This document shows positions 1 through 64,000 of a stretch of 64,000 nucleotides of DNA, piece after piece. The stretch lies in NCBI GenBank assembly GCA_025060635.1, contig JANXBN010000004.1, positions 62,001 through 126,000 on the forward strand. The letters are read 5' to 3'. Below the pieces are notes generated by a model. It saw only the letters and a list, made by a program, of their open reading frames with translations. It was not told where the DNA came from and did not search any database. Both the position numbers and the translations under genes were made by a program. How positions within the stretch are numbered: the first letter of the stretch is position 1; each line of letters opens with the position of its first letter. This stretch comes from Candidatus Kryptonium sp. Its GTDB lineage: Bacteria > Bacteroidota > Ignavibacteria > Kryptoniales > Kryptoniaceae.

Positions 1-284
1 GTTATAGAGTTGAGGACGAAGCGAGATTTGTAATTGGTGGTGATATCAGTTCAAGGGTTGTTTCATCTGTTCAAGGTGTTGGGGGAATGCTTTATACTGT
101 TGAGGCGGAATTAAACTTGTTTTTGAAAGATTTGGAAAGTGGTCAAATAGTTGGAAGTATGAGCGTTAAATCAAGAGCGGTTGGGAAAAGTGAAAAGGAT
201 GCTTATGAAAGAGCTTTGAGAGGCATGAAATTTTCAAATAAAGATCTCGTTGAAATGTTATCAAATGCGAAAATTGAAGATTAA
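1..284 (+). CDS. C-terminal end of an envelope protein (5' partial)
   Basis: The reading frame is open from position 3 and ends at a stop at 282-284, so this is the tail of a gene that begins before the window. About 93 residues are visible. They form alternating beta and alpha stretches, with a conserved-looking GQIVGSMSVKSRAVG segment followed by an alanine-rich helix. The pattern resembles C-terminal parts of FlgT/CsgG/LpoB-like periplasmic proteins, but I do not recognise the family with certainty. It lies 32 bases upstream of the LPP20 lipoprotein gene on the same strand and probably shares its transcript. An internal ATG at 87 is not a credible start because the frame continues upstream with protein-like sequence. 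Confidence 0.7.
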   Translation, partial: YRVEDEARFVIGGDISSRVVSSVQGVGGMLYTVEAELNLFLKDLESGQIVGSMSVKSRAVGKSEKDAYERALRGMKFSNKDLVEMLSNAKIED

Positions 285-316
285 AACTTAAAAACAAATT
301 AAAGGAGGGAAGTAAT

Positions 317-895
317 ATGCGCTATATTTTATCATCACTTTTGATTTTTGCAGTGTTAATTCTAATTTCGGGCTGTGGTGGACCAAAGGAACGCGTTGCA
401 GTTCCAGAAGCAACAGCTCCAGCTTGGGTTAATACTCCACCGACAGCGGTGGATGCGATTTATGCTGTCGGCGCAGCAAATGTTGGTGCAAATCCGGTTC
501 TTGCAAGAAACAAAGCTGCTGATGCCGCAAGACAAGAACTTGGCAGAATAATTCAAGTAAAAGTTAAAAGCTTGCTTGATAATTTCATGCAAGAGCATCA
601 GGAATTTGTAAACAATCAGGGAACTATAACATCTGAAGAATTTACGAGAAGCGTTAGCAGATCTGTAAGCCAGGCGACTTTGGCTGGATCTCAGATTGTA
701 GAGTTTTATTATGACAAGGATAATAAAATTTATTATGCTCTTGCGGTTTTGAGAAAGAATGACATCGTAAATGAAATAATGCGCACGATGAACGAAGCTC
801 AACGCCAGAAGAAAACAGCATTTGTTGAAATGAAAGCAGATGAAGCTCTTAAACTTCTTGACAAGGAACTTGAAAAGTGGGATTTGAGCAAGTGA
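317..895 (+). CDS. LPP20-family lipoprotein
   Basis: A 192-residue protein with a lipoprotein signal peptide: a hydrophobic stretch, then the lipobox I17-S18-G19-C20. The mature part is one LPP20-type domain, with PAWVNTPP near residue 35, IYAVGAA near 48, an alanine-rich helix where these proteins keep AAR/ARAEL, and a GSQIVEFYYD...YYALAVL ending near residues 130-150. LPP20 proteins, including flagellar FlgP, are outer-membrane-attached lipoproteins that form envelope structures. The C-terminal tail (EALKLLDKELEKW) is nearly repeated in the protein at 1440. A strong ribosome binding site, AAAGGAGGG, lies just before the ATG. A rho-independent terminator follows, so it ends its transcript. 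Its role here is inferred to be structural. Confidence 0.85.
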   Translation: MRYILSSLLIFAVLILISGCGGPKERVAVPEATAPAWVNTPPTAVDAIYAVGAANVGANPVLARNKAADAARQELGRIIQVKVKSLLDNFMQEHQEFVNNQGTITSEEFTRSVSRSVSQATLAGSQIVEFYYDKDNKIYYALAVLRKNDIVNEIMRTMNEAQRQKKTAFVEMKADEALKLLDKELEKWDLSK

Positions 896-912
896 TTTTG
901 GCTTGCTTGTGT

Positions 913-944
913 AAGGGTCGGGTTTATGTCCCGACCCTTTTTAG
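913..944 (+). terminator. Rho-independent terminator
   Basis: A perfect 10-base-pair stem (913-922 with 930-939) closes a 7-base loop and runs into a T-rich tract. It lies 17 bases after the LPP20 lipoprotein stop and separates that transcript from the DUF454 gene and the rest of the module. Confidence 0.92.
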
Positions 945-1071
945 TTATTTGACAAAAAACTTTTTATCCTGCCTTTAGAATTTTGCGATTTTAAAACTTG
1001 TTTTGCTTTAACTTTTGAATTTTGACAAGATTGAGATAAATTAAAGAAAAAATGTTGATGGCAGTAAAGTA

Positions 1072-1443
1072 ATGAATGAACTTTATCGGCTTGTTTTGAT
1101 AGGGCTTGGTTTTATCTTCGTTGGGCTTGGTATACTTGGGGCTTTTTTGCCAATTCTTCCGACGACCCCTTTCTTGCTTTTAGCTGCCGCATGTTTTGCC
1201 CGAAGCTCAAAAAAATTTTACAACTGGCTGTTAAACCATAAAATTTTTGGCTCTTATATAAGGAATTATCGTGAACAAAGAGGAATTACACTGCGAGGCA
1301 AGATATTATCTCTTTCAATTATGTGGCTCGTTATGGGATATACAGCGTTTTTCGCTGTTTCAAATATATTCGTCAGTATAATAATAATTTTGATCGGTCT
1401 CGGAGTCACAAAACATATACTTTCATTAAAAACGATAAAATGA
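1072..1443 (+). CDS. DUF454 (YbaN-like) inner-membrane protein
   Basis: A 123-residue membrane protein with the recognisable DUF454 pattern: an N-terminal hydrophobic hairpin containing GLGILGAFLPILPTTPFLLLA, then CFARSSKKFYNWLLNHKIFG, and two further membrane segments toward the C terminus. YbaN homologues are small inner-membrane proteins with no established biochemical function. The stop codon overlaps the start of the next gene by four bases (ATGA), which suggests translational coupling to the tandem LPP20 protein. The link between the two is otherwise unexplained. The family call is firm and the function unknown. Confidence 0.88.
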   Translation: MNELYRLVLIGLGFIFVGLGILGAFLPILPTTPFLLLAAACFARSSKKFYNWLLNHKIFGSYIRNYREQRGITLRGKILSLSIMWLVMGYTAFFAVSNIFVSIIIILIGLGVTKHILSLKTIK

Positions 1444-2399
1444 AAAATCTCGCTTTTACACTTTCAATTTTTTTAACATCTACACTTTTATCACAACAAC
1501 CTACTTGGCTTTCCCTTCTTCCACAATCAAAGGATTATTTATACGCTGTTGGAGCTTCCTCTCCGTATTTTTATCCTGAGACAACCAAATCCAAAGCAAT
1601 TGAAGACGCAATTCTTGAGCTCGCCCGAACAATTGAGGTTGGAGTAAAAGTAAGGCAAATTAATTGGTTTGAAGATACAGGGAGTTTATTTTCTGGGCTT
1701 TCTCACTTCGCAGAAGAGTATGAAGAGGAGATTGATTCCGGGCTTGTTAACTTGATTAAAGCAAATTATGAATTTGTTTCTCAATGGCAGGATCCAAAAT
1801 CAAGAATTTTATATGTTTTGCTTCGTGTTCCAGTTAAAGCAATTACATCTGATACAATGTATTCAATTCCTGAAGAGTTTATTTTTGATCCTGCGCTCGT
1901 GGGGTTGAGTGCTTCGTCCGCAAGGCAACCGAGATGGGTTAATAAAATCCCTGTTTCAGATGTTGCCATTTACGCTGTCGGTGCATCTGATAGATACTTT
2001 GATCCCGCTGAAACAAGAAAAAGAGCTATTCAAAATGCTCGCGCTGAGCTTTCAAGGATTATAAGTTTGAGAATTCAATCTTTGCTTGATAATTGGGCAA
2101 CAGGTAATAAGGTTTTTGAATTAAGTTATTCAAGAAGAATTTCAAGAACTGTTTCAAGCGCGAAGTTAACAGGTTCTCAAATAGTTGGTTTCTGGGTTGA
2201 TCCCAAAACAGGTGCTAATTATGCGCTTGCCCGAATGTATAGAAAAAGTTTGATTTATCAAGTAAAACAAAACACCGTTAATGCAATAAGGCAAAACCCT
2301 CCTGATAAGTTTGTAAAGCAGGATAAGCCGATAGAAGAACTTTTAAATGAGGCTTTAAATCAACTTGACAAGGAGCTTGAAAAATTAAACAAAAAATAA
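1440..2399 (+). CDS. Secreted protein with two tandem LPP20-type domains
   Basis: A 319-residue protein with a signal peptide (residues 1-19) but no lipobox cysteine. It carries two LPP20-type domains, about residues 21-135 and 164-290. Each begins with a P-x-W motif followed by YAVGAS and an alanine-rich helix. The second is much closer to the lipoprotein at 317 (SLLDNW, LTGSQIVGF, YALARM) and shares its charged tail EALNQLDKELEKL, which points to a local duplication. I chose the ATG at 1440 because it gives a signal peptide and a 4-base overlap with the upstream stop. An in-frame start at 1323 would add 39 residues that are only the shifted frame of the DUF454 gene. Probably periplasmic or outer-membrane associated. 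Confidence 0.82.
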   Translation: MKNLAFTLSIFLTSTLLSQQPTWLSLLPQSKDYLYAVGASSPYFYPETTKSKAIEDAILELARTIEVGVKVRQINWFEDTGSLFSGLSHFAEEYEEEIDSGLVNLIKANYEFVSQWQDPKSRILYVLLRVPVKAITSDTMYSIPEEFIFDPALVGLSASSARQPRWVNKIPVSDVAIYAVGASDRYFDPAETRKRAIQNARAELSRIISLRIQSLLDNWATGNKVFELSYSRRISRTVSSAKLTGSQIVGFWVDPKTGANYALARMYRKSLIYQVKQNTVNAIRQNPPDKFVKQDKPIEELLNEALNQLDKELEKLNKK

Positions 2400-2412
2400 G
2401 GGGGAAATCAAC

Positions 2413-3312
2413 ATGAAAATTTATAAGATTTTTCTCGTTTTTATTTTAATGTCTTCTCTTCTTTTCCCGCAGGACAAAAAGATAAGCGTTGCGGTTTTGA
2501 AATTTGATGCCAAGGGGTTTGAACCAGCACAAATTGATGTCCTTGTTTCAAGGTTTAGGGTTGCTTTAAACGCAACTGGTAAATTTAATGTCCTTGAAAG
2601 GGAGAAAATAAAGGAAATTTTAATGGAACAGAACTTGCAACAAAGCGAGATCGCCGAGGGGGCAGGAGACAATGTGCAAATCGGAAAAATTCTCGGGGTT
2701 AAAGAGATTATAACTGGTGATATCGGTAAAATTGAAGAAGTTTACACAATAAATGTAAGAAGAATTAATGTTGAAACATCTGAAATCGTCCAAACCGCAA
2801 GCGCTGATTACGAGGGGAAGTTCTCGGGGCTTTTAAAAGTTATGGAGCAACTTGCAATTAAGCTTGCTGAAAATCCTTCTGAAAAACATGTAGCTTTGAA
2901 AATTGAAAATGCAAAAGCTGAAAGAGGAGAAAAACAAAATATCGTTGAGGAAAGTTTAGAAGAAGATGAAGAAGATATATTTTCTGATCTTTACAAAGAA
3001 TTCAACATAGCTAAAGATCCGTTTAAGGATAGCGAACCTCCAAAAATTGAACTTTATTACCCGGCGGTCAAAAACAATGGATATTTAAGGGTTAATAACC
3101 GTGATTTTGAGTTAAGTGGAATTGTATCGGATGAAAGTGGGATAGTTGCTGTTAAGGTAAACGGCGAACCAGCTGATATCAAAGTTGCTCTCGCTGGCAT
3201 GAATTTTTACAAGAAGCTCAAACTTAAGCGGGGAAGAAATACGATTGAAATTAGCGCAACCGATCTTTATCATAATGTTGGTAAATTAACATTTACAGTG
3301 GAGGTAAGGTAA
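2413..3312 (+). CDS. CsgG-like envelope protein with C-terminal Ig-like domain
   Basis: A 299-residue secreted protein with a signal peptide of about 20 residues. Residues 22-155 match the CsgG/LpoB-type anticodon-binding-like fold: KISVAVLKFDAKG, then FNVLEREKIKEILMEQ, then GKILGVKEIITGDIGK. A charged acidic linker (about 165-200) leads to an Ig-like domain (about 208-299) of the kind seen in surface proteins (PPKIELYYP, GIVSDESGI, GRNTIEISATD). CsgG relatives form outer-membrane channels or act as envelope assembly factors. There is no lipobox here, so a channel role cannot be assumed. It sits 13 bases after the tandem LPP20 gene and 2 bases before the next, clearly in one operon. Confidence 0.82.
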   Translation: MKIYKIFLVFILMSSLLFPQDKKISVAVLKFDAKGFEPAQIDVLVSRFRVALNATGKFNVLEREKIKEILMEQNLQQSEIAEGAGDNVQIGKILGVKEIITGDIGKIEEVYTINVRRINVETSEIVQTASADYEGKFSGLLKVMEQLAIKLAENPSEKHVALKIENAKAERGEKQNIVEESLEEDEEDIFSDLYKEFNIAKDPFKDSEPPKIELYYPAVKNNGYLRVNNRDFELSGIVSDESGIVAVKVNGEPADIKVALAGMNFYKKLKLKRGRNTIEISATDLYHNVGKLTFTVEVR

Positions 3313-3314
3313 AA

Positions 3315-5282
3315 ATGAAAAATATAATTTTAATTCTTCTTTCGTTTGTTTTTTCAAGTTTCGTTTTCGCAAGCGAGAAACCAGCATGGATAACAACAAA
3401 AAAACATCCGAGGTATCCAGAACGACTTTATATTCTGGGGGTTGGTGCAGCGAAGAAGACGAAGAATAAACTTGAAGATATTCAAAAAGCAAATAACGAG
3501 GCATTTGCCGATATTGTCAAACAGATCAGGGTCACTGTCGCCTCAAAATCGGTCGTTGAGCAAATGGAAGTAATAGCAGGTAAAAAAGTTGAATCCATTG
3601 AACGCGCATCTGCTGAACTTCAAGTTACAAGTGAACTAAAAATCGGTGGGCTAAAGATCGTTGAGACATATTTTGATGACGATGACGATATTTATTATTC
3701 GCTCGCTGTCCTTGATAGAGAGACAGCTGGGAAAGAGCTCAAAGATATGCTTAATCAGTTTCACAATGGATATTCTAAAAATTTTGAACTCGCAAGAAAC
3801 AATATTATTAGAGGAAACATTTATCAGGCGTTGTTAAATTTGGCTGAATCTTACAAAAACATCCCACCATACAATGATATACTCCCGCTTTATAGATTTA
3901 TCACGAGACCACTTGCTGAATCCGATCTTGGAAACGAATGGAAAGTTGCGGACGCACTTTTGACGGCCGAAATTAAATCCATTGCTCAAGATTTATTTTC
4001 AAAATTGAAGATTGAAAAACTTTCGGGTGAAGAACAAGAAGTTGTTTTCAATCAAGTTTTAAAACCGCTTTTTATCAAAGTCGTTTACATTGATGATGGA
4101 AAGAGCTATCCTGTCTCTGGGATTAAATTTAAATTTGCGTTTCAAACTGGGATTGGCAAACTCTCCGATAGAGGTACAAGCGATAATTCTGGAACAGTTA
4201 AATGTGATATATTTGAGTTAAAACCGCATCGTGAAAATTATTATGTAGTGTCCGCAAAACTTGATCTTTCTGAATTTTACATCTCTGGTCGCTACGATGA
4301 ATACGCTGAATGGAATGATCTTTTGCGAAGAAATGAAAAGGAGATAATTTTTACCTTGAGAAGAACAGCGATCACACTTGATGACAAAATTCGTGATCTT
4401 GTTTTAAATCTTGTTTCAAAGATTCCGTTGGAGCTTGAAACCGTTTCGGTTTTGCGAATTTACTATCAGGACAAATTGCCTGGCCCTATGGCTTTGTATT
4501 TAAAACAGAAAATTGAGTCAGCAATTGAACAGCACACAAAATTTTCTCTGATAAGCGATGAGCAAATAAAAATGGTCAATGTGAAGTATTCTAATCTTGG
4601 ATATTCATCGGATGAGCTCGGGACGCCAGAAAGCTTCGGTAAGTATGCAGGAAGTAAAGTCGTGATAACCGGTAACTATTGGGAAAGTGGTGATGGGATT
4701 GATTTAAATTTGAAAGCAACAGATGTTTTAAGAAAAATTGTATTGTCAACCGCAAATGTCAATATCCCAAGGTCTTTTCTTCCAAACATTCCACTCGTGC
4801 CTGAAAACTACAATCCGAAGGTTGACGACGAGATTATAAAATCTGAAAGAAAAGGCGAGGATTTAAAAGTTGAAGTTTGGGTTGACAGACCAGATGGAAT
4901 TTATTATGAAGGCGACTCAATTAGAATTTTCGTTAGAGCGAATAAAGATTGCTATATCCAACTTGTATATTACGATGCGCACGGCAATGCAATACTTGTC
5001 TTCCCACATAAAATGGAATGGAATAATAAAATTGAAGGTGGAAAAATTTATAGGGTTCCCGGAAACTTTGTTATTGAACCACCATTTGGGCGGGAGATAC
5101 TGAAGGTTTTTGCAAGTGAGAAACCTTTCCCTTTGCCAACGGGGCGGGAGTACTCTGGTTTAATTTTAATTGAAAATCCCAATTTGTACGCATCTAAAGT
5201 TCGCGGAATTGGATTGAAAACTCAGGATTATTCCGGTGGTTATGCTGAGCATAGCGTTGTAATCACAACTTTAAAGAAATAA
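3315..5282 (+). CDS. LPP20-type / DUF4384 multidomain envelope protein
   Basis: A 655-residue secreted protein with a signal peptide cleaved near residue 20. Residues 22-140 are an LPP20-type domain (KPAWITTKK, LYILGVGAA, IYYSLAVLDRET). The middle (about 160-350) is unassigned. Residues 375-490 look like a CsgG/FlgO-type domain (LRIYYQDKLPG, KVVITGNYWESG). Residues 517-605 match DUF4384 (EVWVDRPDGIYYEGDSIRI, CYIQLVYYDAHGNAILVFP). DUF4384 is often found fused to or next to caspase-like proteases, and the next gene is one. It follows the CsgG-like gene by two bases. Probably periplasmic or at the outer membrane, with a scaffold role inferred from domain content. Confidence 0.78.
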   Translation: MKNIILILLSFVFSSFVFASEKPAWITTKKHPRYPERLYILGVGAAKKTKNKLEDIQKANNEAFADIVKQIRVTVASKSVVEQMEVIAGKKVESIERASAELQVTSELKIGGLKIVETYFDDDDDIYYSLAVLDRETAGKELKDMLNQFHNGYSKNFELARNNIIRGNIYQALLNLAESYKNIPPYNDILPLYRFITRPLAESDLGNEWKVADALLTAEIKSIAQDLFSKLKIEKLSGEEQEVVFNQVLKPLFIKVVYIDDGKSYPVSGIKFKFAFQTGIGKLSDRGTSDNSGTVKCDIFELKPHRENYYVVSAKLDLSEFYISGRYDEYAEWNDLLRRNEKEIIFTLRRTAITLDDKIRDLVLNLVSKIPLELETVSVLRIYYQDKLPGPMALYLKQKIESAIEQHTKFSLISDEQIKMVNVKYSNLGYSSDELGTPESFGKYAGSKVVITGNYWESGDGIDLNLKATDVLRKIVLSTANVNIPRSFLPNIPLVPENYNPKVDDEIIKSERKGEDLKVEVWVDRPDGIYYEGDSIRIFVRANKDCYIQLVYYDAHGNAILVFPHKMEWNNKIEGGKIYRVPGNFVIEPPFGREILKVFASEKPFPLPTGREYSGLILIENPNLYASKVRGIGLKTQDYSGGYAEHSVVITTLKK

Positions 5283-5302
5283 AAAATTTGGAGGAGATAT
5301 CT

Positions 5303-6802
5303 ATGAAATCCAAAATTTTTACTTTAACCTTCATTACGCTCATTTTCCTCACATTTTCTTTTTCACAACAATCAGGTTATAGAAAAAGTTGGGCTTTGAT
5401 AATTGGAATCAATGAATATCAAAGTTTGCCACCATTAACTGGAGCCGTCAAAAGTGCTAAGATGATTCGCGAAAAATTAGTAAGAGAATTTGGCTTTGAA
5501 GCTGAAAATGTAATTGAACTTTACGATGATCACGCAACGAGGGAAAATATACTGAAAGCGTTTGATAGATTGATGGACCCAAAAAGAATTGGAAAAGATG
5601 ATAGAGTTCTGATTTATTTTGCTGGGCATGGGGTTACGAGAACAGTTGGCGGTAAGGATAAAGGTTATATCATGCCAGTTGATGGTGTGATGGAAAAATT
5701 TGCAAGCACAGCTATTTCAACGGATCAGCTTCATGAATTTCAAGAAGCAATACCTGCAAAGCATGTTTTCTTTGCAATGGATGCTTGTTATAGTGGGACG
5801 ATTTTTACGCGTGGCATAGGATTAAGGGAAAGTATTCCTACCTCAAGATCAGAAGCTATTGCACAGTTTACATCTAAAAGCGCAAGGGTTGCGATAACTG
5901 CCGGAGGGAAAGATGAACAGGTTGTTGATTTAGCTGATCAAGGAATAAGTGTTTTTGCTTTTTATTTTTTGCGTGGTCTTGATGGAGAATCTGATCTTAA
6001 TCGTGATGAGGTTATAACTTCAAGCGAGCTTGCTGATTATATTGCTAAAAATGTCAGATTTAGGGCACCTCAAAATCCACAATATGGGAAATTGCCTGGC
6101 GACGATGGCGGTGAATTTATATTTGTTCGCTCAGCATTTGTATCCGTAGAGCAAAAGGAACAAGAGAAACAACCTGATGTTGTCGCGCGACCACTCCAAC
6201 CGCAGGGTGAAAGAAAACCTCAGGGAAGAGTTGTTGAGAGAAGGTTGGAAAAAGAAAAACAAAAAATATATTGGCTCTACGCTTTCGCTGGTAGGAATAT
6301 GAACTTTTATTCCATACAGGAAGAAAATGTGGTATATGAAAGCACAAGTGGGGATGGTAATCTTGTTGGAATTGGATTTGAAAGTATATTTGAGCCCTGG
6401 CTTATCCTTTCTGTAAATGCATTTTACGATCAAAAGGATGGAAACCTTAAAATTAGGGGTGGCGACATATGGAATGAAGTTAGGCTTTCATATACAGTTA
6501 CAAATTTGGTGATAAAATTGACTTCGTATAATTTTTACTCATTTTTCGGCTTAAGCCTGGGGATTAGCACCGAAATCAAGCAGACAATTAAAAGTGGAAG
6601 AGCTGTTTTAAGAGAATCTAAGATTGAAACTCCAGAATTAAGGTTAAGCGTACCGTTCGGAATTGGATATGATTTGAAGATAGGTGATTTTAAATTTTTC
6701 GCAGAGATAGGATATGATTATGGTTTAACAAATGTTGCGAAAGATGTAAAATGGCGTGTCTCATCTATGCAAATTATGTTTGGCACGAGATTGGGATTAT
6801 AA
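5303..6802 (+). CDS. Caspase-fold (C14) protease fused to a predicted beta-barrel
   Basis: A 499-residue protein with a signal peptide (about residues 1-22). Residues 28-275 are a caspase/metacaspase domain: WALIIGINEY, catalytic H109 in IYFAGHG and catalytic C162 in DACYSG. An EF-hand-like loop (DLNRDEVITSSE) lies near residues 231-242, which is seen in calcium-responsive relatives. A charged, proline-rich linker (about 285-320) joins a C-terminal part (321-499) of alternating aromatic and glycine-containing beta strands that looks like a small outer-membrane barrel. I chose the ATG at 5303 because GGAGGA lies directly before it. A TTG at 5288 is part of that ribosome binding site. Last gene of the module, followed by a terminator. 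The protease call is firm; the barrel is inferred. Confidence 0.85.
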   Translation: MKSKIFTLTFITLIFLTFSFSQQSGYRKSWALIIGINEYQSLPPLTGAVKSAKMIREKLVREFGFEAENVIELYDDHATRENILKAFDRLMDPKRIGKDDRVLIYFAGHGVTRTVGGKDKGYIMPVDGVMEKFASTAISTDQLHEFQEAIPAKHVFFAMDACYSGTIFTRGIGLRESIPTSRSEAIAQFTSKSARVAITAGGKDEQVVDLADQGISVFAFYFLRGLDGESDLNRDEVITSSELADYIAKNVRFRAPQNPQYGKLPGDDGGEFIFVRSAFVSVEQKEQEKQPDVVARPLQPQGERKPQGRVVERRLEKEKQKIYWLYAFAGRNMNFYSIQEENVVYESTSGDGNLVGIGFESIFEPWLILSVNAFYDQKDGNLKIRGGDIWNEVRLSYTVTNLVIKLTSYNFYSFFGLSLGISTEIKQTIKSGRAVLRESKIETPELRLSVPFGIGYDLKIGDFKFFAEIGYDYGLTNVAKDVKWRVSSMQIMFGTRLGL

Positions 6803-6808
6803 ATTAAA

Positions 6809-6830
6809 AGGGGCGGAAATAACCGCCCCT
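6809..6830. terminator. Bidirectional terminator between convergent genes
   Basis: An 8-base-pair G/C-rich stem (6809-6816 with 6823-6830) with a 6-base loop. T-rich sequence follows on the plus strand, and TTTTAATTT follows on the minus strand. It sits in the 30 bases between the caspase gene and the convergent gene ending at 6833, so it can stop both transcripts. Confidence 0.85.
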
Positions 6831-6832
6831 CT

Positions 6833-7948
6833 TTATTTTGTAAATATCATTTTCTTTGAATCTACGAATTCGTTGGTTATCATCCTGTAAATATATGTTC
6901 CTGAACTTACTCTTGCTCCATTTTTATCTGTTCCATCCCAAACTATGAAATGCTCGCCTGCGGGTAGCTTTTCATCAATTAAAATTTTAACTATCCTTCC
7001 AGTTATATCAAATACGGCAATCTGAACTTTTGTTTCCTTGGGGATTATAAATTTAATTGTTGTGGCTGGGTTGAATGGGTTTGGATAATTTTGTTCAAGT
7101 TTAAAGTTTATAGGATAAATATCGGTTGTGATGAGTTTAAAATTGGGGATCATTATTGTTCCGTTTGAGCTTAGGATTTCAATCTTCAAAATTTCAATAT
7201 CATCTGTGCTGTTAAATTTACCCGTTATGAAAAATATGTCACCTTCACCTGGATCAAGACCATTTGAATCTTTTGCGGACAAATTGATATAAACAAAATC
7301 GTTTTTTATCTCGTAATTCATTTTCATAAATCCGGCGCTTCTTGGCATAAGTGAAGCAAATTCAGCAACTGAACCATTTTTGAGCTTAAACTCAACTGAA
7401 AGTTTTTTTACTCGCTCGCTATTTTTTAACCAGACGATAATTGATGAATAACTAATGTTAAATTTTATCCCTGCATCCTTATTTTTCCCATCTTCAAGTT
7501 TAAATGTTAATCCAAGCGCTGTTGCATTTAGCTTCCGAGCTTTCGGGGCTATCATAAGCAGGTTTTCAAAATTTATACTTACGCTGTCATTCTGATTGTA
7601 GTTTAAAGTTTTAAATTTTATCTTCGCAATTGTCGTTTTTCCGGGTTTGAATTCATGTCCTGCGCTTGCAAAGAAGATAAAGTTAGTTGTAACGCTATCG
7701 GGAGAGTAATATTTAAATAAAAGGTCGTTTCTTGAAACAATGATCGTATCAAGTTTGATAATCGCCTTACTTAATTTTAAAGTTGCCTGTATTCCTGCAA
7801 CTGTATCGGCGTTTGAGAGGACAAGATTTATTTCTATGTTTTGTGAGCTTGATATATCATTTTTTTCTAAATACAGTAAATTTTGAGCATTTATCAGGGA
7901 AACGGCAATTGCTATCATAACGATTATGTTGAAAATTCTTTTAAGCAT
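6833..7948 (-). CDS. Secreted cohesin-like protein with T9SS sorting domain
   Basis: A 371-residue protein with a signal peptide (about 1-21, ending INAQ). Residues 25-150 resemble a cohesin-type beta-sandwich (VAGIQATLKLSKAIIKLD, FFASAGHEFKPGKTTIAKIKF), followed by a second beta-rich part. The last 90 residues are a type A T9SS sorting domain: LEQNYPNPFNPATTIKF, then VFDITGRIVKIL, GEHFIVWDGTDKNG and GTYIYRM. It should be exported by Sec, then secreted and anchored by T9SS. The cohesin-like assignment is tentative and the sorting domain is clear. It stands alone, convergent with the caspase operon and divergent from rsgA. Confidence 0.8.
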   Translation of the reverse strand: MLKRIFNIIVMIAIAVSLINAQNLLYLEKNDISSSQNIEINLVLSNADTVAGIQATLKLSKAIIKLDTIIVSRNDLLFKYYSPDSVTTNFIFFASAGHEFKPGKTTIAKIKFKTLNYNQNDSVSINFENLLMIAPKARKLNATALGLTFKLEDGKNKDAGIKFNISYSSIIVWLKNSERVKKLSVEFKLKNGSVAEFASLMPRSAGFMKMNYEIKNDFVYINLSAKDSNGLDPGEGDIFFITGKFNSTDDIEILKIEILSSNGTIMIPNFKLITTDIYPINFKLEQNYPNPFNPATTIKFIIPKETKVQIAVFDITGRIVKILIDEKLPAGEHFIVWDGTDKNGARVSSGTYIYRMITNEFVDSKKMIFTK

Positions 7949-8217
7949 TTTTGCTATACCTTAATTTTTTGATCTTCCACAAGAATTTGCAACAATTAAA
8001 GTGCCAACTTAAATGGTTTCAAAATTCAAAATAAAAATCTTGAAAAACAATCAAAATTTAGCACGATATACAGCGAGGAGGTAATTTGAAGATTCAGTTT
8101 TGTATTTTTTACAAATAAAATCGTGTAATTTTGAAAGGGATTTTTGAAGCTTTGGGAACCTCAAAAATTAATTTTGAATTTTGCTATTGTGGCGTTAATT
8201 TTTAAGAAAAAAGCATT

Positions 8218-9141
8218 ATGAAAGATGAAGTTTTGATTGGAAAGGTCATCAGCGCTCACGGGGCTATATTTAATGTTCAGGTTGATAATAAGATTATTCA
8301 ATGTAAATTGAGGGGTAAGCTTAGGCTTCAGGATAAAGTGAGCACGAGTCCAGTTGTGGCTGGAGACAATGTTAAAATTAGAGTTCTTGAAGATGGGTCT
8401 GGTGTGATTGAGGAAGTTTTTGAAAGGTTTAATAAACTTTATAGGCGAGCTGTTGGTAAAAAAGAACTTGAGCATGTTATAGTAGCAAATATAGATCAAG
8501 CGATAGTTGTAACTTCTTTTAATATGCCTCATGTTCCTTGGGGATTTGTGGACAGATTACTTATTGCGAGCGAGAGAAACAACATAAAACCGATAATTTG
8601 CATTAACAAGATTGACTTGATAGAAAGGTGGAAAGAGGTTAACGACTTTATCAGAGTTTATAATAAAAAAGCTGGTTATGAGATTATAAAAACAAGCGCT
8701 GAAACTGGCGAAGGACTTGACATTTTAAAGCAAATACTTAAAGATAAAACAAGCGTTTTTGTAGGTCAATCTGGTGTTGGGAAATCTGCTTTAATAAATG
8801 CGATTGAGCCTGGTTTAAATGTGCGAACCACAGAGGTAAGCGAAAAAACTGGCAAAGGGCGACATACGACATCGCACACGGAACTTCATCCTCTTTCATT
8901 TGGCGGATTTATAGCGGATACTCCTGGTATGAAGGAATTTGGGCTTGCTGGAATAGAAAAACCTGAACTTGGATTTTATTTTCCAGAGTTTAGAAAGTTC
9001 ATTGAGATGTGTAAGTTTTCTAATTGCACGCATACTCACGAGCCCGATTGCGCCGTTAAAGATGCGGTGCACTCAGGGAAGATTGATAAGCGTAGATATA
9101 TGAGTTATGTGAACATATTGAACTCGCTTGAGGAGGATTAA
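8218..9141 (+). CDS. rsgA: Ribosome small-subunit GTPase RsgA
   Basis: A 307-residue circularly permuted GTPase that helps late maturation of the 30S subunit. Order seen: an N-terminal OB-fold (about 1-70), then G motifs in permuted order (NKIDL near residue 138, GQSGVGKSAL near 182, DTPG near 238), and a C-terminal zinc-binding knuckle CKFSNCTHTHEPDC near 262-275. The length fits the family. The 269 bases upstream hold only the divergent start of the gene at 7948 and no clear promoter that I can name. Confidence 0.95.
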   Translation: MKDEVLIGKVISAHGAIFNVQVDNKIIQCKLRGKLRLQDKVSTSPVVAGDNVKIRVLEDGSGVIEEVFERFNKLYRRAVGKKELEHVIVANIDQAIVVTSFNMPHVPWGFVDRLLIASERNNIKPIICINKIDLIERWKEVNDFIRVYNKKAGYEIIKTSAETGEGLDILKQILKDKTSVFVGQSGVGKSALINAIEPGLNVRTTEVSEKTGKGRHTTSHTELHPLSFGGFIADTPGMKEFGLAGIEKPELGFYFPEFRKFIEMCKFSNCTHTHEPDCAVKDAVHSGKIDKRRYMSYVNILNSLEED

Positions 9142-9210
9142 TTTTTTGCAATAAATGCGTTTTTTGAGTAATTTTTTGAAGAGTAGAAATTTTATATCAA
9201 CGAGTTTAAA

Positions 9211-11589
9211 ATGACCTCGCAAACTAGAAACATTGACTACAGAAAAAGGAAAGATAAAAATTTTTTCTCACGGTATAGAATAGGTTTCGCCGTTTTAATC
9301 TTCAGTTTAGGCTTTTTTCTTATTTTGAGTATTTTATCCTATACCCCCAAAGATCAGGCAAATCTCGTCTCAATCTCTGAAATAGGCAAAATCTTAACAG
9401 GGGATGAGCAGGTAAGACAAAAGCTTGAAAGAACACATAATTGGCTTGGATTCATCGGAGCAAAAGTTTCTTTCTTCGTGATAAATTATACCTTTGGCTA
9501 TGCTTCAATTCTTATGGGATTAATTTTAATTTTTTGGGGGATCTTTTTGTTTTTTGACAAGGATAAAAAAGATCTTGTGAGATGGACATTCTACATTTTA
9601 ATTTTTTCGTTTCTTTTGTCGGTGTTTCTTGGAAATTTAAAGCTGATTTTTGGAACGGATGCATTCAGAAGCGAAATCTGTGGTATGGTTGGTCTTTATG
9701 TCTCCGATATTTTGATAAAACTTTTTGGTGAACTTGGAAGCATATTTATAACTCTCGTTTCTTTTTTAATTTTCATTGGTCTTGTTGTGGAAATTAACTA
9801 CTACAGTATTGCGGTGAACATTGGGGACAAGATCTCAACATTTTGGGAGAGATTAAGATTTGAAAAAAGAAAAGAAAAGTTTAAAAAACCATCTGAGCTG
9901 AAATTACAAAAACTTGAACAAAAGCAAGTTCAAAAACCCACCGAAGTCGTGATCTTACAGCCCGAGCCGAAAGATGTAAGATTAAAAGAGGAGATAACTG
10001 AAAGAAAACCTGAAAGAGTTGAAGTAAAAAGCGAAGATGCGAAAGAACAGTTTTCAGATTTAGATAAGGAACCAAGAAGAAAACATCACACTAAGAAGCT
10101 TGATTTCAAACTTCCGCCAATTGAATTGCTTGATCCAGAAGATGGCGAATCTGTAGCAGACGAGGAAGAACTTAATACAAATGCTGAACTTTTGAGAAAT
10201 AAACTCGCAAATTTTGATATTGAAATTGAAAAGATAAGTATAACCCCTGGTCCAGTTGTAACTCTTTATGAGATCGTCCCAGCAGCTGATGTAAAGGTAA
10301 GGGAAATCGTTTCACTTGCAGATGATATAGCGCTTGCACTTGCAGCTCGTGGAATAAGAGTAATAGCTCCGATGCCTGGTAAAGGAACAGTTGGAATTGA
10401 AATCCCAAATCGTAAACCCGCAATTGTTAGAATAAGAGGTGTTATAGATTCACCCGAATTTAAAAATTTCAACGGTATTCTCCCAATAGCAATGGGAAAA
10501 ACCATATCTGGAGAGATTTATTGCGATGATCTTGCGAGAATGCCACATCTTTTAATAGGTGGAGCAACTGGTTCAGGTAAAAGCGTCGGAATAAACACTA
10601 TTATTGTTAGCTTGCTTTATAAACTTCTTCCATCCGAGGTGAAGTTTGTAATCATTGACCCTAAAAAAGTAGAGCTCATAAATTACCGCAAGCTTGTAAA
10701 TCATTATCTCGCTGTTTGCCCAGATGTTGATGAGGAAGTAATAACTACGCCTGAGAACGCGGTCCTCGTTTTAAAAAGTTTAGTTCTTGAGATGAACGAA
10801 AGATATGATAAATTTTCAAAAGCTGGTGTTAGGAACATTCAAGATTATAACGAGCGAGTAAAACAAGGGAAGATAAAAAGCACAGAGGAAGTTCAACATT
10901 ATGAATTACCATATATTGTTGTCATAATTGACGAGCTTGCTGATTTGATGCTCGTTGCATCAACTGATGTGGAAGAACCAATAACTCGGCTTGCTCAACT
11001 TGCGCGAGGCGTTGGTATACATCTCGTAATTGCAACGCAAAGACCTTCCGTTGATGTTATAACAGGATTGATCAAAGCAAATTTCCCGACCAGAATTGCT
11101 TATCAAGTTGCGTCAAAAGTTGATTCAAGAACCATTCTTGACATGAACGGAGCTGAACAATTGATCGGAAGCGGAGATATGCTTTATCTACCAGCTGGAG
11201 CAACTAAACCGATAAGAATTCAAAACGCTTTCGTTTCAATTGAAGAGGTTGAAAGGATCGTTGAATACATAGCTTCTCAACCTGGATATGACGAACCTTA
11301 TAAACTACCATCGGTGTTAGAAAGGCAAAGGGTTCAGATTAGTGGTGGTGATGAATTTGACGATCTATTTGATGAGGCTGCAAAGATTGTCGTAAGATAT
11401 AAACAAGCATCAACTTCACTATTGCAAAGAAAATTGAAGATAGGTTATGCGAGAGCAGCACGCATCGTTGATCAACTTGAAAGAGAAGGAATCGTAGGTC
11501 CGCCGATGGAAGGAAACAAAGCAAGAGAGGTGTTGATTGAGAGTGAACTTGAACTTGAAGAAATTTTAAAACAAATAAGAAACAGGTAA
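9211..11589 (+). CDS. ftsK: DNA translocase FtsK/SpoIIIE
   Basis: A 792-residue protein with four membrane segments in the first 200 residues, a charged linker (about 215-300), the translocase motor with Walker A GGATGSGKS near residues 450-458 and Walker B VVIIDELADLM near 575, and a C-terminal gamma winged-helix domain (KQASTSLLQRKLKIGYARAARI near 730) that reads KOPS-type polar DNA sequences. It pumps chromosome ends apart at the division septum. It is followed after 4 bases by lolA. The FtsK-lolA order is common in this bacterial group. Confidence 0.95.
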   Translation: MTSQTRNIDYRKRKDKNFFSRYRIGFAVLIFSLGFFLILSILSYTPKDQANLVSISEIGKILTGDEQVRQKLERTHNWLGFIGAKVSFFVINYTFGYASILMGLILIFWGIFLFFDKDKKDLVRWTFYILIFSFLLSVFLGNLKLIFGTDAFRSEICGMVGLYVSDILIKLFGELGSIFITLVSFLIFIGLVVEINYYSIAVNIGDKISTFWERLRFEKRKEKFKKPSELKLQKLEQKQVQKPTEVVILQPEPKDVRLKEEITERKPERVEVKSEDAKEQFSDLDKEPRRKHHTKKLDFKLPPIELLDPEDGESVADEEELNTNAELLRNKLANFDIEIEKISITPGPVVTLYEIVPAADVKVREIVSLADDIALALAARGIRVIAPMPGKGTVGIEIPNRKPAIVRIRGVIDSPEFKNFNGILPIAMGKTISGEIYCDDLARMPHLLIGGATGSGKSVGINTIIVSLLYKLLPSEVKFVIIDPKKVELINYRKLVNHYLAVCPDVDEEVITTPENAVLVLKSLVLEMNERYDKFSKAGVRNIQDYNERVKQGKIKSTEEVQHYELPYIVVIIDELADLMLVASTDVEEPITRLAQLARGVGIHLVIATQRPSVDVITGLIKANFPTRIAYQVASKVDSRTILDMNGAEQLIGSGDMLYLPAGATKPIRIQNAFVSIEEVERIVEYIASQPGYDEPYKLPSVLERQRVQISGGDEFDDLFDEAAKIVVRYKQASTSLLQRKLKIGYARAARIVDQLEREGIVGPPMEGNKAREVLIESELELEEILKQIRNR

Positions 11590-11593
11590 AACT

Positions 11594-12226
11594 ATGAAAC
11601 TTTACTTCAAAGGTTTTCTGTTCTTGATTTCGCTATACAGTCTTGTGTTCGCACAATCCGGGAAGGAAATTGTAGAACAATTGAAGAAAAAATACGCAAC
11701 GATAGATGATGCTGTCGTGAGATTTGAACAATCTTTGAAATATGGAATGTCAAAGTTTGAGCAAACTTTTTCTGGGACATTTTATTTTAAAAAGAAAAAT
11801 AAATATCGGATAGAAACTGAACAACAAACGCTTGTGACCGATGGAAGTACAAGTTGGCTTTATTCAAAAATCAATAAACAAGTCATCATTGACAAATACA
11901 AAGAAGATAAAAACGCATTATCTCCTGAGAAATTTCTACTTTCAATTTCAGACGAATACATTCCTGTAATTCTGAAATCTGAAAAGATGAACGATAAAAA
12001 AGTGATCGTCCTTAAATTAACTCCTAAAAACGACGATTCAGTGATTGAATCAGCCAAGGTGTGGGTCGTTGAAGGAGAGTTGAACATAGTAAAAGTTGAG
12101 ATAACAGATATAAACGGAACCGTTACAACATATAATGTCAAGAGTGTGAAGATAAATTCTGGGCTTGATGATAGCTTGTTTAAGTTTTCCGTCCCGCCGG
12201 ATGTTAGAGTTGTTGACTTAAGATAA
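11594..12226 (+). CDS. lolA: LolA-type outer-membrane lipoprotein carrier
   Basis: A 210-residue protein with a signal peptide (1-20, ending VFAQ) and the LolA fold: an early VVRFEQSLKYG strand, FSGTFYFKKKNKYRIET, a DGSTSWLYSKINKQVI segment, and late VEITDINGTVTTYNV. LolA carries lipoproteins across the periplasm from LolCDE to the outer membrane, which fits the lipoproteins elsewhere in the window. It starts 4 bases after ftsK and is very likely translated from the same message. Confidence 0.88.
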   Translation: MKLYFKGFLFLISLYSLVFAQSGKEIVEQLKKKYATIDDAVVRFEQSLKYGMSKFEQTFSGTFYFKKKNKYRIETEQQTLVTDGSTSWLYSKINKQVIIDKYKEDKNALSPEKFLLSISDEYIPVILKSEKMNDKKVIVLKLTPKNDDSVIESAKVWVVEGELNIVKVEITDINGTVTTYNVKSVKINSGLDDSLFKFSVPPDVRVVDLR

Positions 12227-12244
12227 AACAAAATTTAGAACCTG

Positions 12245-13243
12245 ATGATCAATCTCAAGAATTTGTTCAGGTTTGTTTTCGGGATAGGCGTTGCGGCGGT
12301 TTTTTTATATTTCGCCTTCAAAGGAATTGATTGGATAGCGTTTCTAAATGTTTTTAAAAATGTGAATTACATTTACATTTTTCTGACATTCCTTGTTCTT
12401 TTATTTTCTCACTTTTGCAGAGCCTTGAGATGGAAGTATCTTTTAGTGCCTGTTAAATCAAATACGTCTTTCTTTCATTTTTTTGAAGCAACGATGATCG
12501 GATATTTTGCCAACAATATATTTCCGCGAGCTGGGGAAGTAGTTAAAGCTTATACATTGAGCAAGGATGAGAAGATTTCAAAAGCCTCCGGTCTTGCAAG
12601 TGTTTTACTTGAACGCATCCTTGATATAATTTTTTCACTTTTCTTTTTTGGTGTTGCGATGTTGTGGAATAAAAAGATTTTTGAAAAACATTATCCGTGG
12701 CTTGGGCAGGTTGCTTTGGTGAGCACTTTAATTACGGGTTTTGTTATTGTTTTGATTGTTTTTCTATTGATATGGCGTAATAAACTTATTGCTCTGCTAA
12801 GTAAGCTTGCGGGCATGTTCAGCAAGAAACTTGAGGAGAAAATTAAAAAAACTTTTGGATCTTTCATTTTGGGATTTGAGGCATTGATGCATAAGGGAGT
12901 TTACGGGAAAGTTATTTTATTAAGTTTTTTAATTTATCTTTCCTATATTTTTGCAGCTTACATTCCGCTTTTTGCTTTTAAGATTGAAAGGGAAAAAATA
13001 GGTTTCTTCACAGCACTTGTAATTTTTGTCGTTTCAACAGTTGGCTTTATCCTTCCAACGCCAGGTGGGGTGGGAAGTTATCATTCATTTATAACTGGAG
13101 CACTTGTTGGGCTTTATGGAATTAAACATGAGATAGCATTAGGGTATGCAGTTTTAACTCATGGGGTTGGATATTTGACAAACGGACTGCTTGGATTTTA
13201 CTTTGCGATGAGGAAACAGATTAAACTTGCCCTACAAGATTAA
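12245..13243 (+). CDS. YbhN/UPF0104-type flippase-like integral membrane protein
   Basis: A 332-residue protein with about eight membrane helices. It has the lysylphosphatidylglycerol-synthase-like membrane domain pattern: HFCRALRWKYLL, YFANNIFPRAGEVVKAY, SVLLERILDI, and a C-terminal LPTPGGVGSYHSF. Family members are lipid-related flippase-like proteins. No catalytic aminoacyl-transfer domain is attached, so it is not a full MprF. It follows lolA by 18 bases, consistent with an envelope role, but the substrate is unknown. Confidence 0.85.
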   Translation: MINLKNLFRFVFGIGVAAVFLYFAFKGIDWIAFLNVFKNVNYIYIFLTFLVLLFSHFCRALRWKYLLVPVKSNTSFFHFFEATMIGYFANNIFPRAGEVVKAYTLSKDEKISKASGLASVLLERILDIIFSLFFFGVAMLWNKKIFEKHYPWLGQVALVSTLITGFVIVLIVFLLIWRNKLIALLSKLAGMFSKKLEEKIKKTFGSFILGFEALMHKGVYGKVILLSFLIYLSYIFAAYIPLFAFKIEREKIGFFTALVIFVVSTVGFILPTPGGVGSYHSFITGALVGLYGIKHEIALGYAVLTHGVGYLTNGLLGFYFAMRKQIKLALQD

Positions 13244-13247
13244 ATTG

Positions 13248-13321
13248 CGGAGCCGACGGGGCTCGAACCCGCAACTTCCAGCGTGACAGGCTGGCGTGCT
13301 AACCTATTGCACCACGGCTCC
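13248..13321 (-). tRNA. tRNA-Asp (GTC)
   Basis: The minus strand folds as a complete cloverleaf. A 7-base-pair acceptor stem (GGAGCCG with CGGCTCC), a D arm containing AGGTTAG, a 5-base-pair anticodon stem around the loop CTGTCAC (anticodon GTC), and a T arm with TTCGAGC. The discriminator base is G, as expected for aspartate. CCA is not encoded, so a CCA-adding enzyme is required. It lies 4 bases beyond the plus-strand gene ending at 13243, on the opposite strand. Confidence 0.97.
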
Positions 13322-13623
13322 TCTTAAAACCGAAATAAATATAATCAACCGATCTAAAAAATGCAAATTTTGAATAAAAGCACAATAAAAGGGAAGTTAT
13401 CTCAAAATCTTTTGCGAAAAGTTTTTCAGATTATTTATTCACCAGGATCAAAAACCTTGTTCATACTATTTCTGATGCCAATCTTGAGTTAACAGGCATT
13501 GACTTTATTCTTAACATTTCTTGTAGGAATTTCAAAATATGGAGAATTTGGGGTTTGAAAACCGCATTTTTCGTTTTTGACTTTTGTTGTGATGTTTATT
13601 AACTTTTCAAAAAAGTAGATTTC
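13322..13623. other. Intergenic region without a gene
   Basis: This 302-base stretch between tRNA-Asp and the sugar dehydrogenase is AT-rich. Besides the candidate tRNA promoter at 13338-13366 I see no open frame with a ribosome binding site, no strong hairpin and no repeat. Confidence 0.6.
13338..13366 (-). promoter_or_regulatory. Candidate sigma-70-type promoter for tRNA-Asp
   Basis: On the minus strand a TTGCAT box (13361-13366) and a TATATT box (13338-13343) are separated by exactly 17 bases. Initiation about 7 bases further on would give a leader of roughly 10 bases before the tRNA 5' end at 13321. The spacing and position are good, but the -35 box is weak in its second half. Confidence 0.45.
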
Positions 13624-14763
13624 ATGATGTCAGCAAAATTTTTTATCTACTGCGCCGGTTTAATTTTATTCATCTCGTGTTTTCAAATCGTGGGGCAAAA
13701 ACCACAGGAAGTTGAAGATATATATCTACCAGATGGTGATAATGTTAGCGTAAGCGTCTGGATTGATAATCTTGAAATTCCATGGTCTCTTGTTTTTCTT
13801 CCAGATGGTAGAGCTCTTGTAAGTGAAAGACCAGGTAGAATACGGCTTATTGAAAATGGGAAACTTGTTCCTGAACCGTATATGATTATTGATGTAAGGC
13901 ATTCTGGCGAAGGTGGATTGATGGGGCTTGCGGTTCATCCAGATTTTCCTAAAAAGCCGTATATCTACGCGATGTATACTTACGAAAATAAAGATGGAAA
14001 AGTTTTCAATAGGGTTATAAGGATAAGAGACAACGGAAAAAAGGGAGTTTTTGATAAAATTATAATTGATAGCATACTTGGTGCAAGATTTCACAATGGG
14101 GGAAGGATAAAATTCGGACCTGACAAAATGCTTTATATAACAACGGGGGAGATTTTCAAAGGTGAACTTGCGCAAGATTTAAATTCACTTAATGGCAAGA
14201 TTTTAAGATTGACACCAGATGGAGAAATTCCTAAGGACAATCCATTTCCAAATTCTCCGATTTATTCATATGGACACAGAAATCCACAGGGTTTAGCGTG
14301 GCATCCGGAAACAGGAGATCTTTTTGAATCTGAACATGGACCATCGGGAGAGTTTGGTCGTTTCGGACATGACGAGATTAATTTAATAGTTAAGGGCGGA
14401 AATTACGGTTGGCCTAAAATAATCGGCGCTGCAGGTGAAAAAAATTACATTGATCCCATCGTTGTCTGGAAAGATGCAACTCCGCCAGCTGGAATGACTT
14501 TCTATAAAGGTGATTTATTCGTCGCAACTTTAAGAAGCGAAGCGTTGATAAGAATTAAACTTCAAAAGTCAGGTATGTCATATAAGGTTATACGAATTGA
14601 AAGATGGTTTGCTTTTGATAGAAGAAAAGGAAAATTCGGGAGATTGAGGGATGTCGTAGAAGGTCCAGATGGAAATCTTTACATTTTGACAAGCAATAGA
14701 GATGGTCGTGGAAACCCACAACCAGGCGACGATAAAATCTACAAAATCGTTTTTAAAAAATAA
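13624..14763 (+). CDS. PQQ-type aldose sugar dehydrogenase (GSDH/YliI family)
   Basis: A 379-residue exported protein. After a hydrophobic N terminus with a possible weak lipobox (FISC near residue 20), the six-bladed propeller of soluble glucose/sorbosone dehydrogenases is visible: LEIPWSLVFLPDGRALVSERPG, GEGGLMGLAVHPDF, FHNGGRIKFGPDKMLYITTGE, GHRNPQGLAWHP, HGPSGEFGRFGHDE and GGNYGWP. Relatives oxidise aldose sugars in the periplasm with PQQ as cofactor. No PQQ biosynthesis gene is in the window, so the cofactor source is not shown. A second ATG at 13627 is an equally possible start. Stands alone, convergent with the phosphatase gene at 14792. Confidence 0.88.
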   Translation: MMSAKFFIYCAGLILFISCFQIVGQKPQEVEDIYLPDGDNVSVSVWIDNLEIPWSLVFLPDGRALVSERPGRIRLIENGKLVPEPYMIIDVRHSGEGGLMGLAVHPDFPKKPYIYAMYTYENKDGKVFNRVIRIRDNGKKGVFDKIIIDSILGARFHNGGRIKFGPDKMLYITTGEIFKGELAQDLNSLNGKILRLTPDGEIPKDNPFPNSPIYSYGHRNPQGLAWHPETGDLFESEHGPSGEFGRFGHDEINLIVKGGNYGWPKIIGAAGEKNYIDPIVVWKDATPPAGMTFYKGDLFVATLRSEALIRIKLQKSGMSYKVIRIERWFAFDRRKGKFGRLRDVVEGPDGNLYILTSNRDGRGNPQPGDDKIYKIVFKK

Positions 14764-14791
14764 TCTGGTTTAAGGCCATTTAAATTTTATC

Positions 14792-16426
14792 TTACTTGAA
14801 CTTTACAACAACCATTGTCATATCGTCCGGTTGTTCCATTCTCTGTGCGTAAGCATTGATGAATTTATTGATCTCGTTCCCGATTTTATTAGCCGTTGAT
14901 TTTTGATGTGCTTTAACTAATTTAACTATTTCATCAATTCCAATTTCGGTTCCAAACTTATTCGTTATCTCAACGATCCCATCGGTGTAAAGAAAAATTA
15001 TATCTCTTGGTTTAACTTTAACCTTTTCTGATTTGTATTTGCTTTCAAACACACCGAGGACGGTTCCTCCCTCATCAAGAAATTTTATTTTACCATCGCT
15101 TAACAGAAATGGAGGGTTATGTCCAGCGTTCACATACTCAAGTGTGTAATTTCTTAAATTAATTTTGCATATGAAAAGCGTTATAAATTCATCCGCAGGT
15201 GTGTTCTGGATGGCAACCTTATTGAGCAGATTGACAATTTTTCTAACATCATTAGTGAAGATTAAAATGCTTTTTAGCGAAGCTTGAAGGTTAGACATCA
15301 GAAGTGCGGAGGACAAACCTTTACCGCACACATCTGCGATCACGATTATAAATTCATCTCTATTTATTTTAATTACATCGTAATAATCACCGCCAACGAT
15401 CTTTGAGGGAATTGTTAAGGCATATATTTCAACTCTCTTGTCTTTTGGAATCTCAGATGGAAGGAGTTTTTTCTGTATCTCACAAGCAAGTTTGATATCA
15501 TATTCAAAATTTAACATTCTGAGGTTTTCAACTGCGTTTATAAAAGAGGTGAAAAACGATTTTATTAAATCTATTTTTTCGGCTTCAAAGTTCTTGTGAT
15601 TTTTTGAGCCGAGCAACAATACATAATTTCTTGTTGAGTCCCCCGGGCTTTTAGCTATGGCGAGGCGAAAATTTGGGTGTTTCATCAAAACGCTGGAACT
15701 TTCCAAACGCAAGATTTTTTTGATAAGTTCAAGTTTAAAAGATTTGTTTTCGGGAAAAGAGAAAATCTTCATCGTTTCATTCTCAATTCTTGCGACAATA
15801 ACATTGTCAACCTTAAAATGCCCGATTAGAATAAGCGCAAAAGAAGTAAAGATTTCTTCTTCGCTCTTTTTTAAGAAGATGCTTTGTATAAACTCATTGA
15901 GCGTGGTCAAGTTAAATATACTTTTTCGTAGCTCAATAAGCGAAAAAATGTTCTTAAGTGAAATTGCTGTTAAGTTTAAAACGAAATTTATGTAGTCAAT
16001 CTCCGACTTTGTGAAATTTTTCCTTTTGGTTTTGATAAAAATTAAACCAAAAATTTGCTCGTTTTGCCTTTTTTGAACTTGAGCCAATCTGACTGGAAAA
16101 ATGTAATTAAATCCATTGCTTTTGACAAAGCTTTTCAATTTGTGATTAAAATTTTCAATTGTAGCGGTTTTTAATTTCGTTAAGTTCAGCGGCACCGATG
16201 AACAGCTCAAATTAAGTTGATTTACGACTTTAACCCCACTTGAATAAACAAGTTTAAATTTAGCAGTGGATGATAAAATAAAACCCGCAACTTTGTTGAT
16301 TTTTAGCTTACCCATAAGGGAAAGGATTGAAACTTTTAGTATCTCCTCAGGATCGCTTAAATCGCTAAGCGTTTTTCCAAGGTTGAAAACAGAGTCAAGT
16401 GTGAAGACGGCTTCCGTTTTTTTCAT
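14792..16426 (-). CDS. GAF-SpoIIE-type PP2C serine phosphatase
   Basis: A 544-residue cytoplasmic protein. The N-terminal 300 residues look like one or two GAF-type sensor domains, and the C-terminal part (about 320-544) is a SpoIIE/RsbU-type PP2C phosphatase. Metal-binding motifs are intact: KIVGGDYYDV, IIVIADVCGKGLSSALLM, FLYTDGIVEI and QPDDMTMVVVKF. Such phosphatases dephosphorylate STAS-domain antagonists in partner-switching. Its start overlaps the kinase gene upstream by 32 bases, so it is the last gene of the module. The signal sensed by the GAF part is unknown. Confidence 0.88.
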   Translation of the reverse strand: MKKTEAVFTLDSVFNLGKTLSDLSDPEEILKVSILSLMGKLKINKVAGFILSSTAKFKLVYSSGVKVVNQLNLSCSSVPLNLTKLKTATIENFNHKLKSFVKSNGFNYIFPVRLAQVQKRQNEQIFGLIFIKTKRKNFTKSEIDYINFVLNLTAISLKNIFSLIELRKSIFNLTTLNEFIQSIFLKKSEEEIFTSFALILIGHFKVDNVIVARIENETMKIFSFPENKSFKLELIKKILRLESSSVLMKHPNFRLAIAKSPGDSTRNYVLLLGSKNHKNFEAEKIDLIKSFFTSFINAVENLRMLNFEYDIKLACEIQKKLLPSEIPKDKRVEIYALTIPSKIVGGDYYDVIKINRDEFIIVIADVCGKGLSSALLMSNLQASLKSILIFTNDVRKIVNLLNKVAIQNTPADEFITLFICKINLRNYTLEYVNAGHNPPFLLSDGKIKFLDEGGTVLGVFESKYKSEKVKVKPRDIIFLYTDGIVEITNKFGTEIGIDEIVKLVKAHQKSTANKIGNEINKFINAYAQRMEQPDDMTMVVVKFK

Positions 16427-16865
16427 CTTTTTGCCTTAAATGCTTTGTTAAGATGACCACATTTTTACCTTGCTTTCGTGTGTAAATCACTTCATCCATA
16501 AATTGATAGATTATGAACATTCCAAGTTTCCCTTTCTTAACTTTGCCGGTCTTTTTATATTTTTGAATTGGATGCTCAATTTTTATTTTTTGAGGATCAA
16601 ATGGGAGGCCATCATATGAGACAACGATGATAAATTTATTGCCACGAGATTTGATCTCAACTTTAATTTTTCCGTTTGGTTTATTTTGATATGAATGCTT
16701 AATTGAATTTGTGCACACTTCGTCAACCGCGAGGATTATTTTTTCTGCTTCAATTTCGGTAAACCCAAACTCCCTTGCTCTTTCTCGCACAAACTCTCGG
16801 ACGAGCTTGAGATTTTTCAGATCGCTTGTGATAATTAGTTTTCTATTTTTTGCCTTTTTTGACAT
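16395..16865 (-). CDS. RsbW/SpoIIAB-type serine kinase (HATPase_c_2)
   Basis: A small GHKL-fold kinase of 156 residues. The N box IILAVDEVCTNSIKHSY, G1 box YDGLPFDP and G2 region KGKLGMFIIYQFMDEV are all present. Family members phosphorylate a STAS antagonist and bind an output partner, classically a sigma factor. I prefer the ATG at 16865 to a TTG at 16886, because AAAGGGC lies at suitable spacing before it. It overlaps the end of the STAS gene by 23 bases, which suggests translational coupling of kinase and substrate. Confidence 0.87.
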   Translation of the reverse strand: MSKKAKNRKLIITSDLKNLKLVREFVRERAREFGFTEIEAEKIILAVDEVCTNSIKHSYQNKPNGKIKVEIKSRGNKFIIVVSYDGLPFDPQKIKIEHPIQKYKKTGKVKKGKLGMFIIYQFMDEVIYTRKQGKNVVILTKHLRQKDEKNGSRLHT

Positions 16866-17241
16866 TTTTGCCCTTTGCTTTTTCAAAAGATTTTACCGCT
16901 TCATTTTCATCATTCAAGACATCAAAGATATGTTTAAAGCCGAGAAGTTCAAAGATCTCATCTATTTTCTCCGGAAGACAGCAAAATTTTATATCTCCGC
17001 CATTTCTTCTGACTTCGTCTACGAAAGCCATGAAAACCCCGAAACCAGCACTGCTTATGTAGGATAAATTTTTCATATTTACGATGATTTTATAGTTCCC
17101 GCTTTCAACGATTTCTTTCATTTTCTCTTCAAATTCAAGGGAAGTGTAAGCGTCAAGATAACCTTTCATTTTCAGAATAATAAACGAATCCTTGTGGTTG
17201 ATTTTTACCTCAAAATTTTTCTCTTTGGTTTTTTTAACCAT
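16843..17241 (-). CDS. STAS-domain anti-anti-sigma-type antagonist
   Basis: A 132-residue STAS protein of the SpoIIAA/RsbV type. The signature LSYISSAGFGVF (residues 59-70) places S64 at the position that RsbW-type kinases phosphorylate. The aspartate normally preceding it is serine, as is usual in Bacteroidota relatives. The C terminus is lysine-rich. It lies between phosphatase and kinase genes in one minus-strand operon, so it is the probable substrate of both. Confidence 0.88.
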   Translation of the reverse strand: MVKKTKEKNFEVKINHKDSFIILKMKGYLDAYTSLEFEEKMKEIVESGNYKIIVNMKNLSYISSAGFGVFMAFVDEVRRNGGDIKFCCLPEKIDEIFELLGFKHIFDVLNDENEAVKSFEKAKGKNVKKGKK

Positions 17242-17253
17242 CTTTTTTCTCCG

Positions 17254-19266
17254 TTAATTTTTCCATTTGACTGCAAGTATTGTTATATCATCAATCTGCT
17301 TCATTTCACCTTGATATTTTGTGACTTCTTTAAAAATTGATTGCACAAGCTCATTAGCGCACAATTCCGTGTTGCTAATTATAAGATTTTCAAGGCGTGC
17401 ATATCCAAATTCTTCGTTTTCCTCGTTCATTGCTTCAATTACACCATCGCTGTAAAACAAGATGAGGTCATTTTTTTCAAGTTTTAATTTAACAGGTTTG
17501 AGCAATTTGCGAAAGAGAGCGCTTGGCATAAGACCAACTCCGGCGCCAGGGATTTTAAGTAGTTTAATGCACTGTGTTTTAACTAAAATTGGCGGAAGAT
17601 GTCCAGCTCTTGCAATGTGAACGATATTTTTCTTCAAATCAAAATAAGCATAGACAAGCGTTATAAAAAATTTTTTATCTATGTGTCCGTAAATTGTTTC
17701 ATTTGCTTTGACAAGGAAATCAAGCGGGGCTGGATATATTTTTGCAAGTGATTGAAAAATCCCTTTTATTTCAGCCATGTAAAACGCTGCTGATATACCT
17801 TTTCCAGAAACATCGGCAATTATTATGGATATGTTTCCATCACTATGAAAGACAAAATCGTAGTAATCACCTCCAACCTCAAATGCTGGGACGGATAAGG
17901 CTGCTATTTCAAATTTATCTGATTCAGGCAGAACCTTAGGCAAAAGTTTCTTCTGCATTTGTTGCGCAAGTTCAAACTCACGGGCAAGGCGTTCTTTCTC
18001 AATAGATTCTTGAATTAGGATTGAGTTTTCAACACCGATTGCGATTTGATCTGCGAAAGCAAGCGCAAGATTTATTTCATCTTTAACAAAATTTTGATTT
18101 TCCTTCAAAAGATATAAGTAGCCTGATACCTTGCCGTGAGCTACAAGCGGAGCGATCAAAATAGTTTTATCGTTAAGTTTTTCAACTTGAAAACCTTGAG
18201 GATATTTTGTCAGATGCGCCTCTTTAATTTGTGCGATTTTATCCGTTAGATTTATCATTTCGCTTTCTTCAATCCCTGATCTTCCATAAATTTTGTCTTG
18301 ACCGTATATTTTAAGTTCAACCCAACCTGATTTTGAGTTTGTTATCTCCATTGCTATTTTGACAGCGGTTTCGGTAAATTCTTTTATGTCAAGGACTTGA
18401 GCGACAAGTTTACCGATATTTTGGAGAGTTGAAAGCTCTGCGATTTTTCTTTCGTAAATTTCACCTGTTGGAAGATGAAAAATTGTGCTACCGAAAACAA
18501 AGAAAAAATAAATTATTAAAAATGGTTGCAGATAAAAATGCACAAAAGAAAAGAAAAGTGATGAATAATATCTCATACTCTCCGCACTGCTACCTGTGAT
18601 AAACGGGCTTTGAAGTAGAAATGAGAAAACGATAACAAGGGAAGAGAAAAACAAGATCCTGTATTTATCTTTTTTTGATAAACTTATTATCCAAGGAATC
18701 CTGAAAGAAGTCCAGACAAATAGAATCAGTTGAACTATTACCATTAATTGTGATAGCAACCCAGGAAGATCAAAAACTTCTCGTGCAAATTCCGCGATCG
18801 CGAAATATAAAAGAGTTATACTAAATTTTATCTTCGCTTCCTGATTTCGTTCGTGAAATAGAATTTTAAGAAAGATTGAAAAAACGATTGATGTCAGGAA
18901 GATGTAAATTAAATTATGGATGTTGCTTGCGAGAATATCCGAGAAGGAAAGCAATGTCGGAAGTTCGCCTTCCCTTTGAATATTGATTATGTTCTTAAAA
19001 GCGAAAGAAATCCCAACAAGTGGAAAAAGGAAAATTGAAATAAACTTTGTCCCGTCAACTGGATTGTGTTCAAATTTTTTCGCAAATGGTTGGACTATTA
19101 AGATCAAAGTTATTAACAATGCAGAAAACAAAATGTTTGAAGCGAACTCAAATGCAGGTAAAGGGAAAATTTTTTTAACAAGCGTTATAATTAAAAGTGT
19201 AAATGCAAATCCAAAAGCGAGTAAAATCTGGCCGAGGGAGAATATTTTTGAGTTTTGTTCATTCAT
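17254..19266 (-). CDS. Membrane-anchored GAF-SpoIIE PP2C phosphatase
   Basis: A 670-residue protein with about eight membrane helices in the first 260 residues, a GAF domain (about 275-410), a short coiled linker with EFELAQQMQKKLLP, and a SpoIIE-type PP2C domain (about 440-670). Catalytic motifs are intact: FEVGGDYYDF, IIIADVSGKGISAAFYM, FYSDGVIEAM and QIDDITILAVKW. It should sense a membrane or extracellular cue and dephosphorylate the STAS protein encoded 12 bases downstream. Its start overlaps the subtilase stop upstream by four bases. Confidence 0.88.
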   Translation of the reverse strand: MNEQNSKIFSLGQILLAFGFAFTLLIITLVKKIFPLPAFEFASNILFSALLITLILIVQPFAKKFEHNPVDGTKFISIFLFPLVGISFAFKNIINIQREGELPTLLSFSDILASNIHNLIYIFLTSIVFSIFLKILFHERNQEAKIKFSITLLYFAIAEFAREVFDLPGLLSQLMVIVQLILFVWTSFRIPWIISLSKKDKYRILFFSSLVIVFSFLLQSPFITGSSAESMRYYSSLFFSFVHFYLQPFLIIYFFFVFGSTIFHLPTGEIYERKIAELSTLQNIGKLVAQVLDIKEFTETAVKIAMEITNSKSGWVELKIYGQDKIYGRSGIEESEMINLTDKIAQIKEAHLTKYPQGFQVEKLNDKTILIAPLVAHGKVSGYLYLLKENQNFVKDEINLALAFADQIAIGVENSILIQESIEKERLAREFELAQQMQKKLLPKVLPESDKFEIAALSVPAFEVGGDYYDFVFHSDGNISIIIADVSGKGISAAFYMAEIKGIFQSLAKIYPAPLDFLVKANETIYGHIDKKFFITLVYAYFDLKKNIVHIARAGHLPPILVKTQCIKLLKIPGAGVGLMPSALFRKLLKPVKLKLEKNDLILFYSDGVIEAMNEENEEFGYARLENLIISNTELCANELVQSIFKEVTKYQGEMKQIDDITILAVKWKN

Positions 19267-21158
19267 CTAATTAGTAAAACTTTGCGAACGGTTCTATATT
19301 TTGATGTTTCAAGTTTGCAAAAATAAATACCGCTCGGCAAATTTCTACCATAGTCATCAGTTCCGTCCCACAAGATTCTGAAATCTTTTACAGGTTGTGG
19401 GAAATATCTATCAACAAGTATTTTAACTTTTTGTCCGAGCAAGTTGTAAATTGAGACATTGACCTGCGCCGGCTCCGGTAAACTGAGAAGAAAAGCGGTT
19501 TGAAAGTTAAATGGGTTGGGGAAATTAGGGGAGAGATAAAAATCTTTTGGTGGTTCAGCATCAAAAACTTTCGTCAATAGGTTGGTTTTATTCTCGTTGT
19601 CAATCACATAGATTGTAATGGTGGGAGGTAAAACAGCGAGAGTTGTGGAGTATTTATTTTCTGATATGGGTCTCATTTGGATCTTCTGATTATTTGCAAT
19701 AAGTGAAACTTCTTTAATTCCGCTTCTTGATAAAGCGTAAACTGAGATTTCATATCCGTTTATGCTTTGTTTTATCTCTGGAAAATTACTTATAATTGGA
19801 CCGTGATATAGAGCTGCGGAAAGACCGTTCACAATCCCCCAGCCGTAATCGTTATTTGGATTATTTGCATGACTTGCTGTATTTCTTATTGCATCTCTTA
19901 CTTCAAAAGAGCTTAACCTGGGGTGTGTTGAGAGAATCAAAGCAGATATTCCAGCAACGATTGGGCAAGAAAGTGATGTTCCAGAGGCATATACATAACT
20001 GTTTCTTGAACTTGTTGAGGCACCGAAGACGGAAACTCCAAGAGCGCATACATCTGGTTTTATTCTGCCGTCATAAGTTGGACCCATTGAGCTAAAACTT
20101 GCGATCCTACGAAGTGAGTCAACTGCGCCAACTGCGATCACATATTTTCCATCAGCTGGCGCAACGATGTATCTCCAATATGTATTTCTTTCGTTTCCAG
20201 CGGAATTTACAACTACGATCCCTTTTTGAAAAGCTATATCTGCTGCTTTCGTTATTTTAGCTGTGTTCCCGTCCATATCTTGATAAGTATACCAATCAAT
20301 ATAGCCGAGTGAACTTGAGACGACATCAACACCAAGTGAATCCATCCATTCAATTGCCCTTACCCAGTTATCTTCCTCAACGGGTGTTTCGCTTCTCATA
20401 TCTTCGGTTTTTGCCAGCACAAATTTAGCCCCTGGCGCAATTCCATAAAGTTTTCCTTCCTTTTTGCCACCGAGAACGGAAAGAGTCAATGTCCCGTGGA
20501 AATCCTGATTTGGTGAATCTTGTGGTTGATTTGCGGTTATTGTATCGTTAAAAATAAAATCATATTGCGCTACAACTTGAACTCCTTCAAGTGATTCATG
20601 CGATAACCTATATCCAGTGTCCATCATCCCGACGAGCACATCGTTTCCTATTATATTCATTTTGTGAAGTTCTTTAACACCCGAAAACCTAACTTGAAGT
20701 TCTGAATTGCCGTAATTGTATTCTACAAGCGGATTTTCTATTTCAATGTTTTCTAATGAGGTTTTAGTTGATTTAGCGACTGGTTTAATTTCAAGGACGA
20801 AAGGTAAATTTTTAACTTTTTTTATTTGATTGCTATCAAGGTATGCGCTTATAGCGTTGAGCCACTTTGAGACAACATTAATTTTAATTCCGAGCGATTT
20901 AATTTGGTCAATATATCCTTCATAAACTGGTAGGTCGTAATAATCAAAAACTTTTCTCTCGTCTTTTACTGTTTTTAATCTCCTTTCATATGCTTTTGCC
21001 GAAATTGAAAGTTTCAGCTTCTCGTAAATTGCAGAACCTTTTGCAAGTGATACATTTTCATAAATTCCCTTATCTTTAAAGACGATCCAATACTTTTGCT
21101 GTTTTTCCTGCGAGATGGCAAGCGAAAGAAACAGGAGAAACATCAAAAACTTTTTCAT
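19263..21158 (-). CDS. Secreted subtilisin-family (S8) protease with T9SS sorting domain
   Basis: A 631-residue protein with a signal peptide (1-16), an inhibitor-I9-like propeptide (about 20-130) and a subtilase domain with an intact catalytic triad: D180 in MMDTGYRLSH, H221 in DFHGTLTLS and S395 in ASGTSLSCP, with oxyanion N322. The last 90 residues are a type A T9SS sorting domain (LSPNFPNPFNFQTAFLL, GQKVKILVD, LPSGIYFCKLE). It is exported, then secreted or displayed by T9SS. The gene overlaps the phosphatase gene by four bases, an unexpected partner, so co-expression may reflect operon packing only. Confidence 0.93.
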   Translation of the reverse strand: MKKFLMFLLFLSLAISQEKQQKYWIVFKDKGIYENVSLAKGSAIYEKLKLSISAKAYERRLKTVKDERKVFDYYDLPVYEGYIDQIKSLGIKINVVSKWLNAISAYLDSNQIKKVKNLPFVLEIKPVAKSTKTSLENIEIENPLVEYNYGNSELQVRFSGVKELHKMNIIGNDVLVGMMDTGYRLSHESLEGVQVVAQYDFIFNDTITANQPQDSPNQDFHGTLTLSVLGGKKEGKLYGIAPGAKFVLAKTEDMRSETPVEEDNWVRAIEWMDSLGVDVVSSSLGYIDWYTYQDMDGNTAKITKAADIAFQKGIVVVNSAGNERNTYWRYIVAPADGKYVIAVGAVDSLRRIASFSSMGPTYDGRIKPDVCALGVSVFGASTSSRNSYVYASGTSLSCPIVAGISALILSTHPRLSSFEVRDAIRNTASHANNPNNDYGWGIVNGLSAALYHGPIISNFPEIKQSINGYEISVYALSRSGIKEVSLIANNQKIQMRPISENKYSTTLAVLPPTITIYVIDNENKTNLLTKVFDAEPPKDFYLSPNFPNPFNFQTAFLLSLPEPAQVNVSIYNLLGQKVKILVDRYFPQPVKDFRILWDGTDDYGRNLPSGIYFCKLETSKYRTVRKVLLIR

Positions 21159-21164
21159 GCTTTT

Positions 21165-22226
21165 CTAAATTTTAGTTTTGAAATGATCCCAACCACCTGT
21201 TTCAATGTCAACTTCGCTTTTGTCTTCTTTTATCAACTTAATTCCTTGTTCACGATCAAGAATTCGTCCGATGACTTTGACTTCGTTATATAGTTCGTTT
21301 AACTTTTTAAGTTCATTTTCGGATACCGTGAATAGAAGTTCGTAATCTTCTCCACCGTGTAGGACATACATCAAATAATCTTCGTTGAATTCATCTTTCG
21401 CAATTTTTTTGACGAGGTCATCTACTGGCAAGCTTGTTTCGTAAATTTCTGCGCCGACATTGCTTTGTCTGCAAATATGTCTTAGGTCTGATGAAAGTCC
21501 ATCGCTTATATCAATCATTGAATTAACTTTCACTTTCAAATCTTTTAATTTACTTGCCACATCAAGCCGTGGTATAGGTTTAAGATGTTTTTCAATTGCT
21601 TTCAGAAACGGTTCAAAATTTGGTTTAAAATTTTGTTTATCTTCCGCTTCCATAAATTTTTTCTTCTCACGAAGGAGGATCTTCAATCCTGCATACGATA
21701 ATCCCAGCGTTCCTGTTACACAGATGTAATCACCGACCTTTGCTCCACTGCGGTATGGGATTTCATCTTTGTTTGCTTCACCTATCATTGTTACGGATAT
21801 CGCCATATTTCCAAATGTTGTTGTCGTATCTCCACCGATAAGTGAAAAATTAAATTCGTTGCAGGCTGATTTAATTCCGAAATATAAATTTTCCATCATT
21901 TCAACGGAAATTTTTCTCGGTATAGCGATCGTAATCAAAGCATATCTTGGGATTGCAAGCATCGCAGCAAGGTCGCTTAAGTTAACAACCATTGCTTTCC
22001 AACCGAGATTTCGTAGCGAGACAAATGTAAGATCAAAATGAATACCTTCAATCAAGGCATCTGTCGTGACAACTTGAACTTTACCTTCCGTTGGTATATA
22101 AACAGCTGCATCGTCTCCAATTCCTTTAATTATAAAAGAGTCACGGTAAGGCTGGATTATTTCATTAAGTCTTGCGATTAATCCAAACTCTCCAATTTGT
22201 GAGATTTCGGTGAAACTCTCGTTCAT
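21165..22226 (-). CDS. thiL: Thiamine-monophosphate kinase ThiL
   Basis: About 353 residues with the ThiL/PurM-like fold: IGDDAAVY near the N terminus, TTDALIEGIHFD, DLAAMLAIP, SLIGGDTTT, and the late MIDISDGLSSDL and HGGEDYELLFT motifs. It phosphorylates thiamine monophosphate to thiamine diphosphate using ATP. The ATG at 22226 has GGAG at better spacing than the ATG at 22235, which would add three residues and overlap the YjbQ stop. It directly follows the YjbQ gene. Confidence 0.93.
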   Translation of the reverse strand: MNESFTEISQIGEFGLIARLNEIIQPYRDSFIIKGIGDDAAVYIPTEGKVQVVTTDALIEGIHFDLTFVSLRNLGWKAMVVNLSDLAAMLAIPRYALITIAIPRKISVEMMENLYFGIKSACNEFNFSLIGGDTTTTFGNMAISVTMIGEANKDEIPYRSGAKVGDYICVTGTLGLSYAGLKILLREKKKFMEAEDKQNFKPNFEPFLKAIEKHLKPIPRLDVASKLKDLKVKVNSMIDISDGLSSDLRHICRQSNVGAEIYETSLPVDDLVKKIAKDEFNEDYLMYVLHGGEDYELLFTVSENELKKLNELYNEVKVIGRILDREQGIKLIKEDKSEVDIETGGWDHFKTKI

Positions 22227-22231
22227 AAAAT

Positions 22232-22651
22232 TCATTCTCCGATTATTTGGACAATTATGTTTCTTGTCCTCGGGCGGTTGTCAAAGTCAACAAGGACGAT
22301 TTGTTGCCATGTGCCGACGAGCAGCTTCCCTTCTGAAAACGGAACTGTCAAAGATGCGCCAAGGATTGAAGCTCTTACATGGGCGTAGCCGTTATCATCA
22401 CCCCACCTTGAATCATGATGATATCGTTTATCCATTGGAGCGATTCTCTCAAATGCTTCTTGAAGGTCTTTTAGTAAGCCCGGCTCATACTCAATTGTCG
22501 TCACACCTGCGGTAGAACCGGAAACGAAAATTGTTACATTCCCGTTTTTTAATTGGTGTTTTTTCAAAATTAACTGGACTTGTTCGGTTATGTCAATTAT
22601 GTCGTTAAATCCCTTTGTTGAAACTGTTAATTTATCCGTTATAACTTTCAT
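22232..22651 (-). CDS. YjbQ/UPF0047 family protein
   Basis: A 139-residue protein with the UPF0047 signature: FVSGSTAGVTTIEYEPGLLKDLQ, HHDSRWGDDNGYAHVRASILG and GTWQQIVLVDFDNRPR. Family members have been described as secondary thiamine-phosphate synthases. Location immediately upstream of thiL supports a thiamine role here. The product of one would feed the other. The gene overlaps the preceding one by 20 bases. Confidence 0.88.
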   Translation of the reverse strand: MKVITDKLTVSTKGFNDIIDITEQVQLILKKHQLKNGNVTIFVSGSTAGVTTIEYEPGLLKDLQEAFERIAPMDKRYHHDSRWGDDNGYAHVRASILGASLTVPFSEGKLLVGTWQQIVLVDFDNRPRTRNIIVQIIGE

Positions 22652-23519
22652 AAGCCAACGGCAATTTTATTGTAATTAACTCGGTTTGATTTTTCACATA
22701 GAAAACCAAGTCATCTTTGCAGAAAAAGGCATCTGGGATAAAGAAGGAAAGGTCGGAGTAGAGGACATCCTCATATATAACTTCGCTCCTTTCAATGTCA
22801 ACTATCTTAAGTATGTTTGAAAATTTTTCTATCTCAAGAGGAAGTTTTGGTTTGTTTAAAGTGTGGTAATTTAGAATTGCGAAGTTTTCTTTTGTCAGAA
22901 TTTCTGGCGTGAATCTTGGATCAGCGTTTTGAATAAATAATTTTACATTTTCAGATATTTCGTCGTAGTTTGGAAGGTTTTCATCAAAAGGCAATGGTGT
23001 TTCAATGAATCTCATGCTTTCTGATTTTATTTCTTTCAATTCGTTTATAAAATCTGTATCTTCTCCAAGCTCTCGGATGATTTCGCCAGTTCTTGAGTCA
23101 AGCTCAAAGAAAGATCTGTGTTCTATCAAGTTTTTCGCGGTATAAACTTTTCCATTTAAAGCAAAGAGAAAATTGTAGGTATCGTTCTCCCACAGAATTT
23201 TCCCATCTTCGGAGTTGACGGCGTAGATTTTTCCTTGAATTGGGAAATCAGGTCGTTTGAATTCGCATACAAAAAACAATTCTTCATCCGAATCAGATAT
23301 TTGGATCCACCACGGTTCATCAATGTTAAGATTTTCCCAAACCAGTTTCCCATTTATTGTTGAAAGGCAAACGAATTTAACCATTTTTTTATCAATGTTT
23401 CTCAATTCGCACAAAATTTTATCAAATCTTGTTGGAAAGATTTTCCATATTTTGAAGTTCTCTGGGGATTTGAAAACCCAAAGGGGTTTTATCTTCTTTC
23501 GGGATTGGAATAGTTTCAT
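22632..23519 (-). CDS. PQQ-like beta-propeller protein (possibly DUF4905)
   Basis: A 295-residue cytoplasmic-looking protein without signal peptide. Repeated blade-like pieces such as STINGKLVWEN, AVNSEDGKILWEND and LDSRTGEIIREL resemble PQQ/WD-type propeller blades. The overall shape recalls the DUF4905 family of Bacteroidota, but that name is from memory of the pattern and is tentative. It overlaps the transporter gene by four bases (ATGA) and the YjbQ gene by 20. Function unknown. Confidence 0.7.
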   Translation of the reverse strand: MKLFQSRKKIKPLWVFKSPENFKIWKIFPTRFDKILCELRNIDKKMVKFVCLSTINGKLVWENLNIDEPWWIQISDSDEELFFVCEFKRPDFPIQGKIYAVNSEDGKILWENDTYNFLFALNGKVYTAKNLIEHRSFFELDSRTGEIIRELGEDTDFINELKEIKSESMRFIETPLPFDENLPNYDEISENVKLFIQNADPRFTPEILTKENFAILNYHTLNKPKLPLEIEKFSNILKIVDIERSEVIYEDVLYSDLSFFIPDAFFCKDDLVFYVKNQTELITIKLPLAYESYNG

Positions 23520-24916
23520 TTTTTATCTTTTTCTGATTTCGTTTCTGGTTCTGCGTGGACTATTACTTTTGATACTTCTTTTATGTCAAGGTAAATTTTG
23601 TTTTCAATTGTTGTTGCTATTTCATGGGCTTCGGAAAGAGAAAGTGAGCTGTCAAGTAGGCAATTCATCGTGACTTTATATTTTCCATCTATTTCCATAA
23701 CGGTTATATCTCTGCAATCAAGAACGCCCTTTTGTGATTTTGCGATTTCTTCTATTTTCTGGATCATTTCATCACATCTGTCGTTAACTATTTTCGTTTC
23801 TTTTATCATGTCGCTGTCCTCATCTATGTGAATTGAAATTTTTTCAACATCTGGAAGTTTTTGTTTTATTTGTTCCTCAATTTTGCTTGCTACTTTATGC
23901 GCCTCTTCAAGCGTTTGAGTTGCTCCAACTTCAAGATGAAGATCAACAAAGTATCTATCATTTACTTTTTGGACTTCAATGTTATGTGCGGACATACCTG
24001 AGCCAATTAGTAGCATTTTGACTTTGTCAATTATCGTCTCATCACTTGTCTCAACGGGTTCGGAGTGAATTACGATATCAACATTTGGAATTATTTGTTT
24101 GATTTCATCTTCAATTAGATTCATGATGCGATGTGCGTGTTCAAATGGTATTGTTCTTTTAATATCAACAATCATATCAACAAAAGATTTTGAACCTGCT
24201 TGTCTTACTCTTATGTTTTTACAATTCACGACACCGTCAATTCTGAGAACTCTATTTTTTATTTTTTCCACAAGGTTCACATCTGGTATCCTGTCCGTTA
24301 GCATATCAATAGTTCTTTTGCCGAGCCGTAAACTTATCCATATGACGATCCCAGAGACAACAAGAGCAGCGAAAGCGTCAGCTTTATGAAATCCCAACCC
24401 CGCACCTATTAAACCAACTATGACAACAGCAGAGCTTAAAATATCGGTGCTGAAATGTAAAGCGTCAGCTTCAAGTGCTTGACTATTATATTTCTTTGCT
24501 GTTTTGAACAAAATTCTTGAGCGTGAGTAATCAATGATAATGGCAGTAACTATAACAGCAAAACTCCAGAAATTAACTTCTATATGAACTTCATAGAAGA
24601 AAATTCTTTCAATTGCTTCATATATTATCCAACCGCAGGTTACAAGAAGGAGCAATGTTTCAAAAAGAGCTGATAGATTTTCAAATTTACCATGTCCGTA
24701 TGTGTGTTCTCTATCTGCAGGTTTATCGGCGATCTTCACGGCGAAATATGTCATCCCGGCTGCAACGAGATCAAGTCCGCTATGAGCAGCTTCTGAAAGA
24801 ATTCCCAAGCTTTTTGTCATTAAACCAACTACGAGCTTAATCCCTGTCAAAAAAACAGCTGCGATAACCGAGCTCAACGCTGCTTTTTGCTTTTCAATGC
24901 TTGCTTGAGTTTCCAT
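23516..24916 (-). CDS. Cation diffusion facilitator with three C-terminal dimerisation domains
   Basis: A 466-residue CDF transporter. Six membrane helices occupy residues 12-205, with the transport-site pairs H45/D49 (AAHSGLD) and H154/D158 (LHFSTD). The H-D-H-D site suggests zinc or similar divalent metal efflux. The cytoplasmic part is unusual: three successive ferredoxin-like ZT_dimer-type repeats at about 215-287, 293-365 and 375-457, instead of one. Each repeat has a late VxIHxE-type strand (IVIHSEP, ISIHIDE, VIVHAEP). First gene of the minus-strand run that continues to 14792 in tight spacing. Confidence 0.88.
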   Translation of the reverse strand: METQASIEKQKAALSSVIAAVFLTGIKLVVGLMTKSLGILSEAAHSGLDLVAAGMTYFAVKIADKPADREHTYGHGKFENLSALFETLLLLVTCGWIIYEAIERIFFYEVHIEVNFWSFAVIVTAIIIDYSRSRILFKTAKKYNSQALEADALHFSTDILSSAVVIVGLIGAGLGFHKADAFAALVVSGIVIWISLRLGKRTIDMLTDRIPDVNLVEKIKNRVLRIDGVVNCKNIRVRQAGSKSFVDMIVDIKRTIPFEHAHRIMNLIEDEIKQIIPNVDIVIHSEPVETSDETIIDKVKMLLIGSGMSAHNIEVQKVNDRYFVDLHLEVGATQTLEEAHKVASKIEEQIKQKLPDVEKISIHIDEDSDMIKETKIVNDRCDEMIQKIEEIAKSQKGVLDCRDITVMEIDGKYKVTMNCLLDSSLSLSEAHEIATTIENKIYLDIKEVSKVIVHAEPETKSEKDKK

Positions 24917-25021
24917 AGGATCTTGGGATTAAACTTTAAAATTTTTTTAAATTTATTCAGTAAAAAATGCAATTGCAAACTTTGAAAATTGCGGAATTTT
25001 TAAAACAAATAACTTTCGTTG

Positions 25022-25759
25022 ATGCGAAACATCAAGCTTTTGATTGAATATGACGGAACTAACTTTGTCGGATGGCAAATTCAGCCGAACGGAAGAAGCG
25101 TGCAAGGTGAGATCAAAAAAGCTGTAAAGCAAATAATAGGTGAAGATGTCAACTTGATTGGAGCAAGCAGAACTGATGCTGGCGTTCATGCTCGTGGGCA
25201 GGTTGCAAATTTTAAATGTGAAAGCAAAATCCCAACGGAAAATCTTAAAAAGGCACTAAATGCGATACTTCCTGATGATATTGTTATTCACAAAGTTGAG
25301 GATGTGAGCTTAAGTTTCCACGCAAGATATGATGCTGTGGAGAAAACTTACAGATACTTTATCACGAGGAATAAAGTTGCGATAGGAAGAAATTATTTTT
25401 GGTTTCTTAAGTATGAGGTTGATTTTGAGAAGCTTGAAAAATGTGCGGAAATAATCGTTGGGAAGTTTGATTTTGAAGTTTTTTCAAAAAAGGGGGCGAA
25501 TGTTAAAAACTACATTTGCAATGTCAAAAGAGCAGGCTGGAAAGCCGATGGCGAAAAATTAATTTTTGAGATCACGGCTGATAGATTCCTTTACGGCATG
25601 GTCAGGGGTCTTGTTGGAGCGATGGTTGATGTAGCAAGGGGCAGAATTGAGTTTGAAGTTTTCAAAAGAATTTTATTTGAAAAATTCAACGATGTTGAGA
25701 TAATGCACGCACCAGCTTGTGGTCTTTTCCTTGAAGAGGTCAAATACGCCAATTCTTGA
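25022..25759 (+). CDS. truA: tRNA pseudouridine(38-40) synthase TruA
   Basis: A 245-residue protein with the TruA landmarks: IEYDGTNFVGWQIQPNGRSVQG, catalytic aspartate in GASRTDAGVHARGQVANF, the YRYFITR strand and RFLYGMVRGLVGAM. It modifies U38-U40 in the anticodon arm of many tRNAs. The ATG at 25022 is chosen over a TTG at 25019. Its stop overlaps a possible TTG start of the next gene. Confidence 0.95.
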   Translation: MRNIKLLIEYDGTNFVGWQIQPNGRSVQGEIKKAVKQIIGEDVNLIGASRTDAGVHARGQVANFKCESKIPTENLKKALNAILPDDIVIHKVEDVSLSFHARYDAVEKTYRYFITRNKVAIGRNYFWFLKYEVDFEKLEKCAEIIVGKFDFEVFSKKGANVKNYICNVKRAGWKADGEKLIFEITADRFLYGMVRGLVGAMVDVARGRIEFEVFKRILFEKFNDVEIMHAPACGLFLEEVKYANS

Positions 25760-25797
25760 ACACTAACTCAAAAAGAGTTATATTAAAAATAAAAAAG

Positions 25798-26097
25798 ATG
25801 AACGAACAAACCATCGCACAGCAGATCAACATTGAGCTTGGGGAGAAAGAAGCTGAGGGAATTTATTCAAATCTTGCCATCATCACTCACTCACCTGCGG
25901 AATTTGTGATTGACTTTACAAGGATTCTCCCGGGTGTGCCGAAAGCAAAGGTATTTGCCAGAATAATAATGACACCGCAACATGCGAAGCTTTTGCTTAA
26001 AGCTCTTGATGATAACATCAAAAAATACGAAGCGACATTTGGAGAGATAAAAATTTTTGGTGAAACCGATCAGAAAACACTTGGTTTTAAACCGTAA
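25798..26097 (+). CDS. DUF3467 protein
   Basis: A 99-residue protein from the ATG at 25798. A TTG at 25756 would add 14 lysine-rich residues and overlap truA. The DUF3467 pattern is clear: AEGIYSNLAIITHSPAEFVIDF, FARIIMTPQHAKLLLKAL and a C-terminal lysine-containing helix. The family is small, cytoplasmic and of unknown function, common in Bacteroidota. It lies between truA and the GH57 gene and is probably co-transcribed. Confidence 0.85.
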   Translation: MNEQTIAQQINIELGEKEAEGIYSNLAIITHSPAEFVIDFTRILPGVPKAKVFARIIMTPQHAKLLLKALDDNIKKYEATFGEIKIFGETDQKTLGFKP

Positions 26098-26117
26098 AAT
26101 CAAAATGGAGTTTTCAT

Positions 26118-27845
26118 ATGTATGGTTATTTTGTCCTTGTCCTTCACACACATCTTCCTTATGTCATTGGGCACGGTAGATGGCCACATGGAATGGATTG
26201 GTTGAATGAAGCAGCAAGCGAATGTTATATCCCACTTCTTAACATTTTTAATGAATTAAAAGATGAAGGTGTAAATTTCAAAGTTACAATCAATATCTCG
26301 CCTGTGCTTGCGGAACAACTCGCAAGTAGAGAGTTTGTTGCGGAATTTCTACAGTATCTTCAAATGAGAATAGAACTTGCTGAACAAGACGAAATTGAAT
26401 TTGTAAGAACCGGAAGGAAAAATCTTGCAGGGATCGCAAAGTTTTGGAAGGAATACTATCAGAATGTTTTGGATAGCTTTACAAATAGATATTCTGAAAA
26501 TTTAATTTCTGCATTTCGTGAGCTTCAAGATTCTGGGCATCTTGAAATAATTACTTGTGCTGCGACCCATGGTTATTTGCCACTTCTTGCGCTTGACACG
26601 AGCGTTCAAGCACAGATTAAGCTTGGCGTCAGAGTTTATGAAAAATATTTTGGACGGAAACCAAAGGGTATATGGCTTCCTGAATGTGCGTATAGGCCGG
26701 GATACAGATGGAAAATGCCAGTTCAACCTGAAAATAATTTTGATGTCCTTGAGTATGAAAGGAAAGGTGTTGAAGAGTTTTTATCAGAAAATGGGATTGA
26801 GTTTTTCATCGTTGACACTGCAACTTTAAAAGGTGGGAAGACGATCGGGGTTTACCTTGAGAGATTTGAAGGATTGAAAAAATTATGGGAGCAGTTTGAA
26901 GCACAAGTTAGGTATAGACCTGAGGAAGAAAAATCCCCATATGAAATTTATCTTGTTGGTTCTGGAAAGCCTGAGAAAAAACCAGTTGCTGTTTTAACGC
27001 GAGATCCGAAAACAGGACTACAGGTATGGAGTGGAGAGTGGGGATATCCTGGAGATGGATGGTATCTTGATTTTCATAAGAAGAAATTCCCAAGTGGTTT
27101 GAGATATTGGCGTGTGACAAATTCAAAGGCAGATCTTGCAGATAAGCTTGAATATGAAATTGACAAAGTTGAATCTCGGCTTGAGGAAAATTCTTCGCAT
27201 TTTGTTGAACTTATAACAGCAACATTAAAAGAACATTTTGAAAAAACTGGCAAAGTTGGTGTTTTAACAGCACCATATGATACGGAACTTTTTGGACATT
27301 GGTGGTTTGAAGGTCCAAGGTTTTTAAAGAAGGTATTTCAAAAATTGAACAATTCAAGTTTCGTAAAACCTGCTACTGCTTCTGAAGCGATAGATAAAAT
27401 CAATCCGTCAACAGTTATCTCTCTTCCCGAAGGCTCGTGGGGTGAAGGAGGTTATCATTATATTTGGCTTAACAAAGATACAGAGTGGACTTGGAGGCAT
27501 ATATACGCTAACGAGATTAGAATGCATGAGTTAGCAAAAAGGTATTCAAATTCAAGCGATGAAAAATTGGTCTTTATGATGAAACAGCTTGCGCGTGAAC
27601 TTTTGCTTCTTCAGGCCTCCGATTGGCAATTTTTAATTTCAACTATATCAGCTCGTGATTATGCTGAAATGAGAGTTGTTTTTCATAACGAAAACTTCAA
27701 TAGGATAGCTGACATAATAGAAAAATATATCAACACCGGCGAGTTAAGCTTTGAGGAATGGAATTTCGTCGTGGGATGTGCTGAAAGGGACAATATTTTT
27801 AACGAGATTGATTTGAAATGGTGGGCTGAGGTTGAATTTCCGTGA
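26118..27845 (+). CDS. GH57 1,4-alpha-glucan branching enzyme (DUF1957 type)
   Basis: A 575-residue GH57 protein. The N-terminal catalytic barrel begins with VLVLHTHLPYV, carries nucleophile candidate E189 in WLPECAY and acid/base candidate D388 in APYDTELFGHWWFEG, and ends with a helical C-terminal domain (LARELLLLQASDWQFL near 495). This is the GH57 branching-enzyme layout, which introduces alpha-1,6 branches into glycogen and is common in thermophiles. No other glycogen gene is adjacent. Confidence 0.92.
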   Translation: MYGYFVLVLHTHLPYVIGHGRWPHGMDWLNEAASECYIPLLNIFNELKDEGVNFKVTINISPVLAEQLASREFVAEFLQYLQMRIELAEQDEIEFVRTGRKNLAGIAKFWKEYYQNVLDSFTNRYSENLISAFRELQDSGHLEIITCAATHGYLPLLALDTSVQAQIKLGVRVYEKYFGRKPKGIWLPECAYRPGYRWKMPVQPENNFDVLEYERKGVEEFLSENGIEFFIVDTATLKGGKTIGVYLERFEGLKKLWEQFEAQVRYRPEEEKSPYEIYLVGSGKPEKKPVAVLTRDPKTGLQVWSGEWGYPGDGWYLDFHKKKFPSGLRYWRVTNSKADLADKLEYEIDKVESRLEENSSHFVELITATLKEHFEKTGKVGVLTAPYDTELFGHWWFEGPRFLKKVFQKLNNSSFVKPATASEAIDKINPSTVISLPEGSWGEGGYHYIWLNKDTEWTWRHIYANEIRMHELAKRYSNSSDEKLVFMMKQLARELLLLQASDWQFLISTISARDYAEMRVVFHNENFNRIADIIEKYINTGELSFEEWNFVVGCAERDNIFNEIDLKWWAEVEFP

Positions 27846-27864
27846 TTTTTTTATTATTTTACTT

Positions 27865-27881
27865 TTGGCATAGAAATTGCT
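27865..27881 (+). promoter_or_regulatory. Sigma-54-type -24/-12 promoter
   Basis: The sequence TTGGCATAGAAATTGCT matches the YTGGCAC-N5-TTGCW consensus with only one change (T for C after TGGCA). GG at 27867-27868 and GC at 27879-27880 are separated by exactly 10 bases, as RpoN requires. Initiation about 12 bases on would leave a leader of roughly 19 bases before the ATG at 27911. The operon it would drive includes rpoN itself. No enhancer-binding protein gene is in the window. Confidence 0.7.
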
Positions 27882-27910
27882 GTCAGAAGTAAAATTTTTC
27901 TTCATTTTTT

Positions 27911-28507
27911 ATGAGTTTGAAGCCAATACTCATAGATGGCATCTATGTTGATCCGAAAGTTGCAACTTCATACTTTATGTGCGATGTTGAAAAGTGTAAA
28001 GGTGCTTGCTGTTTTATGGAGGGTGATTTCGGAGCCCCTCTTCTTGAAGAGGAGATTGAAATAATTCAAGATGTTCTTTCAATTGTTAAGCGATATCTAC
28101 CTGAAAAAAATCTTAAGTTCATTGAAAAATACGGTTTTTATGAGAAGAGCGAAACTGGATATTCAACCATGTGCGTTGATAAGAGAGAGTGTGTTTTTGT
28201 TTTTTGGGAAGATGGTGTTGCAAGGTGTTCATTTGAGAAAGCTTTTTTGAAGGGAGAGATTAATTTTAGAAAGCCCATCTCGTGTCATCTTTTCCCCTTG
28301 AGAAATTACGGGATAAACGGGGCTTTAGTTGGAGGTGAAGCTCTAAAATACGTCAAGATAAAAGAATGTAATCCAGCTGTTGAAAAGGGAGAGAAGGAAA
28401 AGGTAAAACTTTATGAATTTGTTAAACCCGCCTTGGTGAGATATTTTGGACAGGAATGGTATAACAAAATGGTGTCTCAAATTAAATCCTTAAATAACAG
28501 GAGGTGA
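27911..28507 (+). CDS. DUF3109 cysteine-rich protein
   Basis: A 198-residue cytoplasmic protein of the DUF3109 family. Cysteines occur in clusters: CDVEKCKGACC, CVDKRECVF, a lone ARCSF, ISCHLFPLR and ECNP, a pattern suggesting an iron-sulfur or zinc site as in YkgJ-type proteins. Biochemical role unknown. It is the first gene after the sigma-54-type promoter and ends 6 bases before rpoN, so the two share a message. Confidence 0.85.
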   Translation: MSLKPILIDGIYVDPKVATSYFMCDVEKCKGACCFMEGDFGAPLLEEEIEIIQDVLSIVKRYLPEKNLKFIEKYGFYEKSETGYSTMCVDKRECVFVFWEDGVARCSFEKAFLKGEINFRKPISCHLFPLRNYGINGALVGGEALKYVKIKECNPAVEKGEKEKVKLYEFVKPALVRYFGQEWYNKMVSQIKSLNNRR

Positions 28508-28513
28508 AGAAAA

Positions 28514-30004
28514 GTGTTAAAATATGGACAACATCAAACTTTAGAAACAAAGCTAACACCACAGCAAATTCAATACCTAAAGCTTCTTCAAGTCCCTGTT
28601 GTTCAACTTGAGCAAAAGATCCAAGAAGAGCTTGAACAAAACCCATTTCTTGAGGAAGGAATTGAGACATCGCTTGATGAAGTGTATGAACTTGAGCTTT
28701 CGGAAGAAGAAGATTTGGATCAAGCAGTGAAACAGGAGTTAGAAGAGGAATATGAAGAAATAACTGGGGACAAACAACCAAAGAAAGAGGAAGAATATAC
28801 ATTTGAGGATTTCGTTAAAGTTCTTCAAGATGAGGAGGCGTTTATTCCTAAAACGAAGGATGTAGTTGGAGAAGAACTTGAGGACGAGCTGCCTTGGCAA
28901 CCTCCATCTATTGAGCCACTTAACGAAAGACTTTTAAAACAATTTATGGCTGTCGCTGAAGATGATAAAGAAATAAGAATAGCCGAAGAAATTCTTGGCA
29001 ATATTGATGATGATGGATACCTCACAAGGAGCGTTGAGGAAATAGCCGAAGATTTACGGCTTGGAGAGAAAATGGAGGTGACAGCTCAAGAGGTTGAAAG
29101 TGTTCTCAAAAAAATTCAACGGCTTGATCCGCCAGGAATAGGGTCGAGAGATTTAAAAGAATGTCTCCTCGTCCAACTGGAAGTGGGAGATTTTCCGGAG
29201 GATAAGAAGGAACTTGCTGTTAAAATTTTAAGCACCGCATATGATGATTTTATGAAGAAAAGATATAATGAATTGGTCAAAAAGTTTGGGCTAAGTGAAC
29301 AAAAACTCAAGGAAGTTTTTCAAATAATACAACGGTTGAATCCAAAGCCTGGAGAGGGGAAAAGCATTGTGCAAGAATATATCGTTCCCGATTTTATTGT
29401 TGAGAGGATTGGTAATGAATTCGTCATAACTTTGAACGAAAAAAGAATTCCCAGCATCCGTTTGAACAGGAGTTATTACGATATCTTAAAGAAGCAAAAG
29501 AATATCAATTCGGAATTAAAAGAGGAACTGAAGAAACAGTTTTCAAGGGCTAAATGGTTTGTCATCTCTATTTATCAGCGAAGGGAAACGCTATTGAAGA
29601 TTATGAAAGCTATAGTTGAATTGCAGAGAGAATTCTTTGAAACTGGGGAATCGCTGAAGCCAATGATCTATAAAGATGTTGCCGAGAGAGCGGGCGTAGA
29701 TATTTCAACGGTAAGCAGGGCGGTAAATCAAAAATATGTCCAAACGGATTACGGTATTTATAAATTAAGGGATCTTTTCAGCGAAAAAATTAACACTGTT
29801 GATGGAAATGAGGTTTCAAATAAAGAGGTTAAAGAAAAAATAAAAGAAATAATTAGTCAAGAGGATCCTCGTAAACCGCTAAGCGACGAGCAAATTGCAG
29901 AGATCTTGCGAGCTCAAGGATTTAACATCGCAAGGCGAACTGTTGCAAAATACAGAGATCAGCTTGGAATTCCAACTGCAAGATTGAGGAGAAGAATTGA
30001 ATAA
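28514..30004 (+). CDS. rpoN: RNA polymerase sigma-54 factor RpoN
   Basis: A 496-residue sigma-54. The glutamine-rich region I (LTPQQIQYLKLLQVPVVQLEQKIQEELE, split here as LTPQQIQYLKLLQ and following), an acidic region II (about 50-115), the core-binding region (LDPPGIGSRDLKECL near 205), a helix-turn-helix (VAERAGVDISTVSRAVNQKY near 395) and the diagnostic RpoN box ARRTVAKYR near 473-482 are all present. It starts at GTG (28514) behind AGGAGGTG. Its own operon has a sigma-54-type promoter, which suggests autoregulation. Confidence 0.96.
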   Translation: MLKYGQHQTLETKLTPQQIQYLKLLQVPVVQLEQKIQEELEQNPFLEEGIETSLDEVYELELSEEEDLDQAVKQELEEEYEEITGDKQPKKEEEYTFEDFVKVLQDEEAFIPKTKDVVGEELEDELPWQPPSIEPLNERLLKQFMAVAEDDKEIRIAEEILGNIDDDGYLTRSVEEIAEDLRLGEKMEVTAQEVESVLKKIQRLDPPGIGSRDLKECLLVQLEVGDFPEDKKELAVKILSTAYDDFMKKRYNELVKKFGLSEQKLKEVFQIIQRLNPKPGEGKSIVQEYIVPDFIVERIGNEFVITLNEKRIPSIRLNRSYYDILKKQKNINSELKEELKKQFSRAKWFVISIYQRRETLLKIMKAIVELQREFFETGESLKPMIYKDVAERAGVDISTVSRAVNQKYVQTDYGIYKLRDLFSEKINTVDGNEVSNKEVKEKIKEIISQEDPRKPLSDEQIAEILRAQGFNIARRTVAKYRDQLGIPTARLRRRIE

Positions 30005-30025
30005 AAACAAATCACGATTTTTAAA

Positions 30026-30562
30026 GTGGGGAAAATTATAAGATCAACAACAATACTTGGTTTAATTCATAATGGACAAGCGGTGATGGGTGGAGATGGA
30101 CAAGTGACGCTTTCGGAAACAGTAATGAAACATGGTGCAAGAAAGGTAAGGAAGATCTACAACAACAAAATACTTGTTGGTTTTGCTGGTGCTTCAGCTG
30201 ACGCCCTTGCTCTGATGGAAAGATTTGAGGCAAAGCTTGAGCAATACAAAGGCAACCTTCTTCGTGCTGCAACCGAGCTTGCTAAAGATTGGAGGATGGA
30301 TAAATATCTTCGTCAGCTGAACGCATTGCTCGCTGTGATGGACAAGGAAAACGCATTGATAATTTCAGGAACCGGAGATGTAATTGAACCAGATGACAAG
30401 ATAGTTGCAATTGGCTCTGGCGGAAGCTATGCTCTTGCAGCAGCTAAAGTTCTCGTGAAACATTCAAATCTTTCGGCTCGGGAAATAGTTGAGGAATCTT
30501 TAAAAGTCGCCGCTGATATTTGTATTTATACGAACCATAATATCATAATTGAAGAACTTTGA
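30026..30562 (+). CDS. hslV: HslV (ClpQ) protease subunit
   Basis: A 178-residue N-terminal-threonine peptidase. After a short propeptide MGKIIRS the active-site threonine (T8) is exposed by processing, followed by [17 protein letters not shown] and the [12 protein letters not shown] and [13 protein letters not shown] motifs of HslV. It forms the dodecameric proteolytic core for HslU. The start is GTG at 30026. The hslU gene follows immediately. Confidence 0.95.
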
Positions 30563-30591
30563 GATTAAAAAAATCAAAAGATGGAAAAGCG

Positions 30592-32010
30592 ATGATTAGA
30601 AATCAAATGAACAAGGGAGAAAACGAAATAGAACTAAAGCAGAGAAGAGATTTAAAGGAACTAACACCCGAGGAAATAGTTAAGGAACTTAACAAATACA
30701 TAATTGGACAAGATCAAGCCAAAAGAGCTGTTGCTATTGCTCTCCGAAATAGGTGGAGAAGGCAACAGGTTCAAGGTGAGTTAAGAGAAGAGATAACTCC
30801 CAACAACATAATTTTGATTGGTCCGACTGGTGTTGGAAAAACTGAGATCGCACGTCGGCTCGCAAAGTTGGCAAATGCTCCCTTTGTTAAAGTTGAAGCT
30901 TCTAAGTTTACAGAGGTCGGATATGTCGGAAGAGATGTTGAATCAATGATAAGAGAACTCGTTGATATTGCGGTTAACATGGTTAGAACCGAAAAAATGG
31001 AGGAAATCAAAGATCGCGCAAGAGAACTTGCTGAAGAAAGACTGTTGGACATATTATTGCCAAAGAGGAAGAAGAAAAAACATGACGAAGGCGAAGAATA
31101 CTATGATGATTACGAAAATGATGAAATGAAGCAAACGAGAGAAAAACTAAGAAAGCAATTACGGGAAGGAAAACTTGATTCAAGGACGATAGAAATAGAA
31201 GTATCCTCCCAATCTCTATCTGGTATGCAGATCGTCGGTCCATTTCCTATTGATGATCTCTCAATGAATATGCAAGATTTTATTGAAACGGTGATCCCAA
31301 AAAGGTATAAAAAAAGAAAGATGACGATCGCTGAAGCAAGAAATTATCTTATTCAAGAAGAGGCTCAAAAATTAATTGACATGGAGGCAGTTATAAAAGA
31401 AGCAAAAAGAAGAGTTGAAAATCTTGGGATCGTGTTTATAGATGAAATTGACAAAATTGCGAATCCAGGTGGTTACACAGTCGGACCCGATGTTTCAAGA
31501 GAAGGAGTGCAAAGAGATTTGTTGCCAATAGTTGAGGGTTCAAATGTTATGACAAAATATGGAATTGTGAAAACAGATCATATACTTTTCATAGCTGCAG
31601 GTGCTTTTCATGTTGCGAAACCAAGCGATCTTATCCCCGAACTTCAAGGTAGATTTCCGATAAGAGTTGAGTTAAATCCATTAACTGAGGAAGATTTTGT
31701 AAAAATTCTCACATTGCCAGAGAATGCTTTGATAAAACAATATAAGGCGCTTCTTGAAACTGAAGGAGTTGAACTTGAGTTTACAGATGAAGCAATACGG
31801 GAGATCGCTCGTTATGCAGCTCAAGTAAATGAACAACTTGAAAACATCGGGGCAAGACGACTTCAAACAGTTATGACGACGCTTCTTGAGGATATCTTAT
31901 TTGACGCTCCAAATTTAAAAGGACAGAAGATTTTAATAACAAAAGAATTTGTCCAGGAGAAACTCGCACCGATAGTTAAAGATCGTGATTTAAGCCGATA
32001 CATTTTATAA
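30592..32010 (+). CDS. hslU: HslU (ClpY) ATPase subunit
   Basis: The AAA+ unfoldase of the HslUV protease, 472 residues from the ATG at 30592. Motifs: [25 protein letters not shown], Walker [16 protein letters not shown], the pore motif GYVGRDVES, a long I-domain with a lysine-rich and acidic insertion ([16 protein letters not shown]), Walker [12 protein letters not shown] and the C-terminal DLSRYIL tail that docks into HslV. A TTG at 30559 overlaps the hslV stop and an ATG at 30607 is also possible. I favour 30592, but the start is uncertain. Confidence 0.93.
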
Positions 32011-32079
32011 AGTTTAAGCCCTATTGCTATTGATATTTAGTGATAAAATTTTTAACTTAAATCAAAAAAATGTTAAAAC

Positions 32080-32952
32080 ATGCCTGTAACGCTTCCGATT
32101 GAAGTATACGAGGCATTTGAGAAATCTTTAGGGCGAGAGGATGCTAAGAAAGTTGTAAAATCACTTGAAACGGCGATCTCCGAAGCAACGGAATATAAGT
32201 GGGCTGTTTCAAAAGATGAAATAGTAACAGAAATAAGAAACGAGATTAAGGCTTTTGAGTCAAGAATTTATGATGGGTTTGATAATTTAAGAAATGAAAT
32301 TTACGGTAAATTTGATAGTTTAAGAAACGAAATTTATGATAAGTTTGACAACTTTAGAGCTCAAGTTCACGCTGATATTGAGGCTTTCAAAACTGAGGTT
32401 CGCAATGAGATTGAATCTTTTAGAGCAGAAGTCCGTGCTGAAATTAATACTTTCAAAACCGAAGTTCGCGATCAGATTGAATCTTTTAAGGCAGAATTTC
32501 GCGCTGAAATTAATACTTTCAAAACCGAAGTTCACAATGAGATTAAATCTTTTAGATCAGAAGTTCGCGCTGAAATTGACGCCTTCAAAACCGAATTTCA
32601 CAATGAGATTAAATCTTTTAGATCAGAAGTTCATGCTGAAATTGATACCTTCAAAACCGAATTTCACAATGAGATTAAATCTTTTAGATCAGAAGTCCGT
32701 GCTGAAATTGATACCTTCAAAACCGAAGTTCATAATGAAATTGAGTTGCTTAGGTCCGAAGTAAGGCGAGATTTTATCACGAAAGAATTGTTTGAATCCA
32801 GAATCAGTGAGCTTAGGATGGAAATAAAAGCGGAGTTAACGAAGTTGGATAAAAAATTTACAATAATGTTCGCAGTTTTACTTTTTGTGATCATATTTTT
32901 AAACCAGCAAGCTCTTGAATTTATAGCTAGACTTGTTGGGCTTCTGAAATAA
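32080..32952 (+). CDS. Hendecad coiled-coil protein with C-terminal membrane anchor (CCDC90/DUF1640-like)
   Basis: A 290-residue protein. An N-terminal head (1-50, ending WAVSKDEIVTEI), a stalk of 11-residue heptad-like units (about 55-230), a charged neck (ELFESRISELRMEIKAELTKLDKK) and one C-terminal membrane helix (260-286). Head, stalk and anchor in this order resemble the prokaryotic CCDC90/DUF1640 family. The stalk contains six 22-residue repeats, each of two hendecads of the type EVRAEIDTFK/TEVHNEIKSFR. The repeats are near-identical at DNA level, so stalk length is likely variable among strains. Orientation and function are unknown. Confidence 0.78.
   Translation: MPVTLPIEVYEAFEKSLGREDAKKVVKSLETAISEATEYKWAVSKDEIVTEIRNEIKAFESRIYDGFDNLRNEIYGKFDSLRNEIYDKFDNFRAQVHADIEAFKTEVRNEIESFRAEVRAEINTFKTEVRDQIESFKAEFRAEINTFKTEVHNEIKSFRSEVRAEIDAFKTEFHNEIKSFRSEVHAEIDTFKTEFHNEIKSFRSEVRAEIDTFKTEVHNEIELLRSEVRRDFITKELFESRISELRMEIKAELTKLDKKFTIMFAVLLFVIIFLNQQALEFIARLVGLLK
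32359..32754 (+). repeat. Six 66-bp in-frame tandem repeats
   Basis: Six consecutive 66-base units encode residues 94-225 of the coiled-coil protein, 22 residues per unit. Units three to six are almost identical in DNA, and the outer ones have diverged. This is the expected product of slippage or unequal recombination inside a coding region, not a CRISPR array or a non-coding repeat. Confidence 0.92.
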
Positions 32953-32963
32953 AAAGTCAACAT

Positions 32964-33926
32964 ATGGCTCAACTTTACATTGAGACTTCACAAAACTTTG
33001 ACGACTGGGACAAATTCAATTTATCCTCCGCACAATCAAATCCATTCCAAAGCTATGATTGGTTAAAAACCTACAGCGAGTTTTTCAACTTTTCAGTTAA
33101 CATTTTATTTGTCAAAAAAGGCGAAGAAACAATCGCTGGGCTGATTTATCCTTTGCGAAGGAAACTTTATTTTCGTGTTTCAACGCCGCTTCTTTTTTCG
33201 TATTACAGCGGGATATTATTTGGCACTTTCCAAAAAGAGAAACGACAGAAGATCATATCTGAAAAAAACGAAGCAATCCTCAAAATTCACGAGTATTTGA
33301 GAAGAGAACTTGATTTCTTTAACTTCAAACTTCATTACACGATTGATGATATCAGACAGTTTAAATGGCTCGGATATAAAATCTTGCCGAGACATACATT
33401 TGTACTTTCTCTTGAATCCACCGAAAAGATTTGGGATGGATTTAGCAATTCGTTAAAAAGGAAAATAAAAGATGCTCAAGAGCGCGGTTTGAATGTTGTT
33501 AGAACCAAGTGGGCTGATAAACTTGCAGAACATCAAATTTTAAGCTTTGAAAGGACGGGAGGTAGATTTTTTATTGGCTTGGATGAACTCAAACGACTTA
33601 TTCAAAATCTTGTAGAAAAAAATTTATTGACAGTTTATCATCTCGTTGATAAAAATAATCAAGTGATCGCTTCTCGCGGCGTATCTATATGGAACGGTAA
33701 AGCATATGATGTGATTGCCGGGATGGGTGAAAGAGAGATAAACAGCGCAACTCATTTCCTCGTTTGGAAAATACTTGAGGATCTGTCGTCGCAGGGTGTG
33801 AGAGAGTTTGATTTCTGTGGCGCGGATATTCAAAGCGTCGCTTTCTTTAAAATGCAATTTGGTGGGGATATTAGAATTTCCTTTGATGTAAGTTTTGCTA
33901 AAGGACTTGTGAAATTTTTCATTTGA
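32964..33926 (+). CDS. GNAT/FemAB-like (BioF2-type) acyltransferase
   Basis: A 320-residue protein. NPFQSYDWLKTYSEF near residue 26, LKRKIKDAQERGLNVVR near 165, a conserved DVIAGMGEREINSATHFLVWKIL stretch (split in two strands) and EFDFCGADIQSVAFFKMQFGG near 285 are typical of the BioF2/FemAB-like GNAT family, which often adds acyl or aminoacyl groups to cell-surface glycans or peptidoglycan. It is followed 6 bases later by a flippase gene, which supports a surface-polymer role. The exact substrate is unknown. Confidence 0.82.
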   Translation: MAQLYIETSQNFDDWDKFNLSSAQSNPFQSYDWLKTYSEFFNFSVNILFVKKGEETIAGLIYPLRRKLYFRVSTPLLFSYYSGILFGTFQKEKRQKIISEKNEAILKIHEYLRRELDFFNFKLHYTIDDIRQFKWLGYKILPRHTFVLSLESTEKIWDGFSNSLKRKIKDAQERGLNVVRTKWADKLAEHQILSFERTGGRFFIGLDELKRLIQNLVEKNLLTVYHLVDKNNQVIASRGVSIWNGKAYDVIAGMGEREINSATHFLVWKILEDLSSQGVREFDFCGADIQSVAFFKMQFGGDIRISFDVSFAKGLVKFFI

Positions 33927-33932
33927 TCAAAA

Positions 33933-35357
33933 ATGCGTGAAAATTTTATAATAGTTAAAAAGGCCGGGTTCGTAAGCTTATCAAAAGTTGTAAATTTGCT
34001 TGGGCTTCTTGTTGTGACGATTATATTAGCACGATACTTTACGAGATCTGAATTTGCTTCCTATGATCAATTTTGGCTTATTTTTAACACAATTTTCCCG
34101 GTGGCGTCATTTGCGTTTACGAGCTCAATTTATTTTTTCGGATCAAAAGAAAACGCCGGCGATTATATCACGGAGATCTTTTGGTTTTTATTGTTCGTTG
34201 GACTTATGGTAACATTTTTTCTTTTTCTGTTAAGTTCTGAAATAGCAAAATTCATAAAAAATCCGAGATTTGCTCAAGATTTTCCTGCATTTGCAATTTT
34301 CTCTCTTTTTTCGTTTCCATCAATTGTGCTTGATGCAATTCTAATTTTAAAAAATGAATTTAAAACTTTATTCAAAGTCACGACGCTGACAATAGTTGGA
34401 TATGCTTTTGCCGTTGTTTTAACTATTTTATATAAAATGAGCGTGGATTTCATTTTTATATGTCTTTCTGTGATTGCGCTTTTCAGATTTGTTTACACTT
34501 GGAGTTTGATACGGAAATTTTGGAATGTTAATTTGAAAGGTGGAAATAATTTGTTCCCGCACATAAAAGAGATCTTGCTATTTACATCTCCTCTCATCGT
34601 TGGGCATATTGGTGCTTTGGTTTCAAAGCAGGTTGATAAATATATAGTTGCAAATAATTTTCCAAGTGAGGTTTATGCGATTTATACGATTGGGGCGAGG
34701 GAATTGCCGATTGTCTCTTTGATAACGAGCTCTTTTGCTTCGGTTGTGTTTCCGGAGATCAGCAGGTTATATGCAAATGGCAGAGGCCTGGATGTTGCTC
34801 ATCTTATAAGGGATGTCGTTCGCACGACATCAATGTTTATAATTCCAACTTTTTCGTTTCTCTTGTTCTTCGCTGAAGAGTTTGTTGTAATCTTGTTTTC
34901 CGAGAAATATGTTGAAAGCACACCAATTTTTAGAATTTATCTTCTGTTTTTGCCAGTGAGGGTTTTGGTTTACAGCTCGGTATTATCGGCGTTGGGAAAG
35001 CAGAAAATCTATATGCTCATTTCACTTTTTGATCTTGCTTTTAACTTATCTCTTGGAGTTATTCTTGTTAAAGTAGTTGGTTTAATTGGACCTGCGATTG
35101 CGGTCGTTAGTTCAACTTTTGTTGAAGCTTTGTTAATGCTTCTTTATATTTCAAAGGTGCTCGGTGGGATAGGTTTATCAAACATTTTGCCTTTTAGGTT
35201 TATGTCGGCTTTATGGATTTCATCTTTGATATTGTCGGTTTTGTGCTATCTTGTGAGCTCGTTGATTCACGGTTTGATTTTAAAATTTATTTTGCCTGCG
35301 GTTTTGTTTTCCGTTATTTATCTCTTTCTCGTTGTCAGGTTTTTGAGAAAGATTTGA
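33933..35357 (+). CDS. Wzx/MATE-like polysaccharide flippase
   Basis: A 474-residue membrane protein with about 12-14 helices and the polysaccharide-transporter (MOP superfamily) pattern: GFVSLSKVVNLLGLLVVTIILARYF at the start, and HIGALVSKQVDKYIVANNFPSEVYAIYTIGARELP in the middle. Such proteins flip lipid-linked oligosaccharides. No glycosyltransferases are next to it. The only partner seen is the acyltransferase upstream. Confidence 0.87.
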   Translation: MRENFIIVKKAGFVSLSKVVNLLGLLVVTIILARYFTRSEFASYDQFWLIFNTIFPVASFAFTSSIYFFGSKENAGDYITEIFWFLLFVGLMVTFFLFLLSSEIAKFIKNPRFAQDFPAFAIFSLFSFPSIVLDAILILKNEFKTLFKVTTLTIVGYAFAVVLTILYKMSVDFIFICLSVIALFRFVYTWSLIRKFWNVNLKGGNNLFPHIKEILLFTSPLIVGHIGALVSKQVDKYIVANNFPSEVYAIYTIGARELPIVSLITSSFASVVFPEISRLYANGRGLDVAHLIRDVVRTTSMFIIPTFSFLLFFAEEFVVILFSEKYVESTPIFRIYLLFLPVRVLVYSSVLSALGKQKIYMLISLFDLAFNLSLGVILVKVVGLIGPAIAVVSSTFVEALLMLLYISKVLGGIGLSNILPFRFMSALWISSLILSVLCYLVSSLIHGLILKFILPAVLFSVIYLFLVVRFLRKI

Positions 35358-35428
35358 ATTTTTCAATTTTATTTTAAAAATTTTACTCGTAAGAAAACAC
35401 AAGTAAAAAGTTAAGGAGGAGAGCAAAA

Positions 35429-36847
35429 ATGTCTGAATTTAGAATTGAAAAAGATGCACTTGGCGAAGTAAAAGTCCCATCCTGGGCGCTTTGGGGAGCG
35501 CAAACACAAAGGGCTGTTGAAAACTTTCCAATAAGTGGTATAAGGTTTCCGAGGACATTTATCAGGGCAATTGGATTAGTCAAGTATTGTGCAGCAAAAG
35601 TTAATTTTGAGCTTGGTTTGCTTGATGAAACGAAAGCGAAAGCTATAATGGATGCTGCGAAAGAAGTTATTGAAGGAAAACTTGATGATCATTTCCCGCT
35701 TGATATTTTCCAAACAGGCTCAGGCACATCAACAAATATGAATGCGAACGAGGTAATAGCAAACCGTGCTTGTGAAATTCTTGGTGCGAAAAGAGGCGAT
35801 AAAAATGTTGTTCATCCGAATGATCATGTTAATCTTGGGCAGTCATCAAACGATGTGATTCCATCTTGCATTCACATCTCAGCGGCAATTGCTGTTGCAG
35901 AACAATTGCTTCCAGCACTTGAAAAACTTCGTAAAGCACTTTTAGAAAAAGCGAAAGAATTTGACGATATCGTAAAGACAGGAAGGACACATCTTATGGA
36001 TGCTATGCCTGTGCGACTTGGACAGGAATTTTCCGGTTATGCTGCGCAAGTTGAACTCGCAATCGAAAGAATCAATTCGGTGCTTCCAAGGTTATATGAG
36101 CTTGCTCTTGGTGGAACTGCAGTTGGCACTGGAATTAATACGCATCCAGAGTTTGGAAAGAGAATCGCCGAAGCACTCGCACAAGAAACTGGTATCCCAT
36201 TTAAAGAAACCAGAAATCATTTTGCAGCTCAAGCATCAATGGACACAGCAGTTGAGTTAAGTGGTGCCCTGAAAGCTCTTGCAGTCGCACTTTACAAAAT
36301 TGCAAACGATTTGAGATGGATGAACTCAGGTCCTCAAGCTGGGCTTGCTGAAATTCGCCTGCCAGCACTTCAGCCAGGTTCATCAATAATGCCGGGAAAA
36401 ATTAATCCAGTTATCCCAGAAGCAGTTATGATGGTTTCAATGCAGGTGATAGGAAATGATTCTGTAATAACTTTAGCAGGTTCATCTGGAAATTTTGAAC
36501 TCAATGTCGCTTTGCCTGTCATTGCTAGAAATCTTTTAGAGTCAATAACTATCCTTGCGAATGCAAGCAATGTTTTCGTTGATAAGTGTATAAATGGAAT
36601 CGTTGCAAACAAGGAATATATGGAGCGACTCGCAGGACAAAACGCAATTCTTGCGACTGCGTTAACTCCTCATCTTGGTTATGATAAGGCAGCTCAAATT
36701 GTTAAAAAAGCAATGGCTGAAAATAAGACGATTCGTGAAGTCGTCCTTGAACTCGGATGGATGAAAGAAGATGAACTTGACAAAATTCTTGATATAAGAA
36801 AAATGACGGAAGGTGGATTTGTCGCTGGTGTATCAGCTGGTGGTTAA
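35429..36847 (+). CDS. fumC: Class II fumarate hydratase FumC
   Basis: A 472-residue fumarase interconverting fumarate and malate in the TCA cycle. The superfamily signature [16 protein letters not shown] is intact, together with [18 protein letters not shown] and [21 protein letters not shown] strong ribosome binding site (AAGGAGGAG) precedes the ATG. It is transcribed alone. A structured region follows at 36887-36936. Confidence 0.96.
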
Positions 36848-36886
36848 TTCAAAGCTGAGAATTTGAAACTTATAAAGATGTATTAA

Positions 36887-36936
36887 ACCATCCTCCTCCT
36901 TGCTTTTTTGTAATAACAGGGCAAGTTGAGAGGATG
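36887..36936 (+). promoter_or_regulatory. Long stem-loop between fumC and the M24 peptidase
   Basis: An 8-base outer stem (36887-36894 with 36929-36936), a small internal loop, and a 5-base inner stem (36898-36902 with 36920-36924) closing a 17-base loop that contains six T. No T tract follows, so this is not a standard terminator. It may be an RNA structure or a DNA operator for the peptidase gene, whose ATG is 62 bases on. Confidence 0.35.
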
Positions 36937-36997
36937 GATAATGGTTGGTCTATTTTTAGTGGGATTTTATTTTTAAAACAAAAACTTGGGATGAGAG

Positions 36998-38179
36998 ATG
37001 AAAATAGAAAAAATACAAAAAACTCTTTCAGAACTCGGGCTTGATGGATGGCTTTTTTATGATTTTCATAACAGGGATAAAATTGGGATGAAAATTTTAG
37101 GCTTTCCATCTCAAGGGCTTGCGACAAGAAGATGGTTTTATCTTGTCCCGAAAGAAGGCAATCCGATAAAACTTGTTCATAGAGTTGAACCAGATAAACT
37201 TGATTTTCTTCCCGGAGAAAAACACTATTACTCTGGTTGGCGCGAGTTATATGAAAAATTGAAGCAAATACTTGGTGCTCCAAAGAAGATCGCAATGCAA
37301 TATTCACCTTTGAATTCTATCCCGTATATTTCAATTGTTGATGCTGGGACTATTGAACTTATCAGAAGCTTTGGGCATGAGGTTGTTTCTTCTGCAGATC
37401 TCGTTCAGATCTTTGAAGCATTGATTGATGAAGAAACTATCAAAACTCATTTTGAAGCAGGGAAGCTCATTGATGAAACGCTTGATGAAGCATTTGAAGA
37501 AATAAGAAAGGCAGTTAGAAGTGGAAGATATAAAACGGAATACGAGATTCAGCAATTTATATTGAAAAGGTTTCACGATAAAGGTCTAACTTCAAACGAG
37601 GATGCGCCGATCGTTGGAGTGAATGATCATCCCGCTAATCCACATTTTTGCCCAACTCCTGAAAACGCAAGGGAGATAAAACCAGGCGATAAACTTTTAA
37701 TTGATTTATGGGCGAAGAAAAATCAACCTGGTTCTATTTTTTATGATATCACATGGTGTGCGTTTATAGGTGATAATCCCCCCGAAGATTATGTTGAGGC
37801 ATTCCATATAGTTAGAGATGCAAGAAGAGAAGCCTTGAAGTTCTTACAAGATCGCTTGAGCAGGAATCAGGAAGTCGCTGGTTGGGAAGTTGATGATGTC
37901 GCAAGAAGATATATTCAAGAAAAAGGTTATGGTGAGTTCTTTACACATCGCACGGGACATTCAATTGGTGAAAATGTCCATGGAAATGGAGCTAACATTG
38001 ACAATTTTGAAACTCAAGATTTGAGAAAACTTGTCCCCGGTTGTCTTTTCTCGCTTGAACCAGGAATCTACATTCCTGGAAAGATGGGAGTTAGATCCGA
38101 GGTAAATGTCTACATTAACTCAAAAAAAGAGGCATTTATAACAGGGAGGGAACAACAAGAACTTGTTTTAATCTATTGA
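36998..38179 (+). CDS. M24-family metallopeptidase (Xaa-Pro dipeptidase-like)
   Basis: A 393-residue protein with an N-terminal creatinase-like domain (1-170) and a C-terminal pita-bread fold. The metal ligands are in place: D in LLIDLWAK, D in FYDITWCAF, H in HRTGHSIGENVHGNG, E in FSLEPGIYIPG and E in VRSEVNVYI. It probably hydrolyses Xaa-Pro dipeptides in the cytoplasm. It is followed by a sodium:solute symporter gene, possibly a peptide/amino-acid uptake pair. Confidence 0.88.
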   Translation: MKIEKIQKTLSELGLDGWLFYDFHNRDKIGMKILGFPSQGLATRRWFYLVPKEGNPIKLVHRVEPDKLDFLPGEKHYYSGWRELYEKLKQILGAPKKIAMQYSPLNSIPYISIVDAGTIELIRSFGHEVVSSADLVQIFEALIDEETIKTHFEAGKLIDETLDEAFEEIRKAVRSGRYKTEYEIQQFILKRFHDKGLTSNEDAPIVGVNDHPANPHFCPTPENAREIKPGDKLLIDLWAKKNQPGSIFYDITWCAFIGDNPPEDYVEAFHIVRDARREALKFLQDRLSRNQEVAGWEVDDVARRYIQEKGYGEFFTHRTGHSIGENVHGNGANIDNFETQDLRKLVPGCLFSLEPGIYIPGKMGVRSEVNVYINSKKEAFITGREQQELVLIY

Positions 38180-38200
38180 AAACCAAAGTTGGAGCGCGAA

Positions 38201-39625
38201 ATGTTTTTAACAGCGATTATTATTTATCTGTTGATTTTGCTTATTGTTGGTATTACAAAAACGAGATCTGTCAAAACTCAAGAAGATTTCATGGTTGCTG
38301 GAAGGAAAACACCTGTCTATAAGCTTGTTGGAACTTTGCTTGCGACATGGATCGGATCTGGAAGCATAATTGCGGGCGCAGGACTGGCTTACAGAGTTGG
38401 GTTTTCAGAATTGTGGCTTTCTGCTGGTGCTTGGGTTGCTATTGTGATAGTTTATTTCCTTGCTGGTAGAGTTAGGAAAATTGCTCAATATACCATGCCT
38501 GATATACTTGAGCAAAGATATAATAAGTGGGCAAGAATTTTAGGAACTATAACGATTGTAATTGCATATGTGACGATCGCAAGTTATCAATTCAAAGGTG
38601 GAGCTTTCGTTTTAAATTTAGTTACTGGACTGCCAGTTGAACAGGGAATTATAATTACTGCTATTTTTGTAATTATATTTACAGCTCTTGCTGGACTTAT
38701 CTCAGTTGTCACAATGGATGTGATAAATGGAACTTTAATGTTGCTTGGCATTGGTCTTGCGGTGCCGATAGTTTTGTACAACATCGGAGGTTGGACAGCT
38801 GTAACAGAAACACTGCCTCCAGATAGGTTTGCAATTTTCGGGCAAAAGGATTTCATCTGGGCTATGGGTGTATTCTTTCCGACATTTTTCCTTCTTTTAG
38901 GTGAATCAAGTATGTATCAGAAATTTTTCAGCGCAAAGGATGCTAAATCCGCAAGACAAGCGGTTATTTTTTGGGTTATCGGTACAATTATAATTGAAAC
39001 TTCAATCACAGCTCTTGCCGTCTTCGCAAGTGTTAAGTTCAAATTGCAAGAGTCAGAAAAAGTTATATTACATCTTGCAACTCATGGAAATGAAATTGGG
39101 CTTCCAACTATCGTTGGGATAATGTTGATAGTTGCAGCGATGGCAATTATAATTTCAACGGCAAATAGTTTCCTTTTAACGCCGAGCACAAATCTTGTGA
39201 GGGACATATATCAGAGATTTATAAATCCAAATGCTTCGCATAAACAAATAATCACTTTACAGAGAATTTTGATAGTGGTTCTTGGATTTCTTGGTTATCT
39301 TCTCCTCACTCGGTTTCAAACGGTTTTGCAAATGGCTTTAACTGCATACACGATGATTGGTGCGGGATTAACACCTGCGCTTCTTGCGGCATTTCTTTGG
39401 AGAAGAGTTACAACTGCAGGAGGGGTTGCAAGTATCGCCACGGGAATGGGGATAACTTTGATCATAACACTTATAAATATGTTCAGGAAGAAACCATTGC
39501 TTGAAGCAGATTACATCGTTTTGCCAGCAGCTGCAGGATCAATTCTTGTTTTGATAGTTGTAAGTTTGTTAACACCTCCAGATCCACCAGAAAAATGGAA
39601 GCCATTCATTGAAAATAAAAGTTAA
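38201..39625 (+). CDS. Sodium:solute symporter (SSS family)
   Basis: A 474-residue membrane protein with 13 predicted helices and the SSS pattern: FMVAGRKTPVYKLVGTLLATWIGSGSIIAGAGLAYRVG near the start (in shorter pieces), DILEQRYNKWARI, and an AAMAIIISTANSFLLTPSTNLVRDIY motif with the sodium-site serines. The TTG at 38189 lies in front, but the ATG at 38201 has GGAG 6 bases upstream and is preferred. The substrate cannot be read from sequence. It lies 21 bases after the M24 peptidase. Confidence 0.9.
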   Translation: MFLTAIIIYLLILLIVGITKTRSVKTQEDFMVAGRKTPVYKLVGTLLATWIGSGSIIAGAGLAYRVGFSELWLSAGAWVAIVIVYFLAGRVRKIAQYTMPDILEQRYNKWARILGTITIVIAYVTIASYQFKGGAFVLNLVTGLPVEQGIIITAIFVIIFTALAGLISVVTMDVINGTLMLLGIGLAVPIVLYNIGGWTAVTETLPPDRFAIFGQKDFIWAMGVFFPTFFLLLGESSMYQKFFSAKDAKSARQAVIFWVIGTIIIETSITALAVFASVKFKLQESEKVILHLATHGNEIGLPTIVGIMLIVAAMAIIISTANSFLLTPSTNLVRDIYQRFINPNASHKQIITLQRILIVVLGFLGYLLLTRFQTVLQMALTAYTMIGAGLTPALLAAFLWRRVTTAGGVASIATGMGITLIITLINMFRKKPLLEADYIVLPAAAGSILVLIVVSLLTPPDPPEKWKPFIENKS

Positions 39626-39636
39626 TTTTACGAATC

Positions 39637-40536
39637 GTGAGAAAGATTTTAATTTTGATGCTTTTAATTCATTCTTTTGCCTTAGCACAGCCAGAAAATC
39701 TTGAGGTACTGCATAGGAAAACATTTGAAAAGATAAAATTTATATCTGATACATCAAACGGTGTGGTTGGCGTTGCGGTGAAAAATCTCGTCACGGGCGA
39801 GACATTTTTTATAAATGAAAACCTGATCTTTCCGCAAGGAAGCGCCATAAAGATACCGATTTTGATTGAAGTTTTGAAACAAGCAAACGAAGGTAAATTT
39901 AAATTGACTGACAAAATTAAAATAGAAAAGAAACATCAAACTGGTGGAAGCGGTGTGCTTAAGGAATTCGGAGATGGGCTTTCGGAGTTGAGCATCTATG
40001 ATCTTGCTGTTTTGATGATCACTGTAAGTGATAATACTGCAACGAATATACTTATTGATCTCGTCGGGATGGAAAATGTTAATAAGACGCTTGTTAATCT
40101 TGGATTAAAGTACACGAAACTACAGCGCAAAATGATTCGTCCTGACGCATCTGCGAGAGGTGAGGAAAATCTATCAACCCCCGCTGAAGCAATGAAGCTA
40201 ATGGAAATGCTTTATAAAGGGGAAGTGATAAACAGGGAAATTTCTTCACAGGTTCTTGAAGTACTTAAAAAGGAAAAAGAAACAAATTTAGGCAAGTACC
40301 TTCCGCCTGAGGTTAAGGTTGCCAGCAAACCGGGCGGAATAGAAGGTGTAACTTGCGAATGGGGATTAATCTATCTTCCAAGACATCCTTATGTTATCGT
40401 CGTAATGAGCAATTATAACTTGAAACCATCAGGTGAGGTCATAGCGCAAATTTCAAAAATTATTTATGAACATTTCTGGCGAATTTCGCTCTCTACAAAG
40501 TATGGGACAAGGGTCCCGCTTGAGTTGTTGAAGTGA
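39637..40536 (+). CDS. Class A beta-lactamase-fold serine hydrolase without the omega-loop glutamate
   Basis: A 299-residue exported protein (signal peptide 1-18, GTG start). Active-site motifs: S69-A-I-K72, S131-D-N133 and K231-P-G233. In the omega loop, aligned by equal length against TEM-type enzymes, the general-base glutamate of class A beta-lactamases is replaced by M166 and the following asparagine by aspartate. Deacylation of beta-lactams should therefore be poor. It may be a peptidase or esterase of this fold. It starts 11 bases after the symporter. Confidence 0.82.
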   Translation: MRKILILMLLIHSFALAQPENLEVLHRKTFEKIKFISDTSNGVVGVAVKNLVTGETFFINENLIFPQGSAIKIPILIEVLKQANEGKFKLTDKIKIEKKHQTGGSGVLKEFGDGLSELSIYDLAVLMITVSDNTATNILIDLVGMENVNKTLVNLGLKYTKLQRKMIRPDASARGEENLSTPAEAMKLMEMLYKGEVINREISSQVLEVLKKEKETNLGKYLPPEVKVASKPGGIEGVTCEWGLIYLPRHPYVIVVMSNYNLKPSGEVIAQISKIIYEHFWRISLSTKYGTRVPLELLK

Positions 40537-40745
40537 TAGTATGCATAGATATGCTTTCAAATTTCAAAAAATTTAGGAGAAACTTATTTCGCCTGTGCTT
40601 CGGAAGAGAAGTTTTGTGAAATCGTGATAAATGTTTCCTTTAAATTAGAGATTTTTTTGGCTTTTGGAATCCCTTCGCTTTTCTTGACTTTTTCCGAAAA
40701 GTTTATCAATTTAAAAATGAACGAAAACAAAAAATCGCTCTATCC

Positions 40746-42134
40746 ATGAGAGTTTTTTACAATCTAATCCTTCTGATCTTGTCCCTACCAGTTCTTCTTT
40801 TCACTCAAACTGAAGAATGGGTATACAAAAAATCAATTGTTTTTCCTGCAACCGATACTGCATATGTTAGACCATTCTTGTGCGCGGTTGATGCTAGTGG
40901 GAATTTGTGGGTTATTTCTTCAAAAGCAACTGATACATCAGCTCACAATGCTTTGTGGAAAGCTGGACCGAATGACGATGTTTTTACACTTGTTTATAAT
41001 TATACCGCAAGATTTGATACAACAAATGTGCATTCGCTTCGGGGTATAACGACAATTCAAAATGATGTTTTGGTGGTTTTCAGACAACCAGCTGCAATAA
41101 ATCCTGCGGGTGTTTCAGGTCTTGATTATTTTAAAAATGGAAACCCACAACAAAGAGTAAGATATGGTTTCGGTTTTGGGCAAGCTGGATATGGAACTTT
41201 TGTTTTTGGTTTAAGTGCTACAAAAGATAGTTTTGTTTATGCCGGAACTACTTATCAAGCGGGAAATCCTGGTCCAACACCCAGAGTTTATAATTTTACA
41301 AGTAGAACGATTACAAATTCGTCTGGAAGCGCTGATCCAGGTGTTTATGTTCCGCCACCATTTTATGCAAGTTGTCCAGGTGGGTATAGCGCAGCTGGTG
41401 CTGATGTCATTCGTGATATTGCTGTTATTCCAAATGGGGATTATAATAATCCAAACACTCCATTTTACACATCAAGAAATAGCTCTGAAGATAATCCAAC
41501 CGCTGGAAATGTGGCCGTATGGACTGGCGGAACTCAAATTGAACCAAAGAACTACAGAGGTCAAGCTTTGACAGATTTTGCTGGATTCCTTGCTCTCGGA
41601 AGATTTGTACCATCTGGAATTTATGTTGATAAAAAGGGAAGATTATGGGTTTGCAGACCTGATTCTGGATTTCAAACTGTTAAGGCATTTGAGGTCGCTG
41701 GGAACTTCGCTATGGAAGTTTTAACTCTTGAAGGGGCGCCGTTCGTGGCACCATGTGATGTCGCTTTAAGTCCTGATGAATCGCGAGTTTATGTAATTGA
41801 TATGTTTGCAAGAAGAGCTTTTGTATTTGAGAAAGTGACAAGCATCGCTGAAAAGAGCAATGTTCCAGAAACTTTTTATCTTCACCAAAACTATCCAAAT
41901 CCTTTTAATTCGTCAACGGCGATCATTTACGAAATCCCAAGAGATGGTTTCGTTAGAATAAACATTTATAACTCGCTTGGTCAAAAGTTGACATCACTTG
42001 TTAATTCAATTCAAAGCGCTGGAAAACACATCGCAAGCTTTAATGCAGAGGGTTTGCCAAGCGGTGTTTATTACTATCAACTTGAGTTTGATAATTTCAA
42101 ATCCTCAATTAAGAAAATGGTTTTGATAAAATAA
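40746..42134 (+). CDS. Secreted beta-propeller-like protein with T9SS sorting domain
   Basis: A 462-residue protein with a signal peptide (1-20). Residues 30-370 contain repeated blade-like pieces (AVDASGNLWVIS, VDKKGRLWVCRP, LSPDESRVYVIDMF) of an NHL/SMP-30-type propeller. The last 90 residues are a type A T9SS sorting domain (LHQNYPNPFNSSTAIIY, NIYNSLGQKLTSLVN, LPSGVYYYQLE). It is the first gene of a four-gene outer-membrane/T9SS cluster and is followed after 15 bases by a TonB receptor. Ligand unknown. Confidence 0.82.
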   Translation: MRVFYNLILLILSLPVLLFTQTEEWVYKKSIVFPATDTAYVRPFLCAVDASGNLWVISSKATDTSAHNALWKAGPNDDVFTLVYNYTARFDTTNVHSLRGITTIQNDVLVVFRQPAAINPAGVSGLDYFKNGNPQQRVRYGFGFGQAGYGTFVFGLSATKDSFVYAGTTYQAGNPGPTPRVYNFTSRTITNSSGSADPGVYVPPPFYASCPGGYSAAGADVIRDIAVIPNGDYNNPNTPFYTSRNSSEDNPTAGNVAVWTGGTQIEPKNYRGQALTDFAGFLALGRFVPSGIYVDKKGRLWVCRPDSGFQTVKAFEVAGNFAMEVLTLEGAPFVAPCDVALSPDESRVYVIDMFARRAFVFEKVTSIAEKSNVPETFYLHQNYPNPFNSSTAIIYEIPRDGFVRINIYNSLGQKLTSLVNSIQSAGKHIASFNAEGLPSGVYYYQLEFDNFKSSIKKMVLIK

Positions 42135-42149
42135 TTTTACTCTTCAGCC

Positions 42150-45011
42150 ATGAAGTTCGCAAAAGCATTATTTTTGATTTTCATTTCTTTATCTGTTTCA
42201 TTTGCTCAAACTCCGAAGGGGAAAATTTTTGGCAAGGTCATTGATAAAACTACAGGGGAACCGCTTCCCGGAGCGAATGTCCTGATAGAAGGGACAACCA
42301 TGGGAGCTGCTGCGAATTTTGATGGTGAATACTTCATCATAAATGTGCCACCAGGCAGATATAATCTCATAGCAAGTATGGTTGGGTATAAAAAAATGAT
42401 CGTTAAAGATGTAGCTGTATATGTTGATAGAACAACAACGGTAAATTTTCAACTTGAGCCTACAGCAATTGAGGTTGAGCCAGTGGTAGTTGAAGCCAAG
42501 AGACCAGTTATAGAGAAAGATAAAACTTCTACATCGGTGAACATAGAATCAAGAGAAATTGAAAGCGCTCCGATTGAGGGGTTAAAGCAAATTCTTGAGT
42601 TAACAGCTGGAATTATACAAAATCCAAATGGCACTTTCAGCGTTCGCGGCGGTGGTTCTTATGAATTAAATTTCATGATAAATGGCGTTGAGCAAATAAC
42701 AACTAACACCGGTGTTCCAGGTTATAGCTTCGCATGGGATAAATCAAACAACTCTTGGAAGTATGATTACAATCCACTTGCAGTTGCACAAATGGAAATA
42801 ATTTCAGGAGGTTTTAGCGCTGAATATGGCAATGCTCAATCTGGTGTTGTTAAAGTTGTAACTAAAGAAGGAGGAACGAGATTGTCTGGCGAGTTCCGCT
42901 TTGAATATAGACCGCCTGGTCAGTATCATTGGGGACCGTATCTATACGGTCCTGAAACTGTTGAATGGAAAAAGTGGGGGACTATTGAAAGATGGAAAAT
43001 GGCATATCCTGATTCCTCCGATACTTGGATTTATAAGATGTGGCGAAAGTGGGTTGAAAATCATTCACCTAACCCGGATGGAGGACCAAACCCGCTTGGA
43101 GTTTATGATTATAGAAAACTTTCGTATAGAAGATTTTTACTTGGTTTCGGCGGTCCACTTGGCTCAAGCCCAGAAGCATTGAGATTTTTTATCTCCGCTG
43201 AATATAGAGAAAAACCAACAAGAATTCCAACGATTGAAAGAGTTCAAATTTATCAAAATTATACCTTAACTTTATCTTGGAATCCTGTGCCAAAGCATAA
43301 ATTTAAGTTGATGGGTTTGTATCAGTATTATCGTGGAGGTTTGTTTTCTGGGTCGGATGATATTCGTTGGGCTGGGAGAGATGGGGCTTGGAAATATGTG
43401 CTTGTGACAGATTCACCAAGAGATGAGATAACAAATACTCAAAGCTTCACTTGGACATATGCGATAAATCCGCAATCATTTTTTGAATTGACTGCTTATC
43501 ATTCAAGAGAAAGATATATAGTTCTCGTTTTGCCAGTTCCACAAAGACCAAGTTATTTAAGAGATGATGTTTGGTCTATTCCGCCTGGACCTTGGGATGA
43601 AGGATATAGAACTGTTTATTCATTCACTACTCTCTACGGTCAGGATGCTAGAACCGATGCTTGGAGCATATATGGCGATTACACAAATCAAATAACACCA
43701 AGATTTCAGATAAAAGCCGGATTTAAGTTCAATTACTGGGATACATATTACAGTGCCGTTTCAAGCTTCGCAGCAAATGCATTTATTTCAAGAACTGGAT
43801 ATGCGGAGTATTACAAGGCGTTTCCATATTATGTTGCTGGTTATATTCAAAGTAGGTTTGAATATGAGGGAATGGTCGCGAACATAGGCGTTAGAGTTGA
43901 TGGGTATAATTTTAATACGGAAATTCCGTATAATAGATTTAATCCATTTTATCCCGCTCTTGGAGCTGAATCAATAGGCGACCCGCGAACCAAACAAACA
44001 AAGGGTCATACAAGGATCTCTCCAAGGTTTGGAATTTCATTTCCGATCGCTGAAAACACGGCTTTTAGGTTACAATATGGACATTTTTATTCAATGCCTA
44101 CATTTAAAGAAGCATTGATGAGAACAACAGAGCTCGGGTGGATTGCTTATGGTAATGGTAATTTGGGACCAAAGCAAACTATAAGTTATGAATTTGGTCT
44201 TCAACATAGTTATAGGAATACGCATAGAATTGATATAGTTGCGTATTATAACGACAGGGTTAGACAAGTTGGACCTCTATACATTTATGCTCCAAGTGCT
44301 GGAATTAGAAGAAATAAACGATATCTCACATATGAAAACAACTCTTATGGTGCATCCAAAGGAATTGAAATCACAATTGATAAAGTAGCTCCGGGACGAT
44401 GGGGTTACAGATTAACTTACAGTTTATCAAGGACAACCTTCGGATACTACGGACCGCGAGCTCTGTGGTCGGACGATCCAAATGATCCGAGAAATTATCA
44501 GGAAAGAAATCAAGCTAATGACTTTTTATCTTACGATGACAGAACTCATACATTTAGAGCCCTTGTAAGTTATGCTATTGAAAAAGGCGGTGGGATTGAA
44601 ATTTTCGGCATCAAGCCGTTTTCGGATTTAGTTGTTAGTTTGACATACACAGCGCAAAGCGGAACACCATTTACCTATGTAACAAGTTATGATGAATTTA
44701 AAGATGTCGTTAATAACCGTCGTTATCCGCTTGAGGCGAAATTTGATCTCAACTTAACAAAACGAATCTACTTTGGTAAACAGAATATTCTTGTTGGAAT
44801 TAGAGTGATGAATTTGTTTAATAACAAATGGTTAACACCGTTTTCATCTCAGGATGATTTAAGAGATTGGGTTGAGAGAAATATAACACCTGATATGCTA
44901 AAGCCAGGTGAAGATCCTCTAAATCCAAGGGCAAGCTATAAGTTCAATTATTTCACCACATATCGCAATGTTCCAAGGGAGATCTACTTTACAATAGGTC
45001 TTGGTTTTTAA
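42150..45011 (+). CDS. TonB-dependent receptor with N-terminal carboxypeptidase-regulatory domain
   Basis: A 953-residue outer-membrane protein. Signal peptide (1-20), a CarboxypepD_reg-like domain (about 22-110, GKIFGKVIDKTTGEPLPGANV), a plug (about 130-240, with LELTAGIIQNPNGTFSVRGGG) and a 22-strand barrel. There is no SusD gene next to it, but a PorV-like and two T9SS-sorted proteins surround it. The transported substrate is not evident. Confidence 0.9.
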   Translation: MKFAKALFLIFISLSVSFAQTPKGKIFGKVIDKTTGEPLPGANVLIEGTTMGAAANFDGEYFIINVPPGRYNLIASMVGYKKMIVKDVAVYVDRTTTVNFQLEPTAIEVEPVVVEAKRPVIEKDKTSTSVNIESREIESAPIEGLKQILELTAGIIQNPNGTFSVRGGGSYELNFMINGVEQITTNTGVPGYSFAWDKSNNSWKYDYNPLAVAQMEIISGGFSAEYGNAQSGVVKVVTKEGGTRLSGEFRFEYRPPGQYHWGPYLYGPETVEWKKWGTIERWKMAYPDSSDTWIYKMWRKWVENHSPNPDGGPNPLGVYDYRKLSYRRFLLGFGGPLGSSPEALRFFISAEYREKPTRIPTIERVQIYQNYTLTLSWNPVPKHKFKLMGLYQYYRGGLFSGSDDIRWAGRDGAWKYVLVTDSPRDEITNTQSFTWTYAINPQSFFELTAYHSRERYIVLVLPVPQRPSYLRDDVWSIPPGPWDEGYRTVYSFTTLYGQDARTDAWSIYGDYTNQITPRFQIKAGFKFNYWDTYYSAVSSFAANAFISRTGYAEYYKAFPYYVAGYIQSRFEYEGMVANIGVRVDGYNFNTEIPYNRFNPFYPALGAESIGDPRTKQTKGHTRISPRFGISFPIAENTAFRLQYGHFYSMPTFKEALMRTTELGWIAYGNGNLGPKQTISYEFGLQHSYRNTHRIDIVAYYNDRVRQVGPLYIYAPSAGIRRNKRYLTYENNSYGASKGIEITIDKVAPGRWGYRLTYSLSRTTFGYYGPRALWSDDPNDPRNYQERNQANDFLSYDDRTHTFRALVSYAIEKGGGIEIFGIKPFSDLVVSLTYTAQSGTPFTYVTSYDEFKDVVNNRRYPLEAKFDLNLTKRIYFGKQNILVGIRVMNLFNNKWLTPFSSQDDLRDWVERNITPDMLKPGEDPLNPRASYKFNYFTTYRNVPREIYFTIGLGF

Positions 45012-45029
45012 AAGAAATACCTTACAAGA

Positions 45030-47048
45030 ATGAAAAAAATTTTGCTTTTGACATTTGCGTTTATATCTGCTCTTCAAGGGCAAGTCTCATCTCCTCTTCT
45101 TAGTTTAAAAAGAGGAATGCTTTGGGAATCTTTTTACTATGGCAAGATTTGTGCTCCGTTTAATAATTGGCAGAGAATAAATTATGGTATGGATTGGCCC
45201 GGGTTTGATCCTGAATGGGTTGGTGCAGATATAGGAGGTGCAGCATCGCATATCGTCACGGGTGGATTCATAATCGCAGGGCTTGATTCAACTGGTAAAG
45301 TTATTGCTGCTGAAGATTGGGCAATGTATGCAGGAAGCGTTTCTCCAGAGCCAGGAGCAAAATATATTGTTAAAAAACATACAAAAATTGAAAACCACTG
45401 GCAGACCAAATTTCCAGGGCCAGAGGAGATAATTGAAAGCGTTTGGGAGTATAATCCAAATTATCAACCCCAATATCAAGGAGACATGCCTTTACCTGTC
45501 AGAGTTGAAAGAAAAGCTATGCAATGGAGTGGATCTCAAGCTGACGAAAACTACATAATAATTGAATATGTGATAAAAAACATAAGCAATGAGCTTGCGC
45601 CTAATGATAAATTTGGGCTTTACAATGCGACCATCTACAGAATGTACATTCTCTTTACCTATGCTTTTTCAATAAATTCAAGAGCGTGGAGAATTCTATT
45701 TTATCCGCAATATAGCGAGGGAGCGAGGAATAATCGCTTTTTCTTTATCCCTGCTGAGAGATTACTTTTCGGTTATGCAGATGATTTCCCTGCAACGGTT
45801 GAGCGTAATGAGAAATACGGTTATTATAGTCAAGGTGGACCGCAAAGGAAAGGTGAATGGCTTGCCCCAGGATATCCAGGTTTAAGATTTCTTTATATTT
45901 CCCCAGATAGCACACGCAGAGCAAATAGGATAAATGGTTATGCTTGGTCCGCTGCTGATGATAGAATTGATCTTTATGGTCCTTTTGGAACAGCAGGCAT
46001 CGGTCTTGATGGTAGATACGCCATTTGTAGGGATCCAAGAAATGCTTCCTCACCTGTTATATCACCTTCAGATCCACTATGGACAACCAGAAGAATGTGG
46101 TCACTTGTTTCACTTGGACCCTGGACTTTAAGACCAGGTGATACGATAAAAATTGTTACAGCAGAGGTAATCGGTGGAATTTCATATAAAGAAGCAGTTG
46201 ATCCAAACATTGGAGCTTCATTGGTTGGTAGTAAGGGATATAATGAACTTCTAAAAAATGCAAGACGAGCTCAATTCAATTATGACAATAGATATAATGT
46301 ACCTGACCCACCTCCAGCTCCGTATTTCACAATCCGACTCTTTGATGAAAAAGAAGGAGTTATAGCAAATGTCATTGAGTGGTATGATTCCGTTGAGGCA
46401 ATTCCTGATCCAGACTATTCAGGAACTGAGGCGTTTGATCTTGTAGGTTATAGAATTTATCGCTCTAATTATTTACCAATCGGTCCTTGGGAACTTGTGG
46501 CTGACATCAAAAAGAGAGATCCAAAGTATTATGATCCTGTGAAACGAAAATATAAATTTGTTGATACTACGGTGACAATTGGATTTAGCTATTACTACGC
46601 AATTACAAGCTACGACACAGGACATGCGTCTTGGCCTCCAAACTTGTCAGCAAGGTTTCCAGAAACTGGTTCAAATCGTGTTCCACCAATGGAAAGTTCA
46701 ATTTACGCAAATCGCAAAATTGTTCCATTTAAGGCAACTATACCAGCTACAAGTGAACTTGATAAAATTCTCGTTGTCCCAAATCCATTTGTGGCGCGCT
46801 CTGGATTTGTGAATCCAAGAGATGTTGATGTAATTCAATTTGTAAATATCCCAAGCCCATGCGTAATAAGAATTTACACTATTAGAGGAGACCTTGTAAA
46901 AACAATTTATCATAACGATGGTTCCGGTATTGCTTCGTGGAATCAGGTAACAGATTATGGACAATATGTTGAAAGTGGGATATATATTTATCACATTGAA
47001 ACCCCCGAAGGTAAAAAGAAAATCGGTAAGTTTGCAATAATAAGGTAA
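45030..47048 (+). CDS. Large secreted protein with C-terminal sorting-type domain
   Basis: A 672-residue protein with a signal peptide (1-18). The middle is rich in aromatic residues and contains a fibronectin-like segment near 470-540 (FDLVGYRIYRSNYLPIGPW, FVDTTVTIGFSYYYAITSYD). The C terminus (about 590-672) has FlgD-like/T9SS-type strands (KILVVPNPFVARSGFV, RIYTIRGDLVKTIYH, GIYIYHIETPEG). It sits between the TonB receptor and the PorV-like gene with gaps under 25 bases. Surface exposure is likely and function unknown. Confidence 0.75.
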   Translation: MKKILLLTFAFISALQGQVSSPLLSLKRGMLWESFYYGKICAPFNNWQRINYGMDWPGFDPEWVGADIGGAASHIVTGGFIIAGLDSTGKVIAAEDWAMYAGSVSPEPGAKYIVKKHTKIENHWQTKFPGPEEIIESVWEYNPNYQPQYQGDMPLPVRVERKAMQWSGSQADENYIIIEYVIKNISNELAPNDKFGLYNATIYRMYILFTYAFSINSRAWRILFYPQYSEGARNNRFFFIPAERLLFGYADDFPATVERNEKYGYYSQGGPQRKGEWLAPGYPGLRFLYISPDSTRRANRINGYAWSAADDRIDLYGPFGTAGIGLDGRYAICRDPRNASSPVISPSDPLWTTRRMWSLVSLGPWTLRPGDTIKIVTAEVIGGISYKEAVDPNIGASLVGSKGYNELLKNARRAQFNYDNRYNVPDPPPAPYFTIRLFDEKEGVIANVIEWYDSVEAIPDPDYSGTEAFDLVGYRIYRSNYLPIGPWELVADIKKRDPKYYDPVKRKYKFVDTTVTIGFSYYYAITSYDTGHASWPPNLSARFPETGSNRVPPMESSIYANRKIVPFKATIPATSELDKILVVPNPFVARSGFVNPRDVDVIQFVNIPSPCVIRIYTIRGDLVKTIYHNDGSGIASWNQVTDYGQYVESGIYIYHIETPEGKKKIGKFAIIR

Positions 47049-47068
47049 ACAATAAACAGGGTTTAACA

Positions 47069-48013
47069 ATGAAAAAAGTTTTGCTATTTTTGTGTCTATC
47101 TCTAAACCTTGTCTTTTCGCAGACATTTAAAAAAGTTGGTACAACTGGTTATGTTTTTCTTGAAATTCCAGTAAGCACAAGAGCAAGCGGGGTTGGTGAC
47201 GCAGGTGTCGCTTTGTTTCATACAAGTGCGGATGCAATTTTTATAAATCCAGCTCTTACTGGATTTACAACAAAAAAACAATCCCTTAATTTCACATTTG
47301 CAAATTGGCTTGCAGATGTAAAGCAAATGGCATCAGCTTATACGATAAAACTTGGCAATGCTGGCGTTTTTGGAATTGGACTTGTTCATTTTGATTTTGG
47401 AACTATGCAAGGAACTGTTAACGCTAATCCAGATCAACCTGGAAATTATATTATAACTGAAACTTTTTCAGCTGATGCCCTTGCTTTTGGAATATCATAT
47501 TCTAAAATGTTAACCGATAGATTCTCATTTGGCGGTTTTGTTAAGTATGTTAGAGAAAAAATTTGGGTCTATAAATCCGAAAATTTCGTTTTTGATGTCG
47601 GGGTTCTATACTTCACTGGCTTTAGAAGCTTAAGGATAGCAGGAGCAATTCAAAATTTCGGCGTTGATAGTAAATATATCGGTGACTCTTTTAAGATGCC
47701 AGTGATGTTTAAACTTGGGATCGCTGGTGAAATTATAGGTGAATATAATCAACCAACTAAACTTTCATTAATGATAGAAGCTTTGCATCCAAGTGATTCG
47801 CCTGAGAAATTGAACCTCGGAATTGAATATTCATATAAGAATTTTTTGAGTTTGAGGGGTGGATATAAACTTAACTATGATGAAGAAAACTTTACGCTTG
47901 GTTTGGGTTTAAATGGCTCAAGCGCACGAATACCAGTCAACCTTGACTTTTCATATCTTAACTTCAATCGCCTTGGCTCGGTTGTTAGAGTTGGGGTTGG
48001 AATTGAGTTTTGA
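47069..48013 (+). CDS. PorV/PorQ-family outer-membrane protein
   Basis: A 314-residue barrel protein with a signal peptide (1-18). The N-terminal signature FLEIPVSTRASGVGDAGVALFHTSADAIFINPA, read here in two parts, and the later FSFGGFVKYVRE and SLRGGYKLNYDEENFTLGLG motifs identify the PorV/PorQ (UPF0164-like) family. PorV carries T9SS cargo to the attachment complex. Its location directly after two T9SS-type substrates suggests it serves their secretion. Confidence 0.85.
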   Translation: MKKVLLFLCLSLNLVFSQTFKKVGTTGYVFLEIPVSTRASGVGDAGVALFHTSADAIFINPALTGFTTKKQSLNFTFANWLADVKQMASAYTIKLGNAGVFGIGLVHFDFGTMQGTVNANPDQPGNYIITETFSADALAFGISYSKMLTDRFSFGGFVKYVREKIWVYKSENFVFDVGVLYFTGFRSLRIAGAIQNFGVDSKYIGDSFKMPVMFKLGIAGEIIGEYNQPTKLSLMIEALHPSDSPEKLNLGIEYSYKNFLSLRGGYKLNYDEENFTLGLGLNGSSARIPVNLDFSYLNFNRLGSVVRVGVGIEF

Positions 48014-48145
48014 AGATCTCAAGCATGAAATGAAATCCACTTACTAAACCGAAGGTTTATGATCTCGCCCATTTGAGGGGCTTTCATTTGATTAAGTTGT
48101 AAATCTTTTTTAAAATTAAAAAAGTCAAAACAAAGTAGAGGAGCT

Positions 48146-49060
48146 ATGAAAGTTCTTTCACTGCGAACTGAAAAGGAAAATTTCATCGGAATCATTTACG
48201 ACGAGAGCGGGCGAATTCTAAATCTAACAGACGCGCTTCCACTTTATCAAAAACTTAAAAATCAAATTGACGATTTCCCACATATAAAAACTGTAACCGA
48301 GCTTTTCAGGGAACAGCTGTTTAACATTGATCTTTTCAAAAGGGTCATTGACTTCGTTGAAAAGCATAATCTAATGGAATATCTTTTTGTGAAAGAATCA
48401 TTCAAATATAACGCTCCCGTTGAGTTTCCACCGAAATTTATCTGTTTAGCTAAAAACTACGAAGAACACGCGAAGGAATTCGGTTCAACACCACCTTCCG
48501 AAGAACCAGTGATTTTCGCTAAAAGTGGAACATCTGTCATAGGACATCTTGAAACGATCTATATCCCAACTAATGTCGGAAGAATTGATCACGAGGTTGA
48601 ACTTGCAATTGTGATAGGTAAAAGAGGAAAAAGAATTAAAAAAGAAAATGCATGGAGCCATATCGCCGGATATACAATCGTTATAGATGTCACTGCCCGA
48701 GATATTCAAAGAAAAGATGTCCAAGCACAACATCCTTGGTTTAGATCAAAAAGTTTTGACTATTTCGCTCCGATGGGACCATGGATCGTTACCGCTGATG
48801 AAATTCAACCCCCAATTGAACTTGATATAAAACTTTGGGTTAACGATGAACTCAGACAAAACTCAAACACGAAAAATATGATTTTTGATATTCCAACCAT
48901 AATTGAATCCATAAGCAAATACATGACCCTCTATCCAGGTGATGTAATCTCAACTGGAACGCCTGAAGGAGTCGGGCCTATTAAGCCAGGTGATAAGATA
49001 ATAGCGCAAATCCAAAAAATTGGGGAACTTGTAAATTATGTTGAAGCAGACATAGAATAA
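48146..49060 (+). CDS. Fumarylacetoacetate hydrolase-family protein
   Basis: A 304-residue protein. The C-terminal FAH domain has the expected metal-binding and catalytic landmarks: KFICLAKNYEEHAKE, IIYIPTNVGRIDHEVELAIVIGKRGKRI (in shorter pieces), DVTARDIQ, and the terminal ISTGTPEGVGPIKPGD. FAH relatives cleave or decarboxylate 2-oxo acids, for example in aromatic degradation. The substrate is not determinable. It starts a short plus-strand pair with the PLP enzyme 18 bases on. Confidence 0.88.
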   Translation: MKVLSLRTEKENFIGIIYDESGRILNLTDALPLYQKLKNQIDDFPHIKTVTELFREQLFNIDLFKRVIDFVEKHNLMEYLFVKESFKYNAPVEFPPKFICLAKNYEEHAKEFGSTPPSEEPVIFAKSGTSVIGHLETIYIPTNVGRIDHEVELAIVIGKRGKRIKKENAWSHIAGYTIVIDVTARDIQRKDVQAQHPWFRSKSFDYFAPMGPWIVTADEIQPPIELDIKLWVNDELRQNSNTKNMIFDIPTIIESISKYMTLYPGDVISTGTPEGVGPIKPGDKIIAQIQKIGELVNYVEADIE

Positions 49061-49078
49061 AACTTAACACTTAAAACT

Positions 49079-50368
49079 ATGCGGAGAAAAGAGTTTTTAA
49101 AATCAATGGCTTTATTAACTTTCTCTCAATTTTTACCTGACTTAAAGTTCAAGGCAAGTTACTCCAGCGTTGAAAACTTCATAGAACAAATCTCAAATCT
49201 TGAACCTAAAAACTCAAATTTCTGGAAGTTAGTTCGTGATCAATTTCCGATACCTAAAGATTATGTTTATTTAAACACGGGAGGACTTGGCTCGTCTCCG
49301 TATGTTGTTAGTCAGAAAGTTAAAGAGGAGATGGATAACCTTGACAAATACCCAACACCAAATCATGATCTACAAAGATGGTGGAAGGTTAAAGAAAAAT
49401 GTGCAAATCTTTTAAATTGTGAAAAAGAAGAGATTGCTCTTGTTAGCTGTGCAACGGAGGCAATAAATATAATCGTGAATGGACTCCCTTTGAGAAAAGG
49501 TGATGAGGTCATACTTACAACCCATGAGCATGTCGCCGGAAATTTACCTTTGTTAAACCGAGCTAAAAGAGATGGAATTATACTTAAAACATTTGAACCT
49601 GATTTGAAAAATTGGGCTGGAAATGTAGAAAGAATTGAAAAACTAATAACGAAAAAAACAAAACTAATTTTTGTAAGCCATATAACTTGCACCACAGGTC
49701 AACGACTACCAGAAAAGGAAATTTGCAAACTTGCTAAGGATAAAGGATTGTGGGTTTTTCTGGATGGTGCTCAAGTTCCCGGAATGATGCCTGTAGATGT
49801 TAAGGAATATGATTGTGATTTTTACACAACAAGCGGGCATAAGTGGCTCCTTGGTCCAAAGAGAACTGGAATCCTTTATGTTAAGAAGAAAAATCTTGAC
49901 CTCATTCAACCTATAACTGTTGGTGGATATTCAGATGATGGATATAGCATTGAAAAGAACGAACTCAAGTTCCAACCATCTTCTCAAAGATTTGAGTATG
50001 GAACTCAAAACCCAGCTCTATTTTTTGGGCTTGAAACAGCAATTGATTTTTTGAATGCCATCGGAATTGAAAATGTTTGGATGCACAATAGGGCGCTTGC
50101 CGAAACCTTCTACCAAGAACTTTTGAAAATTCCAAATGTTGATGTTCTATCGCCAGTTGATGAAAACTTCAGAACCGCTATGATAAGTTTTAAAATGAAA
50201 AATTTAAGTTATGACAAAGTTGTTTCATATCTCATGGAGAAAAGAATAAGAGTTAGGCCCGTCACAGAGGGCAATCTAATGGCTGTGAGGGTTTCTTTCC
50301 ATGTTTATAATAACGAGATGGATGTTGCGAAAATTTTGAATGAAATCAAGAACCTCGCTCAGTTGTGA
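49079..50368 (+). CDS. Class V PLP-dependent enzyme (isopenicillin-N-epimerase/cysteine-desulfurase-like)
   Basis: A 429-residue fold-type I enzyme. The cofactor-binding motifs are YLNTGGLGSSP, SCATEAINIIVNG, FLDGAQVPGMMPVDV and the Schiff-base lysine in TTSGHKWLLGPKRTG. The N terminus MRRKEFLKSMALLTFS resembles a twin-arginine signal, which would place the enzyme in the periplasm with cofactor already bound. Substrate unknown. It pairs with the FAH-family gene upstream. Confidence 0.85.
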   Translation: MRRKEFLKSMALLTFSQFLPDLKFKASYSSVENFIEQISNLEPKNSNFWKLVRDQFPIPKDYVYLNTGGLGSSPYVVSQKVKEEMDNLDKYPTPNHDLQRWWKVKEKCANLLNCEKEEIALVSCATEAINIIVNGLPLRKGDEVILTTHEHVAGNLPLLNRAKRDGIILKTFEPDLKNWAGNVERIEKLITKKTKLIFVSHITCTTGQRLPEKEICKLAKDKGLWVFLDGAQVPGMMPVDVKEYDCDFYTTSGHKWLLGPKRTGILYVKKKNLDLIQPITVGGYSDDGYSIEKNELKFQPSSQRFEYGTQNPALFFGLETAIDFLNAIGIENVWMHNRALAETFYQELLKIPNVDVLSPVDENFRTAMISFKMKNLSYDKVVSYLMEKRIRVRPVTEGNLMAVRVSFHVYNNEMDVAKILNEIKNLAQL

Positions 50369-50387
50369 TGCGAAAGTTCATATCTTT

Positions 50388-51281
50388 TCAGTTTTTCATA
50401 TATTCAAGATAAGTTGATTGATGTGATGGATCAGCGATGATTAATTTTTTGTAGATAGATTCTTTATTTTTTGCGGTTTTAAAAATTTCCGCAAGCTCCA
50501 AATACTTTGCATCAAAGAAAAGTTTCACAAGAGTTGAAGTTGGGTTAACATTTTTCTTTATGTTTATCATTACATCAATCACAGAATCAATCGTTGCAAG
50601 AGCATCCGCAGGGCGTTTCTGGAGAAGATCAAGCCCATTGTAATGGTAATCATACATTGCTTTCCTGAAATCAGCGTATTTTGAATCAAGCAGTTCGTCT
50701 ATGAGATTAAATCTACTAAATCCAGATGTAACTTTTTGCCAACCTCTTGAATACCGCGAAGATTGAGCGTTTGTGCAAATTCTAAATGCCTTTTCAAAAA
50801 ATTCCGTCCCACCGAAAGGTTCATAAGTGTCAAAATCATAACCGATGATAATATACATGTAGAAATCAATTAAGCTTAAAAGTGGATCAAAACGAAATTC
50901 ATCGTGATACATCGGCTGGTTTTTGTCGTAGTAAAAATCAACTTTATCATCAAGTATTCTCAAAACAGCCGTGCTTTTATCCGAATCATAAATTTGCCTC
51001 TGTGAACCTATAAAAATTTGTGCTTGATAATTATTTCCGCTCGCTGATGTGAAAAAGATATTCATAGTGCATTGAATTTTTTGACCCCCGAGATCAACAT
51101 TTGTCCATTTATAAGTGTTAATGTATCGCTCAATTTTTTCAGCGAAGTCAGATAAATCAGATTTATTTTGGGGCGGTAATTGTTCAAAATTAACAGTGAC
51201 TTTACATTCAATTTCCTGTGCCGATGAAGAGTAAAAAAGTAGGAAAAGTAAAAGGATAAAGCAGAAAAGCTTCTTCGTCAT
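50388..51281 (-). CDS. PorD-like T9SS protein (DUF4835)
   Basis: A 297-residue periplasmic protein with a signal peptide (1-20, ending SSAQ). The DUF4835 landmarks are present: ECKVTVNFEQLPPQNKSDLSDFAEKIERYIN in shorter segments, KIQCTMNIFFTSASGNNYQAQ, FRFDPLLSLIDFYMYIIIGYD and a helical C terminus. DUF4835/PorD is required for T9SS function in Bacteroidota. Its gene overlaps the TPR gene upstream by four bases. It supports an active T9SS. Confidence 0.87.
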   Translation of the reverse strand: MTKKLFCFILLLFLLFYSSSAQEIECKVTVNFEQLPPQNKSDLSDFAEKIERYINTYKWTNVDLGGQKIQCTMNIFFTSASGNNYQAQIFIGSQRQIYDSDKSTAVLRILDDKVDFYYDKNQPMYHDEFRFDPLLSLIDFYMYIIIGYDFDTYEPFGGTEFFEKAFRICTNAQSSRYSRGWQKVTSGFSRFNLIDELLDSKYADFRKAMYDYHYNGLDLLQKRPADALATIDSVIDVMINIKKNVNPTSTLVKLFFDAKYLELAEIFKTAKNKESIYKKLIIADPSHQSTYLEYMKN

Positions 51282-52069
51282 GATGCTTTATCTTTTATCT
51301 TTTCCAGAAGCTCTTTTGCCTCCTTCCTAAATTGGGGGTCATCTTCATCTTCCGTTGGTAATTCTTGGATTTTCATTAAATGTTCTTTTGCTTTTTTGTA
51401 ATTTTTAACTTCAATGTAAGCTTTTGCAGCGTCAAGTCGGAACATGATAAAGGTTGGTCTTAGGCTTATTGCCTTCTCAAAGTTTTTTATTGCGTCGTCA
51501 TAATTTGCCCATCCGAGACCAAGTGGTGCGCGGAATAGTTTTGGTTTTTCACATAGCTTTGCATGAGTTCTCCCAAGGATATAATAAGCAGCGCTGTTAT
51601 TTGGATCAAGTTGGATCGCCTTTTCAGCATCTTCTTTAATTTTTTTTACGATATCAATTGATTCCCAAACACCTTTGAAGAGCGCAATTCTACCTAAGGC
51701 AATAGCTCTTCGTGTGTAGCCCATTGAGCCGTTAGGATTTACTTGAATTGCAAGATCAGCGTACTCCTTTGCTTTTTCATACATTTCAAGTTGTTTTTGT
51801 TTCTCTTCTTTTGTTCTCGCTGGAAGATGCTCACCAATATCAACATAAACTTTGCTTAACTTCCAAAGGACATCATAGTTTTTGGGGTCAATTTTATATG
51901 CTTCAAGATATTTCTCTAATGCTTTGTAATTGTCAAATTTCTTCTCGGAATATTCATCACCTTCGGCGATAAGTTGTTTTAGTTTTTCACTTGATTGAGA
52001 AAACAGGAGAGCAAATGAGATAATTAATAAAGCTATGACTCGTGAGAAATATCTCATTTTTGGCTCCAA
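51278..52069 (-). CDS. Exported TPR-repeat protein
   Basis: A 263-residue protein with a signal peptide (about 1-24) and about five TPR motifs (KALEKYLEAYKIDPKNYDVLWKL, AYYILGRTHAKL, AIKNFEKAISLRPTFIMFRL and others). It overlaps the DUF4835 gene by four bases (ATGA), so it probably acts with the T9SS component, perhaps as a periplasmic scaffold. Confidence 0.82.
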   Translation of the reverse strand: MEPKMRYFSRVIALLIISFALLFSQSSEKLKQLIAEGDEYSEKKFDNYKALEKYLEAYKIDPKNYDVLWKLSKVYVDIGEHLPARTKEEKQKQLEMYEKAKEYADLAIQVNPNGSMGYTRRAIALGRIALFKGVWESIDIVKKIKEDAEKAIQLDPNNSAAYYILGRTHAKLCEKPKLFRAPLGLGWANYDDAIKNFEKAISLRPTFIMFRLDAAKAYIEVKNYKKAKEHLMKIQELPTEDEDDPQFRKEAKELLEKIKDKAS

Positions 52070-52087
52070 ATTTGTTTTACTGGTTTA

Positions 52088-52711
52088 TCAATCGCCCATT
52101 TTCAATCTACGGATTTCATCCCGAATTTGGGCAGCTTTTTCGTAATCTTCTTTCTTTATTGCTTCTTCAAGTTGTTTTTGTAGCTCAGCGATTCTTTCTT
52201 CTTTTGAAGTTGGCTTTGGAGTTCGTTTTGGCGTTGGGGGTTGAGGAATATCTTCGTCAGGGAATGGAGATTCTTCTTCCTCGGATTCGTCAACCTGTGA
52301 TTCCTCTGGAGCGAAGCTTGCTTCGTCCATAACTTCTTCATTTACATAAATCGGTGCCCCACACCTTAGCGCAACGGCAATTGCATCGCTTGGCCTTGAA
52401 TCAATTTCATATGTCATACCATTTAATTCAATATAGATCTTTGCGTAAAATGTCCCATCTTTTAAATCTGTTACCACGACCTCAAGTATTACAGCTCCAA
52501 TTCCATCAAGTATGTTTTTTATCAGATCGTGCGTCAAAGGACGCGGTGGTTTTATTCCTTCCATTTCAAGAGCGATTGCTTGCGCTTCAAATGAGCCAAT
52601 GATTATAGGAAGTCGTCTATCACCACCAACCTCTTTCAAAATCAAAGCATAAGAGCTTGGCCCTGTGGGCGTTGCAGATAATCCAACTATGTCTACTTGA
52701 ATTTTTTTCAC
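52088..52711 (-). CDS. Bifunctional nuclease (BFN/DUF151) with C-terminal UVR motif
   Basis: A 207-residue protein. The N-terminal 130 residues are the BFN/DUF151 domain (PTGPSSYALILKEVGGDRRLPI, IKPPRPLTHDLIKNIL, IDSRPSDAIAVALRCGAPIYV). An acidic, proline-rich linker leads to a UVR (UvrB/UvrC-type) helix hairpin (ELQKQLEEAIKKEDYEKAAQ) at the C terminus. BFN domains have reported nuclease activity and the UVR motif usually mediates protein interactions in DNA repair or Clp complexes. Confidence 0.88.
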   Translation of the reverse strand: MKKIQVDIVGLSATPTGPSSYALILKEVGGDRRLPIIIGSFEAQAIALEMEGIKPPRPLTHDLIKNILDGIGAVILEVVVTDLKDGTFYAKIYIELNGMTYEIDSRPSDAIAVALRCGAPIYVNEEVMDEASFAPEESQVDESEEEESPFPDEDIPQPPTPKRTPKPTSKEERIAELQKQLEEAIKKEDYEKAAQIRDEIRRLKMGD

Positions 52712-52741
52712 TTTAAATCAATCCTCCTTGTTTTTAAAGTT

Positions 52742-53728
52742 TTACTTTCCAAGAACTTTTTTCAGTTCTTTAATCAGAGCGGGAACAACCTCAAACAAAT
52801 CTCCTACTATTCCGTAATCTGCAACTTGAAATATCGGCGCGTCTTTATCTTTATTTATTGCAACTATTACTTTTGATGAAGACATTCCAGCAAGATGCTG
52901 AATCGCTCCTGATATTCCAACTGCAATGTAAAGTTTAGGTGAAACTGTTTTACCTGTTTGACCAACCTGTTCGTCATGTGGACGCCATCCCGCATCTACT
53001 ACTGCTCTTGAAGCACCAACCGCTGCACCGAGGACATCAGCAAGTTCTTCAATAAGTTTAAAGTTCTCTGGTGCTTTTAAACCTCTTCCACCAGCAACAA
53101 TTATATCAGCTTCTGTGACATCAATTTTTCCTTGAGTTGCTGCTATCGTTTCAAACGCAACGACTTTAAAATCATCGTCATTTAAATTTATTTCAATTTT
53201 CTCAAGGCTTGCAACTTTACCATCCTTTTCGCCAACTGGAAAGACATTAGGTCTTAAAGTGAAAATTTTTTTATCAGAGTTAATTTTTACTTTTATAAAA
53301 GCTTTACCAGCATAAACAGGTCTTGTTGCGATTACTTCACCATTTTCAACTTTCAAATCGGTACAGTCAACAGCAAATCCAGCGTTAATTTTCCCAGCTA
53401 CTCTCGGAGCAACCTCCTTACCCATAGCTGTTGCGGACATGAAAAGATAATCAGCTTCAACCTTTTGCATCACTTCTGCTATAACTTTAGCATATGCAGT
53501 TAAAGAATACTGACCAAGTCTTGAATCTTGAACAATTAAAACTTTTTCAGCGCCATAATCCCCAAGTTCAGGTGCTATTTTTTCAACATTTTCGTCCCCA
53601 ATTACAAGTGTATAAAATTCAGCTGATAATTCATCTGCAACTCTTTTACCAGTTCTTACTGCCTCAAAGGCGGACTTTTTAAATTTTCCTTCCCTTTGTT
53701 CAGCAAATGTTAAAACTCTTTTCGCCAT
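52742..53728 (-). CDS. etfA: Electron transfer flavoprotein alpha subunit EtfA
   Basis: A 328-residue EtfA. The C-terminal FAD-binding part has IVAGGRGLKAPENFKLIEELA, GRASRAVVDAGWR-like text (GASRAVVDAGWRPHDEQVGQTGK) and VGISGAIQHLAGMSSSKVIVAINKDKDAPIFQVADYGIVGDL in order. EtfAB passes electrons from acyl-CoA dehydrogenases to the quinone pool or bifurcates them. It follows etfB on the minus strand with a 63-base gap. Confidence 0.94.
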   Translation of the reverse strand: MAKRVLTFAEQREGKFKKSAFEAVRTGKRVADELSAEFYTLVIGDENVEKIAPELGDYGAEKVLIVQDSRLGQYSLTAYAKVIAEVMQKVEADYLFMSATAMGKEVAPRVAGKINAGFAVDCTDLKVENGEVIATRPVYAGKAFIKVKINSDKKIFTLRPNVFPVGEKDGKVASLEKIEINLNDDDFKVVAFETIAATQGKIDVTEADIIVAGGRGLKAPENFKLIEELADVLGAAVGASRAVVDAGWRPHDEQVGQTGKTVSPKLYIAVGISGAIQHLAGMSSSKVIVAINKDKDAPIFQVADYGIVGDLFEVVPALIKELKKVLGK

Positions 53729-53791
53729 CTTTTCACGATTTAAATTTGTTTTAAAATAATTATTCCCGAAGTATTTTGCAACTTTAAAATT

Positions 53792-54541
53792 TCAAATTAC
53801 TTTAGCTTCCTCTCTTAACAAACGAACAAGTTCTTCAACTGCATTTGCATCTGTGCCAAGAATTCTTCCTGCCTTTTTCGGTGGCGGAAGCAACATTTCA
53901 ATGACCTCGGCTTTATTCTCAAATTTTACCGCTTCTCTTTCTTCAACTGGTTTGCTCTTTGCTGCCATTATACCTTTGAGGGAGGGATATCTTGGTTCAT
54001 TTAAACCCCGTTGAGCTCCAATTATTATCGGTAGCTTCCCACGAATCCTTTCTCTCCCGCCTTCAATTTCTCGCTCAGCTATGATTGTTCCATCTTGATT
54101 AATTTCAAGTTTAACAACGACAGTAATTGAAGGTATTCCAAGTAGTTCCCCAACTAAACTTGGCATAGCTTGGTTATCGTAATCAATTGATTGTTTTCCG
54201 AAGAAAATAATATCTGGTGAAATTTCCTTTAAAACTTCAGCAAGTGCTTTCGCAATTGAAAATGTATCTCTTTGTGAATCGTCCTTAAGTAAAATCCCTC
54301 TATCAGCTCCCATTGCTAAAGCTCGCCTTATCACCTCCACATTTTCACTTCCACCAAGTGAAATCACAGTAATTTCGCCTCCAAATTTCTCCTTCACTCT
54401 CAACGCTTCCTCAACTGCAAATTCATCATATGGATTTAAAATGTAGTTCACCCCAGTTTTGTCAATTGTTTTACCATCTGCACCAATTTTTACTTTTGTT
54501 TCTGTGTCTGGAACCCGATTTACGCAGACAGCAATTTTCAT
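53792..54541 (-). CDS. etfB: Electron transfer flavoprotein beta subunit EtfB
   Basis: A 249-residue EtfB. CVNRVPDTETKVKIGADGKTI near the start, NPYDEFAVEEALRVKEKFGG, RRALAMGADRGILL and FFGKQSIDYDNQAMPSLVGELLGIP are characteristic. It is the partner of etfA. The 220 bases before it hold a 15-codon frame with no support and no clear promoter. Confidence 0.94.
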   Translation of the reverse strand: MKIAVCVNRVPDTETKVKIGADGKTIDKTGVNYILNPYDEFAVEEALRVKEKFGGEITVISLGGSENVEVIRRALAMGADRGILLKDDSQRDTFSIAKALAEVLKEISPDIIFFGKQSIDYDNQAMPSLVGELLGIPSITVVVKLEINQDGTIIAEREIEGGRERIRGKLPIIIGAQRGLNEPRYPSLKGIMAAKSKPVEEREAVKFENKAEVIEMLLPPPKKAGRILGTDANAVEELVRLLREEAKVI

Positions 54542-54761
54542 AGGTTGATTTAATTTTGTTTTAAATCAAATTTGATTCTTTTCCTCAAGGAGCTTAAAAA
54601 ACACACTAAAAAATACTTATTTTCCCAAAATGTTCCAACTTAAATTTGGCCGAAAAACAAAAATCCACACCAATGAGCTCAACACCAAAAGAATTAATTG
54701 CTCGTTTAGTTGAAGATTAAAAGCAATGAATCAGATGGATGAAACTTTTTTGGTAAAGATA

Positions 54762-54947
54762 TTATTTCCCCTTTTCTCCTATGAGTTTTCCTGTGCCATA
54801 AGCTATCGCAAACAGTAAGCATGTCTGTGCAAAGTTATGCCAAGTTGCATTTGCAAAAATAATTGGATTACCAGTGATTTTTCCAATCAAACCAATTAAT
54901 ATGCTTATTACGGCAGCTATTAACCCCGCAAGAACTATCTTGTCCAT
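54762..54947 (-). CDS. Small two-helix membrane protein
   Basis: A 61-residue protein with two hydrophobic helices (about 4-26 and 40-53), separated by a short polar stretch with TGNPIIFANATWHNFAQTC, and a lysine-rich end (GEKGK). An AGGAGG ribosome binding site lies directly before the ATG on the minus strand, so it is likely a real gene. I do not recognise the family. It stands alone with 160-220 bases of non-coding DNA on each side. Confidence 0.68.
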   Translation of the reverse strand: MDKIVLAGLIAAVISILIGLIGKITGNPIIFANATWHNFAQTCLLFAIAYGTGKLIGEKGK

Positions 54948-55133
54948 GATTTCCTCCTATTTTGAGTTTTAGGCTCACAAAAAAGTTAAGAAGTAAAATT
55001 GAAAATGTCAATAAGAAATTAGAGAGTTAAATGCATCAAAAATGTTTTCATTCTATGCTTGCCTGGAGAGGATAAAAGGGAAGGAAAGTTAATTAACTAG
55101 TGAAAGCAAGTTAAGGATTTTGCGAAGAGTGAA

Positions 55134-55154
55134 GGGCGTGGAAAACCCACGCCC
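55134..55154 (-). terminator. G/C-rich hairpin after the barrel-like gene
   Basis: An 8-base-pair stem (55134-55141 with 55147-55154) with a 5-base loop lies 7 bases downstream of the minus-strand gene ending at 55162. It is positioned as a terminator for that gene, but it lacks a good T tract on the minus strand. Confidence 0.55.
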
Positions 55155-55161
55155 GAAATAG

Positions 55162-55893
55162 TCACAGAATTACCTTTGCTGTCAAAGCGAACCCGAAATC
55201 TCTTGAATTCGCAAGACCTTTTGCTATTTCGTTTTGAAGGTAAAACCTGTCTCCTATTTTAGAACCCAAAAATAAGCTCATTGAATATTCGCTTCTTGTC
55301 AACCTTCGTCCAGCATAGCTACTGCTGTGAACGCTCGCATACTCAAATCCTGCTCCGATAAGCGCAATTTCGTTAAATATGTAAAATACCCCAGCATGTC
55401 CTCCTATAGTTAAATCCTTGCTATCAAGTCCATAGCTTAAAACAGGATGAATTACATAAGTGGCATTTGAAATGTTGAAAATGTTAGGCAAAGAGATTTC
55501 AACCTCATTATTTCTTTCGTCAAGCTTTCCACGATGCTCAAAGATGATATCAAGCGTGTATCTGCTCATAAAAGAGGAATAGATGTTGTAAACTCCTCTA
55601 ACTGCGTAGTAGTCAACTTTAAACAGATCTCTGGATTTTTCATCTGAACCAACTGAAAACTGCATAGAAAAATTTCTAAATAGTCCATAATAGAGGCTAC
55701 CGAGCGAGAGGAAAGAATCTTCATATGGTGATTTGATGCTGTTGATTGAGTATTCACCGCTTAATTCAAATACAAGCGATTTAAAAGGATAAACCATTGA
55801 TGCACGCTTCAGAAAAAGATAAGTATCAAAACAGGGATAAGCTGTTGAGCTTAGAAAAACAATCGCCCCGATAAGAAAAATTATTTTCCTCAT
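55162..55893 (-). CDS. Outer-membrane beta-barrel-like protein of unknown function
   Basis: A 243-residue protein with a signal peptide (1-19). Alternating aromatic strands of about ten residues run to the end (for example YYAVRGVYNIYSS, YTLDIIFEHRG, IGGHAGVFYIFNE, GAGFEYASVHS), suggesting an 8- to 12-stranded barrel. No family recognised. It is monocistronic, ends at the hairpin above and lies divergent from potA. Confidence 0.65.
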   Translation of the reverse strand: MRKIIFLIGAIVFLSSTAYPCFDTYLFLKRASMVYPFKSLVFELSGEYSINSIKSPYEDSFLSLGSLYYGLFRNFSMQFSVGSDEKSRDLFKVDYYAVRGVYNIYSSFMSRYTLDIIFEHRGKLDERNNEVEISLPNIFNISNATYVIHPVLSYGLDSKDLTIGGHAGVFYIFNEIALIGAGFEYASVHSSSYAGRRLTRSEYSMSLFLGSKIGDRFYLQNEIAKGLANSRDFGFALTAKVIL

Positions 55894-56029
55894 TGGAGAA
55901 CCTCAATTTGTTTTAGTTTTAGGTGTGCTATTTTCATTATAAAAATAACATCACAAAAATTAAAAGTCAAGAGCCGAGCAAAACCTTTAAAAAATGTCTT
56001 CATCTTCGCGCCCTTCTCTTTTCCAGAGC

Positions 56030-56056
56030 GGAAAAATCAAAAAACTTGATTTTTTC
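56030..56056. other. A/T-rich hairpin upstream of potA
   Basis: An 11-base-pair stem (56030-56040 with 56046-56056, one wobble pair) closes a 5-base loop. It is almost purely A and T and therefore weakly stable as RNA. It may be a terminator, or a site in the potA leader. Role unclear. Confidence 0.3.
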
Positions 56057-56182
56057 AAAAAGAATTTTATATTTATCTACAAAGAAAACAGGTAAGAACA
56101 TGGCTTGGAACAGGAAAAACATATTTGAACTTGTGCGATTCAAAATAATCGGACCAATAAATTTGGAGGGAACTTAGAGGAA

Positions 56183-57298
56183 ATGGAGAAGTTGGATTCA
56201 TCTTTTGAACATGCCTTGATAGAAATTCAAGGCATAAGCAAATCCTTCGGAGATGTTAAAGTTCTTAACAATATATGGCTCTCCATAAACAAAGGGGAAT
56301 TTTTCTCACTGCTTGGTCCAAGTGGGTGCGGGAAGACAACTTTGCTCAGAATAATTGCTGGATTTGAAAAGCCTGATGTTGGGAAAATTGTGATTGATGG
56401 TGTGGATTATACGAGTACGCCACCGTATAAAAGACCTGTAAATATGGTTTTTCAAAACTATGCTCTTTTTCCGCATCTAAATGTTTTTGAAAATGTAGCG
56501 TTTGGCTTAAGATATCAAAACATAGGAAAGTATGAAATAAAACAGAGAGTCCTTGAGGCACTTGAGCTTGTGAAAATGAGCGGTTTTGAAAAAAGAAAAC
56601 CTTCGGAATTAAGCGGTGGGCAAAAGCAAAGGGTTGCGCTTGCTAGGGCTTTGGTCCTCAGACCAAAAGTTTTACTGCTTGATGAACCATTGAACGCACT
56701 TGATCCGAAGTTAAGAAAAGAGATGCAAATTGAACTTAAAAAACTTCAACATGAAGTGGGAATAACATTTATCTTTGTTACACACGACCAAGAGGAAGCT
56801 TTATCAATTTCAGATAGAATTGCCGTTATAAATTCAGGTAAAATAGAGCAAATTGGTACCGGGTACGAGATATTTGAAAAACCACGGACCGAATTCGTTG
56901 CGAATTTCATGGGGGCAAAGAATTTGTTTATTGGAGTTCTACACAAATTAAGCAGAAATGTGTTTGAGATTGAGCTTCCAAATCTTGCTAAATTTAAAAT
57001 CGCTTTCAACCGAGATTTGAAACCAAATGGAAATGAATTTAAGTTTATCGTCAGACCAGAGAAAATTTTCATAAGAAGGACGCCAATTAAGAATCATGCC
57101 TTCGTTTCTATTCCAGCTGTTGTTGAGTCAAAACTTTATTATGGTGCGTCAACGAGTTGGGTTTTGAAAGCAAACGGATTTTTGATCTTTGTTGACGAGC
57201 AAAATAAAAATTCAGGATTCAAAGCGGAATTTCATCCTGGCGAAAAAGTCTACGCAGTTTGGGACAAAAGAAACATAGTTTTTCTTGAATCAGTGTGA
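56183..57298 (+). CDS. potA: Spermidine/putrescine ABC transporter ATPase PotA
   Basis: A 371-residue ABC ATPase: Walker A GPSGCGKTTLL near residue 53, Q-loop VFQNYALFPHLNVFENVAFGL, signature LSGGQKQRVALARAL, Walker B VLLLDEPLNALD, and the H-loop THDQEEALS. The C-terminal 120 residues form a TOBE-type domain as in PotA. It energises polyamine or similar uptake with PotB, whose gene overlaps its stop. Confidence 0.9.
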   Translation: MEKLDSSFEHALIEIQGISKSFGDVKVLNNIWLSINKGEFFSLLGPSGCGKTTLLRIIAGFEKPDVGKIVIDGVDYTSTPPYKRPVNMVFQNYALFPHLNVFENVAFGLRYQNIGKYEIKQRVLEALELVKMSGFEKRKPSELSGGQKQRVALARALVLRPKVLLLDEPLNALDPKLRKEMQIELKKLQHEVGITFIFVTHDQEEALSISDRIAVINSGKIEQIGTGYEIFEKPRTEFVANFMGAKNLFIGVLHKLSRNVFEIELPNLAKFKIAFNRDLKPNGNEFKFIVRPEKIFIRRTPIKNHAFVSIPAVVESKLYYGASTSWVLKANGFLIFVDEQNKNSGFKAEFHPGEKVYAVWDKRNIVFLESV

Positions 57299-58170
57299 GG
57301 TCAAGAATTTATCTAACTTTCCTAATACCAACGCTTATAATCCTTGTTTTTTTCTTCCTGATTCCGCTTTTAATAATGTTTTACTATAGCTTCCTTCAGC
57401 GTGGAGTTTATGGCGGGTTTGAACCAATTGAGAATATAAAAGAGTATGTATTTTCACTTGCTTGGCTTAAAAATTATATCAGGGTATTTGATTCACTCTA
57501 CATACCGATTTACCTTCGTTCCATTTACATTGCTTTTTTGACAACATTGATTTGTTTATTAATTGGATATCCAATTGCGTATTACATCGCGATGAAAGTT
57601 AAACCTGAACATAAAATCATTTACCTTTTTCTTATAATCGTACCGTTGTGGACAAGTTTCTTGATAAGGACATATGCTTGGATTTTGATTTTGCGAGATG
57701 AAGGACTTGTGAATTTATTTTTATTAAAAATTGGTTTGATTGATAAACCTTTACCTTTGCTTTACAATGAGTTTTCGGTTCTGTTGGGGCTTGTTTATGG
57801 AGAACTACCATTTATGATTTTGCCAATTTATGCGTCGCTTGAAAAAATAGATATAAACTTAATTGAAGCTTCAAAAGATCTTGGTGCTGATGAATTTGGG
57901 ACTCTAAAACGAGTTATTTTGCCGCTTACCTTGCCTGGTATAATAGTTGGAGTGGTGATCGTTTTTATTCCGACTCTTGGATCTTTTATCGTTTCTGATC
58001 TACTTGGGGGTGCGAAGAACATGCTCGTGGGGAATCTAATTCAAAACCAGTTTATCGTCGCTCGTGATAAACCATTCGGTTCTGCAATAGCGTTCGTGTT
58101 AAGCTTTTTCGTTTTGATTTTGCTTTACATTTATAGGAAATTTTCAGGTGGGAAAATTGATATTTTATGA
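57295..58170 (+). CDS. potB: PotB-type ABC transporter permease
   Basis: A 291-residue permease with six helices and the EAA motif EASKDLGADEFGTLKRVILPLTLPG. It starts at a GTG that overlaps the potA stop. PotC and the binding protein PotD, normally the next genes, are not present. The gene is followed by convergent purS instead, with a six-base overlap. A complete transporter needs partners elsewhere. Confidence 0.85.
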   Translation: MRSRIYLTFLIPTLIILVFFFLIPLLIMFYYSFLQRGVYGGFEPIENIKEYVFSLAWLKNYIRVFDSLYIPIYLRSIYIAFLTTLICLLIGYPIAYYIAMKVKPEHKIIYLFLIIVPLWTSFLIRTYAWILILRDEGLVNLFLLKIGLIDKPLPLLYNEFSVLLGLVYGELPFMILPIYASLEKIDINLIEASKDLGADEFGTLKRVILPLTLPGIIVGVVIVFIPTLGSFIVSDLLGGAKNMLVGNLIQNQFIVARDKPFGSAIAFVLSFFVLILLYIYRKFSGGKIDIL

Positions 58171-58419
58171 AGTTAGTTTCTCAAGCGTGAAATGGTATTC
58201 CTCGGTTACGGGATTTGCAAGTATCTTACGACAAATTTCGTCAGCAAGTTCTTTCGCCTTTTCCTCATCATCAATGTTTAAATTCATCTCAAAAAATTTC
58301 CCTGTTCTCAAACTTTCAACCTCTTTATAACCAAGCGTCTCAAGAGCATGTTGAATTGTCTTTCCTTGAGGGTCAAGTATCGTATCTTTTAACCTGACTA
58401 TAATTTTTACCTTTATCAT
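58165..58419 (-). CDS. purS: Phosphoribosylformylglycinamidine synthase subunit PurS
   Basis: An 84-residue PurS. VKIIVRLKDTILDPQGKTIQHAL, then GYKEVESLRTGKFFEM and a C-terminal CRKILANPVTEEYHF are typical. PurS bridges PurL and PurQ in the fourth step of purine synthesis. Here it is separated from those genes and lies downstream of pssA. It overlaps potB by six bases at the 3' end. Confidence 0.93.
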   Translation of the reverse strand: MIKVKIIVRLKDTILDPQGKTIQHALETLGYKEVESLRTGKFFEMNLNIDDEEKAKELADEICRKILANPVTEEYHFTLEKLTS

Positions 58420-58435
58420 TTTTTACCTTATTCTG

Positions 58436-59212
58436 TTAAACATCAAAGTCGTGTAAATTTTCATCCTCGTTTGATGGAGTTGTTCCAGCTAATCCGGGAA
58501 CAGGTTTAAATGTGTTAATTAAAGATCTTACGGCGCCAAAGAGGATAAATATAACGATCAAAGGAAATATGATTTTACCACGAGTTAAGATAGCAAGTAT
58601 TACACCAAAGTAGAAATAGAAAAATTTAATTGGCGATGATTTGATTGATTTTATTGAGAGCTTTGGAATCGTGTCATATTTAATTGAACTTATCATAAGA
58701 AGTGAAAGGGCGATCACCATCGGTATTAATGCATGCTTTTGGAGAGAAGGCATGCCAGTTTCGCTGTTGTAGAATAAAATTATATAAGAAGCCACGGTTG
58801 ACGCAGACATTGGAATTGGAAGTCCTTTGAAGAATTCTTTGTCAAAACCAACCAGCTCAACATTGAATCTCGCAAGACGCATCGCACCAAATATCATCAA
58901 TAACGAACTGATGAAGATACCAATTTCACCGAATTCGTGAAAATAAAATTTATAAACAAGAACGGATGGAGCAACTCCAAAAGATATTACATCAGCAAGT
59001 GAATCAAGCTCGACTCCGAACTCTGTCGCTGATTTAGTTAATCTTGCCATTGCTCCATCAAGTGAGTCAAATATCGCAGCTAAAATTATAAACCACGCTG
59101 ATTGAATATATGCCTCATTTATTGCGTTTAAAATTGCAAGGAAACCAGAGAACATATTCAAAACTGTGAATAAACTCGGGACGAAAATAAATCTGTTTTT
59201 TCTCATTTTCAA
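58436..59212 (-). CDS. pssA: CDP-diacylglycerol-serine O-phosphatidyltransferase PssA
   Basis: A 258-residue membrane enzyme. The CDP-alcohol phosphotransferase signature is intact: DSLDGAMARLTKSATEFG followed by D-x3-D (ELDSLAD). It makes phosphatidylserine for conversion by Psd, which is encoded directly upstream in the operon, one base from its start. Confidence 0.93.
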   Translation of the reverse strand: MKMRKNRFIFVPSLFTVLNMFSGFLAILNAINEAYIQSAWFIILAAIFDSLDGAMARLTKSATEFGVELDSLADVISFGVAPSVLVYKFYFHEFGEIGIFISSLLMIFGAMRLARFNVELVGFDKEFFKGLPIPMSASTVASYIILFYNSETGMPSLQKHALIPMVIALSLLMISSIKYDTIPKLSIKSIKSSPIKFFYFYFGVILAILTRGKIIFPLIVIFILFGAVRSLINTFKPVPGLAGTTPSNEDENLHDFDV

Positions 59213-59213
59213 T

Positions 59214-59885
59214 TCACCTCTTAACTTTTGCTATTACTGTTTCTCCTGCTTTTACCTTTTGACCAACTGAGATCATAACTTCAACTTTGTTTTTCGGCAT
59301 TATGAGATCAACTCTTGATCCAAATTTTATCATTCCATATCTTTGCCCAGCTATGACTTTGTCGCCCTTCTCAACATCGCACACAATTCTTCTCGCTATA
59401 AATCCGGCTATTTGCTTGACCATGACCTTAAAACCATCTTCAGTTTCTATTCCGATTATCTTTCTTTCATTATTTTCGGAAGATTTTTCGTCAAATGCAA
59501 CAATATATTTACCTGGGATGTATTTTAAGAATTTTATTTCCCCGCTTATGGGAATTCTATTAACATGGACATTTAACGGTGACATAAATATGCTAACTTG
59601 AATTGCGTCGTTAAATATGAATTCATTCTCAAAGAACTCACGAATCAAAAAAACTTTGCCATCAGCAGGTGAAATTATGAGATCGTTGTTTTCAGGGATT
59701 TTCCTTTCTGGATCCCTGAAAAAGAAAAGAGTGAATCCACTGATGCTAATGGCGAGTAAAACAAGAAATATCTTTAAAGGTGTAAATTTTATTAAAAAAG
59801 AAATCACCAAAAGAACTACGGAAAAGCCAATTGCCCAAATAACGGTTGAAACTCCATACTTTGTTATCAATCTTCCTTTTCCCAT
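59214..59885 (-). CDS. psd: Phosphatidylserine decarboxylase (short, Psd-A type)
   Basis: A 223-residue proenzyme with an N-terminal membrane segment, PADGKVFLI near residue 94, MSPLNVHVNR near 121, and the cleavage/pyruvoyl site in FGSRVDLIMP near residue 188. The short archaeal-like form lacks the long N-terminal region of E. coli Psd. It converts phosphatidylserine to phosphatidylethanolamine. It adjoins pssA and purC with no gap. Confidence 0.92.
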   Translation of the reverse strand: MGKGRLITKYGVSTVIWAIGFSVVLLVISFLIKFTPLKIFLVLLAISISGFTLFFFRDPERKIPENNDLIISPADGKVFLIREFFENEFIFNDAIQVSIFMSPLNVHVNRIPISGEIKFLKYIPGKYIVAFDEKSSENNERKIIGIETEDGFKVMVKQIAGFIARRIVCDVEKGDKVIAGQRYGMIKFGSRVDLIMPKNKVEVMISVGQKVKAGETVIAKVKR

Positions 59886-60611
59886 TTATATTGATATGCG
59901 CCTTAAGATTTCCATATAACTTTCGCGGATATTTCCCATATTCAATCTAACTCTCTCAAAATCAAGAGGTTCATTGCTTTCCATATCCCAAATTCTGCAA
60001 GTTCTTGGTGAAATTTCATCTCCAAGAACTATGTCATCGCCAAGGATCCCAAATTCAAATCTTGCATCAACAAACTTTAAATTTCTTCTCTCAAAGAAGG
60101 AACGCAGAATTGCGTTAACTTTTGACGCTGTCCTGGTTATCATTGCTATCTCTTCAGGTGTGGAAATGTGTAGAGCATAAATATGATATTCATTTACAAA
60201 TGGGTATTGAGCAGTGTTGTTTTTATAGTAAAGTTCAATAACAGGTTGATCAAGTAATGTTCCTTTTTCAATCCCAAATCTTTCGCAGAAATTTCCCGCA
60301 GCTATATTTCTAACGACAACTTTTATCGGGATCATGTTAAGCTTTCTAACGAGCATTGAGCTTTCGTCAACGGGCTTTATATAGTGCGTAAGTATGTTGA
60401 AATTCCGTAGATATTCAAATAGAATGGTTGAGATTTTATTCCTTAATTCACCGTGTCCTTTCATTTTAAAGACAGTCCCATTTCTCAAGACAATAGTGTC
60501 TTTGAACCTCATAATCAAGCAATTTTCCTCTTCCGAGGTATAGAATTTTTTATTATTTCCTTCAAAAACCAGCTCGGGAGTAAAAACTTGAATTTTTGTC
60601 TTCTTAAGCAT
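59886..60611 (-). CDS. purC: SAICAR synthetase PurC
   Basis: A 241-residue PurC. FEGNNKKFYT, KDTIVLRNGTVFKMKGHGELRNKIS-like start, VRNIAAGNFCERFGIEKGT and the signature DARFEFGILGDDIVLGDEISPRTCRIWD, read here in parts, are all present. It makes SAICAR in purine synthesis. It is first in a minus-strand operon with psd, pssA and purS. Confidence 0.94.
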   Translation of the reverse strand: MLKKTKIQVFTPELVFEGNNKKFYTSEEENCLIMRFKDTIVLRNGTVFKMKGHGELRNKISTILFEYLRNFNILTHYIKPVDESSMLVRKLNMIPIKVVVRNIAAGNFCERFGIEKGTLLDQPVIELYYKNNTAQYPFVNEYHIYALHISTPEEIAMITRTASKVNAILRSFFERRNLKFVDARFEFGILGDDIVLGDEISPRTCRIWDMESNEPLDFERVRLNMGNIRESYMEILRRISI

Positions 60612-60773
60612 TGCTTTTTACGCTTGAGATTTATCAAAAATATGATAAAAAATTTATGGCTAAAAAACAAATTTTATTCTGGCGTGGTACACAGAAACAT
60701 TAGGTTTTAATTTGTCTTGTTTTGAGTTTGTTTGTAAATTAAAAGCGAGAAAATTAAAAGAAATTTTTGAGTT

Positions 60774-61010
60774 ATGCTTGGGCAGGATGAAAAAATGGTC
60801 GTTGCTATGTTAAAGTTTCTTTTCCCGGGCGAGCCTTTACCAAGCGCTTTTGAAAAGGCAGAGGGAATAATTGAAGTGCAGAAAAAAACAAAGAAACATG
60901 TTCTTTCTCTTATAAAGAAATCAAAGTTAGATTGGTATGGATACGCAATACCGTATGAATTCGGTGGTGAATTTGAGGAGAAAAGATTTTCCAGAAATAC
61001 AGAGGACTAA
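60774..61010 (+). CDS. Hypothetical 78-residue protein
   Basis: A short charged protein with no signal peptide (MVVAMLKFLFPGEPLP, then a lysine-rich helix KKTKKHVLSLIKKSKLDW). The ATG lacks a strong ribosome binding site. No family recognised. It lies between purC (divergent) and the cytochrome pseudogene, and may itself be a remnant. Confidence 0.4.
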   Translation: MLGQDEKMVVAMLKFLFPGEPLPSAFEKAEGIIEVQKKTKKHVLSLIKKSKLDWYGYAIPYEFGGEFEEKRFSRNTED

Positions 61011-61155
61011 ATAAAATTTAGCTCATATACCTCTATCCCGGGGTGAAGGGGGATTGAGGCAAAGAATGCTTAATAGTTTTTTGATTAAGTGTTGTATAAA
61101 GGTTTTAAGGTTTGATATTTAAGGGGAAAGAGTTTGACTTTTGTAGCACTTAAAA

Positions 61156-61996
61156 ATGTACCGAGATGAAATTAATCGTCGTGTGAAAAGTTTTTTAACT
61201 TTTGGGGCAAAGGTTGAGCGTCATACTGCTAAAAAGATCACTGCAGGTGCAATTTGCGACTGGCAATTGAGCAAACATTATGAATCTAAATAAATGAGAT
61301 TTCAGTAAACCGTTAAAAGATCGGTATAAAGAGCCTTACAAGCCTGATAGCAAAGTTCCGCGCGCTCCCGTTTGCCAAACATGTCATATGCCGAATGGAG
61401 ATCATGGAGTTAAAACAGCTTGGGGATTCCTCGCCTTGAGAGTTGCAGAAAAAGATCCAGAATGGAGAAAGTTGCGAAATACAATTATGCGCGCTCTTGG
61501 CGTTCTTGATGAAAAAGGAAACTTCACAGAAAGGATAAAAATAATTGAAGCGGGAAAAGTTGTGAGATTAACAGCTGAAGAATGGCAAGCGGAAAGAGAT
61601 AAAATGTTGAAAGTTTGCTCACAATGTCATAGCCCAAGTTTCGCAAAAGAACAACTTGACAAAGCAGATGAAGTTATAAAAGAGTCAGATAAGCTTATGG
61701 CTGAGGCAATTGAAATTGTTGAATCACTTTATAAAGATGGAATACTTGAAAGACCAAAAGATTATCCATTACATACCGATTTGTTAAGATTTTATGAAGT
61801 TCGTCATCCGATTGAACAAAAGCTTTATGTCATGTTCCTTAAACACAGGATGAGAAGTTTTCAGGGAGCATTTCATATGAATCCAGATTATATGCACTGG
61901 TATGGCTGGGCTGAAATGAAACGCGACCTTGCTGAGATAAAGCACGAAGCTGAAATGTTGCGAAAGCAATTTGCTCAAGCAAAGAGGAAGAGATAA
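61156..61996 (+). pseudogene. Decayed hydroxylamine-oxidoreductase-like multiheme cytochrome c
   Basis: Two frames carry one protein. From 61156 to 61293 a frame encodes ERHTAKKI...AICDWQLSKHYESK and ends in a stop. The adjacent frame, open from 61298, continues with DFSKPLKDRYKEPYKPDS, heme site CQTCHMPNGDHG, WGFLALRVAE, heme site CSQCHSP and the C-terminal FQGAFHMNPDYMHWYGW. These match the C-terminal part of HAO-like octaheme cytochromes. The break at about 61290 is a net +1 shift, and the N-terminal half with most hemes is missing. The 145 bases before it show no further remnant. The ATG at 61388 is not a real start. Confidence 0.82.
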
Positions 61997-62033
61997 AAAC
62001 ATTCAGAAAAGTAAATAAGTAAACCATCACAAG

Positions 62034-62057
62034 AGGCGGGGTTTCCCCGCCTTTTTT
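62034..62057 (+). terminator. Rho-independent terminator
   Basis: An 8-base-pair G/C-rich stem (62034-62041 with 62045-62052), a 3-base loop and a run of six T. It lies 38 bases after the cytochrome pseudogene and would have ended its transcript. Confidence 0.92.
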
Positions 62058-62107
62058 GTTTTTGGTGTGTTTTAGTTAAATTTTTCAAAAATAAAAATCT
62101 TGTTGAA

Positions 62108-62587
62108 ATGAAAATGGGCATTGTGCGATTTTTAAAGTTTGAAAATTACAGATGGAACGGGGTTGAGGTGAAGAAATATAAAGATGAAAATAATACTTGG
62201 TTAAATGTTTGCAGACAAGTTATCGCTGGTAAGTCAGGTGAAAAAATGAAATTTCACTTAAGGTATTTTGAAATTGAATCAGGTGGATATTCAACGCTTG
62301 AGAAACATAAACACGAACATGTGGTGATTTGTGTCAGAGGGAAAGGCAAGGCAATCGCTGGAGATGAAGTTTTTGAAATGAAATTTATGGATGTCCTATA
62401 TGTCGGTTCAAATGTTCCTCATCAATTCGTTAACGATTCAGAGGAACCATTTGGATTTTTCTGTATCGTTGATTCAAGGAGAGATAAGCCAAAACTTTTG
62501 ACGAAGAGAGAGATCTTTGAAATTTTAAAAAATGAAAAAATTGCCAAGGTCGTGCGAATACCAGAAACCTATCCTGGATTAAAGTGA
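62108..62587 (+). CDS. Cupin-domain protein
   Basis: A 159-residue protein with a single cupin barrel (about 45-130). The metal-binding motif is seen in GGYSTLEKHKHEHVVICVRGKG and the second in VLYVGSNVPHQFVN. Cupins of this length often act as small metal-dependent enzymes or sugar-binding regulators. Substrate unknown. It lies after the terminator of the cytochrome pseudogene and 76 bases before the protease gene. Confidence 0.85.
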   Translation: MKMGIVRFLKFENYRWNGVEVKKYKDENNTWLNVCRQVIAGKSGEKMKFHLRYFEIESGGYSTLEKHKHEHVVICVRGKGKAIAGDEVFEMKFMDVLYVGSNVPHQFVNDSEEPFGFFCIVDSRRDKPKLLTKREIFEILKNEKIAKVVRIPETYPGLK

Positions 62588-62663
62588 AAAAAATTTTTTC
62601 TTTGGGCTCAAAGTTATAAATTTTGATTTAGACAAAAAGGTAAACAAAACAGAAAAATCTGCT

Positions 62664-64000
62664 ATGGTAAAACTCAAATTCAAAAAAAGTTTTAATGAAT
62701 TAAAACCTGAAGAACTTAAATGGGCATGTCCCGTTGAAAAGTTACAATTTGAGACGACAAATGAAGTTGAACCACTTGAAGATATAATTGGGCAGGAAAG
62801 AGCTTTAAAGGCATTAAAGCTTGGGACTGAACTTTTCGCTCCAGGATATAACATATTTGTTTGTGGTCTAACGGGGACTGGACGAATGACGACGATAAAA
62901 CACATTCTAAAACAAATTTCACCCAAAGCACCACAAGCTCCTGACAGATGTTATGTTTATAACTTTAAAAATCCTGATGAACCGCGGCTTCTTGAGTTTC
63001 CTCGTGGACAGGCGATAATGTTTAAGCGAAATATGGAAGCAATGGTTTTCTATTTGAAACAAAAAATACCGAGAACGCTTGAGGATGAAAAATATATTGA
63101 AGCAAGAAATAAAATAATAGAAAAGTATCAGAGAAAGGAACAGGAGCTATTTCGTGAGTTTCAAAAGAAAGTTGAAAGCGAAAGGTTTGCGATTATAAAT
63201 ATGCAAATTGAAAATGTCGTTAGACCAAGCATTGTCCCGATCGTTGAAGGAAAGCCAATGCCGATAGAGCAGCTTTTCAATCTCGCAAAAGCTGGAAAAA
63301 TTCCAGAGGAGACAGTTCGTGAAATTCAACAGAAATATCTTGAGCTACAATCCGAAATGCAAGAGATTTTCAGAAAGGAGATGCTTCTTGCAAGAGAAAT
63401 GACAAGAGAGCTTGAGGAGCTTGAGCGTGAGGCGGTTAAGTCAATAATTGAAGGAATAATTGATGAGATCAAAGAACAGTTTAAAATACCTAAGGTTCAT
63501 GAGTATCTTGATGAAGTGAGGAAACATATCTTGAATAATCTTAACATTTTCAAAAAAGCATCTGACGAAGGCAAGTTATTGGTCCCGATTCCTGAACAAA
63601 AAGATGAAGCCGATCCATTTCTCCCGTATCGTGTTAATGTCATTCTTGATAATTCAGAGCAGGAAGGTGTGCCTGTTATAATAGAAACAACACCAACCTT
63701 TGCAAATATATTTGGAACTATTGAAAAAGTTTATGATTCCAGAGGTTTTTGGAGAACTGATTTTACAAAAATAAAAGCGGGATCTCTTCTTAAAGCAGAT
63801 GGAGGTTATCTCGTTTTGAACGCAAGGGACGCATTGAGTGAGCCTGGGGTGTGGAAGGCGCTTAAACGAACTCTTATACATAGAAAACTTGAAATCCAAC
63901 CGATTGATGTCTTTTTTCAAATAAGTTCAATATCGCTTAAGCCAGAGCCAATTGAGATAAATACAAAAATCATAATGCTTGGGGATCCTGAGCTTTATCA
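62664..64000 (+). CDS. AAA_32 / Lon-type ATP-dependent protease (3' partial)
   Basis: The frame opens at the ATG at 62664 and is still open at the window end, giving about 445 residues. EDIIGQERALKALKLGTELF near residue 40, Walker A-like GLTGTGRMTTIKH with arginine where lysine is usual, a long helical insert (about 110-310), and FANIFGTIEKVYDSRGFWRTDF followed by GSLLKADGGYLVLNARD match the AAA_32 type of Lon-family proteases. The GTGR variant is, as far as I recall, normal for this family. The serine protease domain lies beyond the window. It would degrade or process proteins in the cytoplasm. Confidence 0.87.
   Translation, partial: MVKLKFKKSFNELKPEELKWACPVEKLQFETTNEVEPLEDIIGQERALKALKLGTELFAPGYNIFVCGLTGTGRMTTIKHILKQISPKAPQAPDRCYVYNFKNPDEPRLLEFPRGQAIMFKRNMEAMVFYLKQKIPRTLEDEKYIEARNKIIEKYQRKEQELFREFQKKVESERFAIINMQIENVVRPSIVPIVEGKPMPIEQLFNLAKAGKIPEETVREIQQKYLELQSEMQEIFRKEMLLAREMTRELEELEREAVKSIIEGIIDEIKEQFKIPKVHEYLDEVRKHILNNLNIFKKASDEGKLLVPIPEQKDEADPFLPYRVNVILDNSEQEGVPVIIETTPTFANIFGTIEKVYDSRGFWRTDFTKIKAGSLLKADGGYLVLNARDALSEPGVWKALKRTLIHRKLEIQPIDVFFQISSISLKPEPIEINTKIIMLGDPELY

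Follow-up and report, generated by a model that had tools for sequence, protein, structure and literature searches.

A conserved cluster of LPP20, LpoB/CsgG-type, and caspase proteins in Candidatus Kryptonium points to a possible non-flagellar assembly at the outer membrane

The closest known system to the locus described here is the Helicobacter pylori group HP1454/HP1456/HP1457, in which HP1456 (Lpp20) is a lipoprotein, HP1454 is exported and has three domains, the first of them resembling LPP20, and HP1457 is an LpoB homolog; FlgP and FapH are interaction partners of HP1454 and HP1456 (PMC11756786, PMC11394524). Deletion of hp1456 leaves motility, the motor, and bacitracin resistance unchanged (PMC11756786), so that even in H. 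pylori there is no proof that LPP20 lipoproteins serve the envelope. In FlgP, domains of the LPP20 type assemble into discs, and within the LPP20/FlgP family the formation of rings goes along with a segment inserted after the SHS2 helix, ahead of the second strand (PMC12222027). For the prokaryotic caspase homologs (metacaspases and orthocaspases, family C14), surveys associate DUF4384 with cyanobacterial orthocaspases (PMC7475262) and place OmpA and cell-surface genes in some metacaspase operons (PMC3501461).

We examined a 64,000-nucleotide stretch of DNA (the window; G000:C4:62001-126000) from a Candidatus Kryptonium genome of 2.5 Mb in 154 contigs, estimated to be 97% complete. Among named genomes, it stands closest to Candidatus Kryptonium thompsonii, a further Kryptonia genome, and Candidatus Thermokryptus; Kryptonia are hot-spring heterotrophs (PMC4737851). 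At the window start lies a gene cluster in which, as in the H. pylori group, an LPP20 lipoprotein neighbors an exported protein of several domains, the first of them LPP20-like, and an LpoB-type domain. In contrast, the caspase, DUF4384, β-barrels, and DUF6175 found here are not reported for H. pylori. Reading of the upstream DNA (locus L005) placed the beginning of the cluster ~4 kb before the window start and ruled out a window-edge artifact as its explanation.

The gene order is A-B-C-D-terminator-DUF454-E-F-G-H-terminator. Two genes precede the window: A (C4:57957-59609) encodes a 550-residue protein with an N-terminal part of no known family and an outer-membrane β-barrel (Pfam OMP_b-brl, 31 bits), and B (C4:59687-60919) encodes a 410-residue DUF6175 protein (38.6 bits), DUF6175 being its only real match in a Pfam scan at relaxed thresholds. 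A structure of B, predicted from two near-identical sequences to check its likeness to FlgT, was poor (pLDDT 43). Gene C (G000:C4:60941-62284) begins 1,060 bases before the window, where its 3′ end occupies positions 1-284 and appears as an open reading frame at 3-284; the 447-residue product joins an LPP20 domain (51 bits) to Ig-like and unknown domains. All features from C onward are on the forward strand. D (317-895) is a 192-residue LPP20 lipoprotein (37 bits) with its lipobox cysteine at residue 20. After a small membrane protein of the DUF454 (YbaN) type (1072-1443; 144 bits), E (1440-2399; 319 residues) carries a signal peptide followed by Gln and two LPP20 domains (51 bits, in two stretches). 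F (2413-3312; 299 residues) consists of a CsgG/LpoB-superfamily domain (CsgG, 34.5 bits), an acidic linker, and an Ig-like domain (Glucodextran_B, 28.8 bits). The 655-residue G (3315-5282) combines LPP20 (3381-3716; 44 bits), a helical and Ig-like region, an LpoB/CsgG-like domain (about 4377-4814), and DUF4384 (4902-5126; 66 bits). Finally, H (5303-6802; 499 residues) has a signal peptide, a caspase domain of family C14 (5387-5983; 63.9 bits) with its His codon at 5627-5629 and Cys codon at 5786-5788, a variable linker, and a C-terminal part assigned to an outer-membrane β-barrel (about 6260-6799). Searching solved structures with profiles of A, B, D, F, and G returned no convincing match.

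A preliminary description of the window had counted four LPP20 domains in three proteins, and Pfam agrees, with one in D, two in E, and one in G; gene C supplies a fifth for the cluster. The CsgG-like, LPP20-DUF4384, and caspase-barrel proteins that it had named were likewise recovered by Pfam, the barrel itself below threshold, and the tight spacing it had noted corresponds to gaps of 13, 2, and 20 bases between E, F, G, and H. Hairpins resembling intrinsic terminators lie 3′ of D (913-939, L005 7913-7939; 10 pairs and a T-rich tail) and 3′ of H (6809-6830, L005 13809-13830; 8 pairs), and for this reason the cluster likely comprises two transcription units, A-D and DUF454-H. Since DUF454 overlaps E by 4 bases and occupies the same place in all genus relatives, it is a member, and the first gene, of the second unit.

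The module proteins carry export signals. D has a lipobox in which G19 and C20 do not vary among 15 homologs spread over the class. In A, B, C, E, F, and H, a hydrophobic leader is followed by Gln, for example, VSYA|QKNLP in B and SFS|QQSGY in H, and the leader of G ends VFAS|EKP; signal peptides were called from hydropathy and sequence, with cleavage sites placed by eye. The leader-then-Gln arrangement fits the Q-rule of Bacteroidota, in which Gln follows the leader in exported substrates of signal peptidase I (PMC10653852).

The preliminary description had noted that CsgG forms envelope channels. The CsgG match of F clears the cut-off of 20.8 bits and makes it the sole CsgG match in the genome, a remote family likeness to the curli channel; it is also the best LpoB match there. 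However, the CsgG match spans only profile positions 44-98 of 210, the leader of F, MKIYKIFLVFILMSSLLFPQ, contains no cysteine and hence no lipobox, and the C-terminus is Ig-like, and because of these features, a curli-type pore is unsupported. No curli subunit genes were seen either. The LpoB match of F (19.1-20.5 bits) falls below its cut-off of 22.3, a DUF3280 match stays below its own cut-off, and F has no FlgO (PF17680) match at E 0.1, although one is present in a relative (L057:5610-6563).

LpoB is an activator of the peptidoglycan synthase PBP1B. An AlphaFold2 model of G built from six sequences (mean pLDDT 76, pTM 0.51) predicts an LpoB fold for its middle domain: Foldseek ranks the C-terminal domains of LpoB first, with 4q6l (E 6e-6, TM 0.68 on target length) and 4q6z. 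Further matches are TolB, GNA1162 (4hrv, TM 0.55), and, extending the likeness to H. pylori, HP1454 (4kzs) and Tip-alpha (2wcr), while FlgT (3w1e) and the LPHT ring of the Vibrio flagellum match less well than LpoB. In eight order relatives (G007, G018, G028, G048, G057, G105, G112, and G129, the last placed by its neighboring G-profile match), the LPP20 cluster itself contains a clear LpoB gene (137-150 bits). Where read, these clusters hold D, an E-like protein, a protein of ~450 residues, and an LPP20 protein. Neighbors in one relative (L054) are an MltC-type lytic transglycosylase and a BamB-like propeller, and relatives' neighborhoods include an M48-SH3 peptidase. The likeness to LpoB has its limits, as F stays below the LpoB cut-off and neither F nor G bears a lipobox. 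In the LPP20 domain of the G model, ~33 residues (75-107) forming two short strands stand where the SHS2 insert would be, between the helix and the second strand; with middling confidence, this stretch is suggestive of the ring-forming LPP20 types. On the best reading, the module is better placed in the LpoB/LPP20 group than with FlgO/FlgP/FlgT.

The caspase domain of H lies well above its C14 cut-off (21.4 bits), and metacaspase-1 structures match it at E 1e-7. His (in FAGHG) and Cys (in MDACYSG) are invariant in all genus members, and the His-Cys dyad is present in 18 of 18 caspases of the neighborhoods examined; H is thus predicted to be a protease with an intact catalytic dyad. Mean identity within the genus is 86% for the caspase domain but 48% for the linker and 52% for the barrel part, which suggests that the enzyme is under strong constraint, whereas the barrel part, presumably exposed at the surface, changes quickly. 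Assignment of the C-terminal part as an outer-membrane barrel is probable, though it is the weakest of our structural calls, with 17.6 bits against a Pfam cut-off of 27. C-termini such as RYGF are common in barrels, and the call draws support from two H homologs that end in RYGF and from the fast divergence of this part. H resembles known prokaryotic caspases in its domain, its dyad, and its association with DUF4384 and departs from them in being exported, probably fused to a barrel, and encoded within an LPP20/LpoB-type cluster. Caspases in other families mostly lack a recognized barrel, so outer-membrane tethering may be specific to Kryptonium.

The preliminary description had made its reading depend on a conserved neighborhood and on the absence of flagellar genes nearby. 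On the former point, the nine genes A-B-C-D-DUF454-E-F-G-H keep the same order in five of five Kryptonium-type genomes (L005, L039, L040, L041+L042, and L043), one of which has the block split over two contigs (L041+L042) and another the barrel of H mostly masked as N (L039). Genes upstream of A vary among the five genomes; therefore, it is the block itself that is conserved. In Thermokryptus (L061), F-G-H is present on a short contig. More distantly, matches to a G profile, at least partial, occur in 82 of 391 class genomes from 42 genera, although full-length G occurs only in the genus and in a handful of relatives from the same order.

Scanning 40 neighborhoods with our own models of each domain showed the same parts re-used in other taxonomic orders; rearranged subsets recur across the class and in some genomes of the wider phylum. 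One locus from another family (L088) encodes a caspase with Ig, an Ig protein, D, E, G, a small barrel, a WD40-CsgG protein, C, a CHASE2-cyclase, and an M48 peptidase. Other arrangements are D, E, two unknowns, G, and caspase (L090) or G, D, an unknown, and caspase (L094), and the caspase adjoins G in L102 and L103. A locus from the same order as Kryptonium (L044) holds a TPR-caspase, full-length G, a CHASE2-cyclase, and M48-SH3. B and C are adjacent, away from G, in a further family of the phylum (L115, L117, L123, and L124), with A near them in L117; the Kryptonium block therefore joins two sub-modules. In several families, a small DUF4384-caspase pair stands away from the LPP20 genes.

To quantify linkage, matches within 6 kb of each other were counted in 119 class genomes, which are related rather than independent, and compared with the expectation under uniform placement. 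DUF4384 and caspase are linked in 19 of the 28 genomes having both (0.25 expected), 14 of them outside the genus, some pairs being fusions within one reading frame. The corresponding counts are 7 of 9 for LPP20-CsgG (0.17 expected), 6 of 14 for LPP20-DUF4384 (0.22 expected), 5 of 12 for LPP20-caspase (0.37 expected; only one outside the genus), and 9 of 16 for LPP20-CHASE2 (0.50 expected), the CHASE2 figures covering part of the 119 genomes only. Counts for LPP20 pairs are too low because the Pfam LPP20 model misses diverged copies of D and E that our own models find. Clustering far above the random expectation, together with an order kept in five genomes, excludes chance. Each part of the module is already known, while the recurrent combination with an exported caspase is apparently undescribed: among the papers listed by a search of the open-access literature, none joined LPP20, CsgG, and caspase, and the available portions of the prokaryotic caspase surveys (PMC3501461, PMC7475262) do not show this composition.

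We propose that the cluster encodes a non-flagellar, outer-membrane-associated assembly that acts in envelope upkeep or stress response with a caspase held at the outer membrane, and we assign this reading a probability of about 0.5. At the sequence level, it builds on the parts themselves, their export signals, the operon layout, the intact dyad, and their conservation and linkage. Three of the LPP20 proteins, D as a lipoprotein and C and E in soluble form, would make up a periplasmic scaffold beneath the outer membrane, and F and G, through their CsgG/LpoB-type domains, would serve as LpoB-like adaptors that link this scaffold to the cell wall or the inner membrane. Outer-membrane barrels would be formed by A and by the C-terminus of H, and the barrel of H would keep its cysteine protease of the caspase type on the periplasmic side, next to the scaffold. 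The scaffold might monitor the condition of the outer membrane and the cell wall, and upon disturbance, the caspase would cut an envelope protein or a protein of the module. The preliminary description had envisaged a non-flagellar, FlgO/FlgP/FlgT-like assembly controlled by a protease; the conserved, exported, and non-flagellar character holds, but the likeness is better to LpoB/LPP20. We infer a single complex, the adaptor function, the trigger, the substrate, and control by a protease, the last of which the intact dyad and the genetic linkage render plausible at most.

A flagellar accessory of the H-ring/T-ring or basal-disk type, encoded apart from the main flagellar loci, would share several of these features. 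As in FlgO/FlgP/FlgT rings, the module has LPP20 (SHS2-like) domains, a CsgG-class domain as in FlgO, and exported outer-membrane proteins; the SHS2 fold is common to LPP20, FlgP, and FlgT (PMC12222027), FlgT and the LPHT ring are weak fold matches of G, Kryptonia are reported as motile (PMC4737851), and the organism has flagellar rod/hook genes, with five matches on contig C1. Unlike those rings, however, the module lies outside a flagellar locus (contig C4 carries no rod/hook gene, the answer to the question of nearby flagellar genes), F lacks a FlgO match, and the module does not track flagella among close relatives. The 100% complete genome G018 has no rod-gene match yet encodes full-length G and a caspase, and G105 has three LPP20 matches without a rod-gene match. 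The reverse holds in G072, G099, and G118, where rod genes occur but LPP20 goes unmatched, although diverged LPP20 copies may fall below the threshold there. This separation in both directions argues for independence from flagella, and we regard a flagellar accessory as improbable. Still harder to sustain is a CsgG-type secretion channel that exports a surface protein and uses the caspase as a processing enzyme. The CsgG family match of F and the two barrels in the cluster favor it, whereas the partial profile, the missing lipobox Cys, and the Ig-like end of F weigh against it, as does the lack of a candidate secreted subunit within the cluster; of all the alternatives, it strikes us as the least credible.

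To our knowledge, known defense caspases act in the cytoplasm, whereas H and its partners bear export signals. The cluster, moreover, contains no sensor ATPase or other defense partner, and its position is fixed in the genus rather than sporadic. An effector role in defense or programmed cell death, for which one can cite a match of H to the PADLOC "caspase" model (other module proteins tested gave no PADLOC match) and cell death as the usual proposal for bacterial caspases (PMC7475262), consequently seems a shade less plausible than a flagellar role. A more serious competitor, though still doubtful, is a stress-signaling set of DUF4384, caspase, and CHASE2-cyclase with which the LPP20/LpoB genes are merely co-regulated, without a shared complex. 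CHASE2 lies within 6 kb of DUF4384 in nine genomes and of LPP20 in nine, and DUF4384-caspase pairs without LPP20 are common in the class. In Kryptonium, however, the CHASE2 genes are on other contigs and the caspase stays with the LPP20 genes, and G unites LPP20, the LpoB-like domain, and DUF4384 in one protein, physically tying both sets.

Within the proposed envelope assembly, we tentatively suggest that the caspase, sitting in the periplasm and anchored to the outer membrane through its own barrel, may be the switchable protease of an LPP20/LpoB scaffold, in which damage or a mismatch between wall and membrane would activate it to cut an envelope protein; we consider this possible rather than probable. 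If true, it would represent a caspase-type signaling system that operates beyond the cytoplasm and is unconnected with cell death. The role of bacterial caspases is an old open question, mostly framed as cell death or defense, and an exported caspase, probably tethered to the outer membrane and linked over many genera to LPP20 and LpoB/CsgG-type proteins, offers a concrete setting for studying localization, partners, and substrate. LPP20 proteins, known chiefly from flagellar discs and as an H. pylori antigen, would likewise gain a non-flagellar context. The genome also encodes a second caspase (contig C5; 770 residues, with PEGA repeats), which is unlinked to the cluster.

Directly past the module, on the opposite strand, the window encodes a protein with a FlgD-like/Por-secretion tail of the type IX cargo type (6833–7948, minus strand). 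A protein of this kind occupies the equivalent position in the Kryptonium genomes whose contig continues beyond the module (loci L039, L042, and L043), and it may be either unrelated to the module or a partner of it.

Elsewhere in the phylum, the DUF6175 protein B and the LPP20 protein C adjoin as a conserved pair in another family (L115:9517–12221, L117:8426–11105, L123:5210–8015, and L124:9315–12016). In same-order genomes and one wider-phylum relative (L045, L047, L050, L051, L053, and L125), LpoB and an uncharacterized ~450-aa protein are repeatedly surrounded by LPP20 proteins; these clusters lack a caspase, and the ~450-aa proteins tested returned no Pfam matches. Repeated neighbors of the LPP20 genes at L044, L045, L052, L088, and L089 are CHASE2-cyclase and M48 peptidase genes, M48 frequently being combined with SH3. 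The CHASE2 genes of Kryptonium are located away from its LPP20 genes.

In the genome that contains the window, a second exported caspase of 770 aa with four PEGA repeats (contig C5, 158759–159448; L006:1375–3687) shows no linkage to LPP20 genes. A weak DUF4384-like match also falls within a very long protein of ~2,200 aa, possibly SprA-type (contig C2, 74648–74860; L009), and this long protein occurs in every genome of the genus.

Follow-up and report, generated by a model that had tools for sequence, protein, structure and literature searches.

Bacterial caspase homologues are usually treated as intracellular proteins of cell death, signalling or defence. Proteases of caspase-like fold occur at the outer membrane of Bacteroidota in the form of the gingipains and PorU, which belong to a different peptidase family (C25, clan CD) and are secreted or held via the type IX system; the gingipains, together with clostripain, are secreted clan CD peptidases. 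The barrels of autotransporters have 12 strands, in a layout that exports the passenger, and in the omptins the barrel itself, with 10 strands, is the surface-facing enzyme. OmpA carries a C-terminal peptidoglycan-binding domain. Gingipain is treated as a secreted clan CD peptidase in the available part of one account (PMC4357240), and the available part of an earlier survey records 46 single-domain caspase homologues behind one N-terminal helix, maybe a signal peptide (PMC3501461), which qualifies the suggestion of an earlier note on the present DNA that exported bacterial caspases are unusual.

The locus described here lies in a window of 64,000 nucleotides (the whole stretch that was analysed) from the genome of a heat-loving Candidatus Kryptonium, and joins a caspase domain of family C14 to a predicted outer-membrane barrel. 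The gene occupies 5303..6802 on the + strand, an open reading frame of 499 amino acids with no internal stop, and a Shine-Dalgarno-like GGAGGAG found by eye at 5290..5296 (+), 6 bases upstream, supports the ATG at 5303 as its start. Residues 1-21 (5303..5365, +) begin with MKSKIFTLTFITLIFLTFSFSQQ, which by eye resembles a signal peptide, as the earlier note had held; AlphaFold2 places a helix at residues 2-21 and all five genus orthologs aligned start in a similar way. The model of the full protein has a mean pLDDT of 82.1 and eight long strands within residues 323-498. The nearest proteins in named records, from Candidatus Kryptonia bacterium and Candidatus Kryptonium thompsonii, match over residues 1-499, with 57% identity in the best segment. 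Two other routes of localisation were considered and rejected, namely a lipoprotein anchor, the protein having no Cys lipobox in its sequence, and export as type IX cargo, there being no match to a type IX sorting tail among Pfam families up to E 1 or NCBIfam families up to E 0.01. The convergent neighbour at 6833-7948 (-) does carry a type A sorting tail of the type IX system (TIGR04183, 40 bits vs a cut-off of 23).

The caspase domain covers residues 26-278 (5378..6136, +). Pfam Peptidase_C14 matches residues 29-226 at E 2.3e-17 with 63.9 bits against a cut-off of 21.4, which places the domain in family C14; the score of 74.6 bits for NF047832 (caspase, EACC1-associated type) lies below the NCBIfam cut-off of 140 and does not assign it to that type. 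Compared with solved structures, the predicted model has the caspase fold and aligns best with plant metacaspase 4 (6w8r, Z 23.7, rmsd 2.5 over 218 residues), followed by MALT1 (Z 22.6) and metacaspase 9 (Z 22.4), and a sequence search of solved structures returned metacaspases only (best 1.3e-7). His109 (codon 5627..5629, +) stands in a GHG motif and Cys162 (codon 5786..5788, +) in a DAC motif, so that both the fold and the intact H109/C162 dyad reported in the earlier note are confirmed. The wider caspase alignment holds 142 distinct open reading frames in 147 aligned rows, from loci picked non-randomly, either because they resemble the window protein or because their open reading frames are long; of its 135 rows that have letters at the two catalytic sites, 132 carry both His and Cys, and the genus rows are intact.

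The substrate pocket departs from the usual pattern. In TbMCA2 the S1 pocket is probably formed by Cys92, Asp95, Ser156 and Asp211, according to the available part of one study (PMC4357240), and the two S1 aspartates are described as highly conserved in prokaryotic pseudo-orthocaspases (PMC6426788, likewise available in part). Transferred through an alignment to a solved yeast metacaspase, these four residues correspond to A48, S51, A107 and D160 of the window protein, so that only Asp160 is kept and Ala, Ser and Ala stand in place of Cys, Asp and Ser. Position 51 (codon 5453..5455, +), which aligns with Asp95, is Asp in 131 of 143 caspase rows and Ser in nine; Ser51 is common to all six genus orthologs and to three PEGA/DUF5683 caspases of another family (L017, L018 and L024). 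By this alignment the protein thus lacks the two-Asp S1 pocket of metacaspases and orthocaspases that cleave after a basic P1 residue, and because the first Asp is replaced by Ser51 the Arg/Lys specificity implied in the earlier note is unsure, even with Asp160 retained.

The EF-hand-like loop at residues 231-242 (5993..6028, +) reads D231-L-N233-R-D235-E236-V-I-T-S-S-E242. The earlier note called it intact; at position 6 the usual Gly, kept in four of the five genus orthologs aligned, is Glu in the window copy. The 12-residue pattern is all that is present, as a Pfam search to E 1 gave no EF-hand family for the window protein. In the calcium site of TbMCA2, formed by four Asp, the neighbouring Asp pair corresponds to Thr140 and a retained Asp141, and the other two positions align without certainty. 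The same loop occurs in 57 of the 87 caspase rows with letters there, mostly in proteins without a barrel; as judged from these rows, it is a general trait of such caspases and not of the barrel protein, and it does not speak for the extracellular sensing that the earlier note read from it.

The C-terminal residues 322-499 (6266..6799, +) are predicted to form an 8-stranded barrel of the transmembrane type. Modelled alone (181 residues), this part gives a pLDDT of 91.6, a pTM of 0.83 and eight long antiparallel strands, the same eight that appear in the full-length AlphaFold2 model. The best Foldseek rows are OmpA (E 8.2e-7, TM-score 0.59), and structural alignment with VIA-align 2 gives Z 18.7 for OmpA, 17.6 for NspA and 17.0 for OmpW. 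The window copy itself stays below the cut-off of 27 bits for Pfam OMP_b-brl_2 (17.5 bits, E 0.0047), but three complete genus orthologs exceed it (L004, L005 and L006 with 43.4, 38.9 and 39.7 bits), and barrel-only open reading frames of other genomes match the same family (L036 at E 1.2e-10, L037 at 2.0e-7, L038 at 7.4e-7). These models and matches support the assignment of the C-terminal part as an outer-membrane barrel, which would be inserted in the membrane. The barrel-like part noticed earlier is therefore upheld: prediction yields an OmpA-like barrel and not a soluble beta-sandwich, and none of the orthologs that are sufficiently complete lacks this part.

Barrels of the OmpA type have their short turns and both barrel ends facing the periplasm. 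In the model, the turns at 365-366, 409-410 and 461-462 have two residues each, and the loops at 341-344, 385-388, 432-445 and 475-481 lie on the opposite face. Across the ten barrels of alignment A2, turns T1-T3 have 2-4 residues and loops 1-4 have 1-10, 4-17, 14-28 and 7, respectively. The N- and C-terminal ends of the modelled barrel are on the side of the short turns and, given the topology of OmpA-type barrels, the caspase should therefore be periplasmic and not on the surface. Most likely, then, it is tethered beneath the outer membrane. The earlier note had left the choice between surface and periplasm; export stands, and by analogy with OmpA the location narrows to the periplasm.

Between the two domains, residues 279-321 (6137..6265, +) form a Lys/Arg-rich linker that is predicted to be disordered (pLDDT below 50 at 279-319) and is basic (pI 9.4 over 279-320). 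A motif QP[K/R]R[V/I][V/I]R[E/D] is common to three of five genus linkers, and the window copy has the similar PQGRVVER; it may be a cleavage site, five sequences being too few to call it one. Identity to four orthologs is 83-86% in the caspase and 41-44% in the barrel, where L007 is only partly covered. The gene is found in six of the seven genomes of the family, all of one genus, and is missing from one that is 78% complete. Four of the six genus rows have the whole barrel, L007 shows its two ends around a run of N, and L008 ends with its contig. A barrel is not common to all caspases of the genus: the paralogs L001, L081, L082, L083, L084 and L088 lack a barrel match and have PEGA repeats, in some cases together with DUF5683. 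L001, the second caspase of the same genome (G000:C5:158759-159448), has four PEGA repeats and, by eye, a hydrophobic C-terminal hairpin, and PEGA-type paralogs like it occur in several genomes of the genus. A further open reading frame of the genus (L079, G038:C10) encodes 1387 amino acids with a C-terminal caspase.

The caspase-barrel gene is the last of a run on the + strand, assigned by Pfam and synteny, that comprises genes for an LPP20 lipoprotein (317..895), a DUF454 membrane protein (1072..1443), a protein with two LPP20 stretches (1440..2399), a CsgG/LpoB-like protein with a C-terminal Glucodextran_B-like part (2413..3312) and an LPP20 plus DUF4384 protein (3315..5282). From DUF454 to the caspase gene the spacing is tight, with a 4-base overlap followed by gaps of 13, 2 and 20 bases. 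A terminator-like hairpin (6809..6830, +; eight pairs, seven of them G-C) lies directly 3' of the caspase-barrel gene, and another (913-939; ten pairs, seven G-C, with a T-rich tail) separates the first LPP20 gene from DUF454, so that the run may be two transcription units. The promoter scan was uninformative (27 found vs 25.4 expected). Gene order is identical in L065, L066 and L068, and L067 and L069 agree with it up to the ends of their contigs; a further LPP20 protein is encoded just left of the window (G000:C4:60992-61315).

The association of DUF4384 with caspases extends across the 197 genomes of the class. Of the 60 places where DUF4384 scores over its cut-off, 42 have a caspase no more than 5 kb away (34 if only caspases listed by Pfam are counted) and 18 have none at that distance; counted in reverse, DUF4384 is near 45 of 131 caspase places. 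A rough estimate that assumes about one caspase per several-megabase genome puts the chance expectation for such proximity well under one. The two domains also occur in one open reading frame at L072:3561-4922 and L073:9433-10950, each with a second caspase gene nearby, and DUF4384 within bacterial caspase homologues is already described in the available parts of two papers (PMC6426788 and PMC7475262). For LPP20, at least 26 of 70 places have a caspase no more than 10 kb away, and 16 of these are this genus's own gene run.

A second group of caspase-barrel proteins exists outside the family. L014, from another family of the class, has a caspase between an N-terminal region and a barrel that scores 28.2 bits for OMP_b-brl_2 against the cut-off of 27, and its relatives L175 and L176 also have the barrel (27.9 and 29.5 bits). 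When the A2 barrel model was run on the C-terminal tails of caspase open reading frames only the window protein, its orthologs and L014 matched, matches that exist by construction as A2 contains most of these sequences; L175 and L176, which are outside A2, match the model at 4e-31 and 1e-32. A scan of the genome contigs gave two loci, whose contigs appear to be those of L006 and L005. Among the 25 Pfam families listed, of 65 matched by 45 further caspase tails, there was no outer-membrane barrel; judged by eye, L013 and L182 have tails that resemble a barrel, yet these have no Pfam match. In a tree of 46 caspase domains, the six genus rows (support 100/100) and the three rows of the second group (100/99) form separate clades, and forcing all nine into one clade costs 142.7 log-likelihood units (p-AU 4.15e-104; the AU test presumes a group named before the tree was seen, as was the case here), with at least two changes required. 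L178, a relative in the second group, has a fascin-like beta-trefoil tail in place of the barrel according to Pfam, and L179-L181 are alike by eye. The fusion would thus have arisen twice, or once with frequent loss, gain and loss looking the same on this tree. The operon proteins are known only for the genus clade.

How the two domains work together can be read in several ways. One is that the C-terminal part does not form a membrane barrel, being either a soluble barrel in the periplasm or a product of the modelling; this would fit the score of the window copy below the Pfam cut-off, the rows for the barrel of soluble PsbO at Z of about 10-11, and a moderate alternation of hydrophobicity between strand faces (1.84 vs 1.19, sd 0.32, in shuffled sequences, a value reached in 54 of 2000 shuffles). 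The Z of 17-19 for OmpA, NspA and OmpW is, however, well above that of PsbO, and the orthologs pass the cut-off of an outer-membrane family. Outer-membrane barrels often end in F or L, as do seven of the ten barrel rows of A2, and a soluble barrel or artefact is highly improbable. If the barrel is real, it could instead export or display the N-terminal domain in the fashion of an autotransporter, leaving the caspase exposed on the surface, one of the locations proposed in the earlier note. The order of passenger, linker and C-terminal barrel is that of autotransporters, whose barrels appear among the lower Foldseek rows (e.g., EspP, E 5.8e-5), but the model has eight strands instead of 12, its closest folds are OmpA, NspA and OmpW (TM-score 0.59 for OmpA vs 0.28 for EspP) and both barrel ends lie on the side of the short turns, all of which makes surface display quite unlikely.

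Two further alternatives concern the caspase itself. The replacement of three of the four metacaspase pocket residues (A48, S51 and A107), with S51 in all six genus rows, would fit a pseudo-protease that cleaves little or nothing and uses its caspase fold at the outer membrane for binding or as a scaffold. Against this, the His-Cys dyad is intact in the genus and throughout nearly all caspase rows, Asp160 is retained and the caspase is the best conserved part of the protein, so that loss of activity appears unlikely. An active caspase might, on the other hand, be an effector of suicide or defence that destroys envelope proteins and kills the cell upon phage attack or damage, since reviews, in the parts available, often tie bacterial caspases to cell death, and the domain matches the PADLOC 'caspase' model at E 1.4e-22. 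That model recognises the caspase domain only; three other operon proteins, when scanned, gave no good defence match (best E 0.0035), and the presence of the gene in six of seven family genomes, in the same order where contigs reach, is unlike that of a mobile defence gene. Such a role is distinctly improbable.

The most probable reading, which we hold with some confidence, is of an outer-membrane-anchored, periplasm-facing caspase homologue that acts as a regulated protease with its operon partners in an envelope response. The protein would be exported by Sec and its C-terminal OmpA-like barrel of eight strands inserted into the outer membrane, with the flexible linker of about 40 residues keeping the N-terminal caspase just inside. 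The tethered domain would be a regulated cysteine protease whose partners lie in the periplasm or outer membrane, and it would work alongside the co-encoded exported LPP20, CsgG/LpoB-like and DUF4384 proteins. Speculatively, the Lys/Arg-rich linker might be a site of self-cleavage that frees the protease. It is tempting, if rather doubtful, to extend this to a transmembrane sentinel of the envelope, in which barrel loops or assembly state would sense outer-membrane damage or signals and switch on the periplasmic caspase, which would release itself at the basic linker and process envelope proteins with LPP20, CsgG and DUF4384, a caspase-based parallel to regulated envelope proteolysis with two or more evolutionary origins. 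Were the anchored protease real, caspase-type proteolysis would enter envelope biology, in two lineages and a conserved gene run, and the uncharacterised DUF4384 and LPP20 proteins, often encoded nearby, would gain a testable protease partner.

The component parts of the protein are known, but no description of a C14 caspase joined to an outer-membrane barrel was found in searches of the open-licence PMC literature. With the orthocaspases and bacterial metacaspases of Peptidase_C14 the window protein shares the caspase fold, the His-Cys dyad and the GHG and DAC motifs, but it differs in having Ser51 at the usual S1 Asp and in its fusion to a barrel, which the available parts of PMC3501461, PMC6426788 and PMC7475262 do not describe. 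It resembles gingipain in presenting a caspase-like fold at the outer membrane (PMC4357240, available in part), but unlike gingipains and PorU has no match to a type IX tail. To the OMP_b-brl_2 and OmpA-type barrels it is linked by its eight strands, the alignment to OmpA and the Pfam match of its orthologs, and is set apart by the N-terminal protease. The order of passenger, linker and barrel is shared with the type Va autotransporter proteases, from which it differs in strand number, in having OmpA as the closest barrel and in the fold of its passenger. With the OmpT-type omptins, finally, it has in common a protease anchored in the outer membrane.
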